From Rhodanobacter sp. FDAARGOS 1247 (lineage in GTDB: Bacteria > Pseudomonadota > Gammaproteobacteria > Xanthomonadales > Rhodanobacteraceae): a DNA stretch of 64,000 nt. A model generated the notes under the pieces. The model was not told the origin of the DNA, ran no database searches, and saw nothing but the letters and a program-made list of their open reading frames with translations. A program made the position numbers and the translations under genes. Below, in pieces: positions 1 to 64,000 of the stretch. The stretch is taken from the NCBI RefSeq assembly GCF_016889805.1, contig NZ_CP069535.1, forward strand, positions 1,240,001 to 1,304,000, written 5' to 3'. Position 1 is the stretch's first letter, and every line of letters begins with the position of its first letter.

Positions 1-1
1 G

Positions 2-1177
2 GCGTGGAAGTACACCGCCTTGCGCGGCCTGGCCCAGCGCCGCTTCGCCCACGGCGACGCGGCCGCGTCCGGCCGCGCCGTCGCTTCTTCGCTGCTGGCC
101 CTGCCCGGCGTCGAGGGCGCGCGACTGGTCTTCGTCAACGGCGTGTTCCGGGCCGATTTGTCGACGCTGGACGCGCTGCCCGACGGACTCACCCTGCAGC
201 CGCTGTCGCGCGTGTTGAAGGACGACGCCGAGCCGTTGCGCTTCGGCTGGTCGCGATCCGCTACCCGTGCCGAGGCGCACGGTGCCGCCGATGCCTTCGC
301 GCGGATCAACGCCGCCAGCGCCGCCGACGGCGTGGTGCTGCGCGTGGCCGCCCGCGCCACGATCGCGGCGCCGGTGCAGCTGGTCTTCTTCGGTGCGGAC
401 GGCGAGGCGGAACTGGCCTGGCATGCGCGCAACCTGATCGAGCTGGGCGAGGGCGCGTCGCTCACCCTGGTCGAGCAGCACCTTGGCGACGGCGGTCAGG
501 CGCAACTGGCCACCTTCGTCAGCGACATCCATGTGGGCGCGGGCGCAAAGCTGCATCACGTCATGCTGCAGAACGCGGCGTCGGCGGCGAACCTGATCCG
601 GCACAGCCACCTGCGCCTGCAGGCGCGCAGCGAAGCGACCCTGCACGTGGTCGAGCTGGGCGGCGCCCTGGTGCGCCACGACCTGCAGGTCGAACTGCTG
701 GGCGACGAGGCGAAGCTGCACACGCGCGGCGTGTTCATGCCGCACGGGCGCCAGCACATCGACACTCAGCTGGCGATCCGCCACCAGGCGCTGAACACCG
801 CTTCCAGCTCGAACTGGCGCGGCGTGGCCAACGATCGTGCCCGTGGCGTGTTCCGCGGCGCCATCGTGGTGGCGCCCGGTGCCGACGGCAGCGACGCCAG
901 CCTCAGCAACAAGAACCTGCTGCTGTCGGCGGGTGCCGAGATCGACACCAAGCCCGAGCTGGAAATCTACGCCGACGAAGTGCAGGCCGCCCACGGCGCC
1001 ACGGTCGGCCAACTCGACGAGCGTTCGCTGTTCTACCTGCGCTCGCGCGGCATCCCGCTGGCCGAGGCGCGCGCGCTGCTGACCGCCGCGTTCTGCCGCG
1101 CGGTGCTGGATGACCTGCCGAACCCCGAACTGCGCGAACACCTGGCCAGCCTGCTGATCGCACAATTGCCGGAATGA
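2..1177 (+). CDS. sufD: SufD, Fe-S cluster assembly scaffold subunit (5' end outside window)
   Basis: SufD works with SufB and SufC in the SufBC2D scaffold that builds Fe-S clusters in the cytoplasm. The reading frame is open to the left edge and already reads AWKYTALRGLAQRRF there, the conserved WKYT segment near the N-terminus of SufD, so the start codon lies upstream of the window. The C-terminal signature AHGATVGQLDERSLFYLRSRG is present. Its His matches the cluster-assembly His of E. coli SufD (H360), while the preceding E. coli Cys358 position is Ala here. About 391 residues are visible, against roughly 420-440 for a full protein. sufS follows on the same strand after a palindromic intergenic repeat, as expected for the end of a SUF operon. 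Confidence 0.93.
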   Translation, partial: AWKYTALRGLAQRRFAHGDAAASGRAVASSLLALPGVEGARLVFVNGVFRADLSTLDALPDGLTLQPLSRVLKDDAEPLRFGWSRSATRAEAHGAADAFARINAASAADGVVLRVAARATIAAPVQLVFFGADGEAELAWHARNLIELGEGASLTLVEQHLGDGGQAQLATFVSDIHVGAGAKLHHVMLQNAASAANLIRHSHLRLQARSEATLHVVELGGALVRHDLQVELLGDEAKLHTRGVFMPHGRQHIDTQLAIRHQALNTASSSNWRGVANDRARGVFRGAIVVAPGADGSDASLSNKNLLLSAGAEIDTKPELEIYADEVQAAHGATVGQLDERSLFYLRSRGIPLAEARALLTAAFCRAVLDDLPNPELREHLASLLIAQLPE

Positions 1178-1184
1178 TGTTTAT

Positions 1185-1283
1185 CTCCTCCCCTTGCCTG
1201 CAGGGGGAGGCTGGGAGGGGGTAGTGCTCTCGCGGCAAAGAGCGACCCCACCCCAACCCTCCCCTGCAGGCAGGGGAGGGAGC
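1185..1283. repeat. REP-like GC-rich inverted repeat between sufD and sufS
   Basis: The 123-base gap between sufD and sufS is almost entirely a large imperfect palindrome. A left arm at 1185-1223 (core CTTGCCTGCAGGGGGAGG) is mirrored by a right arm at 1245-1283 (core CCCTCCCCTGCAGGCAGG), and a smaller GCTCT/AGAGC stem sits between them. A single diverged half-copy of the same pattern occurs at about 37429-37492. This looks like a dispersed extragenic palindromic repeat. Inside an operon it could form a strong RNA hairpin that sets the ratio of SufD to SufS messages, but that role is inferred. Confidence 0.75.
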
Positions 1284-1300
1284 CAACCGGATTCCCTTGA

Positions 1301-2545
1301 ATGAACACCACAGCCAGCCCCGCCACCGTCTTCGACATCCAGCGCATCCGCGCGGACTTCCCGCTGCTGTCGCGCACGGTGCATGGCAAGCCGCTGGTGT
1401 ATTTCGACAACGCGAACACCAGCCAGAAACCGTTGCCGGTGATCGAGGCGATGAACGAGCACTACCGCGAGCACAACGCCAACGTGTCGCGCGCGGTGCA
1501 CCAGTTGGGCGAGGAAGCCACCGCGGCGTACGAAGGCGCGCGCGACAAGCTGGCGCGCTTCATCAACGCGCCGTCGCGCAACGAGGTGGTCCTTACCTCC
1601 GGCACCACCCAGGCCACCAACCTGGTGGCCTACAGTCATGCCCTGCCGCGGCTGCAGCCGGGCGACGCGATCCTCACCACGGTGATGGAGCACCACGCCA
1701 ACATCGTGCCGTGGCAGCTGGTCGCCCAGCGCAGCGGCGCCACGCTGAAGGCTGCGCCGATCGACCAGCGCGGCGAGCTGATCCTCGAGCAGTACATCGC
1801 GATGCTGACGCCGGAAGTGAAGCTGGCCTGCGTCACCCAGGTTTCCAACGTGCTGGGCACGGTCAACCCGGTGCGCGAGATCGCCCGCGAGTGCAGGAAG
1901 CGGGGCATCGCGCTGCTGGTGGACGGTTCGCAGGCGGTACCGCACCGGCCGGTCGACGTGCAGGCGCTGGGTTGCGACTTCTATGCGTTGACCGGGCACA
2001 AGATGCTCGGCCCCACCGGCACCGGCGCGCTGTGGGCCAGGCGCGAGCATCTCGATGCGATGCCGCCGTTCTTCGGTGGCGGCGAGATGATCCGCGAGGT
2101 GCGTTTCGACGGCACCAGCTTCGCCGAGGCGCCGCACAAGTTCGAGGCGGGCACGCCGAACATCGCCGGCTTCGTGGGCCTGTCCGCCGCGATCGACTAC
2201 TACGAGTCGGTGGGCTTCGAGGCAATTCATGCGTGGGAACAGCAGTTGCTGGCCTACGCCACCGAACGCCTGCGCGAGATTCCCGGCCTGCGCATCATCG
2301 GCGAGGCGGCCGAGAAGGAACCGGTGATCTCGTTCCTGATCGACGGCACCCAGGCGACCGACCTGGCCACCTTGCTGGACCTGCAGGGGGTGGCGGTGCG
2401 CTCCGGCCATCACTGCGCGCATCCGCTGATGCAGTTCTTCGGCGTGCCGTCCACCTTGCGTGCCTCGCTGGCGTTCTACAACACGCGCGAGGAAGTCGAT
2501 GCCTTCATCGTGGCCCTGCTCAAGGTGCGCAAGCTGCTGATGTGA
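1301..2545 (+). CDS. sufS: SufS cysteine desulfurase
   Basis: SufS is a PLP enzyme that takes sulfur from cysteine and passes it, usually through SufE or SufU, to the SufBCD scaffold. The 414-residue protein has the family's usual length. The PLP lysine is K234 in TGHKMLGPTGTGALW. The persulfide-forming cysteine is C372 in SGHHCAHP, a small variation on the common AGHHCAQP. The substrate and PLP pocket motif TSGTTQATNLVA is near residue 100 and EHHANIVPW near 131. The ATG at 1301 sits just after the palindromic repeat. It belongs to the same operon as sufD, and no sufE is visible downstream within the window. Confidence 0.97.
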   Translation: MNTTASPATVFDIQRIRADFPLLSRTVHGKPLVYFDNANTSQKPLPVIEAMNEHYREHNANVSRAVHQLGEEATAAYEGARDKLARFINAPSRNEVVLTSGTTQATNLVAYSHALPRLQPGDAILTTVMEHHANIVPWQLVAQRSGATLKAAPIDQRGELILEQYIAMLTPEVKLACVTQVSNVLGTVNPVREIARECRKRGIALLVDGSQAVPHRPVDVQALGCDFYALTGHKMLGPTGTGALWARREHLDAMPPFFGGGEMIREVRFDGTSFAEAPHKFEAGTPNIAGFVGLSAAIDYYESVGFEAIHAWEQQLLAYATERLREIPGLRIIGEAAEKEPVISFLIDGTQATDLATLLDLQGVAVRSGHHCAHPLMQFFGVPSTLRASLAFYNTREEVDAFIVALLKVRKLLM

Positions 2546-2632
2546 AGCGGCCAGCTTTTCGTGGTCGCAAGCATGGCTCTTCCGGCCCGCGCAAGGCATC
2601 ATGGTCGGCAGCTTTCCCTGTGTAGTCCACCC

Positions 2633-3547
2633 ATGCTTGCCTTCCTGCCTTCCGTGCTGCGCATCCCGCTGGCGATGCTGCTGCTCCTGCTGAATATCCT
2701 GTTGCACGTGCTGCCGCTGTTCGCCCTTGCGCTGCTCAAGGTGGTCATTCCGCTTGGCTTCGTGCGCCGCCCGCTTTCGCGCGCGCTGGTGCTGATCGCG
2801 GAAAGCTGGATCGGCGTCAACAACGTCCTGTTCGGCGTGTTCACCTGCATCCGCTGGCAAGTCGAGGGGCTGGAAGGGCTGCACCACGACCGGAGCTACC
2901 TGGTGCTGAGCAACCACCAGAGCTGGGTCGACATTCCGGTGCTGCAGAAGGTGTTCAACCGGCGCATTCCGTTCATGCGCTTCTTCCTGAAGCAGGAACT
3001 GATATGGGTGCCGCTGCTGGGCCAGGCGTGGTGGGCGCTGGATTTCCCTTTCATGAAACGCTACTCGCGGCAGACCCTGCTGCGTCATCCCGAATTGCAG
3101 GGCAAGGATCGCGAGGCGACCCGCAAGGCCTGCGAGAAATTCCGGCACATGCCGGTGTCGGTGATGAATTTTGCCGAGGGCACGCGCTTCACGCCGGCCA
3201 AGCACGACGCGCAGTCGTCCCCTTATCAGTATCTGCTGCGGCCCAAGGCCGGCGGCGTGGCCTTCGTGCTCGACGCGATGGGCGAGGCCCTGCAAGCGAT
3301 CGTCGACGTCACCATCGTCTACCCGGAAGGCCCGTGCACGATGATGGACCTGATCGCCGGGCGCGTGCACGACATTCGCGTGCATGTGCGCGAGCGTGCG
3401 ATCGATGCCGGGCTGCTCGGCAGCTACGACGAGGACGCGGCCTTCCGTGGCCGGGTCAAGGCGTGGATGAATGGCCTGTGGAGCGACAAGGACGCCCAGG
3501 CCGCTCGCATGCAATCGGCCGCCGCCGGCACGACCAAGGGAGACTGA
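2633..3547 (+). CDS. YihG/PlsC-like 1-acylglycerol-3-phosphate acyltransferase
   Basis: This is a predicted membrane acyltransferase of 304 residues that transfers an acyl chain to lysophosphatidic acid or a similar lysophospholipid. The N-terminus is strongly hydrophobic (MLAFLPSVLRIPLAMLLLLL). The catalytic NHxxxxD box is NHQSWVD near residue 96, and a second block is FAEGTRFTPAKH. Length and segments such as FMKRYSRQTLLRHPE resemble E. coli YihG more than PlsC. I chose the ATG at 2633, directly before the hydrophobic stretch. The frame is open further upstream to 2561 but that extension is Arg/Pro-rich and not family-like. The gene is separated from panE by one base, so the two are probably cotranscribed. 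Confidence 0.88.
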   Translation: MLAFLPSVLRIPLAMLLLLLNILLHVLPLFALALLKVVIPLGFVRRPLSRALVLIAESWIGVNNVLFGVFTCIRWQVEGLEGLHHDRSYLVLSNHQSWVDIPVLQKVFNRRIPFMRFFLKQELIWVPLLGQAWWALDFPFMKRYSRQTLLRHPELQGKDREATRKACEKFRHMPVSVMNFAEGTRFTPAKHDAQSSPYQYLLRPKAGGVAFVLDAMGEALQAIVDVTIVYPEGPCTMMDLIAGRVHDIRVHVRERAIDAGLLGSYDEDAAFRGRVKAWMNGLWSDKDAQAARMQSAAAGTTKGD

Positions 3548-3548
3548 C

Positions 3549-4478
3549 ATGCGCATCCTGATCGTGGGTGCCGGCGCCACCGGCGGCTACTTCGGCGGAC
3601 GCCTGCTGCAGCACGGACGCGACGTGACCTTCCTGGTTCGCGAAGCCCGGGCGCGGCAGCTGGCGCAGCACGGCCTGGTGATCCGCAGCGCCACCGGTGA
3701 CGCCGAGCTGCCGGCGCCGCCCACGCTGACCACCGGCGAGCTGCGCGATCCGTTCGACCTGATCGTGCTCGGCTGCAAGGCGTACGGGCTGGAACAGGCG
3801 ATGACCGACATCGCCCCGGCGGTCGGGCCGCGGACGGCGATCCTGCCGCTGCTCAACGGCATGCGCCAACTGGATCTGCTGGACGCGAAATTCGGCGCCG
3901 AGCACGTGCTGGGCGGCCAGTGCGTGATCTCCGCCACGCTCGATGCGCACGGCGCGGTGCAGCACCTCAACACGCTGCACGGGCTCACCTTCGGCGAGCG
4001 CGACGGCAGCGCCTCGCCGCGGATGCAGGCGATTGTCGAGGCCTTCGCCGACGCGGGGTTCGACTCGCGCCCCAGCAGCAACGTGGTGCAGGAGATGTGG
4101 GACAAGTGGATCTTTCTCGCCACGCTGGCCGGCATCACCTGCCTGCTGCGCGGCGCGGTCGGCGAGATCGTCGCCGCTCCCGGCGGCCGCGCGGCGACGC
4201 TGGCCCTGCTGGAGGAATGCCGCGCGGTGGCGGAGCGGGCGGGACATGCACCCGGCGAGCGCGTGCTCGAGCGTGCCCGCGCTGCGCTCACCGAGCCGGG
4301 CTCGGCGCTGGCCGCCTCGATGCTGCGCGACCTGCAGCACGGCTATCCGATCGAGGCCGACCATGTGATCGGCGACATGCTGGCGCGTTCCGGCCGTCCT
4401 GCCGACGAGGTTTCGCTGCTCGCCACTGTCTACGCCCACCTGAAGATCTACGAAGCGGGACGCAAGCCAGGCGCGTGA
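3549..4478 (+). CDS. panE: 2-dehydropantoate 2-reductase family protein (ApbA/PanE)
   Basis: Family members reduce ketopantoate to pantoate with NADPH for pantothenate and CoA synthesis. The 309-residue protein starts with the Rossmann motif GAGATGGYFGG (residues 7-17) and has the C-terminal ApbA/PanE helical domain, including the conserved segment WDKWIFLATLAGITCLLRG near 180. Start: the ATG at 3549 lies one base after the upstream stop and is preceded by AAGGGA. Many genomes carry several PanE-like paralogues of unproven substrate, so the reaction is likely rather than certain. It appears translationally linked to the acyltransferase gene. The 64 bases to the next gene show no clear terminator. 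Confidence 0.82.
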   Translation: MRILIVGAGATGGYFGGRLLQHGRDVTFLVREARARQLAQHGLVIRSATGDAELPAPPTLTTGELRDPFDLIVLGCKAYGLEQAMTDIAPAVGPRTAILPLLNGMRQLDLLDAKFGAEHVLGGQCVISATLDAHGAVQHLNTLHGLTFGERDGSASPRMQAIVEAFADAGFDSRPSSNVVQEMWDKWIFLATLAGITCLLRGAVGEIVAAPGGRAATLALLEECRAVAERAGHAPGERVLERARAALTEPGSALAASMLRDLQHGYPIEADHVIGDMLARSGRPADEVSLLATVYAHLKIYEAGRKPGA

Positions 4479-4542
4479 GCCTGGGCAGCAAGGCTGTTTC
4501 AGGTCATGGTGGAAGCGGCAGACCACGCATTATGATTCGCGC

Positions 4543-5091
4543 ATGACCGAACCGACTCTCCCCGTTTTCCGTCCGGCATCGAGTGCCGATGTCGATGCCA
4601 TCGTGGCCCTGGTCGAATCGGCCTACCGTGGCGAGTCCGGCCTGCGCGGCTGGACCACCGAGTCGCACCTGCTCGACGGCCGCCGCACCGATGCGGCCGA
4701 CGTCGGCGCGCTGATCGGACGTCCCGACAGCCGCATCCTGATCGCCGAATGCGATGGCCGGATTAAGGCCAGCTGCCACATCGAGCGCCAGGGCGACGCC
4801 GGCTATTTCGGCATGTTCGCGGTCGACCCGAGCGGGCAGGGCAGCGGCCTGGGCAAGCAGGTGCTGGCGGAGGCCGAGCGGATCGCGCGCGAGGAGTGGC
4901 GCTGCCGTGCGATGCGCATGACGGTGATCGTGCAGCGCGAGGAACTGATCGCCTGGTACGGCCGTCGCGGTTACCGCCGCACCGGCGAATACCAGCCGTT
5001 CCCCTATGGCGACGAGCGCTTCGGCATTCCCCGTCGCGACGACTTGCGCTTCGAGGTGCTGCGCAAGGATTTCGACGAGGTGGCGGCATGA
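4543..5091 (+). CDS. GNAT family N-acetyltransferase
   Basis: A 182-residue acetyltransferase of the GNAT fold, which transfers acetyl from acetyl-CoA to an amine on an unknown substrate. The conserved motif A region is visible as FGMFAVDPSGQGSGLGKQVL around residues 90-110, where the QGSGLGK loop contacts the CoA pyrophosphate. A motif B-like WYGRRGYRRTGEYQPFPYG lies near residues 127-145. The stop codon overlaps the ATG of the Rieske gene (ATGA at 5088-5091), so the two are translationally coupled. The substrate cannot be told from sequence. Confidence 0.85.
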   Translation: MTEPTLPVFRPASSADVDAIVALVESAYRGESGLRGWTTESHLLDGRRTDAADVGALIGRPDSRILIAECDGRIKASCHIERQGDAGYFGMFAVDPSGQGSGLGKQVLAEAERIAREEWRCRAMRMTVIVQREELIAWYGRRGYRRTGEYQPFPYGDERFGIPRRDDLRFEVLRKDFDEVAA

Positions 5092-5402
5092 ACGGCTGGG
5101 TGAAAGTCGGCACCCGCAGCGACTTCCTGCCTGGCGAATACAAGGTGGTGTGGGACGGCGACACGCCGATCGCGGTGTACAACATCGACGGCGCGCTCTA
5201 CGCGGTCGAGGACACCTGCACCCACGACGGCGGCGACCTGGCCGGCGGCGAAGTGTACGACTTCGAGGTGGAATGCCCGCGCCACGGCGCCCGCTTCGAC
5301 CTGCGCACCGGCGCCGTGACCAAGCCACCGGCGTACGAGCCGATCGCCAGCTTCCCGGTGCGCGAGGAAGACGGCGCCATCTGGACCCGCGACGACCGCT
5401 GA
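5088..5402 (+). CDS. Small Rieske [2Fe-2S] ferredoxin-type protein
   Basis: A 104-residue protein made of a single Rieske domain. The cluster ligands are C44-T-H46 and C63-P-R-H66, the CxH...CxxH pattern of biphenyl-dioxygenase-type ferredoxins that carry electrons to oxygenases. The start overlaps the stop of the upstream acetyltransferase, which fixes the ATG at 5088 within a much longer open frame. In many proteobacteria a protein of this kind lies near suf genes and has been annotated as a non-heme iron oxygenase ferredoxin subunit. No oxygenase component is encoded beside it here, so its partner is unknown. Confidence 0.88.
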   Translation: MNGWVKVGTRSDFLPGEYKVVWDGDTPIAVYNIDGALYAVEDTCTHDGGDLAGGEVYDFEVECPRHGARFDLRTGAVTKPPAYEPIASFPVREEDGAIWTRDDR

Positions 5403-5435
5403 CGGGCCGTGCCAGGTGGAAAAAGCACGTCAGTT

Positions 5436-5465
5436 GTTGAGATTGATTCTTGTTTACTGTCTAAT
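5436..5465 (+). promoter_or_regulatory. Fur-box-like operator overlapping a sigma70-type promoter
   Basis: The sequence GTTGAGATTGATTCTTGTT (5436-5454) matches 14 of 19 positions of the consensus AATGAGAATGATTCTCATT by eye. It overlaps a candidate promoter with TTGAGA at 5437-5442, a 17-base spacer and TCTAAT at 5460-5465. Its position at the head of the PepSY-DUF2271-DUF4198-ApbE-flavoprotein operon suggests iron repression by Fur. This is inferred from sequence similarity only. Confidence 0.6.
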
Positions 5466-5570
5466 GGCGGCATCCGCGCGGCCGGCTCGCCGCCGCCGCG
5501 CATCGCATGAATGGCCCTTGCCTGTCGCCGCATCCGCGCGGCGTGGCAGGGGTGCGAGCCACGGACACCG

Positions 5571-6212
5571 ATGGGACAGTCGCCAGCACAATTCGAATCC
5601 GCCACACCGCAACGCCGCGCGTTCTGGATGCGGCAACTGCACCAGTGGCACTGGATCAGTTCGGCGCTGTGCCTGATCGGCCTGTTGTTGTTCGCACTGA
5701 CCGGGATCACGCTGAACCATGCGCGGCAGATCGAGGCCACGCCGCAGGTGACCCATCGCAACCTCGTGTTGCCCACGGAGCTGCGTGTTGCGGTCGGCGG
5801 CGATGATGCGCGCAAGGCCGCGCTGCCGACGGCGGTAGGCGCGTGGCTCGACGATCAGTTGCAGGCGCACGTAGCCGGCCGCGTGGCTGAGTGGTCGGCG
5901 GACGAGGTCTACCTGTCGCTGCCGCGCCCCGGCGGCGACGGCTGGCTCAGCATCGACCGCGCCAGCGGCGCCGTCGAATACGAGCTGACCCGGCGCGGCG
6001 CGATCGCCTATCTCAACGACCTGCACAAGGGTCGCAACGCGGGCGCGGCATGGAGCTGGTTCCTCGACGTGTTCGCGCTGGCCTGCCTGGTGTTCGCGAT
6101 CACCGGCTTGTTCCTGCTGAAACTCCACGCCGCGCGGCGCACCTCCACCTGGCCGCTGGTGAGCCTGGGCCTGGTGCTGCCGGTGGTGCTGGCGCTGCTC
6201 TTCATCCATTGA
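5571..6212 (+). CDS. PepSY-associated transmembrane protein of a flavin/iron operon
   Basis: A 213-residue membrane protein of the PepSY-associated TM type. One membrane helix follows HQWHWISS (about residues 30-46), a periplasmic PepSY-like region lies between, and two helices occur near the C-terminus (WFLDVFALACLVFAITGLF and a following LVSLGLVLPVVLALLF). Its first gene position behind a Fur-like site and upstream of ApbE and an NADPH flavoprotein suggests a role in moving electrons across the inner membrane, possibly for Fe(III) reduction. I chose the ATG at 5571; a second candidate is the Met before RQLHQWHW at 5628. No strong ribosome-binding site distinguishes them. Confidence 0.75.
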   Translation: MGQSPAQFESATPQRRAFWMRQLHQWHWISSALCLIGLLLFALTGITLNHARQIEATPQVTHRNLVLPTELRVAVGGDDARKAALPTAVGAWLDDQLQAHVAGRVAEWSADEVYLSLPRPGGDGWLSIDRASGAVEYELTRRGAIAYLNDLHKGRNAGAAWSWFLDVFALACLVFAITGLFLLKLHAARRTSTWPLVSLGLVLPVVLALLFIH

Positions 6213-6226
6213 ACGGAATTCCCGCG

Positions 6227-6742
6227 ATGCGTCGTCTGCTGCTTTCCTGTTTCGCCCTGGCCCTGGCCACGCCGCTGGCCGCGGCCGAGCTGAACCTCAC
6301 CGTGCAGATTCCCGAGCAGAAGGTGGCCGAATACCACCGGCCGTACACCGCGATCTGGATCGAGCGCGCCGACCGCAGCGTGGCTGCCCAGCTGGCCGTT
6401 TGGTACGCACAGAAGGACAGCAAGGAGGGTGCCGGCAACAAGTGGCTGCTCGACCTGCGCCAGTGGTGGCGCCGCGGGGGTCGCGAGCTGGCGTTGCCCG
6501 TGGATGGCGTCTCCGGCGCCACCCGGCCCGCCGGGCAGCACCGGTTGAACTTCGTCGACGGCCAGGCGCCGCTAGGCACCCTGGCCGCGGGTGACTACGT
6601 GCTGGTCGTGGAGGCGGCCCGCGAAGTCGGCGGGCGCGAAGTGGTGCGTGTGCCGTTCACCTGGCCGGGTGCCACCACGCAGCACCTGACCGCACGGGGC
6701 AGCAGCGAACTCGGCGCGGTCAGCCTCGACATCAACCCCTGA
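6227..6742 (+). CDS. DUF2271 periplasmic protein with an ApbE flavinylation motif
   Basis: A 171-residue exported protein. The signal peptide is MRRLLLSCFALALATPLAAA and the mature part matches DUF2271 in size and in segments such as YTAIWIERADRSV and KWLLDLRQWWR. Residues 93-100 read DGVSGATR, which fits the D-x-x-(S/T)-G-A-T consensus to which ApbE attaches FMN through a phosphoester on the Thr (T99 here). The apbE gene lies two genes downstream in the same operon. The protein is therefore probably a periplasmic FMN carrier. The start is 14 bases after the PepSY stop. Family membership is a pattern call, and flavinylation is predicted, not shown. Confidence 0.8.
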   Translation: MRRLLLSCFALALATPLAAAELNLTVQIPEQKVAEYHRPYTAIWIERADRSVAAQLAVWYAQKDSKEGAGNKWLLDLRQWWRRGGRELALPVDGVSGATRPAGQHRLNFVDGQAPLGTLAAGDYVLVVEAAREVGGREVVRVPFTWPGATTQHLTARGSSELGAVSLDINP

Positions 6743-6771
6743 ATCCCGTTACCGAACTGCCCGGAGTGAAC

Positions 6772-7584
6772 ATGCACAAGCGCACCCTGAAATGGATCGT
6801 CCTGGCTGCGGCGATCGCCGCACCGCTGGCGGCGCAGGCGCACAAGATGTGGCTGCTGCCGTCGGCCACCAATGTCGCCGGCGCCGATCCGTGGGTCACC
6901 GTGGATGCGGCGATCTCGAACGACCTGTTCCATCCCGACCATCACGCGGCGTCGCTGGAGCAGCTGGTGATCACCGCGCCGGACGGCCAGACGGCCAAAC
7001 CGGCGAATGAGGCCGTCGGCAAATATCGCAGCGTGTTCGACCTGCAACTGAACCAGCAGGGCACGTACAAGCTGGCGCTGGTCAGCAGCGGCCTGTCTGC
7101 CAGCTACGAGCTGGACGGCCAGAAAAAGCGCTGGCGGGGCAAGGCCGACGAACTGCGCTCGGCCATCCCCAGCGCGGCGAAGAACGTGCAGGTGACGGCG
7201 TCCAGCAATCGGGTGGAAACCTTCATCAGCAACGGCAAGCCGAACGAAACCGCGCTGAAACCCACCGGGCAGGGCCTGGAACTGGTGCCGGTCACCCGCG
7301 TCACCGACCTGGTCGCCGGCGAACCGGCCACATTCCAGCTGTTGCTGGACGGCAAGCCGGCCGGCGACCTCCGGGTCAGCGCGATCGCCGGCGCCACCCG
7401 CTACCGCAACGCACAGGACGAGATCACCGCGCAGACCGGCAGGGACGGCAAGTTCCAGCTGACCTGGCCGCATGCGGGGATGTACTGGATCAACGCCGCG
7501 ACGCAGGACGGCAACAGCGGCAGCAAGCTCGCCAGCAAGCGCCGCCTGTCGTATACGGCGACGCTCGAAGTGCTGCCCGAGTAA
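6772..7584 (+). CDS. DUF4198 periplasmic protein
   Basis: A 270-residue exported protein with a signal peptide (MHKRTLKWIVLAAAIAAPL, cleavage near AQAH) followed by HKMWLLPSATNVAG, the typical opening of DUF4198 proteins, where the mature N-terminal His has been discussed as a metal ligand in related NikM-like proteins. I chose the ATG at 6772, preceded by GGAG; a GTG two codons earlier is possible. It lies between DUF2271 and apbE with short gaps, so it is part of the same operon. The likely role is metal binding or support of the periplasmic redox chain; the exact function is unknown. Confidence 0.75.
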   Translation: MHKRTLKWIVLAAAIAAPLAAQAHKMWLLPSATNVAGADPWVTVDAAISNDLFHPDHHAASLEQLVITAPDGQTAKPANEAVGKYRSVFDLQLNQQGTYKLALVSSGLSASYELDGQKKRWRGKADELRSAIPSAAKNVQVTASSNRVETFISNGKPNETALKPTGQGLELVPVTRVTDLVAGEPATFQLLLDGKPAGDLRVSAIAGATRYRNAQDEITAQTGRDGKFQLTWPHAGMYWINAATQDGNSGSKLASKRRLSYTATLEVLPE

Positions 7585-7589
7585 GCAGG

Positions 7590-8612
7590 ATGTCGTTGCT
7601 GCGTCTGGCCGTCTGTTTGATCTTCTTGACCGTCGCCGCGCCGGTGGCGGCGCAGCTGCAGCGTCTGGACGGCCAGACCATGGGCACCACCTGGTCGGTG
7701 CAACTGGTGCTGCCGTCCGCGCAATCGGCGGAACAGGTGCGGCGGGGCATCCAGGCCGAACTGGATCGCGTGGACGGCCAGATGAGCACGTACCGGCCGC
7801 AGTCGGAGCTGTCGCGTTTCAATCGTGCGCCGGCCGGCAGCTGGCAGGCCTTGCCGCCGGAGTTCTTCGAGGTCTTGCAGCATGCATTGCAGCTGGCGAA
7901 AGACAGTGAGGGCGCGTACGACCCGACCGTGGGACCGCTGGTGAATCTGTGGGGCTTCGGCCCCGACCAGCGGCCGCGGCAACCGCCGACGGCAGCGGCG
8001 ATCGAGCAGGCGAAGGCGCGCGTCGGCTGGTGGAAGCTGAAGCTCGATCCGGTCGCTCATCGTGCATGGCAGCCGGGCGGGGTCTGCGTGGACCTGTCCG
8101 CGGTGGCCAAGGGTTACGGCGTCGACCAGGTCGGCCGCTACCTGCAGCGGATCGGTGCGACGACGTGGCTGGTCGAGGTCGGTGGCGAACTGAAGGCGCA
8201 CGGCCGCAAGCCGGATGGCATGCCGTGGCGGGTCGGCATTGAGCGGCCCGATGCGGCAGCCGGCGCGGTGAACGCCGCCGACGAACTGGTACGCACGATC
8301 GAACTGGACGAGCGCGCGATCGCCACCTCGGGCGACTATCGTCACGTGTTCGAGGACAACGGACGGTTCTATTCGCACCACATCGATCCGCGCAACGGCT
8401 GGCCGGTGCCCCACCAAGTGGCCTCGGTCAGCGTGCTGGCCGACGACGCCATGCAGGCTGACCCGCTGGGCACCACGCTCAGCGTGCTCGGCGCCGAGCG
8501 CGGCATGGCCTACGCGCGCCGACACGGTCTGGCCGTGCTGATGATCGTGCGCACCGCGCAGGGTTTCGAGCAGCGGATGTCGCCGGCGTTCGCGGCGGAG
8601 CTGCGCCGATGA
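7590..8612 (+). CDS. apbE: FAD:protein FMN transferase (ApbE)
   Basis: ApbE splits FAD and attaches FMN covalently to Thr or Ser of exported flavoproteins in the periplasm. The 340-residue protein has a signal peptide (MSLLRLAVCLIFLTVAAPVA). Family motifs present are GQTMGTTWSVQ at the mature N-terminus, DLSAVAKGYGVDQV near 170, VEVGGELKAHG, ATSGDYRHVF and HIDPRNGWPV. The Mg-binding Asp-Thr region is DDAMQADPLGTTLSVLG. The gene starts five bases after DUF4198, and the flavoprotein gene overlaps its stop (ATGA). The nearest likely client in the operon is the DUF2271 protein with its DGVSGAT motif. Confidence 0.95.
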   Translation: MSLLRLAVCLIFLTVAAPVAAQLQRLDGQTMGTTWSVQLVLPSAQSAEQVRRGIQAELDRVDGQMSTYRPQSELSRFNRAPAGSWQALPPEFFEVLQHALQLAKDSEGAYDPTVGPLVNLWGFGPDQRPRQPPTAAAIEQAKARVGWWKLKLDPVAHRAWQPGGVCVDLSAVAKGYGVDQVGRYLQRIGATTWLVEVGGELKAHGRKPDGMPWRVGIERPDAAAGAVNAADELVRTIELDERAIATSGDYRHVFEDNGRFYSHHIDPRNGWPVPHQVASVSVLADDAMQADPLGTTLSVLGAERGMAYARRHGLAVLMIVRTAQGFEQRMSPAFAAELRR

Positions 8613-10300
8613 AACCGGTCGACGCGGTCACGGCACGGCGCACGCTGCTCGGCAACGCGATCCTGCTGGGCGGCTTCGGCCTGCTCTCGGCGCTGCTGCT
8701 GTTGCTGCATGCGGAGGACCTGCACTGGCGCAACCCGGGCGGCGAGCGCTGGCTCGATGCCGCACTGGTGCTGCTGGCATGGCTGGGCCTGCTCGGCTGG
8801 CTGCGTCATCGGCAAGCGGTGGCGCCGCGCAAGCCCACGAAGATGCTGGACATGGCGGCCGGCCGACCAACTGCGGTGGCGGATCGCGCCGCCGTCACCC
8901 CGCAGGCGGCGGCGGACACCACGGTGCGCGTGATCTACGCCAGCCAGACCGGCTTCGCCGAACAACTGGCGCGGCAGACCCTGCAAAGCCTGCAGGCGGC
9001 CGGCATGGCGGTGCGCCTGGACGGCATCGACGGGGTCACCGTCGACGACCTGCGCCGCGCCAGCCGCGTGCTGTTCGTGGTCAGCACCACCGGCGATGGC
9101 GAACCGCCCGACATGGCGCTGGTGTTCAATCGGCAGGCCATGTCGCAAGCGCAGACGCTGGCCGGCCTGCGCTACGGCCTGCTGGCGCTGGGTGACAGTG
9201 ACTACGAGGATTTCTGCGGCTTCGGTCGGCAGCTGCAGCGCTGGTTGCAGGCCAGCGGCGCACAGGCCTTGTTCGATCCGGTCGAAGTGGACAGCGAGGA
9301 CGAGGGCAGCCTGCGCCACTGGCAGCATCACTTGGCGACGCTGTCCGGCGTCAACGATCTGCCCGACTGGCAGGCGCCGAAGTACCAGCGCTGGCGACTG
9401 GTCGAGCGCCGCCTGCTGAATCCCGGCAGCGTGGGCGATCCCTGTTTCCACCTGGCATTGCAGCCGCTGCAGGGCGCTGCCAGCTGGCAGGCTGGTGACC
9501 TGGTCGAGATCGGCCCCTGCCATCCGGCCGAACGGGTGGCGGCATGGTTGTCGGCACGGTCGCTGGATGGCCGCGTGCCGGTGTCGTACCGCAAGCAGCG
9601 GCAGCCGCTGGCCGAACTGCTGGCGCGTTGCCGCCTGCCCGAAGCGGACGAAGTCGACGGGCTGGATGAAGAGGCGGTGGCGACATTGCTGCAGTGGCTG
9701 CCGCATCGCGAGTATTCGATCGCCTCGCTGCCGGACGATGGCGCGATCCACCTGCTGGTGCGCCAGATGCGCGGCCGCGGTGGTTACCTCGGGCTCGGTT
9801 CGGGCTGGCTGACCGGGCATGCGCCGATCGGTGCCGAGATTGCCTTGCGCGTGCGCGGCAACAGCAACTTCCATGCGCCGCGGGATGGGCGGCCGATGAT
9901 CCTGATCGGCAACGGCACCGGGCTGGCGGCACTGCGCGCCTTGCTGAAGGCGCGCATCGGTGCCGGGCACCCGCGCAACTGGCTGCTGTTCGGCGAACGG
10001 CAGCAGGCGCACGACTTCCTCTACCGCGAAGAGATCGAACGCTGGCTCGCGGCGGGCTGGATCGAGCGTGCCGATTTCGCCTGGTCGCGCGACCAGGTCG
10101 AGCGCATCCACGTGCAGCAGCGACTGCGCGAGGCGGCCGATGACTTGCTGGCATGGGTCGACGCGGGTGCGGCGATCTACGTCTGCGGCAGCCTCGACGG
10201 TCTCGCGCCCGGTGTCGACGCGGTACTGAACGAGGTGCTGGGCGTGGCGCGGGTCGACCAGTTGCGCCAGCACGGTCGTTACCGGCGCGACGTCTACTGA
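8609..10300 (+). CDS. Membrane-anchored NADPH flavodoxin/FNR-type reductase (sulfite reductase flavoprotein-like)
   Basis: A 563-residue diflavin reductase related to CysJ and cytochrome P450 reductase. Two membrane helices lie at about residues 14-33 and 49-66. A flavodoxin domain begins at VIYASQTGFAEQLARQT (109 onward) and includes STTGDGEPPD. The FAD domain contains YSIASLPDDG in place of the usual RxYS, and the NADP domain carries ILIGNGTGLAALRALLKAR and LLFGERQQAHDFLYREEI. Unlike CysJ it is tethered to the membrane and has no hemoprotein partner nearby. In this operon it probably feeds NADPH electrons into the PepSY membrane protein. Its ATG overlaps the apbE stop. Confidence 0.88.
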   Translation: MKPVDAVTARRTLLGNAILLGGFGLLSALLLLLHAEDLHWRNPGGERWLDAALVLLAWLGLLGWLRHRQAVAPRKPTKMLDMAAGRPTAVADRAAVTPQAAADTTVRVIYASQTGFAEQLARQTLQSLQAAGMAVRLDGIDGVTVDDLRRASRVLFVVSTTGDGEPPDMALVFNRQAMSQAQTLAGLRYGLLALGDSDYEDFCGFGRQLQRWLQASGAQALFDPVEVDSEDEGSLRHWQHHLATLSGVNDLPDWQAPKYQRWRLVERRLLNPGSVGDPCFHLALQPLQGAASWQAGDLVEIGPCHPAERVAAWLSARSLDGRVPVSYRKQRQPLAELLARCRLPEADEVDGLDEEAVATLLQWLPHREYSIASLPDDGAIHLLVRQMRGRGGYLGLGSGWLTGHAPIGAEIALRVRGNSNFHAPRDGRPMILIGNGTGLAALRALLKARIGAGHPRNWLLFGERQQAHDFLYREEIERWLAAGWIERADFAWSRDQVERIHVQQRLREAADDLLAWVDAGAAIYVCGSLDGLAPGVDAVLNEVLGVARVDQLRQHGRYRRDVY

Positions 10301-10415
10301 CGCGCCGGCCTCCCACCACCGGCAGGAACTTTCGCTCGCCACGCATGACCTATGGCCTATGCCCCGTTTCCCTGACGGGCGCAATCTGTGGGGATTGTCC
10401 AGGGGAGTGACAAAC

Positions 10416-12665
10416 ATGCGGCGAATTGCACGCAAGTGGGGGTATTTGTGTGCCGTGACCTTGTCGGTCGCGGCATGTCCGGTCATGGCGCAGACGCCTG
10501 CGTCCGCCAGCACGACGGCCAGCGCACCGGCTGGCCAGGTGATGGCTCCGGCCAGTGCCGGCGCGGTCGCCGCCGACATTCCGTTCGTCTCGCCGGATGC
10601 GGCGAATTTCCAGGTGCCCAGCGCGCCCGACGCGTGGGGTGGCCCGCGCGGCGAGCACCCGGCCACGCTGTCCGATCAGGTGGTGAGCTACACCATCCAG
10701 GCCACGCTGGACCCGGCCACGCACACGGTCGACGCCAAACAGACGATGACCTGGCGCAACCGCAGCAACCAGCCGGTCAGCAAGATCTACCTGCACCTGT
10801 ACCTCAACGCGTTCGAAGGCCCGGGCAGCACGTTCTTCACCGAGCGGCGCCTGTTCTCCGGCAGCGGCCACTCGCGCGGCAACGCCGACCTGAAGAAGGG
10901 CGAGTGGGGCTACATCGAGTTGAACAAGGTGCAGCAGGGTGGCCAGAACGTGAGCTGGCGTTTCGTGCAGCCCGACGGCGGCCCGAAGACCGACAAGACC
11001 GTGGTCGAGCTCGACCTGCCGCAGGCGGTGCCGGCGCAGGGCACGCTGAGCCTGGACATCGACTTCCACGACCAGCTGCCGCGCGTGGTCGAGCGCACCG
11101 GCTGGTTCGGTGACTTCCATCTGGTCGGCCAGTGGTTTCCGAAGATCGCGGTGCTGGAATTGCCCGGCGAGCGCGGTGCCACGGCGCCGCGCTGGAACGC
11201 GCACGAGTTCCATTTCCACAGCGAGTTCTATGCCGACTACGGCAACTACGACGTCAAGCTGACCGTGCCGAAGGGTTACACCGTGGGCTCGGTAGGCGAG
11301 GAGCAGGGCGCGCCGGTCGAGAGCGGCGACAAGGTCACCCACCACTTCGTGCAGACCGATGTGGAGGACTTCGCCTGGGTCGCCGCGCCGGGCTACAAGG
11401 TGCAGCGCACCAGCTGGACCGGGCCGGGCAGCCCCAAGGTCGACGTGCAGGTGATCTACCCGCCCGAGTACGAGGCGAGCGCGCAGCCGGTGCTGAAGGC
11501 CACCACCGATTCGCTGACCTATTTTTCCGACACGCTGGGCCCGTATCCGTACAGGACGATCACCGCCGTGGTGCCGCCGTACAACGCGGGCGAGGCGGGC
11601 GGCATGGAATACCCGACCTTCTTCACCGCCGAGGGCTACGACAAGGTCACGCCCGACACGCTGACCCAGTACGCGATCGACTTCGTCACCATCCACGAGT
11701 TCGGCCATGGCTATTTCATGGGCCTGCTCGGCTCGAACGAATTCGAGGAGCCGATGCTCGACGAGGGCATGAACCAGTACTGGGACGATCGCATGCTGGT
11801 CGATCGCAAGCAGGACATCTGGGTCACCACGCCGCTGCTGAGCAAGCTGGGTTTTGCGCCGCGGCTGACCCCGTTCGAAGGCGAGCGGCTGTCCGGCGTC
11901 GTCGGCATCGGCGTGCCGGCCGATTCGCTCGACTCCAACTCATGGGACCGCATGTCCAGCAACAGCTACGGGTCGGTGTACGCGCGTACCGCGGCGACCA
12001 TGCGCACGCTGGAAAACCTGCTCGGTCACGAGGTGATGGGCAAGGCAATGAAGCTGTACTACGAGCGCTGGAAGTTCCGCCACCCCGACGCCGCCGACCT
12101 GCGCGATGCGCTGGCCGAGGGTTCGGGCCAGCCCGAACTGGTGCATGCGATCTTCGCCTCGCAGGTCTACGGCACCGACAAGGTCGACGCCAGCGTGGTC
12201 TCGATCGACAACGAGGAGCAGGTGCCGCGCGCCGGTACCGTGATCCGCGACGGCAAGCGCGTCACGCTCTCCGCGAAGGACGTCGACAAGCAGATCGACG
12301 ACGCCCGCGCGGCCTGGGACAAGGCCCACAAGGACGCCAGGCACGGCGGTCCGTATCCGTGGCTGTCGACGATCACGGTGCGCCGCACCGGTGCGGCGGT
12401 GCCGCGCACGGTATTGGTGAAGTTCGCCGACGACAGCAGCGAGACGGTGAAGTGGGATGACGCCAGTCGCTGGAAGCGGATCAGCTTCACCAGGCCAGTC
12501 AAGGCGGTGTCGGCCACGGTGGACCCCGACCGGAAGATCGTGCTGGATGCCAATTCGCTCAATGACAGTCGGACGATCAAGGCCGATGGCGCAGCCTCGC
12601 GCCGCTGGAGTGCGGATGTCGCCTCCTTCTTTCAGACTTTCTACGCCTTGATGGGGACGCTGTGA
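10416..12665 (+). CDS. M1 family zinc metallopeptidase, exported
   Basis: A 749-residue aminopeptidase-like enzyme. A signal peptide ends near ACPVMAQ. The zinc site is H427-E-F-G-H431 followed after 18 residues by E450 (HEFGHGYFMG...LDEGMNQYW), the exact HExxH-X18-E arrangement of M1. The exopeptidase motif region is GEAGGMEYPTFF near 395. The N-terminal beta domain begins at about residue 85 (VVSYTIQATLDPATHTVDAKQ). The start at 10416 follows AGGGGAGTGAC, and the frame is open 19 codons further upstream without a better site. The following membrane-protein gene overlaps its stop (TGATG), so both form a unit. Confidence 0.92.
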   Translation: MRRIARKWGYLCAVTLSVAACPVMAQTPASASTTASAPAGQVMAPASAGAVAADIPFVSPDAANFQVPSAPDAWGGPRGEHPATLSDQVVSYTIQATLDPATHTVDAKQTMTWRNRSNQPVSKIYLHLYLNAFEGPGSTFFTERRLFSGSGHSRGNADLKKGEWGYIELNKVQQGGQNVSWRFVQPDGGPKTDKTVVELDLPQAVPAQGTLSLDIDFHDQLPRVVERTGWFGDFHLVGQWFPKIAVLELPGERGATAPRWNAHEFHFHSEFYADYGNYDVKLTVPKGYTVGSVGEEQGAPVESGDKVTHHFVQTDVEDFAWVAAPGYKVQRTSWTGPGSPKVDVQVIYPPEYEASAQPVLKATTDSLTYFSDTLGPYPYRTITAVVPPYNAGEAGGMEYPTFFTAEGYDKVTPDTLTQYAIDFVTIHEFGHGYFMGLLGSNEFEEPMLDEGMNQYWDDRMLVDRKQDIWVTTPLLSKLGFAPRLTPFEGERLSGVVGIGVPADSLDSNSWDRMSSNSYGSVYARTAATMRTLENLLGHEVMGKAMKLYYERWKFRHPDAADLRDALAEGSGQPELVHAIFASQVYGTDKVDASVVSIDNEEQVPRAGTVIRDGKRVTLSAKDVDKQIDDARAAWDKAHKDARHGGPYPWLSTITVRRTGAAVPRTVLVKFADDSSETVKWDDASRWKRISFTRPVKAVSATVDPDRKIVLDANSLNDSRTIKADGAASRRWSADVASFFQTFYALMGTL

Positions 12666-13582
12666 TGAAGACCGGACGCATTTCACGCCGCGTGGATTCG
12701 GCCGCCCTGATGCGCGCGCCGTTCGCCGCCATGCAGTGGCGGTTGCTGCTGCTGTGGGTATTGCTGCTGCTGTTGCCGACGGCGGTGGTCAGCCTGCCGA
12801 TCTGGCGCGCGCTCAGCAGCGTGCTGGATCATTCGATCCATGCGCAGGAGTGGGCGACACGCTTCAACGGCAGCATGTTCAGTGACGTCATGACGGCACT
12901 CAACATGTCCAACTGGTTCGGCGGCATCGCCTTGCTGGGCATGGTGCTGACCGCCCTGCTGTCGCCATTCCTCACCGGCATGGTGGTGGGTACCGGCCGC
13001 GCGGGTCGCACGCTGGGCTTCAGTCATCTGCTCCAGTGCGGCATCGTCGAATACGGTCGCATGTTCCGCCTGATGCTGTGGTCGATCCTGCCCTACGTGG
13101 TGATGGGCGCCCTGATCGGCGTGGCGATGCACATGGCCGACGACGTCGGCGACAAGGCCGTCCTGCAGTCGCAGGCTGATCGGGCCTCGCACCTGGCGCT
13201 GTTCGTCGCCGGCGTGCTGTTCGTGCTGGCCCAGTCGATTGTCGAGTCCAGCCGCGCCGCGTTCATCGCGGACGCCGGGCTGCGTTCGGCCACCCGCGCC
13301 CTGGGTCGCGGCTTCATGCAGTTGCTGCGTCGTCCGCTCAGCACCTTGCTCAGCTATCTGCTGATCAGCGTGATCGGTTACGTGATCGCCATGGCGATCG
13401 GGATCGGGCGGGTGAACACGCCCGCAGTGGGCGTGGCCGGACTGGTCATCGCCGTGCTGCTGGCCCAGTTGGTAGTGCTGGTGATCGGCTGGATGCGGGT
13501 GGCACGCCTGTTCGCGCTGGCCGAGGTGGCCCGCTCGCTGGTCTCGTCGCGCTCAGCCAGCGGGTTGCCGCCGGCGCTTTGA
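12665..13582 (+). CDS. Multi-pass inner-membrane protein, coupled to the M1 peptidase
   Basis: A 305-residue protein with about six hydrophobic segments, including LLLLWVLLLLLPTAVVSLPIW (33-53), WFGGIALLGMVLTALLSPFL (about 80-100), LMLWSILPYVVMGALIGVAM, ALFVAGVLFVLAQSIV, LLSYLLISVIGYVIAMAIGI and VAGLVIAVLLAQLVVLVIGW. I do not recognise a named family. The start overlaps the M1 stop, so it is translated together with that peptidase and may assist it or respond to the same envelope signal. It ends before a hairpin at 13589-13614. Confidence 0.75.
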   Translation: MKTGRISRRVDSAALMRAPFAAMQWRLLLLWVLLLLLPTAVVSLPIWRALSSVLDHSIHAQEWATRFNGSMFSDVMTALNMSNWFGGIALLGMVLTALLSPFLTGMVVGTGRAGRTLGFSHLLQCGIVEYGRMFRLMLWSILPYVVMGALIGVAMHMADDVGDKAVLQSQADRASHLALFVAGVLFVLAQSIVESSRAAFIADAGLRSATRALGRGFMQLLRRPLSTLLSYLLISVIGYVIAMAIGIGRVNTPAVGVAGLVIAVLLAQLVVLVIGWMRVARLFALAEVARSLVSSRSASGLPPAL

Positions 13583-13588
13583 CGAGGG

Positions 13589-13614
13589 GGCGGAGGGCGC
13601 TCACGCCCTCCGCC
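13589..13614. terminator. Perfect hairpin between convergent genes
   Basis: An 11-bp perfect stem GGCGGAGGGCG / CGCCCTCCGCC with a CTCA loop lies seven bases after the membrane-protein stop and before the convergent acetyltransferase gene. There is no T-tract on either side, so a classical intrinsic terminator is not proven; it may act as a bidirectional stop or RNA-protecting hairpin. Confidence 0.55.
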
Positions 13615-13664
13615 ATCCGATGGCGCGGGTTTTCCGGCGCGCCCGCGAAGAGAAATCGTGGAGC

Positions 13665-14204
13665 TCAGCCGTAGGCGCGGCGCGGCTCGCGATGCGGCGG
13701 GTAGTAGGCAAACACGTGGCTGTGGCTGCCGTAGAAGTCCATGTCTTCGATGTGCTCGCCGCCCAGCCGCTCGGCGACCCGGTCCGAAGCTTCGTTGCCG
13801 ATGCGCACCAGGCTGATCACCCGCTGCGCGTGCAGCTGGTTCCAGGCGAATTCCAGCACCGCCGTGCCCGCCTCGGTGGCGTAGCCGTGGTGGCGGTGTT
13901 CGGGCTTGAGCATCCAGCCCATTTCCAAGTCGGGCCAGCCATCGGGATACATCAGGCCGGCGCGACCGATGAACTCGCCGGTGGCTTTCAGTTCCAGCGC
14001 CCACATGCCGCAGCCGCGCAGTTGCCAGTGGCCCAGCAGCATGGCCAGCGAGCGCCAGGCATTGGTGCGGTCCAGTGGCTGGCCGTCGCCGATCCAGCGG
14101 GTGCTGGCAGGGTCGGCCAGCATCGAGGCGTAGTCGTCGAAATGACGTTCGGTCAGCGCAGTCAGGCACAAGCGCGCCGTTTCAATGGTTGGGATATCAA
14201 ACAT
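13665..14204 (-). CDS. RimJ/RimL-type GNAT acetyltransferase
   Basis: A 179-residue acetyltransferase. It opens with the RimJ/RimL-like IETARLCLTALTERHFDDY, has GRAGLMYPDGWPDLEMGWMLKPEHRHHGYATEA-type core blocks near residues 85-118 with an HHGYATEA CoA loop, and a RVISLVRIGNEASDRVAERLG block. Such enzymes acetylate protein N-termini, amino acids or antibiotics; the substrate here is unknown. The ATG at 14204 is preferred over a GTG one codon upstream. Its start lies five bases from the end of the upstream SET-domain gene, so the two probably share a transcript. Confidence 0.85.
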   Translation of the reverse strand: MFDIPTIETARLCLTALTERHFDDYASMLADPASTRWIGDGQPLDRTNAWRSLAMLLGHWQLRGCGMWALELKATGEFIGRAGLMYPDGWPDLEMGWMLKPEHRHHGYATEAGTAVLEFAWNQLHAQRVISLVRIGNEASDRVAERLGGEHIEDMDFYGSHSHVFAYYPPHREPRRAYG

Positions 14205-14209
14205 CACGA

Positions 14210-14683
14210 TCAGCGGTGGGCGGCAACCAGCAGTTCGGCCAGTGCATGAGTGCTGCTGGCGAGGCTTTCTTGCCAGGACAATCCGGTGATTGTCTCACCT
14301 GTGACCGAATCGACAAAATCCTCGGCCTGGCCCGGCGGCAGCAGGTGCCGGTAGTCCACCGTGATCTCGGTCCCCGGCGGGAGCTCGGCCAGGGCAAACA
14401 CGAAGCCCAGGTGCCACAACCCGTTGGGCGCGAAGCTGTGGTTGATGTAGCACTCGTCGGGCCAGTCCGGCGACAGCGTGTAGCGATCCTCGAACCAGCG
14501 GGCGCTGGCGTGGAACTGCGCGCGCAGCTCCGCCGAGGCCATGATGTCGGCGTAGCGGAAGGTCTGCGTGATGGCGTCCGGTGCGGTGATGATGCTGCCC
14601 GCGGCCACCGTTTCGTCGAGGAACAGCCCGTTGCCGGCGCCGTGGATGGCCGAAGCGGCAATGTGATAGCGCGGCAGGATCAT
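14210..14683 (-). CDS. SET domain-containing protein
   Basis: A 157-residue protein that is almost entirely a SET domain, the fold of S-adenosylmethionine-dependent lysine methyltransferases. Visible landmarks are the opening SAIHGAGNGLFLDETVAAG (residues 11-29), YINHSFAPNGLW (about 99-110) with the NHS SAM-binding motif, and LPPGTEITVDYRHLL with the GxEITxDY catalytic block. There is no post-SET cysteine cluster. Bacterial small SET proteins exist but few have known substrates. The adjacent downstream acetyltransferase gene, five bases away, hints at a protein-modification pair, which is only a guess. Confidence 0.82.
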   Translation of the reverse strand: MILPRYHIAASAIHGAGNGLFLDETVAAGSIITAPDAITQTFRYADIMASAELRAQFHASARWFEDRYTLSPDWPDECYINHSFAPNGLWHLGFVFALAELPPGTEITVDYRHLLPPGQAEDFVDSVTGETITGLSWQESLASSTHALAELLVAAHR

Positions 14684-14776
14684 GACCGGGATGGCGGTGA
14701 GCTGGGCGCGCGAGTGTAACGCAAGCGGCGCGGCCCGCCATGGACCGCGCCGCCACTGCCGGCCTGCCGGGGCCGC

Positions 14777-15127
14777 TTATTTCTCGCTCGCGGCCTTCCT
14801 GCTCTTGTGGGCGGGTTTGGCGGGCGCGTCGGCCTGGGCGACCGCTTCCGGCGTGTCCCCCGCCTCCAGCTGGATCGCGCTGCGATTGCGCTCGATCGTG
14901 GCCTTGCCGATGCCCTTGACGTGCTTGAGGTCGTCGGCCTTCTTGAACGGGCCGTGCGCCTCGCGCCAGGCCACGATGGCCTCGGCCTTGGCCTGGCCGA
15001 TGCCGTCCAGCGACTTGGCGATGGTGGCCGCATCCGCCTGGTTGATGTTGACCGGGGTGGCCGCCAGCAGCAGGCCGGGCAGGGCGAGCGTCAGCGCGAG
15101 CGCAACAGCGACGAGTTTGTTGAACAT
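14777..15127 (-). CDS. ComEA-like helix-hairpin-helix protein, exported
   Basis: A 116-residue protein with a signal peptide (MFNKLVAVALALTLALPGLLLAA) and two helix-hairpin-helix motifs: VNINQADAATIAKSLDGIGQAKAEAI and the following DDLKHVKGIGKATIERN. This is the DNA-binding architecture of ComEA, which binds incoming DNA in the periplasm during transformation. The C-terminal tail is Lys/Ala-rich (KPAHKSRKAASEK). In Gram-negative bacteria one-domain ComEA proteins support uptake of DNA through the outer membrane. No other competence gene is adjacent. Confidence 0.88.
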   Translation of the reverse strand: MFNKLVAVALALTLALPGLLLAATPVNINQADAATIAKSLDGIGQAKAEAIVAWREAHGPFKKADDLKHVKGIGKATIERNRSAIQLEAGDTPEAVAQADAPAKPAHKSRKAASEK

Positions 15128-15271
15128 GGCTTTCTCCTTGGGCGGTGGTCACGGCATCCGTGTGCCGTCGGCGAACTATCCCGCCGCCGCCCGGCCTCGC
15201 ACAGTCGGAAGCGCGACAGGTCGCGCGTGCGTGGTCGTCGTGCGCCCGCGTGGGGCGCGGCCCGTCGGTTG

Positions 15272-15300
15272 TCGGTGCGACGGAAGCGCGCTGGTACAAT
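15272..15300 (+). promoter_or_regulatory. Extended -10 promoter for the M20 peptidase gene
   Basis: TGGTACAAT at 15292-15300 is an extended -10 element (TG-n-TACAAT). The -35 region at about 15272-15277 (TCGGTG) is weak, as often tolerated with an extended -10. The transcript would start near 15307, and GGAG at 15321-15324 provides the ribosome-binding site for the ATG at 15333. Confidence 0.55.
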
Positions 15301-15332
15301 GGCGCACTTGTCTGCCTGCTGGAGTGATACCG

Positions 15333-16747
<1,415 letters not shown>

Positions 16748-16748
<1 letters not shown>

Positions 16749-16847
16749 GAGCGAGGAGTGAGAGGAGAGGGGTGAGGAGTGGGAGAAGGCCGCGTCACGC
16801 TTCGCTCCTCTCTCACTCCTTAACTCCTCATTTCTCACTCCTTTCCC
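16748..16847. repeat. Purine/pyrimidine mirror-type inverted repeat
   Basis: Directly after the M20 stop, a G/A-only-like arm made of GAGGAGTGAGA-type units (16748-16789) is followed by a C/T-rich arm (16803-16847) that is largely its reverse complement, with TCTCACTCCT units. The two can form a long imperfect hairpin, and each arm has short internal direct repeats. It is intergenic between two same-strand genes and has no open reading frame. It could act as a terminator-like or mRNA-stability element. Confidence 0.65.
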
Positions 16848-16861
16848 GCGGAGTCCGCAAG

Positions 16862-17590
16862 ATGCCTACCCCCTCCCACCTTGCCGCCAACTGGTCCGAC
16901 ATCCGCCGCCGGGTGGATGAGGCCTGCCGTGCCGCCGGGCGCGACCCGGCCGAGGTCGACGTCCTGCCGGTCAGCAAGACCTTCGGGCCGGAGCTGATCC
17001 GGGCCGGCGTGGCGTTGGGCATGCACCGCTTCGGCGAGAACAAGGTGCAGGAGATCCGCGACAAGTCGCCGCTGCTGGCCGACTGCGGCATCGACTGGGT
17101 GATGATCGGCCACCTGCAGACCAACAAGGCGAAAGACGTGGCGCGGCTGGCCAGCGAAGTGCAGTCGCTGGACCGGCTGGAACTGGCCGAGGCACTGGAT
17201 CGGCGGCTGCAGCACGAGGGTCGCGGCATCGACGTGCTGGTGCAGGTGAAGACCTCCGTCGAACCCAGCAAATACGGTCTCCCGCCTGAACAGCTGGCCG
17301 ACTTCCTGAACGCCTTGCGCGGCTATCACAGCTTGCGCGTCCGTGGCCTGATGACCTTGGCCATCCACTCCGTCGACGCTGACGAGGTACGGGCCTGCTT
17401 CCGGCTGCTGCGCGAGCTGCGCGACCGCTCCATGCTGCAAGGTCATGATATCCCACGGTTATCCATGGGGATGAGCGGTGATTTCGGGCTGGCCATCGCC
17501 GAAGGGGCGACTGAGGTGCGGATCGGCACGGCGATCTTCGGCCAGCGTGCCTACCCGGACTCGCACTACTGGCCCGAAGCTGGCGCCTGA
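16862..17590 (+). CDS. yggS: YggS/PLPBP family pyridoxal 5'-phosphate homeostasis protein
   Basis: A 242-residue single-domain fold-type III PLP protein. Family members bind PLP without known catalysis and keep PLP and amino-acid pools balanced. The PLP lysine is K39 in LPVSKTFGPEL. Other hallmarks are FGENKVQEIRDK, WVMIGHLQTNKAKDV, the LMTLAIHS segment, LSMGMSGDFGLAIAEGATEVRIGTAIFG near the C-terminus. The ATG at 16862 lies just after the purine-rich repeat. In many gammaproteobacteria it sits by pilT or proC, but here it sits between the M20 and C40 peptidase genes. Confidence 0.96.
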   Translation: MPTPSHLAANWSDIRRRVDEACRAAGRDPAEVDVLPVSKTFGPELIRAGVALGMHRFGENKVQEIRDKSPLLADCGIDWVMIGHLQTNKAKDVARLASEVQSLDRLELAEALDRRLQHEGRGIDVLVQVKTSVEPSKYGLPPEQLADFLNALRGYHSLRVRGLMTLAIHSVDADEVRACFRLLRELRDRSMLQGHDIPRLSMGMSGDFGLAIAEGATEVRIGTAIFGQRAYPDSHYWPEAGA

Positions 17591-17780
17591 GCCATTATTT
17601 CAATAAAAATCATTGGCTTGTGTAAAGTGTGCGCGCTATCCCGATTTTTCGGAACGGCAGAGTTCAGTTAACCTCAATCCAACATCTGCACGCCATCTTC
17701 TTGTTAAGTTCACTCCATCGTCACGTCGTCGGCACCTGCTGTGCGGCCAATCCTGTGAACAACAAGGGATTTTTCCCAGC

Positions 17781-18506
17781 ATGTCCTTCAAGCACCTGAT
17801 TGCCGCCACCGCGCTCCTTTCCGTGCTGCTGGTTTCCGCTCCGCTTCAAGCGAAGTCCCTTGCTCCCCTCGCCGTCGTTGCCGGCCAGACCGCCACGGCG
17901 GCTCCCGCCGTGCTCGATGATGCCGCGATCGCGCGCGTCAGCGCACCGCTGCTGGGGCAGTTGCCGATCTTCAATCCGACGGCCGGGCTGGCCCAGGCCG
18001 TGGTTCCCGACGCCGGCGCCATGATCGCCGTGAAGGCCGCCGTTGCCGCCGACACCAGCGAGCAGAGCGACGCCGCTGCCAGGGTCAGCGCCAACATCAC
18101 CGACCTGCGCAAGTCGTTGCTGGTCGTGGCGATGGGCCTGCGCGACACCCGTTACGTCCGCGGTGGTCGCGACCCGTCCACCGGCTTCGACTGCAGCGGT
18201 TTCGTGCGTTACGTGTTCGCCCATGCGGTGGGCATGCAGCTGCCGCGCAACTCGGCCTCGCAGTTCCTGGCCGGCCTCAAGGTCAAGCGGGCCGACATGC
18301 AGCCGGGCGACCTGGTGTTTTTCCGTACGCACGGCAAGCGCGCCATTTCGCACGTGGGCATCTACATCTCGAACGGCCGCTTCATCCACTCGCCGGCCAC
18401 CGGCAAGTCGGTGGAGATCTCCAGCCTGAAGGAAGGCTACTGGGCCAAGCGCTTCGCCGGCGCCAAGCGTCCGGAAGCGATGGCGCAGGTGGCCGACAAG
18501 GGCTGA
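17781..18506 (+). CDS. NlpC/P60 (C40) cell-wall endopeptidase, exported
   Basis: A 241-residue exported protein with a signal peptide (MSFKHLIAATALLSVLLVSAPLQA). The C-terminal NlpC/P60 domain starts around residue 113 and has the catalytic C138 in GFDCSGFVRYVF, H191 in AISHVGIYI and H203 in RFIHSP. Such enzymes cut peptide cross-links of peptidoglycan (D-Glu-mDAP). The N-terminal 110 residues are Ala-rich and unassigned. The gap upstream is 190 bases, AT-richer than its surroundings, with a candidate TTCAAT / TAAAGT promoter at 17599-17628, giving a leader of about 145 bases. The nearest purine tract, AAGGGA, lies 11 bases before the ATG inside a small GGGA-TTTT-TCCC hairpin. Confidence 0.9.
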   Translation: MSFKHLIAATALLSVLLVSAPLQAKSLAPLAVVAGQTATAAPAVLDDAAIARVSAPLLGQLPIFNPTAGLAQAVVPDAGAMIAVKAAVAADTSEQSDAAARVSANITDLRKSLLVVAMGLRDTRYVRGGRDPSTGFDCSGFVRYVFAHAVGMQLPRNSASQFLAGLKVKRADMQPGDLVFFRTHGKRAISHVGIYISNGRFIHSPATGKSVEISSLKEGYWAKRFAGAKRPEAMAQVADKG

Positions 18507-18531
18507 GCGCGGCCGCACACGTTTTCCGTGG

Positions 18532-18555
18532 AGCCGCCGCGAGGCGGCTTTTTTC
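18532..18555 (+). terminator. Intrinsic terminator after the NlpC/P60 gene
   Basis: A GCCGCC stem (18533-18538), GCGA loop and GGCGGC (18543-18548) followed by six T residues (18549-18554) make a clean rho-independent terminator 26 bases after the stop codon. Confidence 0.88.
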
Positions 18556-18643
18556 TGCCTGCCGTGGCTGAACGAAAGCGGCGCGGCGCGGTCATCAAGC
18601 GAAGCCACCCACGCCTTGCCAAGGCACTCTCCGGAACCTGTTG

Positions 18644-19258
18644 ATGCCTTTTGACCTGCCGCCCGTGACCCGCAACCTGCTGATCGCCAACGTCGCGGTG
18701 TTCCTGCTGCAGAAGGTGATGGGGCAGGCGTTGCTGATGAACTTCGCGCTGTGGCCGCTGGGTTCGGGCCTGTTCGGGGTGTGGCAGATCGTCACCAGCG
18801 CGTTCATGCATGGCAGCCTCGCCCATATCGCGTTCAACATGATCGCGCTGTACATGTTCGGCGGCACCATCGAGCGCACCTTCGGCGCACGCAATTTCAC
18901 CATCTACTACTTCGTCTGCGCCATCTCCGCCTCGCTGCTGCAGCTGGCCGTGCTGTGGTTCTTTCCGGGCCAGGTCGGCCCCACGCTGGGCGCGTCGGGC
19001 GCGATCTTCGGCTTGCTGCTGGCGTTCGGCATGCTGTATCCGCAGGAGAAGGTGATGCTGATCTTCCTGCCGATCCCGATGCCGGCGTGGCTGTTCGTGA
19101 GCCTGTACGCGGCCGCGGAGCTGACCATGGGCGTGACCGGCATCGAGCCGGGCGTCGCCCACTTCGCCCATCTCGGCGGCATGCTGGGCGGCATCGTGCT
19201 GATCCAGTACTGGCGCGGGCGGCTGCCGTGGAAGCCGCGGCGACGCCTGCTGCGCTGA
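18644..19258 (+). CDS. Rhomboid-family intramembrane serine protease
   Basis: A 204-residue membrane protein with six predicted helices. The catalytic serine is S118 in LGASGAIFGLLLAFG and the histidine is in HFAHLGGMLGG (H173/H176, with H176 as the usual partner). The loop 1 segment and AFMHGSLAHIAFNM (with the conserved HxxxN-type stretch) are also present, so it is predicted to be active. Rhomboids cut transmembrane segments of substrate proteins in the inner membrane. I chose the ATG at 18644 over the adjoining TTG. Its stop codon TGA is also the first triplet of the structured repeat at 19255-19451. Confidence 0.93.
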   Translation: MPFDLPPVTRNLLIANVAVFLLQKVMGQALLMNFALWPLGSGLFGVWQIVTSAFMHGSLAHIAFNMIALYMFGGTIERTFGARNFTIYYFVCAISASLLQLAVLWFFPGQVGPTLGASGAIFGLLLAFGMLYPQEKVMLIFLPIPMPAWLFVSLYAAAELTMGVTGIEPGVAHFAHLGGMLGGIVLIQYWRGRLPWKPRRRLLR

Positions 19259-19451
19259 GAGGTTGTGATTTTTCAACCTCGAAGCCCGGCCATGGTGAGG
19301 GCATGGATGCCCGAATTGAGGCAACGCAGGAGCAATTGCTCGATGGCCGGACGTGGATCGGTCACGCAAGTGACTGATTCACGTGAGCACGTCCGGGCAT
19401 GTACCGGACGTGCGATAGAAGAAAACCACAGGAAGTGGTTTTCTTCACAGG
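19255..19451 (+). repeat. Structured repeat, left copy (downstream of rhomboid gene)
   Basis: A 197-base element that begins with the stop codon of the rhomboid gene. It contains a first hairpin GAGGTTG / CAACCTC (19259-19280), a GTCAC/GTGAC stem, a 10-bp stem GCACGTCCGG / CCGGACGTGC around 19388-19413, and a last hairpin GAAAACCAC / GTGGTTTTC around 19421-19443. The same element occurs inverted at 22427-22573, on the other side of rapA. The left copy has about 50 extra bases in its middle. With the final hairpin it could end transcription of both convergent genes (rhomboid and rapA). It is not coding. Confidence 0.85.
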
Positions 19452-19497
19452 CTCTGAGCGGTGAAGCAGCCCTGCGAGGTTCGGGCAGGGGCCGGCG

Positions 19498-22338
19498 TCA
19501 GCGCAGGGCGAGGAAGTCCGCGCTGACCACGAAGCGTACGGCGTCCAGGCGCAGCCGTGACTGCGGCAGGGCGCCCAGCAGTTCGGAGCGTTCGGCGACG
19601 ACCGCGGCGATTTCCGCCTCGCTGACCGACGGATTGACCGCACGCAGCGCCAGCAGCCGCGACAGCTCGGCATCCAGCGTCGTGGTGGCCAGGTCGGTGG
19701 CTTCCTCGATCCGCGTCTTCGCCTGCACGCCGGCCAGTGCCTCGGCGCGCTCCAGCATCGGCGGTACCAGCTTGCCCAGGAACTTGCGGTAGCGCACCAC
19801 TTCAATGTTGCGGTCGCCCGCCTTGCGCAGCGCGATGTCGCTGGGTTCGAAATCGGCGCGTTCGGCGAGTCGGGTGTCCACCGTGATCACGATCGGCAGG
19901 ATCGGCAGGAAGCGCTCGGCGTCGAGCCGGCGATCGGCGACGCACTCGAGCAGGAACACCGCCTGCAGCAGCGCGCTGCGCGGCGGCAGCGCGTCGTCGA
20001 CCATGAACGCGGCGTTGCCCTGCTCGCCGGACAGCGCCAGGTCCATCGCGCCGGCGACCAGCGGGTGGTCGAGCCGCAACAGCGGCAGTTCCTCGCGGGC
20101 CAGCGCCACGTCGCGCACGAAGGTGACCGATTGCGGACCGTCGGCGAAACCGGGCAGGGCATCGGTGGACAGGTATTGCGGATCGAGCAGCAATACCTGG
20201 CCGCCCAGCTCCTCGGGATGGATGCCGAACGCTTCCAGCAGGCGCTGCACGAAGGCGTCGCGGGCGGGGTCGTGGTCTTCGCGGGCGAACGCCTGCTGCA
20301 GTTCGTCGGCGTGCAGGTCGCGGGTGGCGGCCAGTTCCAGCAGGTGGTCGCGGCCACCGCGGATCAGCTCGGCCATCTGTTCATGGCTGGCATGGGTTTC
20401 GGCCAGCAGGGCGTCCAGTTCCTGATCGCGGTTGTCGTCGCCGCGGGCGTGCTCGTCGGCCAGCCGGGTCAGCAGCTCGCCGTAGCGGCGCAGCAGTTCG
20501 CGGCCGTCGGCCGGGCTCATGCGGAACGCGTCGACGCCTTCGTCGTACCAGCGCGCCAGCACGTGCTGGGCGCTGTCGGCCACGGCCAGGATGTGGATGT
20601 TGATGTCGTGTTTCTGGCCGATGCGGTCGAGTCGGCCGATGCGCTGTTCGAGCAGGTCCGGGTCCAGCGGCAGGTCCCACAGGATCAGTCGATGTGCGAA
20701 CTGGAAGTTGCGCCCCTCCGAGCCGATCTCCGAACACAGCAGCAATCGCGCGCCGTCAGGCTGGGCGAAGTAGGCGGCGTTGCGGTCGCGCTGGATGATG
20801 CCGAGGCCTTCGTGGAAGCGCGCCACGCCGACGCCGCTGCGGGTGCGCAGCACTTCTTCCAGCGCCAGCACCTTGGCCTGGCTGCGGCAGATCAGCAGGA
20901 ACTTGTCCTGCGGGTGCTGCTCCAGCAGGCCGATCAGCGCATCCACCCGCGGGTCGGCGCTGTAGTCGATCTCGATCAGCGCCGGCGGCTGCAGGATGTC
21001 GGCATGGAACTCGGCCAGCAGCGACTGGCGCGTGCTTTCGTCCACCGTGTCCGCGTCCAGCAGGTGCCATTCGGGCAAGCGCTTCGGGAAGCCGCCCACG
21101 CCGGCGCGGTTGTTGCGGAACATCGCGCGGCCGGTGCCGTGGCGATCGATCAGCGCGGCCAGCAGTTCGCGGGCATTGGCCGGACTGGTCGAGTCGGCCA
21201 GTCGCGCGGTGAGCGCCGCGTCGCCGTGGAAGGCGTCGGCGAGGGTGGCGCGCTGCAGGTCGTCCAGCGGCTCGCCGTCGAGCAGCCGGTCGGCGATCTT
21301 CGACAGCGCCTGGTAGGTATCGGCCTCGGCCAGATAGCCGTCCAGATCGTGGTAACGCTGGGGGTCGAGCAGGCGCAGGCGGGCGAAGTGGCCGCTGCGT
21401 CCGAGCTGTTCGGGGGTGGCGGTGAGCAGGATCACGCCGGGAATCGCCGCGGCCAGTCGCTCCACCATCGTGTAGCGCGGGCTGGCCGCTTCCGGCGACC
21501 ACGCCAGGTGATGGGCTTCGTCCACCACCAGCAGGTCCCACGGCGCTTCCAGCAATTGCTTCGCGTATTTCGGCGAGCTTTCCAGGAAGCCGAAGTCGGC
21601 GATCACCAGTTGCTCGTCCTCGAACGGATTGCCGGCGTCGCCGGCCTGTTCGAGTGCCTCGCAGCGCTCCTCGTCGTAGATCGCGAAGCTGAGGTTGAAG
21701 CGGCGCAGCATCTCGACGAACCACTGGTAGACCAGGGTGTCGGGCAACAGCAGCAGCACCCGCGAGGCGCGGCCGGTGGCAAGCTGGCGCGCGATGATCA
21801 TGCCCGCCTCGATGGTCTTGCCCAGGCCGACCTCGTCGGCCAGCAGCACGCGGGGCGGCCGACGGGCGGAGGCAATCCCGGCCACGCGCAGCTGGTGCGG
21901 CACCAGTCCGATCCGCGCCGCGCCCAGGCCCCACATCGGCGAACGGCGCGCCTCGGCGCGCCGCTTCAGGCCTTCCAGGCGCAGCTCGAAGTGCGCCACG
22001 GTGTCGGTGCGGCCGCCGATCAGGCGGTCGTCGGCCTGGCTCACGCTCTGCTCGTCGTCGAGCTGGCCTTCCTCCAGTTCGCGCCCTTCGCCCCGATAGA
22101 TCAGCAGTTCATCGCGGATCTCCACCCGCTCGACCAGGAACGCGATGCCCTTGCCGGCCACGCGCTGGCCGGCGCGGAACTCGGCGCGCAGCAGCGGCGC
22201 CGAATCCATCGCGTAGGGGCGCAGTACCCCGGCCTTGGCGAACAGCACCTGCACGCCGCGTCCCTCGACGCGCAGTACGGTGCCGAGGCCGAGCTCGGGT
22301 TCGGCGGAGGAGATCCAGCGTTGACCAGGAACAAACAT
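19498..22338 (-). CDS. rapA: RapA, RNA polymerase-associated SWI2/SNF2 ATPase
   Basis: A 946-residue Snf2-type ATPase that binds RNA polymerase and promotes its recycling after stalling; E. coli RapA has 968 residues. The N-terminal Tudor-like region starts FVPGQRWISSAEPELGLGTV. Walker A is ADEVGLGKTIEAG, the DEAH box is VVDEAHHLAW, and helicase motifs V and VI are SEIGSEGRNFQFAHRLI and EQRIGRLDRIGQ. The C-terminal RapA domain is complete to residue 946. The gene stands alone on the minus strand, bounded on both sides by inverted copies of the same repeat. Confidence 0.96.
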   Translation of the reverse strand: MFVPGQRWISSAEPELGLGTVLRVEGRGVQVLFAKAGVLRPYAMDSAPLLRAEFRAGQRVAGKGIAFLVERVEIRDELLIYRGEGRELEEGQLDDEQSVSQADDRLIGGRTDTVAHFELRLEGLKRRAEARRSPMWGLGAARIGLVPHQLRVAGIASARRPPRVLLADEVGLGKTIEAGMIIARQLATGRASRVLLLLPDTLVYQWFVEMLRRFNLSFAIYDEERCEALEQAGDAGNPFEDEQLVIADFGFLESSPKYAKQLLEAPWDLLVVDEAHHLAWSPEAASPRYTMVERLAAAIPGVILLTATPEQLGRSGHFARLRLLDPQRYHDLDGYLAEADTYQALSKIADRLLDGEPLDDLQRATLADAFHGDAALTARLADSTSPANARELLAALIDRHGTGRAMFRNNRAGVGGFPKRLPEWHLLDADTVDESTRQSLLAEFHADILQPPALIEIDYSADPRVDALIGLLEQHPQDKFLLICRSQAKVLALEEVLRTRSGVGVARFHEGLGIIQRDRNAAYFAQPDGARLLLCSEIGSEGRNFQFAHRLILWDLPLDPDLLEQRIGRLDRIGQKHDINIHILAVADSAQHVLARWYDEGVDAFRMSPADGRELLRRYGELLTRLADEHARGDDNRDQELDALLAETHASHEQMAELIRGGRDHLLELAATRDLHADELQQAFAREDHDPARDAFVQRLLEAFGIHPEELGGQVLLLDPQYLSTDALPGFADGPQSVTFVRDVALAREELPLLRLDHPLVAGAMDLALSGEQGNAAFMVDDALPPRSALLQAVFLLECVADRRLDAERFLPILPIVITVDTRLAERADFEPSDIALRKAGDRNIEVVRYRKFLGKLVPPMLERAEALAGVQAKTRIEEATDLATTTLDAELSRLLALRAVNPSVSEAEIAAVVAERSELLGALPQSRLRLDAVRFVVSADFLALR

Positions 22339-22426
22339 GTTTCAGCCGCGTTTTGCAGGGGGTCGACAATTATCCGCTCCGCGGCGCGCGGTGGGAACCG
22401 TTGTCTGCGGTCGGCCCGGCTCAGCG

Positions 22427-22573
22427 CCTGTGAAGAAAACCACTTCCTGTGGCTTTCTTCCATCGCATGTCCGGTACATGCCCGGACGTGCTCACGCGAA
22501 TCAGTCACTTGTGACTGCTCCGCGACCGGCCGTCCGTGGCCGACCCGAGAGGTTGAAAAACTCAACCTCTCAG
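22427..22573 (-). repeat. Structured repeat, right copy (upstream of rapA)
   Basis: The inverted partner of the 19255-19451 element. On the minus strand it again begins with the TGA stop codon of the gene before it (the PKHD hydroxylase, stop at 22570-22572), then GAGAGGTTG / CAACCTCTC, a CAAGTGACTGATT block, the stem GCACGTCCGG / CCGGACATGC and the final AGCCAC / GTGGTTTTCTTC hairpin. About 100 bases match the left copy nearly base for base. Here it lies 89 bases upstream of the rapA start, so it may also be part of the rapA leader or end the preceding transcript. Confidence 0.85.
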
Positions 22574-23247
22574 GTCTCCGACCACTGCCGCAGCAGGTTG
22601 TGGTAGACGCCGGTCAGTTGCAGCACCGCCGCCGGGTCGGCAGCCGTTTGCGTCAGGCGCTGGATCGAGCCGTCCAGTTCGAACAGCAGGCGACGGCGGC
22701 TGTCGTCGCGGACCAGGCTTTGCACCCAGAAGAAGGAGGCCACCCGCGCGCCGCGGGTCACCGGGGCGACCCGGTGCAGGCTGCTGGACGGGTAGACGAT
22801 CAGGTCACCAGCCGGCAGCTTCACCTCGTGCTCGCCGTAGGTGTCGTTGACGATCAGCTCGCCGCCGTCGTATTCGTCCGGTTCGCTGAGGAACAGCGTG
22901 CAGGACACGTCGCTGCGCAACTGCGCGTCGGCGGACAGCGCCATCACCGCGCCGTCGACGTGGTAGCCGTATTCGCCGCCGCCCTCGTAACGGTTGAAGC
23001 GTGGCGGCAGGGTGCGCAGCGGCAGGGCCGCCGCGTGATAGAGCGGATTCTTCGCCAGCGCCGCCTGCACCAGCTGGCCCAGTTGCAGGCGCAGTGGCGA
23101 GGCGTCGGGCAATTGCAGGTTGCGCTTGACCTTCGCCCCCTGCACGCCGACGGTTTCGCGGCCGTCGGTCCACGCGGCCGCGTCCAGCTCGGCGCGAATC
23201 CGGGCGACCTGCGCGGGATCGAGTACCTCGGGGATGTGCAGCAGCAT
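22570..23247 (-). CDS. piuC: PKHD-type Fe(II)/2-oxoglutarate hydroxylase (PiuC/YbiX)
   Basis: A 225-residue dioxygenase of the PiuC/YbiX family. The iron ligands are H96 and D98 in YGYHVDG and H158 in SSLHRVAPV, and R168 is placed to bind 2-oxoglutarate. YbiX and PiuC genes are usually paired with Fiu/PiuA-type siderophore receptors and induced by iron limitation, and here the receptor gene lies 34 bases upstream on the same strand. The substrate is not firmly known; processing of a siderophore or of the receptor has been proposed. The repeat at 22427-22573 begins at its stop codon. Confidence 0.92.
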
Positions 23248-23281
23248 GAAGCACCTGTGACTTAGGGCGGGAAGCCGAGGA

Positions 23282-25621
23282 TCAGAAACGGATGTTGGCA
23301 GTGAGCATCGCCGCGCGCGGCGTGCCCGGGGTGTAACGGTAGCCGCTCTTGTTGATCGCCGCGACGTAGTCCTTGTCGAACAGGTTGTACAGGTTCAACT
23401 GCAGGTCGAAATGCTTGCTGACCGGATAGCTGGCCATCGCGTCGAACACCCAGTACGCCTCGGTGAACGCCGGCGTGCCGATCGCGCCGTCGGTGCCGCG
23501 CTTCATTTCGCCGGCATAACGGGCACCGCCGCCGATGGTGAGGTTGAACGGCAGGTGGTAGGTGGTCCAGGCGGTGAATGCGCTCTTCGGGGTATAGGCC
23601 AGGTCGCTGGAACCGTCGTTGGCGACGGCCTTGCCGCTGGTCACCCTGGCGTCCATCGTGGTGTAGCCGGCGCTGACCGCCCAGTTGTCGGTGAGCTTGC
23701 CGACCATGCTCAGCTCGATGCCCTGCACGCGCTTCTCGCCGACCTGGTAATACTGCAGGTCGACCGGGTCCTGCACCAGGTCATTGGTGACGGTGGTGCG
23801 GTACAACGCGCCGGTCAGCAGCAGTCTTTCGCCGAGCAGGTCCCACTTGCTGCCCAGCTCGACGGTGCGGGCCTTCTGCGGATCGAAGTCGGGGTTGTCG
23901 GCGCTGTTGGCCGAACCGCTCAGGGTCAAGGTGTTGCCGCCCGGCGGCTCCTGCGACACGGCAAAGTTCGCATAGATGCTGCCATTGGCGGCCGGCTTGT
24001 ACAGCACGCCGAGCTTGTAGCTGGGCAGGTTGCCGGACTTGTCGGCGTCCACGCCCGGCAGCACGCTGCCGGCGGGCAGGGTGCCGCAGGCCGGGGCGTT
24101 GCGGGAGCCGCAGACGACCATGCTGTCAAAGTCGGTCTGGTAGTGGTCCAGGCGCAGGCCGGCATTGACCTGCCACTGCTCGTCGAACTTCAGCGTGTCG
24201 AACAGGTAGGCCGCTTCGGTATCGGTCTGGCCATGCGTGTCGGCGCCGTTGCTGCCGTAGAGCAGCCCGCTGACGTCGGCCTCGGGGTGGTAGAGATTCG
24301 CGGCGGGCCAGGCGCTGCCGGCCAGGGTGGCCATGCCGATGGTGTCGGCCTTTTCGCGGGTCAGCTCGATGCCGGCGCTGAGGTTGTGCGTGACGCTGCC
24401 GGTGTCGAAGCTGGCGGTGAGGTTGGTCTGGTTGGTGACGATGCGGTTGGTCTGGTTCTTGTACGTCGGCAGGCTGCGCGCGATGGTCCAGGTCGAGGGA
24501 TCGGCGGCGTCCGGGGTGAGCAGGTTGGCGGTATCGCCGCGGAACGAAGTCAGCAGGTAGTCCTGGTGGGTGCGGCCCCAGCGCGTGGTGTTGTGCAGCG
24601 CCACGTCGGTCGTGAAGTCGTGCTCGACGATGACGGTGAACATGTCCGCCTTGACGTCGTCATGGTCGGAGGTGGTGCCGTAGAAGTTCGACGGATCGAC
24701 CATCGGCGCGTCGGCGAGGAACGGCCGGGTGGCATCCGGGCTGCTGTAACCGGGCAGGCCCAGGGTCGGCACGCCGCCGTCGGGCAGGTTGTTCTGCTGC
24801 ACGTGCAGGAAGTCGATGTAGACCCGAGTCGGCGTCTTCAGGCCGAACGCCAGCGACGGCGCGACGCCCCAGCGGTTCGCTTCGACCTTGTCGCGCCCCG
24901 GCGAGCCGCTGTCCTGGCCCATCAGGTTGAGGCGGAACGCGGAGTTGGCGCCCAGGGTCTGGTTCCAGTCGGCGGTGGCGCGGCGGTGCTGGCCGCTGCC
25001 GTAGCCGATTGATCCGGAGATGCCGTCGCCCAGTTGCGGCTGCTTGCTGGCCAGGTTGACCGAGCCGGTGGGCGCGGTGCGACCGTAGTCGGTGCCGGCC
25101 GGACCCTTGGCCACTTCCACCTGTTCGATGTTGAACACGTCGCGCGAGATCGAGCCGAGGTCGCGCACGCCGTCCACGAAGATGCTGCCCGAGGTGTCGA
25201 AGCCGCGCATGTAGATGCTGTCGCCGGTGTTGGTGCTGCCGTTCTCGCCGACGTAGAAGGTGCCCACGCCCGGGCTGTTGCGCAGCGCTTCGGTCAGCGT
25301 GGTGGCGCCCTGCTGCTGGATCAGTTCCTTGGTGATCACGCTGATGGTCTGCGTGGTGTCCAGCAGCGGCTGGGTGTATTTCGGCGAGGACAGCTTGTCG
25401 ACGCGGTAGTCGTTGCCGGTGACCGCTTCCACCTGCACGCCGGGCAGGCTCTTGGCCTGCGCCACTTGCGCGCCGGTGAAATCGGCGGGTGTGGTATCCG
25501 TGGCGGCCGCGGGGAAAGCCAGCGCCAGGCCGGTGAACAGGGTTGCCGCCTTCAGCGCGCTCGTCGTCGGGACCTGCCGCTGCGAGGCGACGGGATGCTT
25601 GCGCGATTTGATCGGTGTCAT
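23282..25621 (-). CDS. TonB-dependent siderophore receptor (Fiu/PiuA type)
   Basis: A 779-residue outer-membrane receptor. The signal peptide region ends near [12 protein letters not shown], and the TonB box/plug region includes [33 protein letters not shown]. The beta barrel ends in the classic aromatic C-terminus (ANIRF). Its pairing with a PiuC-type hydroxylase points to a catecholate siderophore receptor of the Fiu/PiuA group, which also admits siderophore-conjugated antibiotics in other bacteria. I chose the ATG at 25621, preceded by GGAGCTC; the frame is open further upstream but passes through the Fur site and a terminator. Transcription probably starts near 25831, leaving a leader of about 210 bases. 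Confidence 0.93.
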
Positions 25622-25837
25622 GAGAGCTCCATGGGTGAACGGGATTTGCATGCGGACAGGGCCTGGCGGGTCTGGCGCATGCAAAGGTCTTGCATTGGCT
25701 GGATGCAGGTTTCGGGGCCAGCCGAACGCGCACCGAAGCAGATCAGCGTGCGTCGTGTCGTCCGACGGGAAACAACCTGGAAATGGCGAACATTCCGGCT
25801 TGCTGCGCGAATGCGCTGGCGGCCGGAGAAGGTGCCT

Positions 25838-25866
25838 AAGATACTTTAATGAGAATGATTTGCAAT
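25838..25866 (-). promoter_or_regulatory. Fur-box-like operator and promoter for the PiuA-type receptor
   Basis: AATGAGAATGATTTGCAAT at 25848-25866 matches 16 of 19 positions of the Fur consensus AATGAGAATGATTCTCATT. On the minus strand it lies across a candidate promoter with TTGCAA at 25865-25860, a 16-base spacer and TATCTT at 25843-25838. Together these predict iron repression of the receptor and piuC genes. Confidence 0.75.
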
Positions 25867-25920
25867 ACCCAACAAGCCGGCATCTGTCATCCCGCGCTGC
25901 AGCGGCAGGGCGCACACCAT

Positions 25921-25952
25921 GAAAAAGGCCCCGCATTCGCATGCGGGGCCTT
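25921..25952 (-). terminator. Intrinsic terminator after the first M13 peptidase gene
   Basis: Read on the minus strand: stem GGCCCCGCAT, four-base loop, ATGCGGGGCC, then TTTTT (complement of 25922-25926). It is 43 bases past the M13 stop. Nearly the same hairpin ends the second M13 gene at 28254-28284. The rest of the 25622-25994 gap holds the receptor leader and Fur site. Confidence 0.88.
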
Positions 25953-25994
25953 CGTTTCAAGCCGCGATGAATTGCGGCCGGTGTCGATATGGAA

Positions 25995-28115
25995 TTACCA
26001 GATCTTCACCTGCTTGTCGGCCGGGGCCACCATCGCGTCGCCGCTCTTGCACTGGAACGCGCTGGCGAAGGTCGGCATGTTGGACGGCGCGCCCATCGCG
26101 CGGAACTTCATCGGCGAGTGCGGATCGGCATTCAGATAGACCATCTGCGCCTTTTCGCGGATGTCGCCACGCCACACGCGGGCCCAGTTCAGGAAGAAGC
26201 GCTGGTCCTGGGTGTAGCCCTCGATCTTCGAGGCCGCTTCGGTCGGGTTCTTCTTCAGCGCGGTCTGCAGCGCGTCATAGGCGATGTTGAGGCCGCCCAG
26301 GTCGGCGATGTTCTCGCCCAGGGTCAGCTTGCCGTTGACGTGCAGCTCGGGGTGGTCGGCCAGCGGGGCGTAGCCGTTGAACTGGTCGACCAGCTTGCCG
26401 GTGCGTGCCTCGAACTGTTTCTTGTCCGCGTCGCTCCACCAGTTGAGGTTGTTGCCGTCGCCGTCGAACTGGCTGCCCTGGTCGTCGAAGCCGTGGCTGG
26501 CCTCGTGGCCGATCACCGCGCCGATGCCGCCGTAGTTGATCGCGTCATCCGCCTTGGCATCGAAGAACGGCGGCTGCAGGATCGCGGCCGGGAAGTTGAT
26601 CGTGTTGTCGGTGGGGTTGTAGTACGCGTTGACCGTCTGCGGGGTCATGCCCCAGTCCTTGCGGTCGGTCGGCTTGCCGATCTTGGCGATGTCGTACTCG
26701 TAGTTGAACTTGCTGGCCGCCTGCATGTTGGCGTAGTAGTTGTCCTTGGTGATGGTCAGGCCATCCCAGTTGCGCCAGGTTTCCGGGTAGCCGATCTTCG
26801 GCAGGAACTTCGACCACTTGTCCAGCGCCTTGGTCTTGGTCTCGGCGCTCATCCAGTCGAGGTTCTCGATGCGCGTCTTCAGCGCGTCACGCACGTTGGT
26901 GACCAGCTCCTCTGCGCGGGTCTTCGCCTCGGGGGTGAAGTACTTGGCCACGTACAGCTGGCCCAGGGCCTGGCCCATCGCGCCGTTGACCGAACCCAGC
27001 GAACGCTTCCACTGCGGCTGCTGCTGCGGCTGGCCGCGCAGGGTCTTGCCGTAGAAATCGAACTGCGCATCGACGAACGGTTCGGACAGGGCAGCGGCCG
27101 AGTTGGAGATCGTGCGGGCCTTCAGGTAGGCCTTCCACTCGTCCATCGGCGCGCTGGCGAGCAGCTTGTCGAACTCGGCGAAGAACTTCGGCTGCGACAG
27201 CGAGAAGCCCTTGTCGATGGTGACGCCCTGCGCCTTGAAGAACGCGTTCCAGTCGAAGTGCGGGGTGACCTTGTTCGCTTCGGCCACGGTCGCGAAGTGG
27301 TACTGGTTCTCCGGCTTGCGCATTTCCACCCGCGGGATGGAGTGCTGCGCCAGGTCGGTTTCGAACTTCATCGCCAGCGCGGCCTGCTTGCTGGCGTCGG
27401 CGGCGCTGCTGCCGGTCATCTCGAACAGCTTGGCGAGGTACTTGACGTAGGCGTCGCGCACTTCCTTGTTCTTCGCATCGGTGTAGTAGTCCGGCGTGGG
27501 CAGGCCGAGGCCGCTCTGCTCGGTGTAGGCGATCTGGATCTTGGCGTCCTTGAAGTCGGCGCCCGAACCGAAGTTGAACACCGCGCCGTCGCCCTTGGCG
27601 AAGGACTGGTTCAGCCAGGTCGGGAGCTCCTTGTTGGACTTCAGCGCGTCGATGCCGGCCAGGTCGGCCTTGATCGGCTCGAAGCCGGCCTTGTTGCGCG
27701 CGTCCATGTCCATGCTGGAGTGGTACAGCCAGCCGATCTTCTGCTCGATCGAACCGGCCTTGGCGCTGTCGGCGTTCTTTTCCGCGTCGTCAACCAGCTG
27801 GTGCTGGTCGGCCAGGCTCTTCTCGTGCAGCACGCTGAAGGCGCCCCACACGGTCTGGTCGGCCGGGATCGGGTTGGCCTTGACCCACTTCGCGTTGACG
27901 AAGCCGTTGAAGTCCTGGCAGGCCAGCGCGCTGTCGCCCAGTTCGCTGACGTCGAAGATGCTCTTGCCGAGGTCGGCCGCGGCGGTGCCGGCCGCGGCCG
28001 GCGCGGTGCTGGCCGGCGCCGGCGCGTTGTCGGCGGCGTCGTGCTTGCCGCAGGCGGCCAGCGCCAGGCTGACGGCGAGCGCCAGTGCCATGGGCTTCAG
28101 ATACTGCTTGGTCAT
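25995..28115 (-). CDS. M13 family zinc metallopeptidase, lipoprotein (copy 1)
   Basis: A 706-residue neprilysin-type peptidase. The N-terminus MTKQYLKPMALALAVSLALAACGK is a lipoprotein signal with an LAAC lipobox. The zinc site is H537-E-A-S-H541 in IGHEASHGFDDQGSQFDG, with the third ligand region ENIADLGGLNIAYDAL further on, and a NAYYNPTDNTINFPAAILQPPFF substrate-cleft block before it. It ends in KQVKIW. The gene is a tandem paralogue of the one at 28334-30448, and both share an upstream module and a terminator design. M13 enzymes degrade short peptides; an anchored envelope peptide-scavenging role is likely. Confidence 0.94.
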   Translation of the reverse strand: MTKQYLKPMALALAVSLALAACGKHDAADNAPAPASTAPAAAGTAAADLGKSIFDVSELGDSALACQDFNGFVNAKWVKANPIPADQTVWGAFSVLHEKSLADQHQLVDDAEKNADSAKAGSIEQKIGWLYHSSMDMDARNKAGFEPIKADLAGIDALKSNKELPTWLNQSFAKGDGAVFNFGSGADFKDAKIQIAYTEQSGLGLPTPDYYTDAKNKEVRDAYVKYLAKLFEMTGSSAADASKQAALAMKFETDLAQHSIPRVEMRKPENQYHFATVAEANKVTPHFDWNAFFKAQGVTIDKGFSLSQPKFFAEFDKLLASAPMDEWKAYLKARTISNSAAALSEPFVDAQFDFYGKTLRGQPQQQPQWKRSLGSVNGAMGQALGQLYVAKYFTPEAKTRAEELVTNVRDALKTRIENLDWMSAETKTKALDKWSKFLPKIGYPETWRNWDGLTITKDNYYANMQAASKFNYEYDIAKIGKPTDRKDWGMTPQTVNAYYNPTDNTINFPAAILQPPFFDAKADDAINYGGIGAVIGHEASHGFDDQGSQFDGDGNNLNWWSDADKKQFEARTGKLVDQFNGYAPLADHPELHVNGKLTLGENIADLGGLNIAYDALQTALKKNPTEAASKIEGYTQDQRFFLNWARVWRGDIREKAQMVYLNADPHSPMKFRAMGAPSNMPTFASAFQCKSGDAMVAPADKQVKIW

Positions 28116-28196
28116 GGATGTCCCTTGTAGGTGGTGGTGAGTGTGCTTGTTCGGCCGCGTCACAAGTCCCCCCGGACGCGGACGCATGCCCATCCA

Positions 28197-28241
28197 CGCT
28201 AGGCCAAACGTCATGGGCCAGACAGTGTCAAAGGTCAGGGG
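28197..28241 (-). promoter_or_regulatory. Conserved upstream module of M13 copy 1
   Basis: About 45 bases upstream of this gene are shared almost base for base with the region upstream of the second M13 gene (30541-30587): on the minus strand both contain CCCCTGACCT, TGACACTGT and CATGACGTTTGGCCTAGCGT. Copy 1 has TTGACA within the middle block. The surrounding spacers are not similar, so the block is probably a retained promoter or operator. I cannot place a convincing -35/-10 pair. Confidence 0.6.
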
Positions 28242-28253
28242 CACCGGCCGGGG

Positions 28254-28284
28254 AAAAAAAGGCCCCGCATCTGCATGCGGGGCC
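28254..28284 (-). terminator. Intrinsic terminator after the second M13 peptidase gene
   Basis: On the minus strand a GGCCCCGCAT / ATGCGGGGCC stem with a GCAG loop is followed by seven T residues (complement of 28254-28260). It lies 50 bases past the stop of the 28334-30448 gene and is a near copy of the terminator at 25921-25952. Confidence 0.88.
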
Positions 28285-28333
28285 CTGGGGTCGCATCAGG
28301 TCGCGATGCATCGCGACCGGGATGATCGCCGGA

Positions 28334-30448
28334 TTACCAGATCTTCACCTGCTTGTCGTCGCCGCGCACCATCGCGTCGCCGGGCTTGCACTGGAACGCG
28401 GTGGCGAACGCCGGCATGTTCGACGGCGCGCCGATCGCGCGCAGCGAGGCCGGTGCATGCGGATCGGTGTTCAGGCGCAGCAGCGCCTGCTTCTCGCGGA
28501 TGTTGCCGCGCCACACGCGGGCCCAGTTGAGGAAGAAACGCTGGTCCTCGGTGTAGCCGTCGATCTTCTTGCCCGCTTCCTCCGGGTGCTGCTTCAGGGC
28601 CACCTGCAGCGCGTCGTAGGCCACGTTCAGGCCGCCCAGGTCGGCGATGTTCTCGCCCAGGGTCAGCTTGCCGTTGACGTGCGCGTCCGGCTGGTCCTTG
28701 ATCGGCGTGTAGTCGTTGAACTGCTGCACCAGCTTGGCGGTGCGGGCGTCGAACTTGGCACGGTCGGCCTCGCTCCACCAGTTGACGTTGTTGCCGGCGC
28801 CGTCGAACTGGCTGCCTTCGTCGTCGAAGCCGTGGCTGGCCTCGTGGCCGATCACCGCGCCGATGCCGCCGTAGTTGATCGCGTCGTCGGCCTTGGCATC
28901 GAAGAACGGCGGCTGCAGGATCGCGGCGGGGAAGTTGATCGTGTTGTCGGTCGGGTTGTAGTACGCGTTGACCGTCTGCGGGGTCATGCCCCATTCCTTG
29001 CGGTCGGTCGGCTTGCCGATCTTGGCGATGTCGTACTCGTAGTTGAACTTGCCGGCCGCTTCGAGGTTGGCGTAGTAGTTGTCCGGCACGATCGTGAGGC
29101 CGGTCCAGTCGCGCCACTTGTCCGGGTAGCCGATCTTGGGCAGGAAGGTGTCCCACTTGGCGATCGCCTTGGCCTTGGTCTCGTCGCTCATCCAGTCGAG
29201 GTTCTGGATGCGTGCCTTCAGCGCGTTGCGCACGTTGGTCACCAGCTCCTCGGCGCGGCTCTTCGCTTCGGGGGTGAACTCGGTCTTGACGTACAGCTCG
29301 CCCAGCGCCATGCCCATCGAGCCGTTGACCGCGCCCAGCACCTGCTTCCAGCGCGGCTTCTGCTCCGGCTGGCCGGACAGCGTCTTGCCGTAGAAGGCGA
29401 ACTTGTTGTCGCGGAAATTCTTGCTCAGCGCGTCGGAGGCGTCATCGATGGTGTGGAAGCGCAGGTAGGCCTGCCACTGGCTGACCGGTGCGCTGGCCAG
29501 CAGCTTGTCGAACTCGGCGAAGAACTTCGGCTGCGACAGCGAGAAGCCCTTGTCGATGGTCACGCCCTGGGCCTTGAAGAAGTTCTCCCAGTTGAAGTGC
29601 GGGGTGACCTTGTTCGCTTCGGCGACGCTGACGAAGTGGTACTGGTTTTCCGGTGTGCGCAGTTCCACGGGTGCCAGCGACGCGGCAGCCAGCTTCGTCT
29701 CGAACGCCATCACTTCATCGGCCTGCTTCTTCGCGTCGGCGGCGGACACGCCGGTCAGCTGCAGCGTCTTGGCGATGTAGTCGAGGTAGGCCTTGCGCAG
29801 GTCAGCCTGCTTCGGGTCGGTGTAGTAATCCTTGGTCGGCAGGCCCAGGCCCGCCTGGAAGGTGTAGCCGATCTGGGTTTCGGCGTGCTTGAAGTCGGCG
29901 CCGGAGCCGAACTGGAACACCTGCATGTCACCTTCGGCGAAGCTCTTGTCGAGGTATCCGGCTACGTCCTTGCCGTTCTTCAGCTGGTCGATCGCGGCCA
30001 GCTTCGGCTTGATCGGATCGAAGCCGGCCTTGTCGATGGCGGCCTCGTCCATGCCGGACTTGTACAGGTTGCCGATCTTCTGCTCGATCGAGCCGGCGGC
30101 GGCCTGGTCGGCGCCCTTGGCGGCGTCCTCGACGATCTTGTGCTGGGTGTTCAGGCTGTCCTCGGCCAGCTTGTCGAACGCGCCCCAGCGGGTGCGATCG
30201 GCCGGGATCGGGTTGGCGGCCACCCACTGGCTGTTGACGAAGCCGTTGAAGTCGGCGCAGGCGTTGATCTTCGGATCCAGTTCGCTGACGTCGAAGATGC
30301 TCTTGCCGAGGTCGGCTGCCGCGGTGGTGGCGGCTGCGGCGGGCGCGCTGGTGCTGGCGGCCGGCGCCGACTCCTGCTTGCCGCAGGCGGTCAGGGCAAG
30401 CGCCACGCTGATCGCCAGCGCGATGGGCTTCAGATACTGCTTGGTCAT
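28334..30448 (-). CDS. M13 family zinc metallopeptidase, lipoprotein (copy 2)
   Basis: A 704-residue paralogue of the downstream gene. It has the same lipoprotein signal (MTKQYLKPIALAISVALALTACGK, lipobox LTAC), HEASH zinc site at H535-H539, the same NAYYNPTDNTINFP block, the ENIADLGGLNVAYDAL ligand region and an identical KQVKIW end. The two proteins are highly similar throughout but the linker after the lipobox and many mid-region residues differ, so the duplication is not recent. Both copies look intact and are probably both active, perhaps with different peptide preferences. Confidence 0.94.
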   Translation of the reverse strand: MTKQYLKPIALAISVALALTACGKQESAPAASTSAPAAAATTAAADLGKSIFDVSELDPKINACADFNGFVNSQWVAANPIPADRTRWGAFDKLAEDSLNTQHKIVEDAAKGADQAAAGSIEQKIGNLYKSGMDEAAIDKAGFDPIKPKLAAIDQLKNGKDVAGYLDKSFAEGDMQVFQFGSGADFKHAETQIGYTFQAGLGLPTKDYYTDPKQADLRKAYLDYIAKTLQLTGVSAADAKKQADEVMAFETKLAAASLAPVELRTPENQYHFVSVAEANKVTPHFNWENFFKAQGVTIDKGFSLSQPKFFAEFDKLLASAPVSQWQAYLRFHTIDDASDALSKNFRDNKFAFYGKTLSGQPEQKPRWKQVLGAVNGSMGMALGELYVKTEFTPEAKSRAEELVTNVRNALKARIQNLDWMSDETKAKAIAKWDTFLPKIGYPDKWRDWTGLTIVPDNYYANLEAAGKFNYEYDIAKIGKPTDRKEWGMTPQTVNAYYNPTDNTINFPAAILQPPFFDAKADDAINYGGIGAVIGHEASHGFDDEGSQFDGAGNNVNWWSEADRAKFDARTAKLVQQFNDYTPIKDQPDAHVNGKLTLGENIADLGGLNVAYDALQVALKQHPEEAGKKIDGYTEDQRFFLNWARVWRGNIREKQALLRLNTDPHAPASLRAIGAPSNMPAFATAFQCKPGDAMVRGDDKQVKIW

Positions 30449-30540
30449 GGATATCCCTCTGTATGGATGGATGCCGGCGGTGGCCGGGGAGCTTTCATGA
30501 TCGTGCCTCCGCGTCCCCCCGGCGGCCGTCAAGACCGCCG

Positions 30541-30587
30541 ACGCTAGGCCAAACGTCATGGGCGATACAGTGTCATAGGTCAGGGGT
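30541..30587 (-). promoter_or_regulatory. Conserved upstream module of M13 copy 2
   Basis: The counterpart of the block at 28197-28241, with CCCCTGACCTATGACACTGT and CATGACGTTTGGCCTAGCGT on the minus strand. It begins within the last bases of the M14 peptidase gene (stop at 30580-30582), so the promoter of this M13 gene overlaps the end of the upstream gene. Confidence 0.6.
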
Positions 30588-32394
30588 GGGCAGGGGAAGC
30601 CTGGCCCGGCAGTGCCCTGAGCTGCGCCGGGTCCAGCCGCAGCACCGGGTAGGCGCCCACGTGCTGGTCGGCGTACCAGGGCGAACGCTGGAAAAACCAG
30701 TGCAGCCTGGCGTAACCGTTGGCGGCGAAGGCGGGGTCGTCGTGCAGCTTCTGTTCGAACGAGGCCTTCAGTGCAGGGTCCTTCGCCATCATCTCGCGCG
30801 CCAGTTTTTCCAGCACGCGCGGTTCGCCGTATTCCTTGGCCTCGAAGATCGCATCGAGGTCACCCCACTGCAGCAGCGAATCCGGCGCCTGCGGTTCGAG
30901 CAGGTTGATCGCCACGTTGGCCGCCCGCTGGTTCATCGGCACGATCACCGAACCGGCCGGCAGGGTGGCTTCGCGCGCCACGGGATGCAGCTTGAAGTCG
31001 CGCAGCATCACGTGTCCTTCGAACGACTTGTTCGCCCATTGCGGGTCATCCAGCTGATAGCCCGTCGCGCGGATCGTCATCGGCGCGCTGGTGCGCCGGT
31101 AGACGATGCCGTGCGCGTCGAGCTTGTCGATGATCTGCGTCCATTGCACGGGCACCACGTAGGCCGCCGGCGGCGTCACGGAAATGGCCGGCAGCAGGCC
31201 ATTCCAGTTCGGGATGGTGTACGTCTTCGGCTGGCTCGGGTCGTAGCGGATCCACGGGCTGTTGGAGATGTCGCTCGGGGTCAGCGTGAACGCAAAACCC
31301 TTCAGCGTGTACGGCGTGGATTGCGGATCGGGCCTGAACGTGAGCGGCACCGTGGCGTCCGCGTCGGCGGCGCGGGCGACGGTATCGGCATCGGCCTTCG
31401 CGGTGGCTGCGAGCAGGGCGGCGGGATGGCGGTTGACCTGCTCCAGCATCAGCTCGACCAGGTCGTACACGGCGTGCACGCGGTTCGCATAGGACTTCAA
31501 CATGTGCGTTTCGATCAGCAGCGCCGGCCGGTTCTGCAGCGCCGCGTAGCCGGTGGAAAAGCGCGGTCCCGAACCGAAGTTCACGATGCCCTGGCGTGGA
31601 TCGGTGCCGTCCTTGAACTCCAGGTAGATCGAGGCGAGGTGGCCGCGCTTCTCGTACGCCGGCAGCGCGTGCCTGACGATCGTGTCCTGCTGCCACTGGC
31701 TCACCGCCGGATCGAGCTTGTGCGGGTCCTCGGTGTACCAGGTGAGGTCGTACTGGTAGTCCGCGCCGTCGGTGGTGTGCACGTCGATCAGGAAATCCGG
31801 CAGCCACTGCTGCCACAGCTTCAGCCACGCGCGCATTTCCGGCGCATCGGCCTTGACGTAGTCGCGGTTGAGGTTGAGGTACTGCGACTGGCCGCGAAAG
31901 CCCATGCTGGCCGGGCCGTTCTGGTTGATGCGGTGGTACGGGCTGGAATTCTCGTGGCCATCCACGCTGAACACCGGGATGTAGACCAGCACCAGGTGAT
32001 CGAGCACGTGCGGATACTTCTTCGTGATCGCGATATCGCGCAGCAGCATCAGCCCGGCATCCTTGCCCTCGATCTCGCCCGGGTGGATGCCCGCCTGCAC
32101 CAGCACCACCGGCTTGTGCGCGGCGCGTGCGGCAGCCGGGTCGAACGTGCCGTCGGCGCTGGCGATCACCACCGTCATCGGGCGGCCTTCAGGGGTGCTG
32201 CCGAAGGTTTCCAGATGGATCATCCCCGGCGCCGCCTGCTGTAGCCGCTGCAGGTAGGCCAGCGTGTCGGCGTAGCTCGGCGTAGTGCGGAACTGCGCGG
32301 CTTCCGCCGGCGTGGTCCAGTCAGTGTCGGCGGCATGAGCGCCGCACGCCGCTGCGCCGAGCAGGGCGAAACACAGGAAGTGGCGGAGGTTCAT
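30580..32394 (-). CDS. M14 family zinc carboxypeptidase, exported
   Basis: A 604-residue exported carboxypeptidase-like enzyme. A signal peptide (MNLRHFLCFALLGAAACGAHA) precedes the catalytic domain. The zinc motif HxxE is H104-P-G-E107 in QAGIHPGEIEGKDAG, and the third ligand is likely the His in FLIDVHTTDGADYQYD. YIPVFSVDGHENSSPYHRINQNGP is a typical M14 block. The C-terminal half (about 340-604) is not catalytic and probably forms beta domains. Its ATG overlaps the stop of DUF502 by four bases. With the two M13 genes this makes a run of three envelope metallopeptidases. Confidence 0.92.
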   Translation of the reverse strand: MNLRHFLCFALLGAAACGAHAADTDWTTPAEAAQFRTTPSYADTLAYLQRLQQAAPGMIHLETFGSTPEGRPMTVVIASADGTFDPAAARAAHKPVVLVQAGIHPGEIEGKDAGLMLLRDIAITKKYPHVLDHLVLVYIPVFSVDGHENSSPYHRINQNGPASMGFRGQSQYLNLNRDYVKADAPEMRAWLKLWQQWLPDFLIDVHTTDGADYQYDLTWYTEDPHKLDPAVSQWQQDTIVRHALPAYEKRGHLASIYLEFKDGTDPRQGIVNFGSGPRFSTGYAALQNRPALLIETHMLKSYANRVHAVYDLVELMLEQVNRHPAALLAATAKADADTVARAADADATVPLTFRPDPQSTPYTLKGFAFTLTPSDISNSPWIRYDPSQPKTYTIPNWNGLLPAISVTPPAAYVVPVQWTQIIDKLDAHGIVYRRTSAPMTIRATGYQLDDPQWANKSFEGHVMLRDFKLHPVAREATLPAGSVIVPMNQRAANVAINLLEPQAPDSLLQWGDLDAIFEAKEYGEPRVLEKLAREMMAKDPALKASFEQKLHDDPAFAANGYARLHWFFQRSPWYADQHVGAYPVLRLDPAQLRALPGQASPAHP

Positions 32395-33068
32395 GCGTGC
32401 GGCTCCGGGGTGTCCTGGCGCAACTGGGGTGGCGAGGCCGGCAAGGTGTCGGGCGCCACCGCGCCGCCGGAAATGATGAAGGCCATCGCCTGATCCATGG
32501 TCCAGTCTGTCGGCGTCAGCTCATCCACCGGCACCAGTTCCAGATAGCCGCCGGTGGGGTTGGGCGTGGTCGGAATATAGACAGCCGCCATCTCCCGACC
32601 GCTGCCTTCCTCGATCATCACCCGGGTGACGAAACCCACCACCTTCATGCCGCGACGGGGAAAGTCGATCAGCACCACCCGCTGCATGCCGCTGGGCTTG
32701 TTCTGCAGCACCGCCATCAGCTTCTTGGTGCCGCCGTAGATCGTCTGCACCAGCGGGATGCGTGCCAGCAACCCGTCGAACGCCGTGAGGAAGCGCTGGC
32801 CGATCACCCGGTTCGCAATGAAGCCGAGCAGGTACAGCGCCACCAGGGTGATCACCAGCGCAAGAATGAAATTCAGCCACTCCATGTTCAGCGACTCGGC
32901 GGTGCGCGGAGCCACCAGCGCCAGCGTGCCGAGCAACCCCGCCACCAGCGGCGCGCCGATGCCGGCCAGCATCCCGAGGATGAACTTGAACACCAGCCAG
33001 GTCACCCACAGCGGGATGAAGGTGAGCAGGCCGGTGAGCAGGTAGCGCTTGACGCGAAACGGTCGCAT
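32391..33068 (-). CDS. DUF502 family inner-membrane protein
   Basis: A 225-residue protein that begins MRPFRVKRYLLTGLLTFIPLWVTW, the standard start of DUF502 proteins. Two membrane segments lie near residues 9-35 and 60-85 (FILALVITLVALYLLGFIANRVIGQR), followed by IPLVQTIYGGTKKLMAVLQ, VVLIDFPRRGMKVVGFVT and VYIPTTPNPTGGYLELVPVDELTPTDWTMDQAM, all family hallmarks. Function is unknown. It overlaps the M14 peptidase gene by four bases (ATGA), so the two are translationally coupled. The start ATG at 33068 follows the fit to the family rather than a longer open frame upstream. Confidence 0.88.
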   Translation of the reverse strand: MRPFRVKRYLLTGLLTFIPLWVTWLVFKFILGMLAGIGAPLVAGLLGTLALVAPRTAESLNMEWLNFILALVITLVALYLLGFIANRVIGQRFLTAFDGLLARIPLVQTIYGGTKKLMAVLQNKPSGMQRVVLIDFPRRGMKVVGFVTRVMIEEGSGREMAAVYIPTTPNPTGGYLELVPVDELTPTDWTMDQAMAFIISGGAVAPDTLPASPPQLRQDTPEPHA

Positions 33069-33214
33069 GGGGTGAGGGTCCGGGATGCGGGGGATGCCCG
33101 CATTGTAGGTGGGGGCGAGTCGCCGCGTCGCCGGGGAGCATGGTCGGGCCGTTCCGGCGAAGGCCGGCGTCGCGCTCGCTGTTGGGGGTGACGCTTTTGC
33201 GTGGCCTTGTGCAT

Positions 33215-33567
33215 CAGAGCAAGAGCTTTCGCCCTCCTGCGGAGTGAGAGTCACTTTCCGCCTCTTGCTTCGATGTGCCTAGAAGCAAAAGCTTCAAGTG
33301 CAGAGCGGTCGATCGCCTTCGGCGACCGAGTCACTTTTCTCTTGCGTGGCCAAGAGAAAAGTAACCAAAAGAGAAGGCCACCCCGCTTGGCGCTTGTTGG
33401 GCATCCTGCCCAACAAGTCCGTGAGCCGGGGCCGGGCTTTTCGAACGGGCATCCTGCCCGTGCGAAAAGGCGTTGCCATCCCTGGCAACGCCCGCTGCGC
33501 GGCCTGTCGACCCCGGCTCACCGCCGCACAAGGGACCCCGGTAAAGCAGCGGGCCATCGTGGCCCGC
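33215..33567 (+). repeat. Palindrome-rich intergenic repeat, copy A
   Basis: A non-coding element beginning CAGAGCAAGAGCTTTCG and carrying four hairpins in order: 33393-33417 (CTTGTTGGGC stem, ATCCT loop), about 33438-33468 (TTTTCG plus ACGGGC stem, ATCCT loop), 33469-33492 (GGCGTTGCCA stem, TCCC loop) and 33549-33567 (GCGGGCC stem, ATCGT loop). Copy B lies inverted at 33659-33932. Copy A has an extra stretch of about 80 bases near 33255-33340 bounded by repeats of GAGTCACTTT. The 1.1 kb between DUF502 and the next gene holds these two copies and no credible gene. Confidence 0.88.
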
Positions 33568-33658
33568 ACTCGGTGATGAAGCTGAAAGGCAAAAGCAAAA
33601 AGCCAGAGCAAAAGCTCCGGGTCGCCGCTTTGCTCTTGATCCCGCTCTTCTGAAAAGT

Positions 33659-33932
33659 GCGGGCCACGATGGCCCGCTGCTCTACCCGGGGCCCCTCTGC
33701 AGCGGCGAGGCGGGGTCGACAGGCCGCGCAGCGGGAGCCGACAGGGATGTCGGCTCCTTTTCGCCAGGGCAGGATGCCCTGTCGAAAAGCCCGGCCCCGG
33801 CTCGCGAACCTTGCGGACAGGATGTCCGCAAGGCGCGGAAGCGGGGTGGCCTTTCTCTTGGGTTACTTTCTCTTTGGCCACTCAAAGAGAAAGTGACTCG
33901 CCCTCCGTAGGAGGACGAAAGCTCTTGCTCTG
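33659..33932 (-). repeat. Palindrome-rich intergenic repeat, copy B (inverted)
   Basis: The inverted partner of copy A. Read on the minus strand it starts CAGAGCAAGAGCTTTCG and has the same order of hairpins with the same loops: CCTTGCGGAC with ATCCT (33809-33833), TTTTCG plus CAGGGC with ATCCT, GGAGCCGACA with TCCC (33734-33757) and GCGGGCC with ATCGT (33659-33677). Three of the four stems differ in sequence from copy A yet remain perfect palindromes. The about 90-base spacer between the copies contains GCAAAAGC-type short repeats. Confidence 0.88.
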
Positions 33933-34179
33933 AACGCACCAAGTGCATCGCGCACAAGGTGCACTCCTACAGATACGGAGGATGAAAGCTCATGCTTCAC
34001 CACTTTTGATTCTCCGGAAAACGCACGATACAAGCAGGACCACCGTAGCGAAACGCACCAGACGCCAGCGCGGAATTGCGCATCAACGCCCACCAGCACG
34101 AACGTGCGCCCAGCGCGCGCGATCCATTAGGCTATGCGCCAGCATCACCCAGCCACACTCACACCGCCAAGGAATGCCC

Positions 34180-34476
34180 ATGTCAAACGCTACCCCTCGG
34201 GATCAATCTGTGTTGGCCATCGTCGCTGTCGCCCTGTTCTTTGCTGCGCTGGCCTGCGGTCTACCCCTTGCCGGCATCGCCGGTGTAACGATTGCCCTGG
34301 CGGGCATGGCATGGCGGCGGCAGCCGGCGCATCGCAAGGCCGGCACCGCGCTCGTCTTCGGAGGCTTCGTGCTCGTACTGGTGGCGATGATGTTCAACGT
34401 GGGCTACCAGTTGGGCAAGGACATGGCCCATCGCGACCACATGCGGGAAACGGCCGCGCACATCCGCCTGCCGTGA
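34180..34476 (+). CDS. Small two-helix membrane protein, unknown function
   Basis: A 98-residue protein with hydrophobic helices at about 11-43 (VLAIVAVALFFAALACGLPL and onward) and 56-75 (AGTALVFGGFVLVLVAMMF), ending in a charged tail with several His (KDMAHRDHMRETAAHIRLP). I do not recognise the family. The ATG at 34180 is preferred because AAGGA lies six bases upstream; an ATG two codons earlier is too close to it. It converges with the TDT transporter gene. Confidence 0.65.
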   Translation: MSNATPRDQSVLAIVAVALFFAALACGLPLAGIAGVTIALAGMAWRRQPAHRKAGTALVFGGFVLVLVAMMFNVGYQLGKDMAHRDHMRETAAHIRLP

Positions 34477-34498
34477 GCGTGGTCGCGCGGCGAGGGTG

Positions 34499-35560
34499 TC
34501 ACCGCAACGGATGCCGTCGCCCCTCAACGCGGAAACCGCGATACCCGCGAGCGAAGGCGCCGCCAGCCACGAGTACCCACACCAGCAGGCTGACGTAGAC
34601 GCCGATGGCCGGTATCACGCGCAGGAAATCGAGCTGCAGCGCCCGCGCCAGTTCGTAGGTGCCGACCGTGTACATGCCCAGCGGAAACACGATGTCCCAG
34701 TCATCCGCCTCGTAGCGCAGCGGCACATGGCGCCAGGCGTGGCGCCAGAGCTCCAGCATCACCAGCAGCGGAATCCACCACGTCGCGGTGGCCCAGAAGA
34801 ACACGGTGAAACCTTTCACGAACGGCATCAACTCATGCAGCGGGCTGGTGGCCGGCGTATGCAGCACGAGCAGACTGCCGGCGAGGGTGGTGATCGCCAG
34901 GGCGCCCATGTCGATCCAGTACGGCGGGGTGAATTCGCGGGCGCGCAGCGGAAAGAACACCATGCGGTAGACGACCAGGGTGATGATCAGCAGGTACAGC
35001 GCGCCGCCGAGCAGGTACAGGCACAGCGCGCCGAACAGCCAGCCGGGGCCGGCGGCGGGATCGTTCGCGATCAGCAGGGTCATCAGCACGGCCAGCGCCT
35101 GGGTCGACACCACCGCGACCAGCCAGCCGCCGTTGATGCTGCGGGTGAAGCCGGGCTTGATCCGTGCGGTGATGGCGGCGGCGAAGAACAGGTAAATCAG
35201 TGCTGCCCAGAACAGCGCGCCGAGCAGGGCGAGCGCGCGGGCCAGTGTCGGCAGGTGCACCACCATCAGGCACTGGCTGCCGAACACGCAGGTGGCCGCG
35301 GCCAGGGTGAGGAAGCCGGCGCCGCGGCCCGGGTGCACGAAATCGGCGACCAGTTCGCGGCGGAAGCGGACCAGTCGCACGGCAGTGAGTGCCAGCAGGA
35401 TCAGCCAGGCCAGCAGGTTCGCGCCGAACAGCACCAGCGCCAGTGCGCGCAGGCCGTGCTGGTTGAGGTCGATCGAGACGATGCCGGTGGCCATGACCAG
35501 GGCGAAGCTGCCGGGGCTCAGGTGGCGTGCGCGGGACAACACGAAATCGACAGCCGTCAT
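34499..35560 (-). CDS. TDT-family (TehA-like) tellurite-resistance/C4-dicarboxylate transporter
   Basis: A 353-residue inner-membrane protein with about ten helices. It opens with LSPGSFALVMATGIVSIDL, the conserved first helix of the TDT family (TehA, Mae1, SLAC1), and contains paired helices such as LLAWLILLALTAVRLVRFRRE and VVSTQALAVLMTLLIA. Members are anion or dicarboxylate channels; tellurite resistance was the first phenotype. The substrate here is unknown. The ATG at 35560 follows GGAGGCTGCG. No tehB methyltransferase gene is adjacent. Confidence 0.85.
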   Translation of the reverse strand: MTAVDFVLSRARHLSPGSFALVMATGIVSIDLNQHGLRALALVLFGANLLAWLILLALTAVRLVRFRRELVADFVHPGRGAGFLTLAAATCVFGSQCLMVVHLPTLARALALLGALFWAALIYLFFAAAITARIKPGFTRSINGGWLVAVVSTQALAVLMTLLIANDPAAGPGWLFGALCLYLLGGALYLLIITLVVYRMVFFPLRAREFTPPYWIDMGALAITTLAGSLLVLHTPATSPLHELMPFVKGFTVFFWATATWWIPLLVMLELWRHAWRHVPLRYEADDWDIVFPLGMYTVGTYELARALQLDFLRVIPAIGVYVSLLVWVLVAGGAFARGYRGFRVEGRRHPLR

Positions 35561-35679
35561 CGCAGCCTCCGTGGCGAAGGGGCGGATTCGATGCATAGTG
35601 CGCCTGCCGGGCGGCAACCGCCGTGATTTTTTTCGCGGCCCTGCGAATCATGGGATGAACAAGGGGAAGATCAGCATCC

Positions 35680-36207
35680 ATGACGGCCAGACCACACCAG
35701 CAACGCTTCGAATCGCTGCTGCACGAACATCGCCGGATCGTGTTCAAGGTCGCCGGCCTGTACAGCCGCAGCGCCGCCGACCGCGACGACCTGGTGCAGG
35801 AGATCAGCGCGCAGCTGTGGCGTTCGTTCGGCGGGTATGACGAGGCGCGCGCGAAGTTCTCCACCTGGATGTACCGCATCGCGTTGAACGTGGCGATCTC
35901 GCAAGCGCGGCGCGAGCGCTGGTCGGAATCCGACCGTTTCGAGCCGCTGGAAACGCACCACCTGGAGACGGTCGGCGGAGGCGAGGGCATCGCCGAACCG
36001 GACGAACGGCTGACCGCGCTGTACGCCTTCATCGGCCAGCTCGATCCGCTCAATCGCGCGCTGATCCTGCTGTACCTGGAAGACCGCAACTACACCGAGA
36101 TGGCCGAGATCCTCGGCATCAGCGAAACCAACGTGGCGACCAAGATCAGCCGCATCAAGCAGAAGCTGCGCGGCCAGATGACCGCCGCACAAACCACCGG
36201 AGCATGA
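35680..36207 (+). CDS. ECF-type RNA polymerase sigma factor
   Basis: A 175-residue sigma-70 family factor with only regions 2 and 4. Region 2 includes FKVAGLYSRSAADRDDLVQEISAQLWRSF (about residues 22-50) and the DNA-melting segment FSTWMYRIALNVAISQARRE. Region 4 includes LDPLNRALILLYLEDRNYTEMAEILGISETNVATKISRIKQKL with a helix-turn-helix. It is followed by a membrane-protein gene that overlaps or nearly overlaps its stop, the usual place for an anti-sigma factor. The target promoters are unknown. Confidence 0.93.
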   Translation: MTARPHQQRFESLLHEHRRIVFKVAGLYSRSAADRDDLVQEISAQLWRSFGGYDEARAKFSTWMYRIALNVAISQARRERWSESDRFEPLETHHLETVGGGEGIAEPDERLTALYAFIGQLDPLNRALILLYLEDRNYTEMAEILGISETNVATKISRIKQKLRGQMTAAQTTGA

Positions 36208-36209
36208 CG

Positions 36210-36881
36210 ATGGAACTGGATGACATGAAGCTGGCCTGGCAGGTGCTGGATCGCCGGTTGGCGCAACAGCATTCGCTGAACCTGCAGCTGTTTCGGGACG
36301 GCAAACTGGAGCATGTGCGCCGGCGCCTGCGACCGCTGGCGTGGACCTTTGCCCTGCAGATACCGCTGGGTATCGCGATGATGCTGTGGGGCATCAGCTT
36401 CTGGTCGACCCACCTGGGCGATACCGGCTCGATGGCGTGCGGGATCGTCATGCAGGTCTTCGGCACCCTGTCGGTGTTCTTCCCGGCGCGGGCGCTCGCG
36501 CTGGTGCAGGCGATCGACTATGCCTCGCCGGTGCTGGAAATCCAGCGGCGTATCGCCGATCTCCGCGCATGGCGGGTCAAGGTGGAGGCGCCGGTCTTTG
36601 CGGTCATCGGCTGCGTGATCTGGATTCCCGCCTTGATGATGCTTGCGCAATACGAAGGCGACCGCGTCGGGGTGAGCCTGTGGGACCACCTCCGTCCGGG
36701 GACGGCGAGCTGGCTGGTGCTGTCCGCGGTCGTCCCGTTGGCCGCGGTGGGCCTGGCCTGCCTCGTGCTGCGCCGGATGGGCCGACTGCCATGGCTTGCG
36801 AACCGCCTGGCCGGCGCAGCCGTGCAGCGCGCCGAGGCCGAACTCGAAGCGGTGATGCGCTTCGAGCGGGAGAACGGCTGA
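36210..36881 (+). CDS. Membrane protein coupled to the ECF sigma factor gene
   Basis: A 223-residue protein with a cytoplasmic N-terminus (MELDDMKLAWQVLDRRLAQQHSLN), four likely membrane helices (LAWTFALQIPLGIAMMLWGISFW, MACGIVMQVFGTLSVFFPARAL, VFAVIGCVIWIPALMMLAQY, ASWLVLSAVVPLAAVGLACLV) and a charged C-terminal helix. I favour the ATG at 36210, which has GGAG seven bases upstream; the ATG at 36204 would give a four-base overlap with the sigma gene. By position it could regulate the sigma factor, but it has no zinc-finger or RseA-like anti-sigma motif, so that role is a guess. Confidence 0.75.
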   Translation: MELDDMKLAWQVLDRRLAQQHSLNLQLFRDGKLEHVRRRLRPLAWTFALQIPLGIAMMLWGISFWSTHLGDTGSMACGIVMQVFGTLSVFFPARALALVQAIDYASPVLEIQRRIADLRAWRVKVEAPVFAVIGCVIWIPALMMLAQYEGDRVGVSLWDHLRPGTASWLVLSAVVPLAAVGLACLVLRRMGRLPWLANRLAGAAVQRAEAELEAVMRFERENG

Positions 36882-36888
36882 GCCCGGG

Positions 36889-37341
36889 TCAGCGCACTCG
36901 TGGCTTGAGCCGCACGTAGATCTGCTTGCGCACCACGGCGATGACCTTGCCTGACGCCGTGGTCACTTCAGTCTCGAACCAGCGCAACACCTTCTCGCCG
37001 CCGGCGGCGGCCGCGCGCAGTTCGTCGACCACGCCGGGTTCGAGCTTGAAGTGGGCGTAGACGTCCTCGTAGCCCGGTGCCACGAAGTCGATCGTGCCGG
37101 CCTTGTCCCACACGAAGTAGTCGCTGCCCAGCTGGTGCATCGCCAGCAGCATCCAGAACGGATCGACCATGGCGAACAGGTTGCCGCCGAACTGGCTCTT
37201 CACGTAATTGCGGTTCCACGGGCGCAGCCGCAGCACCACCTTCGCCTCGGTGTAGTCGTCGCTGAGCGACTGCAGGCGGATCGCGTTGAACAGGAACGGC
37301 GGCCACAGGTTCAGCAGGCGGCGGAAGGTGGAGGCGCGCAT
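36889..37341 (-). CDS. DUF4442 hotdog-fold protein (thioesterase-like)
   Basis: A 150-residue protein with DUF4442 features: FLFNAIRLQSLSDDYTEAKVVLRLRPWNRNYVKSQFGGNLFAMVDPFWMLLAM reads as the hotdog helix with the NRNYVKSQFGGNLFAM signature, and the C-terminal strand ends KVIAVVRKQIYVRLKPR. Related PaaI-like proteins hydrolyse acyl-CoA, but DUF4442 members have no proven substrate. It converges with the sigma-factor pair across only seven bases. Confidence 0.85.
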   Translation of the reverse strand: MRASTFRRLLNLWPPFLFNAIRLQSLSDDYTEAKVVLRLRPWNRNYVKSQFGGNLFAMVDPFWMLLAMHQLGSDYFVWDKAGTIDFVAPGYEDVYAHFKLEPGVVDELRAAAAGGEKVLRWFETEVTTASGKVIAVVRKQIYVRLKPRVR

Positions 37342-37428
37342 GGGGATTCGTCGGATGCCGGGGGAATGACGGATCTTACATGAGCATACGGTGGCGTACG
37401 GATTGGCATGCCTCGCCTCGCGGCCGCC

Positions 37429-37492
37429 TTGCTCCTCCCCCAGCTTGCCCGGAGGGCGAACAGGGGAGGTTGGGAAGGGGTTGTGGAGGGTG
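37429..37492. repeat. Half-copy of the GC-rich REP-like repeat
   Basis: CTCCTCCCCCAGCTTGCCC, then GGAGGGCGAACAGGGGAGG and TTGGGAAGGGG, matches one arm of the palindrome at 1185-1283. It lies in the 181-base gap between the divergently read DUF4442 and downstream end of the ybbN gene. It is not coding. Confidence 0.6.
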
Positions 37493-37522
37493 GAATGCTT
37501 TGCGTTCCCCCGTGCCCAACAA

Positions 37523-38383
37523 TCAGAACAACAGCGACGCCATCTTCCGCCGGTAGCGGCTGACCAGTTCGGCGTCGTCGAGGGTGGCGAAGGCCGCCAG
37601 CAGGCGCTTCTTGCCCTGGCCGTCGTTCCAGTCGCGGGCCTTCTGCAGGATCAGCAGGAACTGGTCGAGCCCGCCGGCGGCGTCGCCTTCGAGCAGCAGG
37701 CGCACGCCGAGTTGATCGTGGGCTTCCCAGTCCTCGGCGTTGGCTTGCAAGCGCTGTTGCAGCGTCGCCCGTTCCGGCGCGTCCTGCAGCGAATGGGCCA
37801 GCTCCAGTTCGCTGCGCAGGCGCACGGCGCGTGCGTCGGTGGCGAGGTTGGCAGGCAGGGCGGCGAGTTCGGCTTCGGCCGCGTCGATCTGCTCGTTGCG
37901 CATCAGGGCCACGGCCAGGTCCAGTTTCAGCTCGGGCTTGTTCGGCTCGGCGGCGATCGCCTGCTGCAGGCGGTTCACGGCCTGGGCGGGGTCCTCGGCG
38001 GCGGCGACTTCATCGCCCGCGGCTGCTTCCAGTGGCTGCACGTGGCGCAGCAGGAATTCGCGCAGCTGGCCTTCGGGCAAGGCGCCGGCGAAGCCGTCGA
38101 GCACCTGGCCATCCTTCACCAGCATCACGGTGGGGATGCTCTTGATGCCGAACATCCCGGCCAGCTCCTGCTGGCTGTCCACGTCGACCTTGCCCAGCCG
38201 GAACGCGCCGTTGAACTCGGCGGCGAGCTTTTCCAGCATCGGGCCCAGCGTCTTGCACGGTTCGCACCAGGTGGCCCAGAAGTCGACCAGGATCGGCGTG
38301 CTCAGCGAGGCCTGCAGCACGTCGGCTTCGAAGGTCTGCTGGTCCACGTCGAAGACGTGGGAAACGGTGGCAGCATCGGTCAC
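37523..38383 (-). CDS. ybbN: YbbN/CnoX-like thioredoxin with TPR tail
   Basis: A 286-residue protein with a thioredoxin domain (residues about 5-115) and a C-terminal tetratricopeptide-like region (about 120-286). The active site is ATWC40EPC43K, an intact CxxC, whereas E. coli YbbN has SxxC and is redox-inactive. YbbN/CnoX proteins hold substrates for GroEL/DnaK under oxidative stress. With two Cys this one could also act as an oxidoreductase. No signal peptide. It is a single gene with no close same-strand neighbour. Confidence 0.92.
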   Translation of the reverse strand: MTDAATVSHVFDVDQQTFEADVLQASLSTPILVDFWATWCEPCKTLGPMLEKLAAEFNGAFRLGKVDVDSQQELAGMFGIKSIPTVMLVKDGQVLDGFAGALPEGQLREFLLRHVQPLEAAAGDEVAAAEDPAQAVNRLQQAIAAEPNKPELKLDLAVALMRNEQIDAAEAELAALPANLATDARAVRLRSELELAHSLQDAPERATLQQRLQANAEDWEAHDQLGVRLLLEGDAAGGLDQFLLILQKARDWNDGQGKKRLLAAFATLDDAELVSRYRRKMASLLF

Positions 38384-38507
38384 GGGAAACTCCAGCTTGG
38401 TGAATGTCGGTTCAGATCAGGGTTCCCGCGCAGCATATCAAGCAGCGCGTTCACGCCAGATTTGCGAGAATCCACGGACTGTCACGCCGAAGCAAGGCAC
38501 CGGGTGC

Positions 38508-39125
38508 ATGGGCAAGGCCTATCCAGAAAAGCTGCTGATCTGCGAGCACTGCGACACGGTCTACCGCCGGCGCGCGCTGGAGCGTGGGGAAGTGGCGCGC
38601 TGTGCACTGTGTGCCGCGGAGCTGGAGCGGCACCATCTGCTGAGCGTGAACGCGATGCTGGCGCTGATCCTGACCGCGGCGATCGTGTTCGTGCAGGCCA
38701 ACCTGTGGCCGATCGTGACCCTGGGCCTGAGCGGCCAGCACAGCAGCACCACCTTGTGGGGCGTGATCCTGGCGATGTGGCGCGAGCATTCGCAGATCGT
38801 CTCGGTGCTGGTGGCCGCCACGCTGTTCTTCTTCCCTCTGCTGAAGATGTCCCTGCTGGGCTGGCTGCTGTGGTTTGCCCGCGCCGGCCGCCGCGCGCCG
38901 GGTTTCGTGCCGCTGATGGTGATCCTGCACCGGCTGGGGCCGTGGACGATGAGCGAGGTGTTCGTGCTGGGTGCGCTGGTGGCGATCGTCAAGGCGCACA
39001 CCTATTTCGACGTCACCGCCGATCCGGGCATCTACGCCTACGCGGCGCTGACCCTGCTGATCACCATCTTCGCGGGGGTGGATCTGCGCCAGTTGTGGAA
39101 CGAGGACCTGGAGTCGGCCGCATGA
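38508..39125 (+). CDS. pqiA: PqiA-like membrane protein, first half-size subunit
   Basis: A 205-residue protein equal to one half of E. coli PqiA (about 417 residues). The zinc ribbon is CEHCDTVYRRR ... CALC (residues 12-36), followed by four helices (LSVNAMLALILTAAIVFVQANLWP, IVSVLVAATLFFFPLLKMSLL, MSEVFVLGALVAIVKAHTYF, YAALTLLITIFAGVDL). PqiA is the inner-membrane part of the PqiABC lipid-transport complex across the envelope. The stop overlaps the start of the second half (ATGA). No strong ribosome-binding site precedes 38508. Confidence 0.9.
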   Translation: MGKAYPEKLLICEHCDTVYRRRALERGEVARCALCAAELERHHLLSVNAMLALILTAAIVFVQANLWPIVTLGLSGQHSSTTLWGVILAMWREHSQIVSVLVAATLFFFPLLKMSLLGWLLWFARAGRRAPGFVPLMVILHRLGPWTMSEVFVLGALVAIVKAHTYFDVTADPGIYAYAALTLLITIFAGVDLRQLWNEDLESAA

Positions 39126-39775
39126 GCGCCTTGCCGCGCGCCGCCGAGCTGGGCCTGATCGCCTGCACGGTATGCGGGCTAGTGTGCCGCAACGTGCCGG
39201 GCGACGCCCAGCTGGACGGCGACGGCGTGGACGATGCGATGGCCTGCCCGCGCTGCGCCAGCACGCTGCGCCGGCGCAAGCCGGACAGCTTCGCGCGGAC
39301 CTGGGCGCTGCTGATCGCCGCGTTCCTGATGTACATCCCGGCCAACGTGCTGCCGATCATGCGCACCGCCAGCCTCAACGACATCGACGACAACACCATC
39401 ATCAGCGGGGTGGTGGAGTTGTGGCGGGCCGGCTCGCCGAACCTGGCGGTGATCGTGTTCACCGCCAGCATCGTGGTGCCGGTGCTGAAGTTCCTCGCCC
39501 TCAGCGTGCTGCTGGTGAGCAGCCAGCAGGGCAGCGGCTGGGCCCGGCTGCAGCGTGCGAAGCTGTACCGGCTGGTCGAGCTGATCGGCTACTGGTCGAT
39601 GCTGGACGTATTCGTGGTGGCGCTGCTGACGGCGCTGGTGCGCTTCAGCGTGCTGAGCCTGGTGGAACCACTGCCGGGCGTGATCTTTTTCGGGCTGACC
39701 GTGGTGCTGACCATGTTTGCCTCGATGAGTTTTGACCCCCGCCTGATCTGGGACGGCAAGGATTCGGATGACTGA
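39122..39775 (+). CDS. pqiA: PqiA-like membrane protein, second half-size subunit
   Basis: A 217-residue protein matching the other half of PqiA. The zinc-binding cysteines are CTVCGLVC and CPRC (residues about 15-46). Four helices follow, including FARTWALLIAAFLMYIPANVLPIM (with the conserved YIPANVLPIM), IVFTASIVVPVLKFLALSVLL and MLDVFVVALLTALVRF. It overlaps both neighbours, so the four pqi genes form a tight operon. The split of PqiA into two genes also occurs in other lineages. Confidence 0.9.
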   Translation: MSALPRAAELGLIACTVCGLVCRNVPGDAQLDGDGVDDAMACPRCASTLRRRKPDSFARTWALLIAAFLMYIPANVLPIMRTASLNDIDDNTIISGVVELWRAGSPNLAVIVFTASIVVPVLKFLALSVLLVSSQQGSGWARLQRAKLYRLVELIGYWSMLDVFVVALLTALVRFSVLSLVEPLPGVIFFGLTVVLTMFASMSFDPRLIWDGKDSDD

Positions 39776-41477
39776 CGACATGCAAACCCAACCGGTACCG
39801 CCAGACGACGGCGACTTGCCGAGGCCGGTGGTGAAGCGGCGCCGCTTCAACGCCTCGCTGATCTGGCTGATTCCGGCGCTGGCGGCCCTGGTCGGCCTGT
39901 CGCTGGTGGTCAGCAACTGGCTGCAGGCGGGCCCGCACGTGGTGATCAGCTTCCAGAGCGCCGAAGGGCTGGAGGCGGGCAAGACGCCGGTGAAGTACAA
40001 GAACGTGGTGATCGGCCGGGTCAGCAAGATCCACCTCAGCAGCGACCGCAGCCACGTGCTGGTCAACGTGGCGCTGGAGAAGAGCGCCGAGGGTTTCGCC
40101 ACCGCCGACACGCGGTTCTGGGTCGTGCGTCCGCGCATCGGGCTGGGCGGCGTGTCCGGCATCGACACCTTGCTGTCCGGCGCGTTCATCGGTGCCGACG
40201 TGGGTGACTCCACCGAGTACAAGGACGACTTCAAGGGCCTGGAGATTCCGCCGCCGGTGACCCACGGCGCGCCCGGTAGGAGTTTCGTCCTGCACAGCGA
40301 CGACCTGGGCTCGCTCGACATCGGCTCGCCGATCTATTACCGGCGCATCCAGGTGGGTCGGGTGGTGTCCTACCAGCTGGACAAGGACGGCAAGGGCGTC
40401 TCGCTGCAGATCTTCATCGACGGTCCGAACGACCGCTTCGTCACCCGCTCCTCGCGCTTCTGGAATGCCAGCGGCGTGGATGTGTCGCTGGGCGCGAACG
40501 GACTGACCCTCAACACCCAGTCGCTGGCCACCGTGCTGGCCGGCGGCGTGGCCTTCCAGGACCCGCCCGGCCCGCACGACGGCACGCCGGCGCCGGAAGA
40601 CAACGCCTTCAAGCTGTTCGGCGACCAGGCCACCGCGATGGCGCCGCCGGATGGCACGCCGCACTACATCCGCATGCGCTTCGAGCAGTCGGTGCGGGGC
40701 CTGGCGGTCGATGCGCCGGTGGAGTTCCTCGGCATCAACATCGGCAAGGTGGTGTCGGTGCGGCTGGATTACGACGAGCAGAAGCAGCGCTTCCCGGTGG
40801 TGGTGGGCGCGGTGATCTATCCGCAACGACTCGGCGCCGCCTACGACAAGCTGGAGGCACTGGCCCGGGAGCGCGGGGAGAATCCCGACCTTTCGCAGAT
40901 GATCGGCCGGCTGGTTGACCACGGCCTGCGCGCCCAGGCGCGCACCGGCAACCTGCTCACCGGGCAGTTGTATGTGGCGCTGGACTTCGTGCCGAAGACA
41001 CCGAAGGTGGCGTTCGACCCGAGCGCGAAACCGCTGACCCTGCCGACCGTGCCGGGCAGCTTCGACAAGCTGCAGGAGCAGCTGGCCGAGATCGTCGACA
41101 AGCTCGACAAGATCCCGTTCGACAGCATCGGCCAGAACCTGGACCAGACCCTGGCTGGCCTCAACGCCACGCTGAAGCAGGTCAATGGCGAGACGCTGCC
41201 GGCGGTGAAGGACACCCTGCACGGCGTGGAGCAGACCATGGGCACGGCCAACGATGCGCTGGCCAGTGATTCGCCGCTGCAGCAGAACCTGGGCGCCACG
41301 CTGGAACAGGTGCAGCGCATGGCGCGTTCGCTGCGCGTGTTGACCGATTACCTGGGCGGCCATCCGGAGTCGCTGATCCGCGGCCGTCGTCCGGACCCGG
41401 CGCCGTCGACCCCGAAAACCACCGCACCGAAAACCGCCGCGCCGGCGCCGCAGCCGGCCTCAGGGAGCAAGCCATGA
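39768..41477 (+). CDS. pqiB: PqiB, MCE-domain lipid transport protein
   Basis: A 569-residue protein with one N-terminal membrane helix (LIWLIPALAALVGLSLVVSNWL, about 28-49) and three MCE domains starting near residues 54, 168 and 298, each opening with a segment like VISFQSAEGLEAGKTPVKYKN or MRFEQSVRGLAVDAPVEFLG. PqiB hexamers form a hollow needle across the periplasm that carries lipids. A long helical C-terminal part (about 425-530) and a Pro/Ala-rich tail follow. The tail is low-complexity (APKTAAPAPQPA). Confidence 0.95.
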   Translation: MTDDMQTQPVPPDDGDLPRPVVKRRRFNASLIWLIPALAALVGLSLVVSNWLQAGPHVVISFQSAEGLEAGKTPVKYKNVVIGRVSKIHLSSDRSHVLVNVALEKSAEGFATADTRFWVVRPRIGLGGVSGIDTLLSGAFIGADVGDSTEYKDDFKGLEIPPPVTHGAPGRSFVLHSDDLGSLDIGSPIYYRRIQVGRVVSYQLDKDGKGVSLQIFIDGPNDRFVTRSSRFWNASGVDVSLGANGLTLNTQSLATVLAGGVAFQDPPGPHDGTPAPEDNAFKLFGDQATAMAPPDGTPHYIRMRFEQSVRGLAVDAPVEFLGINIGKVVSVRLDYDEQKQRFPVVVGAVIYPQRLGAAYDKLEALARERGENPDLSQMIGRLVDHGLRAQARTGNLLTGQLYVALDFVPKTPKVAFDPSAKPLTLPTVPGSFDKLQEQLAEIVDKLDKIPFDSIGQNLDQTLAGLNATLKQVNGETLPAVKDTLHGVEQTMGTANDALASDSPLQQNLGATLEQVQRMARSLRVLTDYLGGHPESLIRGRRPDPAPSTPKTTAPKTAAPAPQPASGSKP

Positions 41478-42088
41478 TCCGTCGCGTCACGCAGGTTTCA
41501 GCCACGCTGGCGGCGGCCCTGCTGCTGGCCGCCTGCGCTTCCGCACCGCTGCATTACTACACCCTGGTGGCGCCGGCCGATGCGGGCGCGCCGACCCCGG
41601 CCGCCGGGTCGCTGCCGTTCGAGCTGTTGCCGGTGGGTATCCCGGCCCAGGTCGACCAGCCGCAGCTGGTGGTGCGCGAGGGCGCCGAAGGCATGGCCGT
41701 GCTTGGCAGCGAACGCTGGATCGCGCCACTGGGCGACGAAGTGCGCAGTGCGCTGGCCGCCGATCTGGCGCGCGAGCTGCACAGCCAGGACGTCAGCGGC
41801 CTGCCGGCCGGCAGCCAGCCGCTGCTGCGGATCAAGCTGGACCTGCGCCGGTTCGATTCGCAACCCGGCGGCCAGGCGCTGATCGAGGGTGCGTGGAGCG
41901 TGCGCCTGCTACACGGCGCGCAAGCGGCCACGCTGTCGTGCACCAGCCTGGTCAGCGAGCCGGTGGGGCCGGGCTATCCGGCCCTGGTTCAAGGTCACCA
42001 GCGGGCGATCGCCCGCATCGCGGCGCAGATCGCCGCGGCCGGGCGTGCGCTGGGCGCAGGGCGGGCCGCCGCGTGCCTGCAGGAATAG
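41474..42088 (+). CDS. pqiC: PqiC, outer-membrane lipoprotein of the Pqi system
   Basis: A 204-residue lipoprotein of the PqiC/YmbA (DUF330) family. The lipobox is LLAAC (Cys at 21) after a classical signal, then ASAPLHYYTLV, the conserved opening. The central WIAPLGDEVRSALAADLARELHSQ region fits the family. PqiC docks the PqiB needle at the outer membrane. Its ATG overlaps the pqiB stop. No clear terminator is seen in the 92 bases before leuS, only an 8-bp hairpin at about 42140-42159. Confidence 0.93.
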   Translation: MIRRVTQVSATLAAALLLAACASAPLHYYTLVAPADAGAPTPAAGSLPFELLPVGIPAQVDQPQLVVREGAEGMAVLGSERWIAPLGDEVRSALAADLARELHSQDVSGLPAGSQPLLRIKLDLRRFDSQPGGQALIEGAWSVRLLHGAQAATLSCTSLVSEPVGPGYPALVQGHQRAIARIAAQIAAAGRALGAGRAAACLQE

Positions 42089-42123
42089 CGTTCCGGCTTG
42101 GCGGCCGGCCCGCGCTGGGCTAG

Positions 42124-45496
<3,373 letters not shown>

Positions 45497-45497
<1 letters not shown>

Positions 45498-46507
45498 TGC
45501 CGCTCAACCCCGGTCAGTGGCAGAAGGCGCTGGCGGGCGACAGCCTGCAGCCGGTCTACCTGCTGGCCGGCGAGCAGTTGCTGGTGCTCGAAGCTGCCGA
45601 CGCCCTGCGCGCGCAGGCGCGCCGGCTTGGCTACGGCGAGCGCGAGGTGCTCGAGGTCGGCCAGCATTTCGACTGGAACGACCTGGCCCGCTCCGGCGCG
45701 GCGATGTCGCTGTTCGCCAGTCGGCGGCTGATCGATCTGCGCCTGCCCACCGGCCGTCCCGGCATCGAGGGCGCCAAGGCGATCACCGCGTTCTGCGCCG
45801 ATCCGCCGCCGGACGTCACCTTGCTGATCACCGCGATGGAGTGGAGCAACAAGCACGACGGCGCCTGGAGCAGGAAGCTCGACGCCAGCGGCACGATGGT
45901 GGTGTTCAACGCGCCGCGACCGAACGAATGGGCCAGCTGGATCACCACGCGGCTGGCCTCGCGCAAGCTGTCCGCCACGCCTGACGCGGTGGCCCTGCTG
46001 GCGGAGCGCGTCGAGGGCAATCTGCTGGCCGCCGCGCAGGAAGTCGACAAGCTCGCCGTGCTGCACGGCGAAGGCCGCATCGATGCCGCCGAGATGGAGA
46101 ACCTGGTCGCCGACAGCGCCCGCTACGACGTGTTCAAGCTCACCGACGCGGCCTTCCTGGGCGACGGCGCCCGCGCGCTGCGCATCCTGGCCGGGCTGCG
46201 CTCGGAAGGCGACGAGCTGCTGGCGCTGATGGGCTGGCTGGTCAATCAGCTGCAGCTCGCCCTGCGCCTGGCCAATGCATCGGACTTGGCTGCCCAGTTC
46301 CGCGCCGAACACCTGTGGCAGGCGCGCGAGAACCTGTTCCGCCAGGCGCTGCGCCGCGCGCCCCGCGAACACTGGCTGCAATGCCTGGCGCGCGCCTCGC
46401 GCATCGACCGCATGGTCAAGGGTCGCGAGCAGGGCAATCCGTGGCAGGAGGCCGAACGGCTGATCGCCGCACTGGCGGAGCCGCGGGCAGCCAGGGCGCT
46501 GGCGTGA
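45497..46507 (+). CDS. holA: DNA polymerase III delta subunit (HolA)
   Basis: The delta subunit opens the beta sliding clamp in the clamp loader. The 336-residue protein has the expected length and segments such as LQPVYLLAGEQLLVLEAADALR at the N-terminus, the middle lid region VEGNLLAAAQEVDKLAVLHGEGRID and the C-terminal ALRILAGLRSEGDELLALMGWLVNQL. The ATG shares its A with the TGA of lptE. Position between lptE and nadD supports the call strongly. Confidence 0.95.
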
Positions 46508-47133
46508 CCCTCGCGATCTTCGGCGGCACCTTCGATCCGGTGCACTTGGGACATCTCAGCGTGGCGTGGGAAGCGGCCGAACTGCTCGACGCCGAGGTGC
46601 GCCTGATGCCGGCCAGCGTGCCGCCGCATCGCGACGCGCCGATGGCTTCGGCAGCGCAGCGGGTGGCGATCCTGCGCGCGGCGCTGCAGGGCCAGACACG
46701 GCTCACCCTGGACACGCGCGAGCTGGATCGCGCCGGCCCTTCGTACACCATCGACACCTTGCACGAGTTGCGCGCGGAGCAGGGCGAGCGGCCGCTGGTG
46801 CTGCTGGTCGGCGCCGATGCCTTCGCCAACCTGGCCAGCTGGCATCGCTGGCGCGAACTGTTCGCGGTGGCCCATGTCGGTGTGCTGAGCCGGCCCGGCG
46901 TATCGGCCACCTTGCCGGATGAACTGGAAGACGAGGTGGCGGGCAGGCGCGTCGTCGACACCGCGGATGTGCGCGGCGCGCCGGCCGGCAAGGTCATCGA
47001 ACTGGCGGTGACGCCGCTGGAAATCTCCGCCACCCGCATCCGCGAGTTGCTGGCCGCCGGCCGCGATCCGCGTTACCTGCTGCCGGCCGGGCTGTTCGAC
47101 GAACCCGCCTTGCTGGCCCCTTACCGGGCCTGA
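46504..47133 (+). CDS. nadD: Nicotinate-nucleotide adenylyltransferase
   Basis: NadD joins nicotinate mononucleotide and ATP to deamido-NAD. The 209-residue protein has IFGGTFDPVHLGHLSVAWEAAE at the N-terminus (T/HxGH nucleotide-binding motif) and EISATRIRELLAAG near the C-terminus (ISxTxxR). The start is a GTG at 46504 that overlaps the holA stop, one codon before LAIFGG. Its 3' end overlaps the convergent PepSY gene by 13 bases. In most relatives rsfS follows; here that gene is 14.5 kb away. Confidence 0.95.
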   Translation: MTLAIFGGTFDPVHLGHLSVAWEAAELLDAEVRLMPASVPPHRDAPMASAAQRVAILRAALQGQTRLTLDTRELDRAGPSYTIDTLHELRAEQGERPLVLLVGADAFANLASWHRWRELFAVAHVGVLSRPGVSATLPDELEDEVAGRRVVDTADVRGAPAGKVIELAVTPLEISATRIRELLAAGRDPRYLLPAGLFDEPALLAPYRA

Positions 47134-48677
47134 TCCGCCCACACGCTGTTGCCGTCACCGTGGCGGCTGCGCCGCGACGCCGCACGTGCCAGCGAGGCGA
47201 AGCCCGCCGCCAGCGCCAGCGCGCCCAGGTCGATCGCCAGCAACGCGCCGTGACCGGCCGCGGCGCTGCGCCAGAACCACCAGCCGGTGACGAAGCCATG
47301 GGCCAGCGGAACCAGCGCGGTGACGATCGCGGCGAGCCACAACAGTTCCCGGGCAGCACGCAGGGGCGCGCGCCATGCTGCCCAGGCCACGCACAGCGCC
47401 CAGCTGCCGAAGCAGATCCAGCGTTCGCCGGCATCGACGCGCCAGCCTAGCGCGGGCAGCAGTTGCGCCGCCACGAAGGCCGCGGAGATCGCCACGCAGA
47501 CGCCGAGGCACACGCCGACCGTGGCGCGCGCCATCACGATCGAGGAGCGCCCCTGTTCGGCCTGCCGCCGCTTGCGCCGCGACTCGATCCACAACAGGTT
47601 GCCCGAATAGAACAGGAAGGCGCCGCCCAGGCCCAGCAGGAAGTACAGCCATCGCACCGCGACATTGCCGTAGTCGCCGAAGTGCAGCGCGTAGACCGCG
47701 GACAGCACCGCGTGGTTGGCGTCGCGCGAACCGGGCAGCTGGGTGGCCAGCACGGCGCCGCTGGTGGCATCCAGCGCCACCGCGCCGGCACCGAGTCCGC
47801 GCGGCGAGGTGCCGGTGATCTCGACCACGGCATGGGCATCGCCGGCATGGGCGAGTTTCAGATAGCCGGGCACGAAATCGGCGACGCCATGTTCCGCCGC
47901 CACCGCGATCGCGCGTGCGTGCCAGCTTGCCAGTGGCGACAGCGACCGGGAAACGTCCGCCTTCTGCACGATCGGCGCGGTGTCCATCGCCGCGGCCGAC
48001 GCGGCCATCAGCTTGCCGTCGTGGACCAGCGGATTCAGCGCCAGCATCAGCACGAACAGCAGGCACAGCAGCGCGCCGGTGACCGCGAACACGATGTGGA
48101 ACGGCAGGCTCAGCACGCCGATCACGTTGTGTGCGTCCTGCCAGAAGCGCTTGAGGTTGCGCCCCGGGCGCAGCGCGAACAGATCCTTGAACAGCCGCGG
48201 CAGATGGATCACGAAACCCGACACCAGCGCGACGCCGTACAGCAGGCTGACCAGCCCCATCAGCCAGGTGCCGACCAGCGGCAGGCCCAGCGTGTAATGC
48301 AGTTCGTTGACCAGCTCGGGCAGGCTGGCGCCCGGCGGGGTCGGGCTGCCGGCCAGCTGTTGCGGGGTGGCGAATTGCCAGACGCCTTGAGCGTCCTGCC
48401 AGTACGCGGTGGGCTCGGCCAGCTCGTAGCCGGGGAAGGTCATGCCCAGGTGTTCGCGTGCTTCCGGGTGGCGCGCCAGCACCTGGTCGAGCAGCTGTTG
48501 CGCATCGTCCAGCGAGGCGGTGGCGGCAAGCTGCGGGCTGGCCCATTGCTGCAGCGAATGATGGAACACGGTGATCGCGCCGGCGTAGAACGCCACGAAC
48601 AGCGCGAAGCCCGCCAGCATGCCCACCCACGAATGCAGGGTGGTGAAGGTGCGCAAGGTGGCCGGTTTCAATTTCAT
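47121..48677 (-). CDS. PepSY-associated TM protein of an iron-uptake operon
   Basis: A 518-residue membrane protein of the PiuB/PepSY-TM family. The first helix is LHSWVGMLAGFALFVAFYAGAITVFHHSLQQW, typical of the family. More helices lie at about 135-165, 195-220 (LPFHIVFAVTGALLCLLFVLMLALNPL), 345-365 and four near the C-terminus. Periplasmic PepSY modules lie between. Such proteins, encoded beside siderophore receptors, are thought to reduce or release iron at the inner membrane. It ends the receptor-DUF3325-DUF3649-PepSY operon. Confidence 0.88.
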   Translation of the reverse strand: MKLKPATLRTFTTLHSWVGMLAGFALFVAFYAGAITVFHHSLQQWASPQLAATASLDDAQQLLDQVLARHPEAREHLGMTFPGYELAEPTAYWQDAQGVWQFATPQQLAGSPTPPGASLPELVNELHYTLGLPLVGTWLMGLVSLLYGVALVSGFVIHLPRLFKDLFALRPGRNLKRFWQDAHNVIGVLSLPFHIVFAVTGALLCLLFVLMLALNPLVHDGKLMAASAAAMDTAPIVQKADVSRSLSPLASWHARAIAVAAEHGVADFVPGYLKLAHAGDAHAVVEITGTSPRGLGAGAVALDATSGAVLATQLPGSRDANHAVLSAVYALHFGDYGNVAVRWLYFLLGLGGAFLFYSGNLLWIESRRKRRQAEQGRSSIVMARATVGVCLGVCVAISAAFVAAQLLPALGWRVDAGERWICFGSWALCVAWAAWRAPLRAARELLWLAAIVTALVPLAHGFVTGWWFWRSAAAGHGALLAIDLGALALAAGFASLARAASRRSRHGDGNSVWADQAR

Positions 48678-48687
48678 CGTGACATGC

Positions 48688-48990
48688 TCAGCCGACCCAA
48701 CCCGATGCCTGTAGCAACCGCAGCAGGCTTAAGCCCGCCACGGCCGCGATGCCCAGGCAGAGCCACGCGCGCCGTCCGCTGGAGAACCGCAGCGCGGCGC
48801 AGACGATGCCGATCCACAGCGGGAAGAACGCCAGCAGGCCGACCATGATGGTCGATTCCCACCTGCCGGGCAGCAGCCAGCTGACCAGCCCGAGCAGCGC
48901 GGCGGCGAGGAAGAAACCCGGCGCGATGCCGGCGCTGAGCCGCGCCCACATCAGCTCGCTTTCCTGCGGCGGCGGATCATGCTTTGTCAT
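48688..48990 (-). CDS. DUF3649 small iron-uptake membrane protein
   Basis: A 100-residue protein with three helices (LSAGIAPGFFLAAALLGLVSWLLP, IMVGLLAFFPLWIGIVCAAL, AWLCLGIAAVAGLSLLRLL). Small proteins of this type are routinely found between TonB receptors and PepSY proteins. I chose the ATG at 48990; the frame could start six codons earlier. It overlaps the DUF3325 gene by 14 bases. Confidence 0.75.
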   Translation of the reverse strand: MTKHDPPPQESELMWARLSAGIAPGFFLAAALLGLVSWLLPGRWESTIMVGLLAFFPLWIGIVCAALRFSSGRRAWLCLGIAAVAGLSLLRLLQASGWVG

Positions 48991-49273
48991 CCGCCGTGGT
49001 GTCGGCATCCGGGCTGCCGATGAACAGGGCCAGGTACGGTTGCGCGACCAGCACCAGCATCAGGCTGGCGAGCGTGGCGCCGAGGCCGGCGGCGACGCCG
49101 AACAGCTGCGTCCAGGCGAACAGGGACGCCAGCGCGAGCAGCGTGCCGATCAGCCGTGCGCTGCGCGGCCGCCCGCGCAACACGCGCCACATGCAATGCG
49201 GTGAGCCGGCGTACAACGCGACGGCGGACAGTGCCGCCATCGCGAAGGCCACCACGCCGAGCCAGGCCGTCAT
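48977..49273 (-). CDS. DUF3325 small iron-uptake membrane protein
   Basis: A 98-residue protein with three helices and the family opening WLGVVAFAMAALSAVALYAGSPHCMW. SPH(C/Q) and the RPRSARLIGTLLALASLFAWTQLFG segment fit DUF3325. The gene starts four bases after the receptor stop, so it is cotranscribed with it. Its role is unknown but always tied to siderophore receptors. Confidence 0.78.
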   Translation of the reverse strand: MTAWLGVVAFAMAALSAVALYAGSPHCMWRVLRGRPRSARLIGTLLALASLFAWTQLFGVAAGLGATLASLMLVLVAQPYLALFIGSPDADTTADDKA

Positions 49274-49277
49274 GCGC

Positions 49278-51461
49278 TTACCAGCGGTAACGCGCGCTGG
49301 CGGTGACCGTGCGCTCGTAGCCGTAGTAGCACCACACGGCGCTGTTGCAGGCCGAAACGTAGGTCTTGTCGGTGAGGTTGCTGACGTTCAACTGCAGTCG
49401 CCAGCCACCGGTGTCGTAGTGCACGGCCGCGTCGAGCAAGGTGTACGACGGCGTCTTCCAGTCGTTGTAGATGTCGCCGTAGTGCTCGCCCACGTAACGC
49501 ACGCCGCCGCCGAAACCGAGCCCGGCCAGGGTTCCGCCGACGATGGTGTAGTCGGCGCCCAGCGAGGCCTGCTGTTTCGGCAGCAGGGCGATCTGCCTGC
49601 CTAGCGAGGGCAGGTCGTTGGTCCGGGTGACCTTCGAATCGCTGTACGTGTAGTCGCCGTACACGCTGAGGTTGCGGCCGATGTTCCAGCGGCCTTCCAG
49701 CTCCACGCCGCGCAGGCGCGTTTCACCCTGCTGCACCTGGTACAGCGTGTGATTCGGGTCGATCGTCAGCGAGTTCTGCTGGGTGATCTGGTAGACGGAT
49801 GCGCTGAGCAGGCCATTGCCGCCGGCCGGCTGGTATTTCAGGCCCGCTTCGTACTGGTCGCCGGTGGTCGGGCTGAACGCCTTGCCCGCGAAGTCGGTGC
49901 CCACGGTGGGCTGGAACGAATGCGACCAGGACACGTATGGCGCCAGGCCGCTGTCGAACAGGTAGTTGACGCCGACGCGGCCGGAGAATGCATCGTCGGT
50001 CTGGCCCGTGGTGGTGCCGCCGATCAGGTTGTCGGTGGCGGTTTTCACGTGATCCTGGCGACCGCCGACGGTGATGCCCCAGCGCCCCAGCTTGATCTGG
50101 TCCTGCAGATAGACGCCCAATTGCGTTTGCGTCTGCAGCGTGTGACTGGTGTACGCAGGCACCGTCACCGGACTGCCGTAGACCGGGTCGAACACGTCCA
50201 GTCCGCCCACGTTGAAGTCGAACGCCGAGGCGTAGTCGTCCTTCGCGCGGCGATAGTCCACGCCGGCCAGCACGATGTGCTGCACGCTGCCTGCGTCGAA
50301 GGTGTACTGCAGGTTGTTGTCGACGCCGAAGGTCTTCGTGTGGTTCTCGTTCGGGAACAGGTAGCGCAGCAGGGTGCGACCGTCGCCGAGCAGGCCGAAC
50401 GCACCCACGTTGCCGCCGTTGTTGTCCACGTCGGCCTTGCCGTAGCGCAGGTTCTGGTTGAAGGCCAGGCCGCTGGCGAAGTCGTGGTGGAACTCGTAGC
50501 CGATCGAGGCCAGCGTCTTGTCGTAATCGTTCTGACCCGGCTCGCCGGTGAAGCGATGGCGCGGGATCTTGCCGTTGGGGCTGGGCAGCAGGGTGCCTTC
50601 GGCGGGCAGGAAGCCACCGCCGGACGCGGTCGCGGATTTCTGGAAGTGCGACAGCACGGTCAGCGAGGTGCTGTTGTCGGGCTTCCAGGTCAGCGCCGGC
50701 GCCAGGTAATAACGATCATCCTTGATGTGGTCGACCATGGTGTCGCTGTTGCGGGCCAGGCCCGTGAGCCGGTACAGCAGCGTGCCTGAATCATTCAGCG
50801 GGCCGCCGAAGTCGAACGTGCCCTGACGCAGGTCGAAGCTGCCGACTTCCACGCCCACCTCATGCAGCGGCTGTTCGGTCGGCCGCTTGCTGACCATGTT
50901 GACCATGCCGCCCGGCGGCATCGCGCCGTAGACCACCGACGAGGGGCCCTTCAGCACTTCCAGTCGCTCCAGCCCGTACGGTTCGATGCGGGTGATGCCG
51001 GTGCCCGAGCCTTCGGCCAGCGCCAGCCCGTCCATGTAGCGCGCCGGGGTGAAACCACGCACCAGCAGCCAGTCGCTGCGAGAATCGGGGCCGTAGCCGC
51101 CGCCCTGGGCGCCGGCGGTGTACCACACCGCTTCCTCGATGCCCTGGATGCCACGCAGGCTCATCTGTTCATCGGTGATCACCGACACCGACTGCGGGAT
51201 CTCGATGATCGGCGTATCGGTCTTGGTCACCGAATTGCTGTCTTTGGCGATCGGCGCGGTGACCTGCACGCCTTCCAGCGTGGTCGCGGCGTTCTGTTGC
51301 GCGTCGCCGCCGGTGTTCGTGGCGGCCGGGGTGTCGGCGGCATGGGCGGAGACGCCGAAGCTGACCAGCGTCGCCAGCCATGCCATGCGGATCGCGTGCG
51401 GCAGCGCGGAGCGGTGGCGCGGAGCGGTGCTCGCCACGGACGAAGAGGGGATCGATGACAT
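49278..51461 (-). CDS. TonB-dependent siderophore receptor (second system)
   Basis: A 727-residue receptor. After an N-terminal signal region (helix HAIRMAWLATLVSFGVSAHA) the TonB/plug domain reads IIEIPQSVSVITDEQMSLRGIQG and LLVRGFTPARYMDG. The barrel ends in SARYRW. The IPQSVSVIT and LKGPSSVVYG motifs are typical of hydroxamate (FhuA-like) receptors. I chose the ATG at 51461; an ATG at 51500 is possible. A Fur-like site and promoter lie 150-200 bases upstream. The siderophore cannot be named. Confidence 0.92.
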   Translation of the reverse strand: MSSIPSSSVASTAPRHRSALPHAIRMAWLATLVSFGVSAHAADTPAATNTGGDAQQNAATTLEGVQVTAPIAKDSNSVTKTDTPIIEIPQSVSVITDEQMSLRGIQGIEEAVWYTAGAQGGGYGPDSRSDWLLVRGFTPARYMDGLALAEGSGTGITRIEPYGLERLEVLKGPSSVVYGAMPPGGMVNMVSKRPTEQPLHEVGVEVGSFDLRQGTFDFGGPLNDSGTLLYRLTGLARNSDTMVDHIKDDRYYLAPALTWKPDNSTSLTVLSHFQKSATASGGGFLPAEGTLLPSPNGKIPRHRFTGEPGQNDYDKTLASIGYEFHHDFASGLAFNQNLRYGKADVDNNGGNVGAFGLLGDGRTLLRYLFPNENHTKTFGVDNNLQYTFDAGSVQHIVLAGVDYRRAKDDYASAFDFNVGGLDVFDPVYGSPVTVPAYTSHTLQTQTQLGVYLQDQIKLGRWGITVGGRQDHVKTATDNLIGGTTTGQTDDAFSGRVGVNYLFDSGLAPYVSWSHSFQPTVGTDFAGKAFSPTTGDQYEAGLKYQPAGGNGLLSASVYQITQQNSLTIDPNHTLYQVQQGETRLRGVELEGRWNIGRNLSVYGDYTYSDSKVTRTNDLPSLGRQIALLPKQQASLGADYTIVGGTLAGLGFGGGVRYVGEHYGDIYNDWKTPSYTLLDAAVHYDTGGWRLQLNVSNLTDKTYVSACNSAVWCYYGYERTVTASARYRW

Positions 51462-51612
51462 CGGAAGCCTTGTGAGCAGGTTGGCGGGAAGCGGCTGCAC
51501 GCGTCGAGGCGGACCGGGATGTTGACCCGGCCGCCACCGCGCGATGGCTGTGTTCCTGCACCGGATGGCGACAGGCGCGCGTCGACCGCCACGCCATGCC
51601 GGGGAGCCATCA

Positions 51613-51657
51613 GGTGAGAATGATTCTTATTGTAGGAGTGGCCGGCTTGCCCGGCAA
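51613..51657 (-). promoter_or_regulatory. Fur-box-like operator and promoter for the second receptor operon
   Basis: GGTGAGAATGATTCTTATT at 51613-51631 matches 16 of 19 Fur-consensus positions. On the minus strand a promoter with TTGCCG (51657-51652), a 17-base spacer and TACAAT (51634-51629) overlaps its upstream edge. Fur bound here would cover the -10 and start site. Confidence 0.78.
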
Positions 51658-51709
51658 CCGATGCCGCGCCGTTGCCCCGCGGCGCAATGCCGCGGGACAA
51701 CGTGGCTCA

Positions 51710-53581
51710 TCAGCCGGACAACTGCGCGCTCACGTCGTTGATCGAATCGCGGATGCGCTTGCTGAAGACCGAATCGTCGTGGTGGATCAGCAGCAGGTGT
51801 TCGGTGGCGCGGGTCATCGCCACGTAGAGCAGGCGGGCTTCGTCGGCTTCGCTCTGGCCTTCCTTGGGCAGGCCGCCGATGCCGGGGATGATCACGAACG
51901 GGAACTCCAGGCCCTTGCTGGAGTGCATGGTGACCAGCTTCACGCTGTCCTCGACCACGAACAGCGTCTGCTTGCCGGCGTTGTCGGCCAGCCGGCTGGG
52001 GATGTCCAGGCGCTTGAGCACTTCGTGCAATTTCTCGCCTTCCCACTGGTTGCGATAGATCACCGCCATCTCCGAATACGGACGGCCGTGCGCGTGCTCG
52101 TCGCGCAGCCGGGCGATCAGCACGTCCATCTGCGCGCGGGCGGTGTCGGTGCGCACCAGCTCGGGCACGGCGCCGCGGCGGCCAGCGCTTTCCGGCGGGA
52201 TCAGCGGCACGCCGTCGCCGTCGGCATCGTCGAGGCGCGCGGCCAGCAGGTCCTGGGCGAAGGCGCGCGCCACCGAGAGGATTTCCAGCGTGTTGCGGTA
52301 GTTGAGCTTGAGGATGGTGGTGCGGCCCTGGGCCTGCACGCCGAGGCTTTTCCAGCTGATCTTGCGGCGATTCGGGTTGCCGTAGATGTTCTGCGCGTCG
52401 TCGTACAGCACCAGCAGCGAATTGGTGGCCGGGTCGATCATCTGCACGATCAGCTTGTACCAGTCCGGCTCGAAGTCGTGGCCTTCGTCGACCAGCACCG
52501 CGCCGTACTGGGCGCGCGGAATCTGGCTGCGGTCGACGCCGGCGATCACCGCCGGCGGCAGCGCCTCGATGAAGGCCTTGCCGCTGCCTGCCGGCAGCGG
52601 CTCGTTGTACGCCACCAGCATCTTGCGGCACCACTTGTGGAAGTTGTAGACCTGCACCTTCTCGCCCAGGCCGCGCTCGCCGATCAGCTGTTCCAGCCGT
52701 GCGGCGAGCGTCCTGTTGTAGCAGAGCACCAGGATGGGTTTGGTCAGTTCGCGCGCCAGCTGCATCGCGCGGAAGCCCAGGATCATCGTCTTGCCCGAAC
52801 CGGCCACGCCGTGGATCACGCGGTGCTCGCCGCCCAGCGAACGCGCCAGCTGTTCCTGCTGTCCGTCCATCACCTTGATCAGGTCGGGGATTTCCAGCGG
52901 ACGCACCGCGGCATCGGTGGGACCGAACAGGCCGAACTGGCCGCTGCCGGCTTCCACGCGCAGTTCGGGGAACAGGTGCCAGCGCACGCGATCGATCTGG
53001 GGCAGGGTCATGGTCACCGGAAACACCTGCGGGAACATCGCCCACAGCCGCTCCTGGAACGCTTCGGCGTCGACCGTCTCGTACAGTTCGTCGCGGCAGA
53101 TCACCAGGTGTCCGGGCAGCACCTCGCCCAGCGCGCCTTCGTCGAACTGCTTGCGGGTGATGTTGGCCAGCACCACGCCCCAGCCCCACGGCATGATCAG
53201 TTTGCCGGCGTAGCGCGAGCCTTCCGGATAACGCAGCGCCGGGTCGCGTTCCAGCACCACGCCGATCTCCAGTGCATAGGCACGCGCCTGCAGCAGCGGA
53301 TTGTTCTCCTTGATCAGGCCGCGCTCGGTGACCAGGGTGAACTGGGTGCTGTCGGCATGGCGGATGGTGTCGGCCTTCCAGTCCTTCACCTCCAGCACCA
53401 GCAGACCGCGGCGCGGGTGGAACACCACGAAATCCGGATGGCGCTGCTTCAGTCCCACCGGTACGTCGTACCACAGCAGGTAGTCGTCCTCGAGTTTCTG
53501 TTCGAGCCGCTCGGAGACGCGCTTCTCGCCGCCGGTCATCCGCGGCAGGCAGCTGTTGCGGCTGGGAATGAGTGTCGCCAC
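51710..53581 (-). CDS. NERD-domain UvrD/Rep-type helicase
   Basis: A 623-residue fusion. The N-terminal NERD nuclease-like domain (about 20-130) has D50 in RHPDFVVFHP and E64-V-K66 in LVLEVKDW, the PD-(D/E)xK pattern. Superfamily 1 helicase motifs follow: Walker A GVAGSGKTM near 256, VLVDEGHDFEPDW (motif II, DEGH instead of DExQ), LNYRNT (motif IV-like), VTMHSSKGLEFPFVII (motif V) and LLYVAMTRATEHL (motif VI). It stands alone. Such proteins are annotated as DNA repair helicases, but NERD-helicases also occur in anti-phage systems. Confidence 0.88.
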   Translation of the reverse strand: MATLIPSRNSCLPRMTGGEKRVSERLEQKLEDDYLLWYDVPVGLKQRHPDFVVFHPRRGLLVLEVKDWKADTIRHADSTQFTLVTERGLIKENNPLLQARAYALEIGVVLERDPALRYPEGSRYAGKLIMPWGWGVVLANITRKQFDEGALGEVLPGHLVICRDELYETVDAEAFQERLWAMFPQVFPVTMTLPQIDRVRWHLFPELRVEAGSGQFGLFGPTDAAVRPLEIPDLIKVMDGQQEQLARSLGGEHRVIHGVAGSGKTMILGFRAMQLARELTKPILVLCYNRTLAARLEQLIGERGLGEKVQVYNFHKWCRKMLVAYNEPLPAGSGKAFIEALPPAVIAGVDRSQIPRAQYGAVLVDEGHDFEPDWYKLIVQMIDPATNSLLVLYDDAQNIYGNPNRRKISWKSLGVQAQGRTTILKLNYRNTLEILSVARAFAQDLLAARLDDADGDGVPLIPPESAGRRGAVPELVRTDTARAQMDVLIARLRDEHAHGRPYSEMAVIYRNQWEGEKLHEVLKRLDIPSRLADNAGKQTLFVVEDSVKLVTMHSSKGLEFPFVIIPGIGGLPKEGQSEADEARLLYVAMTRATEHLLLIHHDDSVFSKRIRDSINDVSAQLSG

Positions 53582-53661
53582 GAGAACCCCTGGAAGTGCG
53601 TGCCCGCCGACGTTAGCCGATGGGGCGGGACTGTCAATCCTGGATGGTCAGTCCGGGCCCG

Positions 53662-54591
53662 TCAGTCTCGGCCGGCCGGCACGTTCCACCGGTGCAACTG
53701 CTCGGGCGGCATATCCATGCGCCGGCAGGCGCGGCTGGCAATGCCGTCGCGCAGGGCGGCGCGGAAGGCTGGCGCCATCAACCACAGCGCGCGGGCGGCA
53801 ACGCGGGCCTGGCGCTGCTGGCGTGGCGTGCGCTCCAGCAGCGTGATGGCCCAGTCCGGCAGCAGGGCGCTGCCGGCCAGCAGGAACAGGTCGCGCGACA
53901 GTCCGGCGGCCGGCACCGGCAGGCGCACCTGGCCGAGCAGGCCGAGCACCACGCGGGAACGTTCGGTATAGGCCAGTTCGGGCTGGATGCGCCGGAAATA
54001 CGCGGCGACGTCCCGTTCGCTGGCGGGAACATCGCGCGCGCCCAGCGCCTCGGCGATCTGCCGTACTTCGTCGTAGTAGCGATCGGCCGCGCCCGGCGGC
54101 ATCGCGATGTGGCTGTAGCTGCGGTAACCCTGCAGGAAGCAGTAGGCCTCGCTGACATGCACCCAGGTCAGCAGGTCCGGATCGTTGGCGCTGTATGGAC
54201 GTCCATCCTCGCCGTGGCCGGTGATGTGGCCGTGGATCATCCGCACGTGTTCGATCAGCGCCTCGGTCTGCGCGCGGGGCGCGTAGGTGGTGCCGCCGAC
54301 GAAGGCGGTGGTGCGGCGCAGCCGGCCGATCAGGTCGTCGCGGAAGTTGGAATGATCCCAGACCCCGGCCAGGGCCAGCGGATGCAGGGTCTGCAAGGTC
54401 AGCGCCGCGAGGCCCCCGGCCAGCATGCCGGGGAAGTCCGAATGCACGCGCCAGGTGGCGCTGTCCGGCCCGAACAGGCCCGGATCACCGTGCGGATGGT
54501 CGTAGTCGAGGCTGCCGGTGTCGGCGCGCGGAAAGGCGCGCAGCACCCAGTGGCGGATCGGTTGGCGGAGCACGTCGATGGGCGATGGCAT
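53662..54591 (-). CDS. MpaB-family (DUF2236) oxygenase
   Basis: A 309-residue protein of the MpaB/latex-clearing-protein fold. DUF2236 landmarks include VHSDFPGMLAGGLAALTLQTLHPLALAGVWDHS, FVGGTTYAPRAQTEALIEHVRMIHGHITG and DLLTWVHVSEAYCFLQGYRSY, with several His that can bind heme b. Members oxidise diverse substrates, such as mycophenolic acid side chains and rubber. No signal peptide is seen. It has no obvious metabolic partners; the gene diverges from the DAHP synthase leader. Confidence 0.85.
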   Translation of the reverse strand: MPSPIDVLRQPIRHWVLRAFPRADTGSLDYDHPHGDPGLFGPDSATWRVHSDFPGMLAGGLAALTLQTLHPLALAGVWDHSNFRDDLIGRLRRTTAFVGGTTYAPRAQTEALIEHVRMIHGHITGHGEDGRPYSANDPDLLTWVHVSEAYCFLQGYRSYSHIAMPPGAADRYYDEVRQIAEALGARDVPASERDVAAYFRRIQPELAYTERSRVVLGLLGQVRLPVPAAGLSRDLFLLAGSALLPDWAITLLERTPRQQRQARVAARALWLMAPAFRAALRDGIASRACRRMDMPPEQLHRWNVPAGRD

Positions 54592-54623
54592 GCGCCCAGT
54601 CTATCGTCTGGATGACGGGAAGT

Positions 54624-54651
54624 TTGATTTGGACGTCCATTGTGTTATCAA
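54624..54651 (+). promoter_or_regulatory. Candidate promoter for the aromatic leader and DAHP synthase
   Basis: TTGATT at 54624-54629, a 16-base spacer and TATCAA at 54646-54651. A start site seven to nine bases on would fall at about 54658-54660, on the leader ATG itself. That would fit a leaderless leader-peptide mRNA, and there is no Shine-Dalgarno tract before that ATG. The promoter overlaps the non-coding end near the divergent oxygenase gene. Confidence 0.45.
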
Positions 54652-54658
54652 TGACGCC

Positions 54659-54742
54659 ATGCATTCCGCCACCGCCCGCCTGTTCTTCTGGTTTTACGGC
54701 TATCCGAAGCCAACGGCGGCGGCGCGGGCGCGATCGTTTTGA
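54659..54742 (+). CDS. Aromatic-rich leader peptide of a DAHP synthase attenuator
   Basis: A 27-residue open frame starting at ATG 54659. Residues 8-15 read LFFWFYGY, so six of seven consecutive codons (9-15) are Phe, Trp or Tyr. It ends 22 bases before a perfect terminator hairpin and 88 bases before the start of the DAHP synthase gene. The peptide would be translated to measure charged aromatic tRNAs; when they are scarce the ribosome stalls at the aromatic codons and the terminator is avoided. E. coli pheL and trpL work in this way, though its DAHP synthase genes use repressors. A TTG at 54629 is an alternative upstream start. Confidence 0.8.
   Translation: MHSATARLFFWFYGYPKPTAAARARSF
54673..54730 (+). 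promoter_or_regulatory. Leader segments 1 and 2 of the attenuator
   Basis: CGCCCGC at 54673-54679 (leader codons 5-7) is exactly complementary to GCGGGCG at 54724-54730. A ribosome stalled on codons 9-15 would cover the first segment and free the G-rich second one. The second segment also contains GGCGG (54715-54719 and 54718-54722), which can pair with CCGCC (54767-54771) in the 5' arm of the terminator. The second pairing is only five bases long, so the antiterminator is tentative. Confidence 0.5.
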
Positions 54743-54764
54743 ACTGATCGACACAACCTCACCG

Positions 54765-54793
54765 AACCGCCAGCCTCCCTGGCGGTTTTTTTT
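54765..54793 (+). terminator. Attenuator terminator before the DAHP synthase gene
   Basis: AACCGCCAG (54765-54773), a CCTCC loop, CTGGCGGTT (54779-54787), and a run of eight T (54786-54793) form a perfect nine-base intrinsic terminator. It lies between the leader peptide and the synthase start at 54831, so it can only serve to stop transcription before the gene. Confidence 0.9.
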
Positions 54794-54830
54794 GGCCGCC
54801 TCCGGGGAACCCACCAGGAGAACCGCCGCC

Positions 54831-55922
54831 ATGCACACCACCGACGACCTGCGCATCCGCGCACTCACCCGCCTCAGCACGCCGGCCGAGGTCATGCGCG
54901 ACTGCGCCGCCACGGCGCCGGCGATCGCTACGGTGGAAGCGGCGCGACAGGCGCTGCACGGCATCATCGGCGGCAGTGACGACCGCCTGGCTGTGGTGAT
55001 CGGGCCGTGTTCGATCCATGACCCGAAAGCGGCGCTGGAGTACGCCGGGCGACTCGCGCCGCTGCGCCGTGAACTCGGCGACGCGCTGGAAATCGTGATG
55101 CGGGTGTACTTCGAGAAGCCACGCACCACGGTGGGCTGGAAGGGCCTGATCAACGACCCCGACCTGGACGGCAGCTTCCGCATCGACAAGGGCCTGCGCA
55201 TCGCTCGCGTCCTGCTGCGCGACATCAACGCGCTGGGCGTGCCGGCCGGTTGCGAGTTCCTGGACATGATCACGCCGCAGTACATCGCCGACCTGGTGGC
55301 CTGGGGCGCGGTCGGCGCGCGCACCACGGAAAGCCAGGTGCATCGCGAACTGGCGTCGGGACTGTCCTGCCCGGTGGGTTTCAAGAACGGCACCGACGGC
55401 AATGTGCGGATCGCGGTGGATGCGGTGCAGGCGGCGGCCCAGCCCCACCACTTCATGGCCGTCACCAAGGACGGCCAGGCCGCGATCGCCAGCACCAGCG
55501 GCAACACCGACTGCCACGTCATCCTGCGCGGCGGCAGGCAGCCGAATTACGACGAGGCGAGCGTAGAGGCGGCCTGCGCCTCCATCGGCAAGGCCGGCTT
55601 GCCCGCCCGCGTGATGATCGACGTCAGCCATGCCAACAGCGGCAAGCTGCCGGAGAACCAGCCGAAGGTGATCGACGACCTCGCCCAGCGCATGGCCGCC
55701 GGCGAACGGCGCATCCTCGGCGTGATGGTGGAAAGCCACCTGGTCGGTGGCCGCCAGGAATTGCTTGTTGGGCAACCGCTGCGTTACGGCCAGAGCATCA
55801 CCGACGGCTGCATCGACTGGGACACCTCGGTCGGCGTGCTGACGAGGCTGGCACAGGCGGTGCGCCAGCGTCGCCAGCACGAGGCGTCCGCTGCCACGGC
55901 GGAGGCCATGGCGGCGGCCTGA
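54831..55922 (+). CDS. aroG: 3-deoxy-7-phosphoheptulonate (DAHP) synthase, AroG type
   Basis: This enzyme joins phosphoenolpyruvate and erythrose 4-phosphate, the first step of the shikimate pathway to Phe, Tyr and Trp. The 363-residue protein is a class I-alpha DAHP synthase: IGPCSIHDPKAALEYA with the metal-binding Cys, VMRVYFEKPRTTVGWKGLINDPDLDGSF, GARTTESQVHRELASGLSCPVGFKNGTDG and VMIDVSHANSGK are present. The ATG at 54831 follows AGGAGAA. Which amino acid inhibits the enzyme is unclear. It stands behind the aromatic leader and terminator. Confidence 0.97.
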   Translation: MHTTDDLRIRALTRLSTPAEVMRDCAATAPAIATVEAARQALHGIIGGSDDRLAVVIGPCSIHDPKAALEYAGRLAPLRRELGDALEIVMRVYFEKPRTTVGWKGLINDPDLDGSFRIDKGLRIARVLLRDINALGVPAGCEFLDMITPQYIADLVAWGAVGARTTESQVHRELASGLSCPVGFKNGTDGNVRIAVDAVQAAAQPHHFMAVTKDGQAAIASTSGNTDCHVILRGGRQPNYDEASVEAACASIGKAGLPARVMIDVSHANSGKLPENQPKVIDDLAQRMAAGERRILGVMVESHLVGGRQELLVGQPLRYGQSITDGCIDWDTSVGVLTRLAQAVRQRRQHEASAATAEAMAAA

Positions 55923-55930
55923 GCTGCGCG

Positions 55931-56353
55931 TCAGAGCAGGCGCGCCTCCAGCGTGATCTTCGCATTGAGCACTTTGGATACCGGGCAACCCTGTTTGGTC
56001 TCCTCGGTGATGCGCTTGAACGCGTCCGCTTCCGCGCCGGGCACGCGAGCCTCGCAGTCGAGATGGACGGCGGTGATCGAAAAGCCGTCGCCATCCTTGT
56101 CCAGCGTCACCACGGCCTTGGTGTCGATGCTGTCGGCGGTCAGTCCGGCGTTGCCCAGGCCCAGCGACAGCGCCATCGAATAGCAGGCGGCATGCGCCGC
56201 GGCGATCAGTTCCTCCGGATTGGTGCCGGGGCCGCTCTCGAAGCGGGACTTGAATCCGTACGGCGCTTCGCGCAGGGCGGCGGTCTCGGTCGAGATCGTG
56301 CCCTGGCCATCCTTGATGCCACCGGACCAATGGGCGGATGCGGATTTCTTCAT
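55931..56353 (-). CDS. OsmC-family peroxiredoxin
   Basis: A 140-residue OsmC protein that reduces organic hydroperoxides. The two catalytic cysteines are C57 in AAHAACYSMAL and C123 in KQGCPVSKVL. The N-terminus (MKKSASAHWSGGIKDGQGTISTE) and FESGPGTNPEELIAAA fit OsmC rather than Ohr. It converges with the DAHP synthase gene over eight bases. Confidence 0.94.
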   Translation of the reverse strand: MKKSASAHWSGGIKDGQGTISTETAALREAPYGFKSRFESGPGTNPEELIAAAHAACYSMALSLGLGNAGLTADSIDTKAVVTLDKDGDGFSITAVHLDCEARVPGAEADAFKRITEETKQGCPVSKVLNAKITLEARLL

Positions 56354-56497
56354 GGCGTGCTCCTGCGCGGCTGTGGGGTGAAGGCCGACTGTGCGCCCCC
56401 GGCCATGTAACTGGCGCGAACGAAGTCGGTGCGGTGCTTCACGCGCGATTGCCGTTGGCGCCGTACCATCGCCGTTTGCGCCCCAGCAGGAACCGCC

Positions 56498-56773
56498 ATG
56501 TCCTACGTCATCCGCCACGACCGTGCCGCCTACCGTTTCCAGACCGAGGTGGAGGGTGTGCCCTGCGTGCTCGATTACCTGCTCGCCGCGGGCGTGATGA
56601 CCATCACCCATACCGGCGTGCCGGCCGAAGTGGGTGGCCGCGGGATTGCCGCGGCGCTGGTCCAGTCCGCGATGGACACGGCGCGCAACGAGGGCTGGAA
56701 AGTCGTCCCGGCCTGCTCGTATGCTGCCGCATGGATGCAACGCCACCCCGACTACGCCGACCTGCTGGCCTGA
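56498..56773 (+). CDS. Small YjdJ-type GNAT N-acetyltransferase
   Basis: A 91-residue minimal GNAT fold with ITHTGVPAEVGGRGIAAALVQSAMD (V-x-x-x-x-GRGIAAAL CoA loop) and KVVPACSYAAAWMQRHPDY near the C-terminus, which is the signature of the YjdJ/GTLF3B group. The function is unknown. It lies 22 bases upstream of the DUF1345 gene. Confidence 0.88.
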   Translation: MSYVIRHDRAAYRFQTEVEGVPCVLDYLLAAGVMTITHTGVPAEVGGRGIAAALVQSAMDTARNEGWKVVPACSYAAAWMQRHPDYADLLA

Positions 56774-56795
56774 CCCTGCGCTGGTCCAGCGCGTG

Positions 56796-57497
56796 GTGAG
56801 CGAGGGCTCCACGCCGGATCGACCGGCCCGGCCGCGCCGGCGGGCATCGCGCGGCTGGCGGCCGTGGGCATTCGCCAGGGGGCGCCCACGAACGATCGGT
56901 TCGATGCTGGTGTTCGTGGTCGCGGTTGCCGGATTGCTGGTCAGCGGCATGCGGCTGGCCAACGCGGTACTGCTGGCCTTCGATCTCGCCGCGGTGATCT
57001 TTCTGGGCGTGATGCTCCATCTGTTCAACCGGTCCACGCCGGACACGATGCGCAGCCAGGCGCAGGCGATCGACACCGGTCGCTGGGGCGTGCTGCTGGG
57101 TGGAGTGCTGCTGTCGGGCGTGGTGCTGGGCGCGCTGGGCATGGAACTGCACGCGGCACGCAGTGGTGGCGTCCTGGCGCTGGGCGTGGGCGTGCTCAGC
57201 GTGATCCTCAGCTGGCTGTTCCTCAACGTGATGTTCGCGATCCATTACGCGCATGGCTACTACGGCGATTTCGGCAAGCAGCACGCCGGCCTGGAGTTTC
57301 CGCATACGCCCGACCCGGACTATTGGGATTTCGCCTATTTCTCGATCGTGATCGGCATGACCTTCCAGGTCTCCGACGTGCAGATCACCAGCAACTACCT
57401 GCGCCGCGTGGTGCTGATGCACAGCGTGATCGCATTCTTCTTCAACGTGTTCATCATCGCGATCACGGTGAACATCGTGGCCGGGCAGGGCGGCTGA
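56796..57497 (+). CDS. DUF1345 membrane protein
   Basis: A 233-residue protein with five helices. Recognisable DUF1345 segments are LANAVLLAFDLAAVIFLGVMLH, LSWLFLNVMFAIHYAHGYYGDFG, DYWDFAYFSIVIGMTFQVSDVQITSNYLRRVVLMHSVIAFFFNVFIIAITVNI. I chose the GTG at 56796, since the next in-frame ATG (56904) would cut into the first helix. The Arg-rich N-terminus (PARPRRRASRGWRPWAFARGRPR) is cytoplasmic. The function is unknown. Confidence 0.8.
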   Translation: MSEGSTPDRPARPRRRASRGWRPWAFARGRPRTIGSMLVFVVAVAGLLVSGMRLANAVLLAFDLAAVIFLGVMLHLFNRSTPDTMRSQAQAIDTGRWGVLLGGVLLSGVVLGALGMELHAARSGGVLALGVGVLSVILSWLFLNVMFAIHYAHGYYGDFGKQHAGLEFPHTPDPDYWDFAYFSIVIGMTFQVSDVQITSNYLRRVVLMHSVIAFFFNVFIIAITVNIVAGQGG

Positions 57498-57582
57498 CCC
57501 GGCGGTGTAACCCGGGCGTGGGCCATGGCGAATGGAGAGGTGGAGCGGCCCGACCGCTCTATCCCTTTTCGAGGAATGACCG

Positions 57583-57903
57583 ATGATGAATGCACGCCTT
57601 GCCCTTGCTCTTGCCGCCGCCATGACCTGCGGCCTCGCCACCAGCACCGCGTTCGCCCAGGACGCGATGGCTGCCAGCTCCAGCACCGCGATGTCGCACG
57701 ACGCCATGTCGAAGGATGCGATGAAGCAGGATTCGATGAAGATGGACGCCATGAAGCACGATGCCATGAAGCACGATGCGATGAAGGCTGATTCGATGAA
57801 GCACGATTCGATGAAGCACGGTTCGATGAAGAAAGATGCGATGAAGAAGGATGCGATGAAGAAGGACGCGATGAAGAAGGACGCGATGAGCTCCGGCGGC
57901 TGA
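57583..57903 (+). CDS. Exported MXKDX pentapeptide repeat protein
   Basis: A 106-residue exported protein with a signal peptide (MMNARLALALAAAMTCGLA, cleavage near FAQ) and 13 tandem pentapeptides from residue 37 to 101 (MSHDA, MSKDA, MKQDS, MKMDA, MKHDA and so on), ending in MKKDA four times and MSSGG. This is the pentapeptide MXKDX repeat family. Met, His and Asp are potential metal ligands, so copper or iron binding is possible but untested. GAGGAA at 57571 sets the start. Confidence 0.9.
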   Translation: MMNARLALALAAAMTCGLATSTAFAQDAMAASSSTAMSHDAMSKDAMKQDSMKMDAMKHDAMKHDAMKADSMKHDSMKHGSMKKDAMKKDAMKKDAMKKDAMSSGG

Positions 57904-58007
57904 CCGGGCGCCGCCGACGGGGCATCGCGCGGCGACGCGCCGTCGGCGGCTTCAGTTGCCTTGGGTGGCGGTGGATACTTGGCCATCCTTCCCGCAGGCC
58001 ATCCGCC

Positions 58008-59090
58008 ATGAGCGCGTCGTTCGCCAGCCGGCTCGGCATCGAGCATCCGTTGATCCAGGCGCCCATGGCCGGATCGACGTCACCTGCGCTGGTTGCGGCG
58101 GTGTCGAACGCCGGCGCGCTGGGTTCGCTGGGCGCCGGTTATCTGGAACCGCAGGCGATCCTCGATCAGGCCGCGGAGATCCGTGCACTGGGCGACCGCC
58201 CATATGCGATTGGCCTGTTCGTGTTGCCGGATGAATTCGAGGCCGACATGGCGGCGGTGACGCGAGCGCGCGAACAGCTCGACGCGCTGATGATCCGCGA
58301 AGGGCTCGATGTCCGCACCGCCGTGCCCGCGCGCTGGGCGCCGCGATTCTCCGACCAGTTCGCCGCCCTGTGCGAGGTGCGTCCAGCGGTGGCCAGTTTC
58401 GCCTTCGGCGTGATCGGCCCCGCGCAGATGCGCGAGCTGCGGCAACGCGACATCTACGTGATCGGCACCGCCACCACGGTGGCCGAGGCGCGCGCCTGGG
58501 TCGAGGCGGGCGCGGACGCGGTTTCGATGCAGGGAGCCGAGGCGGGCGGCCATCGCGGCAGCTTCCTGCATGACGCGGAGGACGCGATGATCGGCCTGTT
58601 CGCATTGTTGCCGCTCACCGTGCGCGCGCTGGCGGCCAGCGGCCGGGAGGTGCCGGTGATCGCCGCCGGCGGCATCATGGACGGTCGCGGCATGCTGGCG
58701 GCCGAAGCGCTGGGCGCGGCGGCCAGCCAGCTCGGCACGGCCTTCCTGACCTGCCCGGAATGCCCGGCGGCTACGGCGTGGAAGCAGGATCTGTCCCGGG
58801 TCGAAGAACACCGGGTCACCACCATCCGCGGCTTCTCCGGTCGCGCCGCCCGCGGCCTGCGCAACCGTTTCGTCGAGGCGATGCCGGCGGCGGCGCAGGG
58901 CCTGCCGTACCCGATCCTCAACGCGCTCACCGCGCCGCTGCGCCGCGCCGCCGCTGCAGCGGGCCGTGGCGACCTGTTGTCCGAATGGTGCGGCCAGGCC
59001 GCCGCCCTGGTCCGTCCGCAACCCGCCGCCGAACTGGTCGCGCGACTGATGCACGAGTACCGGCTGGCCCGCCGTTCCCTGGCGCATTGA
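58008..59090 (+). CDS. Nitronate monooxygenase (2-nitropropane dioxygenase-type)
   Basis: A 360-residue FMN TIM-barrel enzyme that oxidises alkyl nitronates such as propionate 3-nitronate. Hallmarks are IEHPLIQAPMAGSTSPALVAAVSNAGALGSLGAGYL at the N-terminus, GADAVSMQGAEAGGHRG (phosphate-binding) near 170 and VIAAGGIMDGRGMLAAEALGAAASQLGTAFL. The ATG at 58008 fits the family start. It stands alone. Confidence 0.92.
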   Translation: MSASFASRLGIEHPLIQAPMAGSTSPALVAAVSNAGALGSLGAGYLEPQAILDQAAEIRALGDRPYAIGLFVLPDEFEADMAAVTRAREQLDALMIREGLDVRTAVPARWAPRFSDQFAALCEVRPAVASFAFGVIGPAQMRELRQRDIYVIGTATTVAEARAWVEAGADAVSMQGAEAGGHRGSFLHDAEDAMIGLFALLPLTVRALAASGREVPVIAAGGIMDGRGMLAAEALGAAASQLGTAFLTCPECPAATAWKQDLSRVEEHRVTTIRGFSGRAARGLRNRFVEAMPAAAQGLPYPILNALTAPLRRAAAAAGRGDLLSEWCGQAAALVRPQPAAELVARLMHEYRLARRSLAH

Positions 59091-59199
59091 TCCACTCGCG
59101 ACATGACGGCGGGACGCGTGCCCGCCGTCGTCCCCATGCCGCCGTGGTGGCAAGCTGGCCGTCCGGTCCGGGTTTGGCTAGCCTAGTCCTCACTTTGTC

Positions 59200-61581
59200 A
59201 TGATGGTGACTGGGGCATTGACCATTCCTCGAAGCGAGGTGCGGCGCGGCAGTTTGCGCGCACCGTGGGTTCACGTGGCGCTGCTGTTTGTCGCGTACAT
59301 CGTGATCCTGACCGTCTACTTCGCCCGCCTGCCCGCGCTTCCCGGGGCGACGCTGATATCGAGCGTGCTGTTCGCCGGCATGCTGGAAGCCCTGGCGTTC
59401 GGCTGCCTGTGCACGCTGCTGCTTGGCATGGGGCCGTTGCGCGGAAGCCTGCCGCGCACCGTGCTGTACGCCGTCATCGTCATCGTGTTCACCATGACCT
59501 CCGTGGTGCAGGGCTATGCCCTGTTGATCTCCAACAGTTTTGTCAGCGTGCTGGCGCTGGAAAACACGGAGGAGGCTTTCCTCACCGCCAGCCTTGCAAG
59601 AAATGCGTTGTTGGTGGCAACGGGGGCGGCCTGCGTCGTTATGCTGCTGTACTCGTGGCGCAGCGCCGGAAGGCAGCTGCCGCGACGACGGCAGCTCGGA
59701 TTGCTGCTTGCCGCGTTGCTCTGTTGCGCAGGCGTAGCCGCGCTCAATGGCGGCACCTCATCGGCTGGCAGCGAAGCCCATCTTGCATCCGGCCAGTCGC
59801 CGCTCGCCGCCATGATTCGCGCCGGCCTCGACTTGCACACCCCGGATGAGGTGTCGGATGGATCGCCTGGGCCGTCCGCGGGGGAATCCGTTTGCGGCGT
59901 GATCCTGGGTTCCGGTCGTTATCCGTTCCTCAGGGACGGACTGGGCGCTGCGCAGGCGCTGCCGTTTCCCGCGACGCGGGCGGTGCAGCAACCGAACGTG
60001 ATCGTGCTGTTTGTCGAAGGAGAATCCGCCCGCCTGTTTGAAACCTATGGGGGACGCTATCCCGGTCTCACGCCGAACGTGTCGCGGATGGCCAGCCAGG
60101 CGATGGTGGTCGACAATTACTTCAACCATACCGCCGCCACGTTTCGCGGCCTGCAAGGGGTGCTGACCTCCGGCTACCCGTTCCACGGCGGAGCGGACGG
60201 CGGGGCCGGCTGGCGCGAGGGGAATGCATCGTCCTACGCAAGGCGCTCGTACGCCTCGCTGCCGAAGCTGTTGCATCGGCGCGGCTATGAAACGGTGTTC
60301 TTTTCCCCGCACCCGCGGTCGGATGCGTTGACCTCGCTGGTGGGCATGCTGGGATTCGACGATATCTACACGGCGACCCGAAGCCGCAGCGAGCTGCTGC
60401 ATGTGGACGAACCCCTGTTCCGCCAGTCGCTGACCGATCGGGAGGCGTACGGCTCGCTGACCCGGTTCCTGCAGCAACGAAAGGACGCGAGGCCGTTTTT
60501 CGCCAGCCTGTACTCGGTCGGCACGCACGCCTTCCTGGACATTCCCGCCGACGGCGTTCCCTATCGCGATGGCGACGAGCCGAGCCTGAATACGCTGCAC
60601 ACGACCGATGCGGAATTCGGCGCGTTCTACGACTATTTCATGTCGTCGCCGTATGCCGCCAACACGATCCTGGTGCTGACGGTCGATCACGCGCACTATG
60701 CCGAGCCGCCGTACGTGCGCGTGGCGGGTGACCATTACAAGCCGTATTTCGTCGATCAGGTGCCGCTGCTGATCCACGCGCCCTGGCTGCAATTGCCGGC
60801 ACGGCTGGACGCGCATGGGCGCACCTCGGTGGACCTCGCTCCGACCCTCCTGCAATTGCTCGGCATCGACAAGGTCCGCAACAGCTTTCTGGGGTACTCG
60901 CTTTTCGACCGTCGCCACGACCGGGGTTTTTCCGTCGCGGCGATCGGCCGGGCGGTCTATGCGATCTACCAGGGGCAGGTCTACGCTCCCGGCGAGATAC
61001 CGGATCAGATCGCGGCCGGCTATGCGCAGTGCCGGGCGCTGGTGAAGACCTATTACATGCACGAGGTCGCCAATACGATTTTCCCGGCGGGCGCCGGCCA
61101 TGGCGAAACGGTGGCGCCTGCGCCTGCGACGGACGATGCCGGGCTGGATGGTTATGCCATTCGCCTGCCGGCTTCCGTGCTGGCTGCGGCCAGGCCTGCC
61201 GGCCACTGCGCGCTCGATCGCGTGGACGGCAACACCCTGAAGCGGGGAGTGGCCACCACGGTCCGCCCGGGACAACCGTTCACTACCGGCGGCTGGGTGG
61301 TGGATGGCGGCGGTACGGCGCCGGCACAGTTCAGGCTGCTGCTGCGGGGCGACAGCGAGGCGTATGGCTTCCAGGCCCGTACCGGGGTGCCGCGCCCCGA
61401 TGTGGCCCGGGTGCTGCAGGCCAGCGAGGCAGTGCGTTCCGGGTTCAACATCACCGTTTACCCGGACGACGTGCCGGCGGGAACCTACCGGATGATGAGC
61501 CTGGTGGATCGCGGGGCGGCCGGCACGGAAATCTGCGACATGCAGCGGCAGTTGCTCGTCGGCCCCGGGCATGCGCCCTGA
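59200..61581 (+). CDS. LTA-synthase-like phosphoglycerol/phosphoethanolamine transferase
   Basis: A 793-residue inner-membrane enzyme. Four to five helices occupy residues 22-200, followed by a periplasmic sulfatase-type domain (about 265-590) with VLFVEGESARLFETYGGRYP, NYFNHTAATFRGLQGVLTSGYP (nucleophile Thr) and LVLTVDHAHYAEPP (metal site). Family members transfer phosphoglycerol or phosphoethanolamine to envelope glycans; in Gram-negative bacteria this usually modifies periplasmic glucans or LPS. A further C-terminal beta-rich domain (about 635-793) is not part of LtaS. There is no clear ribosome-binding site. Confidence 0.83.
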   Translation: MMVTGALTIPRSEVRRGSLRAPWVHVALLFVAYIVILTVYFARLPALPGATLISSVLFAGMLEALAFGCLCTLLLGMGPLRGSLPRTVLYAVIVIVFTMTSVVQGYALLISNSFVSVLALENTEEAFLTASLARNALLVATGAACVVMLLYSWRSAGRQLPRRRQLGLLLAALLCCAGVAALNGGTSSAGSEAHLASGQSPLAAMIRAGLDLHTPDEVSDGSPGPSAGESVCGVILGSGRYPFLRDGLGAAQALPFPATRAVQQPNVIVLFVEGESARLFETYGGRYPGLTPNVSRMASQAMVVDNYFNHTAATFRGLQGVLTSGYPFHGGADGGAGWREGNASSYARRSYASLPKLLHRRGYETVFFSPHPRSDALTSLVGMLGFDDIYTATRSRSELLHVDEPLFRQSLTDREAYGSLTRFLQQRKDARPFFASLYSVGTHAFLDIPADGVPYRDGDEPSLNTLHTTDAEFGAFYDYFMSSPYAANTILVLTVDHAHYAEPPYVRVAGDHYKPYFVDQVPLLIHAPWLQLPARLDAHGRTSVDLAPTLLQLLGIDKVRNSFLGYSLFDRRHDRGFSVAAIGRAVYAIYQGQVYAPGEIPDQIAAGYAQCRALVKTYYMHEVANTIFPAGAGHGETVAPAPATDDAGLDGYAIRLPASVLAAARPAGHCALDRVDGNTLKRGVATTVRPGQPFTTGGWVVDGGGTAPAQFRLLLRGDSEAYGFQARTGVPRPDVARVLQASEAVRSGFNITVYPDDVPAGTYRMMSLVDRGAAGTEICDMQRQLLVGPGHAP

Positions 61582-61659
61582 TCTGCGGCCGCGCCGGCAG
61601 GGCGGTTATACTGCGCCCGCGCCATCCTGCGCTGCGACTCCGCACCGAGGCCCATCCTC

Positions 61660-62058
61660 TTGAGCACTGCCCGTACCAACAAGTCCGTCACCACGGCCAC
61701 CCTGCGCAAGTCGGTCATCGACGCGCTGGAAGAACTGAAAGCCAAGGACGTGCGCGAGATCGACGTCCGTGGCAAGACCTCCATCGCCGACCTGCTGGTC
61801 ATCGCGTCGGGCACCTCCGCCCGCCACGTCAAGTCGATTGCCGACGAAGTGGCCAAGTTCGCCAAGAAGGCCGGCGTGATGCCGCTGGGCGTGGAAGGCG
61901 AAACCGAGGGCGAGTGGGTGCTGGTCGACCTGGGCGACGTGATCGTCCACGTCATGCTGCCGCGCATCCGCGAGTTCTATGGCCTGGAGCGGCTGTGGAC
62001 GGTGGGCGACCACGGTCACGAAAGCGAGACTGGCGGCGAAGCCGCACAGGCAGGCTGA
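61660..62058 (+). CDS. rsfS: Ribosome silencing factor RsfS
   Basis: RsfS binds L14 and keeps ribosomal subunits apart under starvation. The 132-residue protein has the family core [35 protein letters not shown] and [30 protein letters not shown]. The only sensible start is a TTG at 61660, nine bases after GAGG. It sits directly before rlmH, its usual neighbour, but nadD is 14.5 kb upstream. Confidence 0.96.
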
Positions 62059-62070
62059 GCCGCCGCGTCG

Positions 62071-62541
62071 ATGCGCGCGCGCCTGATCGCCGTCGGTGAA
62101 CGCATGCCCGGCTGGGTGGCCGAGGGCTTTGCCGAGTACCGCAAGCGGCTTTCGCACGACCTGCCGCTGGATCTGGTTGAGCTGAAACCCGGCACCCGCG
62201 GCAAGGGCCGCGATGATGCACGGGCGATCCAGGACGAAGGCGCGGCGATCCTCGCCGCCCTGCCGCACGACATCCATGTGGTCGCGCTGGACGGCCGCGG
62301 CAAGACCTGGTCCAGCGAAGAGCTGGCTGCGCAACTGGAGAAGTGGCGCATGGCCGGGCGCGACCTGGCCTTCCTGATCGGCGGTCCCGATGGCCACGCG
62401 CCCGAGGTATTGCAACGCGCCGACCAGCGCTGGTCGCTCGGGCCGCTCACCCTGCCGCACATGCTGGTGCGGCTGGTGCTGGCCGAGCAGTTGTATCGTG
62501 CGACCACGATCATGAGCGGCCACCCCTATCATCGGGCTTGA
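62071..62541 (+). CDS. rlmH: 23S rRNA pseudouridine1915 N3-methyltransferase RlmH
   Basis: RlmH methylates pseudouridine 1915 of 23S rRNA in helix 69. The 156-residue SPOUT protein has AVGERMPGWVAEGFAEYRKRL at the N-terminus and the knot segment LAFLIGGPDGHAPEVLQRADQRWSLGPLTLPHMLVRLVLAEQLYRA, with the HPYHRA C-terminus essential for activity. It follows rsfS by 12 bases. Confidence 0.98.
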   Translation: MRARLIAVGERMPGWVAEGFAEYRKRLSHDLPLDLVELKPGTRGKGRDDARAIQDEGAAILAALPHDIHVVALDGRGKTWSSEELAAQLEKWRMAGRDLAFLIGGPDGHAPEVLQRADQRWSLGPLTLPHMLVRLVLAEQLYRATTIMSGHPYHRA

Positions 62542-62561
62542 TGCTTCCAAGGAGCGCGCGT

Positions 62562-63011
62562 ATGTCCTTCTCCGTCCGTCCCGCAACCCGTTCCGATCTC
62601 GATGCGCTGGTGCCGCTGTTCGATGGCTACCGGCAGTTCTACGGCCAGCCGTCCGATCCGGCGCGCGCGCACGAGTTCCTGGCGGCGCGGCTTGCCCGGC
62701 ATGAATCGCTGATCCTGCTGGCCTGCGACGAACACGGCGAAGGGCTTGGCTTTACCCAGTTGTATCCGCTGTTTTCCTCGGTGCGCACGGTGCGCACGTG
62801 GCTGCTCAACGACCTGTTCGTCAACGCGTCGGCGCGCCGACGTGGCGTGGCGGCGGCCTTGCTGCGCGCGGCGGCGGACCAGGCGCGCGCGCTGGGGGCA
62901 GCCAGTCTGTCGCTGTCCACCGCACTGGACAATGCGCCGGCGCAGGCGCTGTACGAATCGCTGGGCTGGCAACGTGACTCGCAGTTCTGCGAGTACGGGC
63001 TGACACTCTGA
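62562..63011 (+). CDS. GNAT family N-acetyltransferase
   Basis: A 149-residue GNAT protein that opens [28 protein letters not shown] and has [25 protein letters not shown] (RRRGVAAAL CoA loop) and [21 protein letters not shown]. Start at 62562 with GGAG 7-8 bases upstream. It sits between rlmH and maf, which are often adjacent, so it looks like an addition to that cluster. The substrate is unknown. Confidence 0.9.
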
Positions 63012-63037
63012 CTTTCCCCGCATCCGTCGGACTTCGC

Positions 63038-63613
63038 ATGCTGTATCTCGCCTCGCAATCGCCACGCCGCCGTCAGTTGCTGGAGCAGCTGGGCGTGGCC
63101 TTTGCGGTGATCGATGTCGAGGTGCCCGAACAGCGCGAACCGGGTGAATCACCGCAGGATTACGTGAGCCGCGTGGCCCGCGACAAGGCCCGTGCCGGCC
63201 TGGCGGCGCTGCCCGATGCGTCGGCGTCCCGGGTGCTGGGCGCGGACACCGAGGTGGTGCTGGACGACGAGGTGTTCGGCAAGCCGCGCGATGCCGCGGA
63301 TGCGGCCGCGATGCTGCAGCGGCTCTCCGGTCGCACGCATACGGTGATTTCGACGCTGTGGCTGGTCGACGGGCAGGGCGAGTACCGGGAGGAATGCGTT
63401 TCCCTGGTGCGGTTTGGCGCGCTGGATGACGGGGCGATCCAGGCTTACGTAGCCAGCGGCGAGCCGTTCGGCAAGGCCGGCGCGTACGCCATCCAGGGAC
63501 GCGCGGGGGCCATGATCGAGCATCTGGCCGGCAGCTATTCCGGGGTGATGGGGCTGCCGCTGTTCGAAACGGCGCGACTGCTGCGTCGTGGCGGAGTCAC
63601 CCCGTCGCCTTGA
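63038..63613 (+). CDS. maf: Maf-type nucleoside triphosphate pyrophosphatase
   Basis: A 191-residue Maf/Ham1-fold enzyme that hydrolyses non-canonical or excess dTTP/UTP-type nucleotides. [15 protein letters not shown] (the Maf N-motif), [45 protein letters not shown] and [33 protein letters not shown] C-motif (here [15 protein letters not shown]) fit the YhdE group. It converges with the CPBP gene, overlapping 17 bases. Confidence 0.95.
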
Positions 63614-64000
63614 TGGCGATGAACCAGCCGGCGACGGCCAGCAGATTGTTCATGCCGTGCGCCAGCACGGCGGGCCAGATCGACTTCGAACCCAGGCGCA
63701 GGATCGCCAGCAGCACCGCCAGCAACAGCAGGCTCGGCACCGCATACCACTGGTAATCCAGCCCCGGCAGATGGATCAGCGCAAACGCCAGTGAACTGAA
63801 CGCCACCGCCAGGCCGGCACGGCAATGCCTCATCAGGGCCGACAGCAGCACGCCGCGAAACAGCAGTTCCTCCACGACCGGGCCCACGCCGACCACCACC
63901 AGCACCAGCAGGAGGCGCGATGCCAGCGGAGTCCGCGCGCCGATCTGCTGGATGTCCTGGGTCACCGGATGGCCCTGCGCAAGCCATTGCGTCAGCAGCG
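63597..64000 (-). CDS. CPBP-family intramembrane glutamic endopeptidase (5' end outside window)
   Basis: A membrane protease of the CAAX/CPBP (Abi) family. The visible part has EELLFRG (the EExxFR catalytic motif) and a second motif [12 protein letters not shown], with helices [14 protein letters not shown] and [11 protein letters not shown]. The frame stays open to the right edge (reading [15 protein letters not shown]), so the gene is truncated by the window. Such proteins process prenyl or bacteriocin-type substrates; the target is unknown. Confidence 0.88.

Follow-up and report, generated by a model that had tools for sequence, protein, structure and literature searches.

In E. coli, the first step of aromatic biosynthesis is controlled by the repressors TyrR and TrpR together with three feedback-sensitive isozymes, and its trpL and pheL leaders are well-known attenuators (PMC11802643). 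Attenuation has also been described for DAHP synthase itself. In C. glutamicum, the aroR leader, coding for Phe-Tyr-Phe, stands before aroF, a DAHP synthase gene (Neshat et al., 2014, as reported in PMC11802643 and PMC4046766). There, limitation of Phe raises transcription, while Tyr availability is reported to be without effect even though Tyr is encoded (PMC11802643). An upstream frame with a Phe codon and a terminator, uORFC-13-1, has been predicted before aroF in Acholeplasma (PMC8632094), attenuation of aroF has been suggested for E. coli and Shewanella (PMC8632094, PMC2659441), and putative attenuators have been noted before the DAHP synthase-tyrA operon of Vibrio (PMC1173090). In S. meliloti, the trpL leader is described as leaderless (PMC10117765, PMC7298713).

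We analyzed a stretch of 64,000 nucleotides from Rhodanobacter sp. FDAARGOS 1247 (the window), in which a Phe/Trp/Tyr-rich leader frame, MHSATARLFFWFYGYPKPTAAARARSF (54659-54742), is followed by a terminator and then by aroG, encoding a type I DAHP synthase. Similar to trpL and pheL, this arrangement has a leader with product codons, competing strands and an intrinsic terminator; unlike them, as each serves one amino acid, it combines codons for Phe, Trp and Tyr and precedes the gene of the common first enzyme. With aroR it shares an aromatic-codon leader peptide and, as predicted here, attenuation before a DAHP synthase gene, although aroR, compared here by its published description, is actinobacterial and codes for Phe-Tyr-Phe, with no Trp mentioned there. 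uORFC-13-1, likened by description as well, is also a predicted frame with a Phe codon and a terminator before a DAHP synthase gene, but its 24 representatives are reported only from Acholeplasma and environmental sequences and have at least one Phe codon. The trpL leader (rnTrpL) of S. meliloti is a leaderless frame beginning at the transcription start, as is predicted here; it differs in carrying Trp codons and in standing before trpE(G). An earlier note on this DNA regarded a three-amino-acid attenuator at this step as a different design from that of E. coli. The arrangement would differ from TyrR/TrpR control, but, as far as the sources on aroR describe it, C. glutamicum already offers an example of an attenuated DAHP synthase gene. 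Leader-peptide attenuation of DAHP synthase is thus known, whereas its three-amino-acid form and its spread in Pseudomonadota look new. In the open-access papers searched, no leader with all three aromatic amino acids was described ahead of aroG in Pseudomonadota; earlier lists of attenuators might hold one.

Database searches gave no named family. No Rfam family, presumably including those of the trp and phe leaders, matched the window at the gathering threshold, and the two sub-threshold matches in 54600-54840 were on the minus strand. NCBIfam and Pfam searches of the leaders returned no leader family (one Pfam match with E 0.089 was far below its cut-off), and a 21-aa leader had no match in plasmids, a weak test at such length.

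The aroG leader and its predicted transcript

The aroG gene (54831-55922, plus strand) encodes 363 amino acids, starts at ATG 54831 and is preceded by a Shine-Dalgarno sequence AGGAGA (54816-54821). Its product is a DAHP synthase I by profile matches to PF00793 (308 bits) and TIGR00034 (522.7 bits, cut-off 173.2). The leader ORF on the same strand comprises 27 sense codons from ATG 54659 and a stop codon at 54740-54742, and has no Shine-Dalgarno sequence. Its frame is also open further upstream, from GTG 54518; we favour ATG 54659 on conservation and on its spacing from the -10 element. The putative control codons (54683-54703) are F9 (TTC, 54683), F10 (TTC), W11 (TGG), F12 (TTT), Y13 (TAC) and, after G14, Y15 (TAT, 54701).

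The strands of the predicted switch are arranged around these codons. Strand 1, CGCCCGC (54673-54679), is complementary to GCGGGCG (54724-54730), which overlaps strand 2 (54715-54727). Strand 2 consists of GGCGGCGG (54715-54722) plus CGG and, judging by the minimum free energy (MFE) fold and by conservation, would be the 5' arm of an antiterminator that imitates the 3' arm of the terminator. Strand 3 (54764-54773) is the 5' arm of the terminator and the alternative partner of strand 2. Strand 4 (54779-54788) and the T run (54786-54793) complete the intrinsic terminator, the arms of which are AACCGCCAG (54765-54773) and CTGGCGGTT (54779-54787). Between strands 2 and 3, a small hairpin, CGATCG/TGATCG (54731-54750), encloses the stop codon of the leader; it is present in the MFE folds both without a ribosome and with a ribosome at W11, and might draw the arms closer to each other or delay the polymerase.

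The terminator at 54764-54793 is the only one detected within 54560-54840. Since the upstream neighbour (53662-54591, MpaB/Lcp oxygenase family) is on the opposite strand, this terminator can only belong to the leader. When re-read from the sequence, all letters, codons, arms and coordinates given in the earlier note were correct, and its order of leader, terminator and aroG agrees with the terminator scan and the profile matches. Elsewhere in the window, a minus-strand gene (51710-53581) encodes a protein with NERD nuclease-related and UvrD-type helicase domains, and a plus-strand frame (57583-57903) encodes a small protein without Pfam matches that ends in many MKKDA-type repeats (KKDAMKKDAM...).

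The promoter-like sequence claimed upstream of the leader is partly borne out. An extended -10 element, TGTTATCAA (54643-54651), is present in a form that recurs in relatives, and a -35-like TTGATT (54624-54629), found in most but not all relatives of the same genus, lies 16 nt upstream of it; on the other hand, a strict sigma-70 consensus scan reported no promoter at the leader. The position of TGnTA relative to the leader start codon was compared over 98 leaders: it begins at -16 or -17 in 40 of them, and at any other single offset in no more than two. With this spacing, transcription is predicted to begin at the A of the leader ATG or right next to it. A Shine-Dalgarno-like motif was found before only one of 101 leaders (12 nt searched), compared to 95 of 101 for the longer stretch that runs from the terminator 30 nt into the aroG match. 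The leader transcript is therefore probably leaderless, as judged from these motifs. In Bradyrhizobium, leaderless mRNAs are reported to be preceded by a TGnTA motif (PMC4842269). In Burkholderia and Oxalobacteraceae, inspection by eye revealed instead a -10-like TTATAA or TTATAG ~30-45 nt upstream.

Distribution of the leader and terminator

To call the element, we applied a fixed rule: a start codon and 10-45 codons with at least four of eight aromatic, followed by a hairpin with a T run. In the order set, 60 genomes were searched and a clear type I aroG was present in 27 (24 of the 36 from the same genus and three from one other family; L028 and L029, weak and not aroG, are left out). Leader and terminator precede aroG at 26 of these 27 loci. 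The sole exception, L017 (genome G016, same genus), retains aroG and has neither. We note L017 as a natural loss of the switch and a useful comparison strain.

A scan of named genomes, from which the 80 best of at least 588 confirmed stretches were taken and which hence favours close relatives, gave 79 readable loci, 49 of them with leader and terminator. The carriers include Xanthomonas, Dyella, Stenotrophomonas, Bradyrhizobium, Mesorhizobium, Devosia, Rhizobium, Methylosinus, Burkholderia, Caballeronia, Cupriavidus, Massilia, Rugamonas, Oxalobacter and Variovorax, among others; the 30 loci lacking the element include those of enterics, Thiocapsa, Methylotenera, Thauera and Dechloromonas. An even sample of genomes from the phylum was surveyed next, with matches in 112 of 199. 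Four were already in the order set, and regions were obtained from 104 of the remaining 108, mostly the best match per genome, so that second and third paralogues, above all those of enterics, are mostly outside the survey. Here, 26 of 111 regions carried leader and terminator, each in a different genome (L106 and L161, with too little upstream DNA, were dropped from the counts; one of the two comes from this survey). The element thus occurs across alpha-, beta- and gammaproteobacteria. The same rule applied to the reverse strand called three of 217 regions; at six of eight aromatic codons, it called none of 217, against 76 on the forward strand. The selection for aromatic codons and a terminator left 101 leaders, 96 of them unique.

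Short ORFs are abundant, and the leader might be a chance frame standing before the ordinary terminator of some upstream gene. However, the neighbouring gene on the minus strand leaves nothing to terminate, and the conservation and the reverse-strand control contradict this explanation, as do two further lines of evidence. When the 400 nt preceding aroG were dinucleotide-shuffled 3000 times, an ORF with four of eight aromatic codons arose 62 times, one with five of eight plus a terminator once, and one with six of eight never. A covariance model built from 30 Xanthomonadales leaders matched 62 of the 200 genomes of the order strongly (E <= 1e-14), once per genome; at E <= 0.001, 101 genomes matched in all, the weaker matches being mostly pieces of terminators. 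All 30 strong matches that we retrieved lie before aroG. A chance origin can hence be set aside as extremely improbable. In addition, the DNA pattern TWYTWYTGGTWYTWY, corresponding to [F/Y][F/Y]W[F/Y][F/Y], occurs once in the 3.9 Mb genome, at the aroG leader.

The same data bear on a possible action in trans. The predicted leaderless small mRNA ending at the terminator resembles rnTrpL of S. meliloti as described in PMC10117765 and PMC7298713, and the leader RNA or peptide could, like rnTrpL and peTrpL, act on other targets besides or instead of attenuation. Still, beyond the aromatic block the peptide is highly variable, and all 30 retrieved matches of the model stand before aroG, so we consider action in trans rather unlikely.

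The earlier note had made its reading depend on conservation in relatives, and the frame, the aromatic codons, the terminator and the competing arms were indeed found to recur far beyond Xanthomonadales. To place the element in the history of the gene, we used a quick FastTree tree of 103 of the 137 available AroG proteins. The 59 proteins with the element require six changes on this tree (shuffled mean 33.4), or at least three by starred branches. All 59 and 14 others are on one side of a starred split, and the 30 proteins on the other side, enterics among them, lack the element. This suggests an old association of the element with aroG, with some losses or regains.

Codon signal, RNA signal and predicted folding

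Over the 101 aromatic blocks, the codon counts are TTT 212, TTC 64, TAT 130, TAC 117 and TGG 86. Phe is present in all 101 blocks, Tyr in 100 and Trp in 86; 85 blocks contain all three, 15 contain Phe and Tyr, and one contains Phe and Trp. Synonymous aromatic codons vary among the leaders, and Phe and Tyr replace one another between relatives, while Trp is retained. In the 30 Xanthomonadales sequences, variability of the aromatic block by codon position is 0.089, 0.184 and 0.297, highest at the third position; in the strand-2 block it is 0.244, 0.312 and 0.193, and the third position is not the highest.

Downstream of the aromatic block, 90 of the 96 unique leaders contain GGCGG (shuffled mean 9.9, maximum 19) and six do not. 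This motif, a copy of the terminator 3' arm, lies at a median of 11 nt past the last aromatic codon (range 8-20). It is read in frames 2, 0 and 1 in 81, 7 and 2 leaders, respectively, giving peptides such as PLAEEG, TGGRE and WRWN; hence it is the RNA, not the peptide, that is conserved there. In some lineages, strands 2 and 4 vary jointly, with CCGGCGG in L134, L135, L137 and L162, GCCCGGCGG in L206, and AGGCGGT in L075 and L076. In L092 and L171, a G-U pair is kept in the 2:3 helix. The Rhizobium-type L103, L222 and L251 have divergent leaders (SRFY.YRCSQR...), in which strand 3 CCGCTAG faces AGCGG in strand 2, and strand 4 CTGGCGG leaves a G-U pair in the terminator stem.

These observations bear on nascent-peptide arrest, for which TnaC is the model. 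Here, the peptide in the ribosome tunnel would sense a free aromatic metabolite and stall. Part of the peptide past the aromatics is indeed conserved within Xanthomonadales (YP..P..AE). However, when the leader peptides were compared by eye, no residue outside the aromatic block was fixed, and the conserved sequence downstream falls into three different reading frames. Moreover, a stall caused by surplus metabolite would induce aroG when aromatics are abundant, opposite to what a biosynthetic gene needs. We consider such arrest very unlikely.

The mean best 2:3 helix score was 17.9, compared to 12.5 (maximum 13.1) in 200 draws with shuffled leaders and 17.1 (maximum 17.45) in 200 draws with partners swapped between loci, the latter being a small excess from which relatedness is not removed. 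The covariation of stems that the earlier note had suggested checking was found in the terminator: among the 30 Xanthomonadales, 94% of the cells of helix 3:4 are paired, with 16 two-sided changes against 5.3 in shuffles (none of 500 as high), and columns 115/138 have a two-sided change in 13 of the 30 sequences. In the antiterminator, 84% of the cells are paired (shuffled mean 81.2; none of 500 as high), but the core of five pairs is unchanged in all 30 sequences, making covariation nearly silent (two two-sided cells). The perfect 7-bp pair that had been thought to bracket the aromatic codons as in classic attenuators is exact in the window and corresponds to a putative protector helix 1:2, which is well kept only in a part of the order. 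In this helix, 70% of the cells are paired, a value reached by 99 of 500 shuffles, and two-sided changes occur in six cells, reached by 5 of 500 shuffles, with four of the seven pairs affected. Judged by conservation, the better-conserved candidate switch is thus strand 2 with GGCGGCGG against the terminator 5' arm, rather than the 7-bp pair.

The mechanism that we propose has the following steps. Transcription would start at the leader AUG. With plentiful charged tRNAs, the ribosome would reach the stop codon and cover strand 2, strands 3 and 4 would pair, and transcription would end. If charging of tRNA-Phe, tRNA-Trp or tRNA-Tyr fell short, the ribosome would wait on the aromatic codons, covering strand 1; strand 2 would then capture strand 3 before strand 4 was made, and the polymerase would continue into aroG. 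In the absence of a ribosome, helix 1:2 in this window would occupy strand 2, allowing the terminator to form.

We modelled these states by folding the RNA as it would be just before strand 4 is made, with the ribosome footprint forced single-stranded. In the window, the probability that strand 3 pairs upstream was 0.70 with the ribosome at F9, F10 or W11, 0.55 at F12, 0.53 at Y13 and 0.22 at Y15, compared to 0.02 at the stop codon and 0.14 without a ribosome. With the ribosome at W11, strand 2 forms the antiterminator in the MFE structure. Three other footprints gave a similar picture, the narrow one yielding 0.55 at W11, 0.32 at Y13 and 0.10 at the stop codon. In this model, a codon of each aromatic amino acid is placed where a stall should open aroG. 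Once strand 4 is present, the terminator dominates at equilibrium (0.83-0.98 at most codons; 0.23 at F10). The decision would therefore have to be kinetic, taken during transcription, as in known attenuators.

Over the 96 leaders, the contrast is weaker than in the window, with mean upstream pairing of strand 3 at 0.62 for a mid-block codon, 0.36 at the stop codon and 0.44 without a ribosome. The stall value exceeded the stop value in 80 of 96 leaders, while values of 0.5 or more persisted at the stop codon in 34 leaders and without a ribosome in 51, so that the ribosome-free state is not closed in the latter. Depending on which of four footprints was assumed, the best codon exceeded the stop codon in 62-70 of 96 leaders for Phe, 63-70 of 95 for Tyr and 48-58 of 81 for Trp.

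In total, the hallmarks of an attenuator are present: conserved codons for the product, presumably translated, an intrinsic terminator, and a computed 2:3 helix that excludes it. The attenuator reading proposed earlier is supported, computationally, by conservation, by the competing arms and by stall folding in the window. The aroG leader is very likely a real ribosome-mediated transcription attenuator and probably a functional one, with starvation as the predicted signal. How many amino acids it answers is less certain. The attenuator may be the same with only one or two of them mattering, e.g., Phe, and the others being passengers. Such a case is AroR of C. glutamicum, which codes for Phe-Tyr-Phe and is reported to answer Phe but not Tyr (PMC11802643); the counts of Phe, Tyr and Trp over the 101 blocks, the low value at Y15 and that at Y13 with the narrow footprint point the same way. 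On the other hand, with the standard footprint F9/F10/F12, W11 and Y13 each reach 0.53-0.70 in the window against 0.02 at the stop codon, and Phe and Tyr interchange among related leaders, with Trp retained in 86 of the 101 blocks. We regard a response to fewer amino acids as possible but the less probable of the two, and lean towards all three aromatic amino acids acting.

DAHP synthase paralogues and other regulators

Eight genomes allowed us to read two type I paralogues, and in every case exactly one of them had the leader and terminator. A class II DAHP synthase is encoded in 58 of the 60 genomes of the order set, this one included, and in 25 of the 27 having aroG. Among the regions upstream of class II genes, taken from 30 of these 58 genomes, the leader rule called one, with an ORF that turned out to be the in-frame end of a DsbB-like protein. 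Here, the class II gene (G000:C1:1141788-1143089) directly follows dsbB (PF02600) and has no aromatic leader. A conserved small frame before it, MPAWTLLWF..., was considered as a second aromatic leader and dropped, being the in-frame end of the DsbB protein (L252 429-929, PF02600, 151 bits); the frame of this type in L033 is the end of a similar DsbB-like open frame. In another genome, the class II match (G053:C1:1195810-1197119) is in four pieces with one stop and is apparently broken or frameshifted. As the aromatic leader is absent before the class II genes read and present before one type I gene, the element would govern a single member of the DAHP synthase set, which in this genome numbers two.

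A domain search found no TyrR-type domain in this genome and 12 relatives of the same genus; overall, the domain was above the cut-off in one of 21 genomes searched, as well as in the E. coli control. A TrpR-family protein was found in 30 of 31 genomes searched, including this one, with the family also matching the B. subtilis control. Co-regulation of aroG by TrpR is possible.

We read the element as a three-input OR gate on entry into the shikimate pathway, in which a shortage of charged tRNA for any of Phe, Trp or Tyr would open aroG. It would be old and widespread in alpha-, beta- and gammaproteobacteria, stand where E. coli uses TyrR and TrpR, be leaderless in several lineages and control a single inducible DAHP synthase in genomes with at least two. 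We give this reading as a whole a probability of roughly 0.6. The 96 distinct natural variants offer a means to test the number and order of codons and their distance to strand 2 against the response to each amino acid, and the leader could serve as a part for strains producing aromatic compounds. Whereas textbook control combines repressors and isozymes, all three end products here seem to be integrated by a single RNA element. Given its recurrence in rhizobia, Burkholderia, Oxalobacteraceae, Xanthomonadales and others, this would be a common form of DAHP synthase control in Pseudomonadota.
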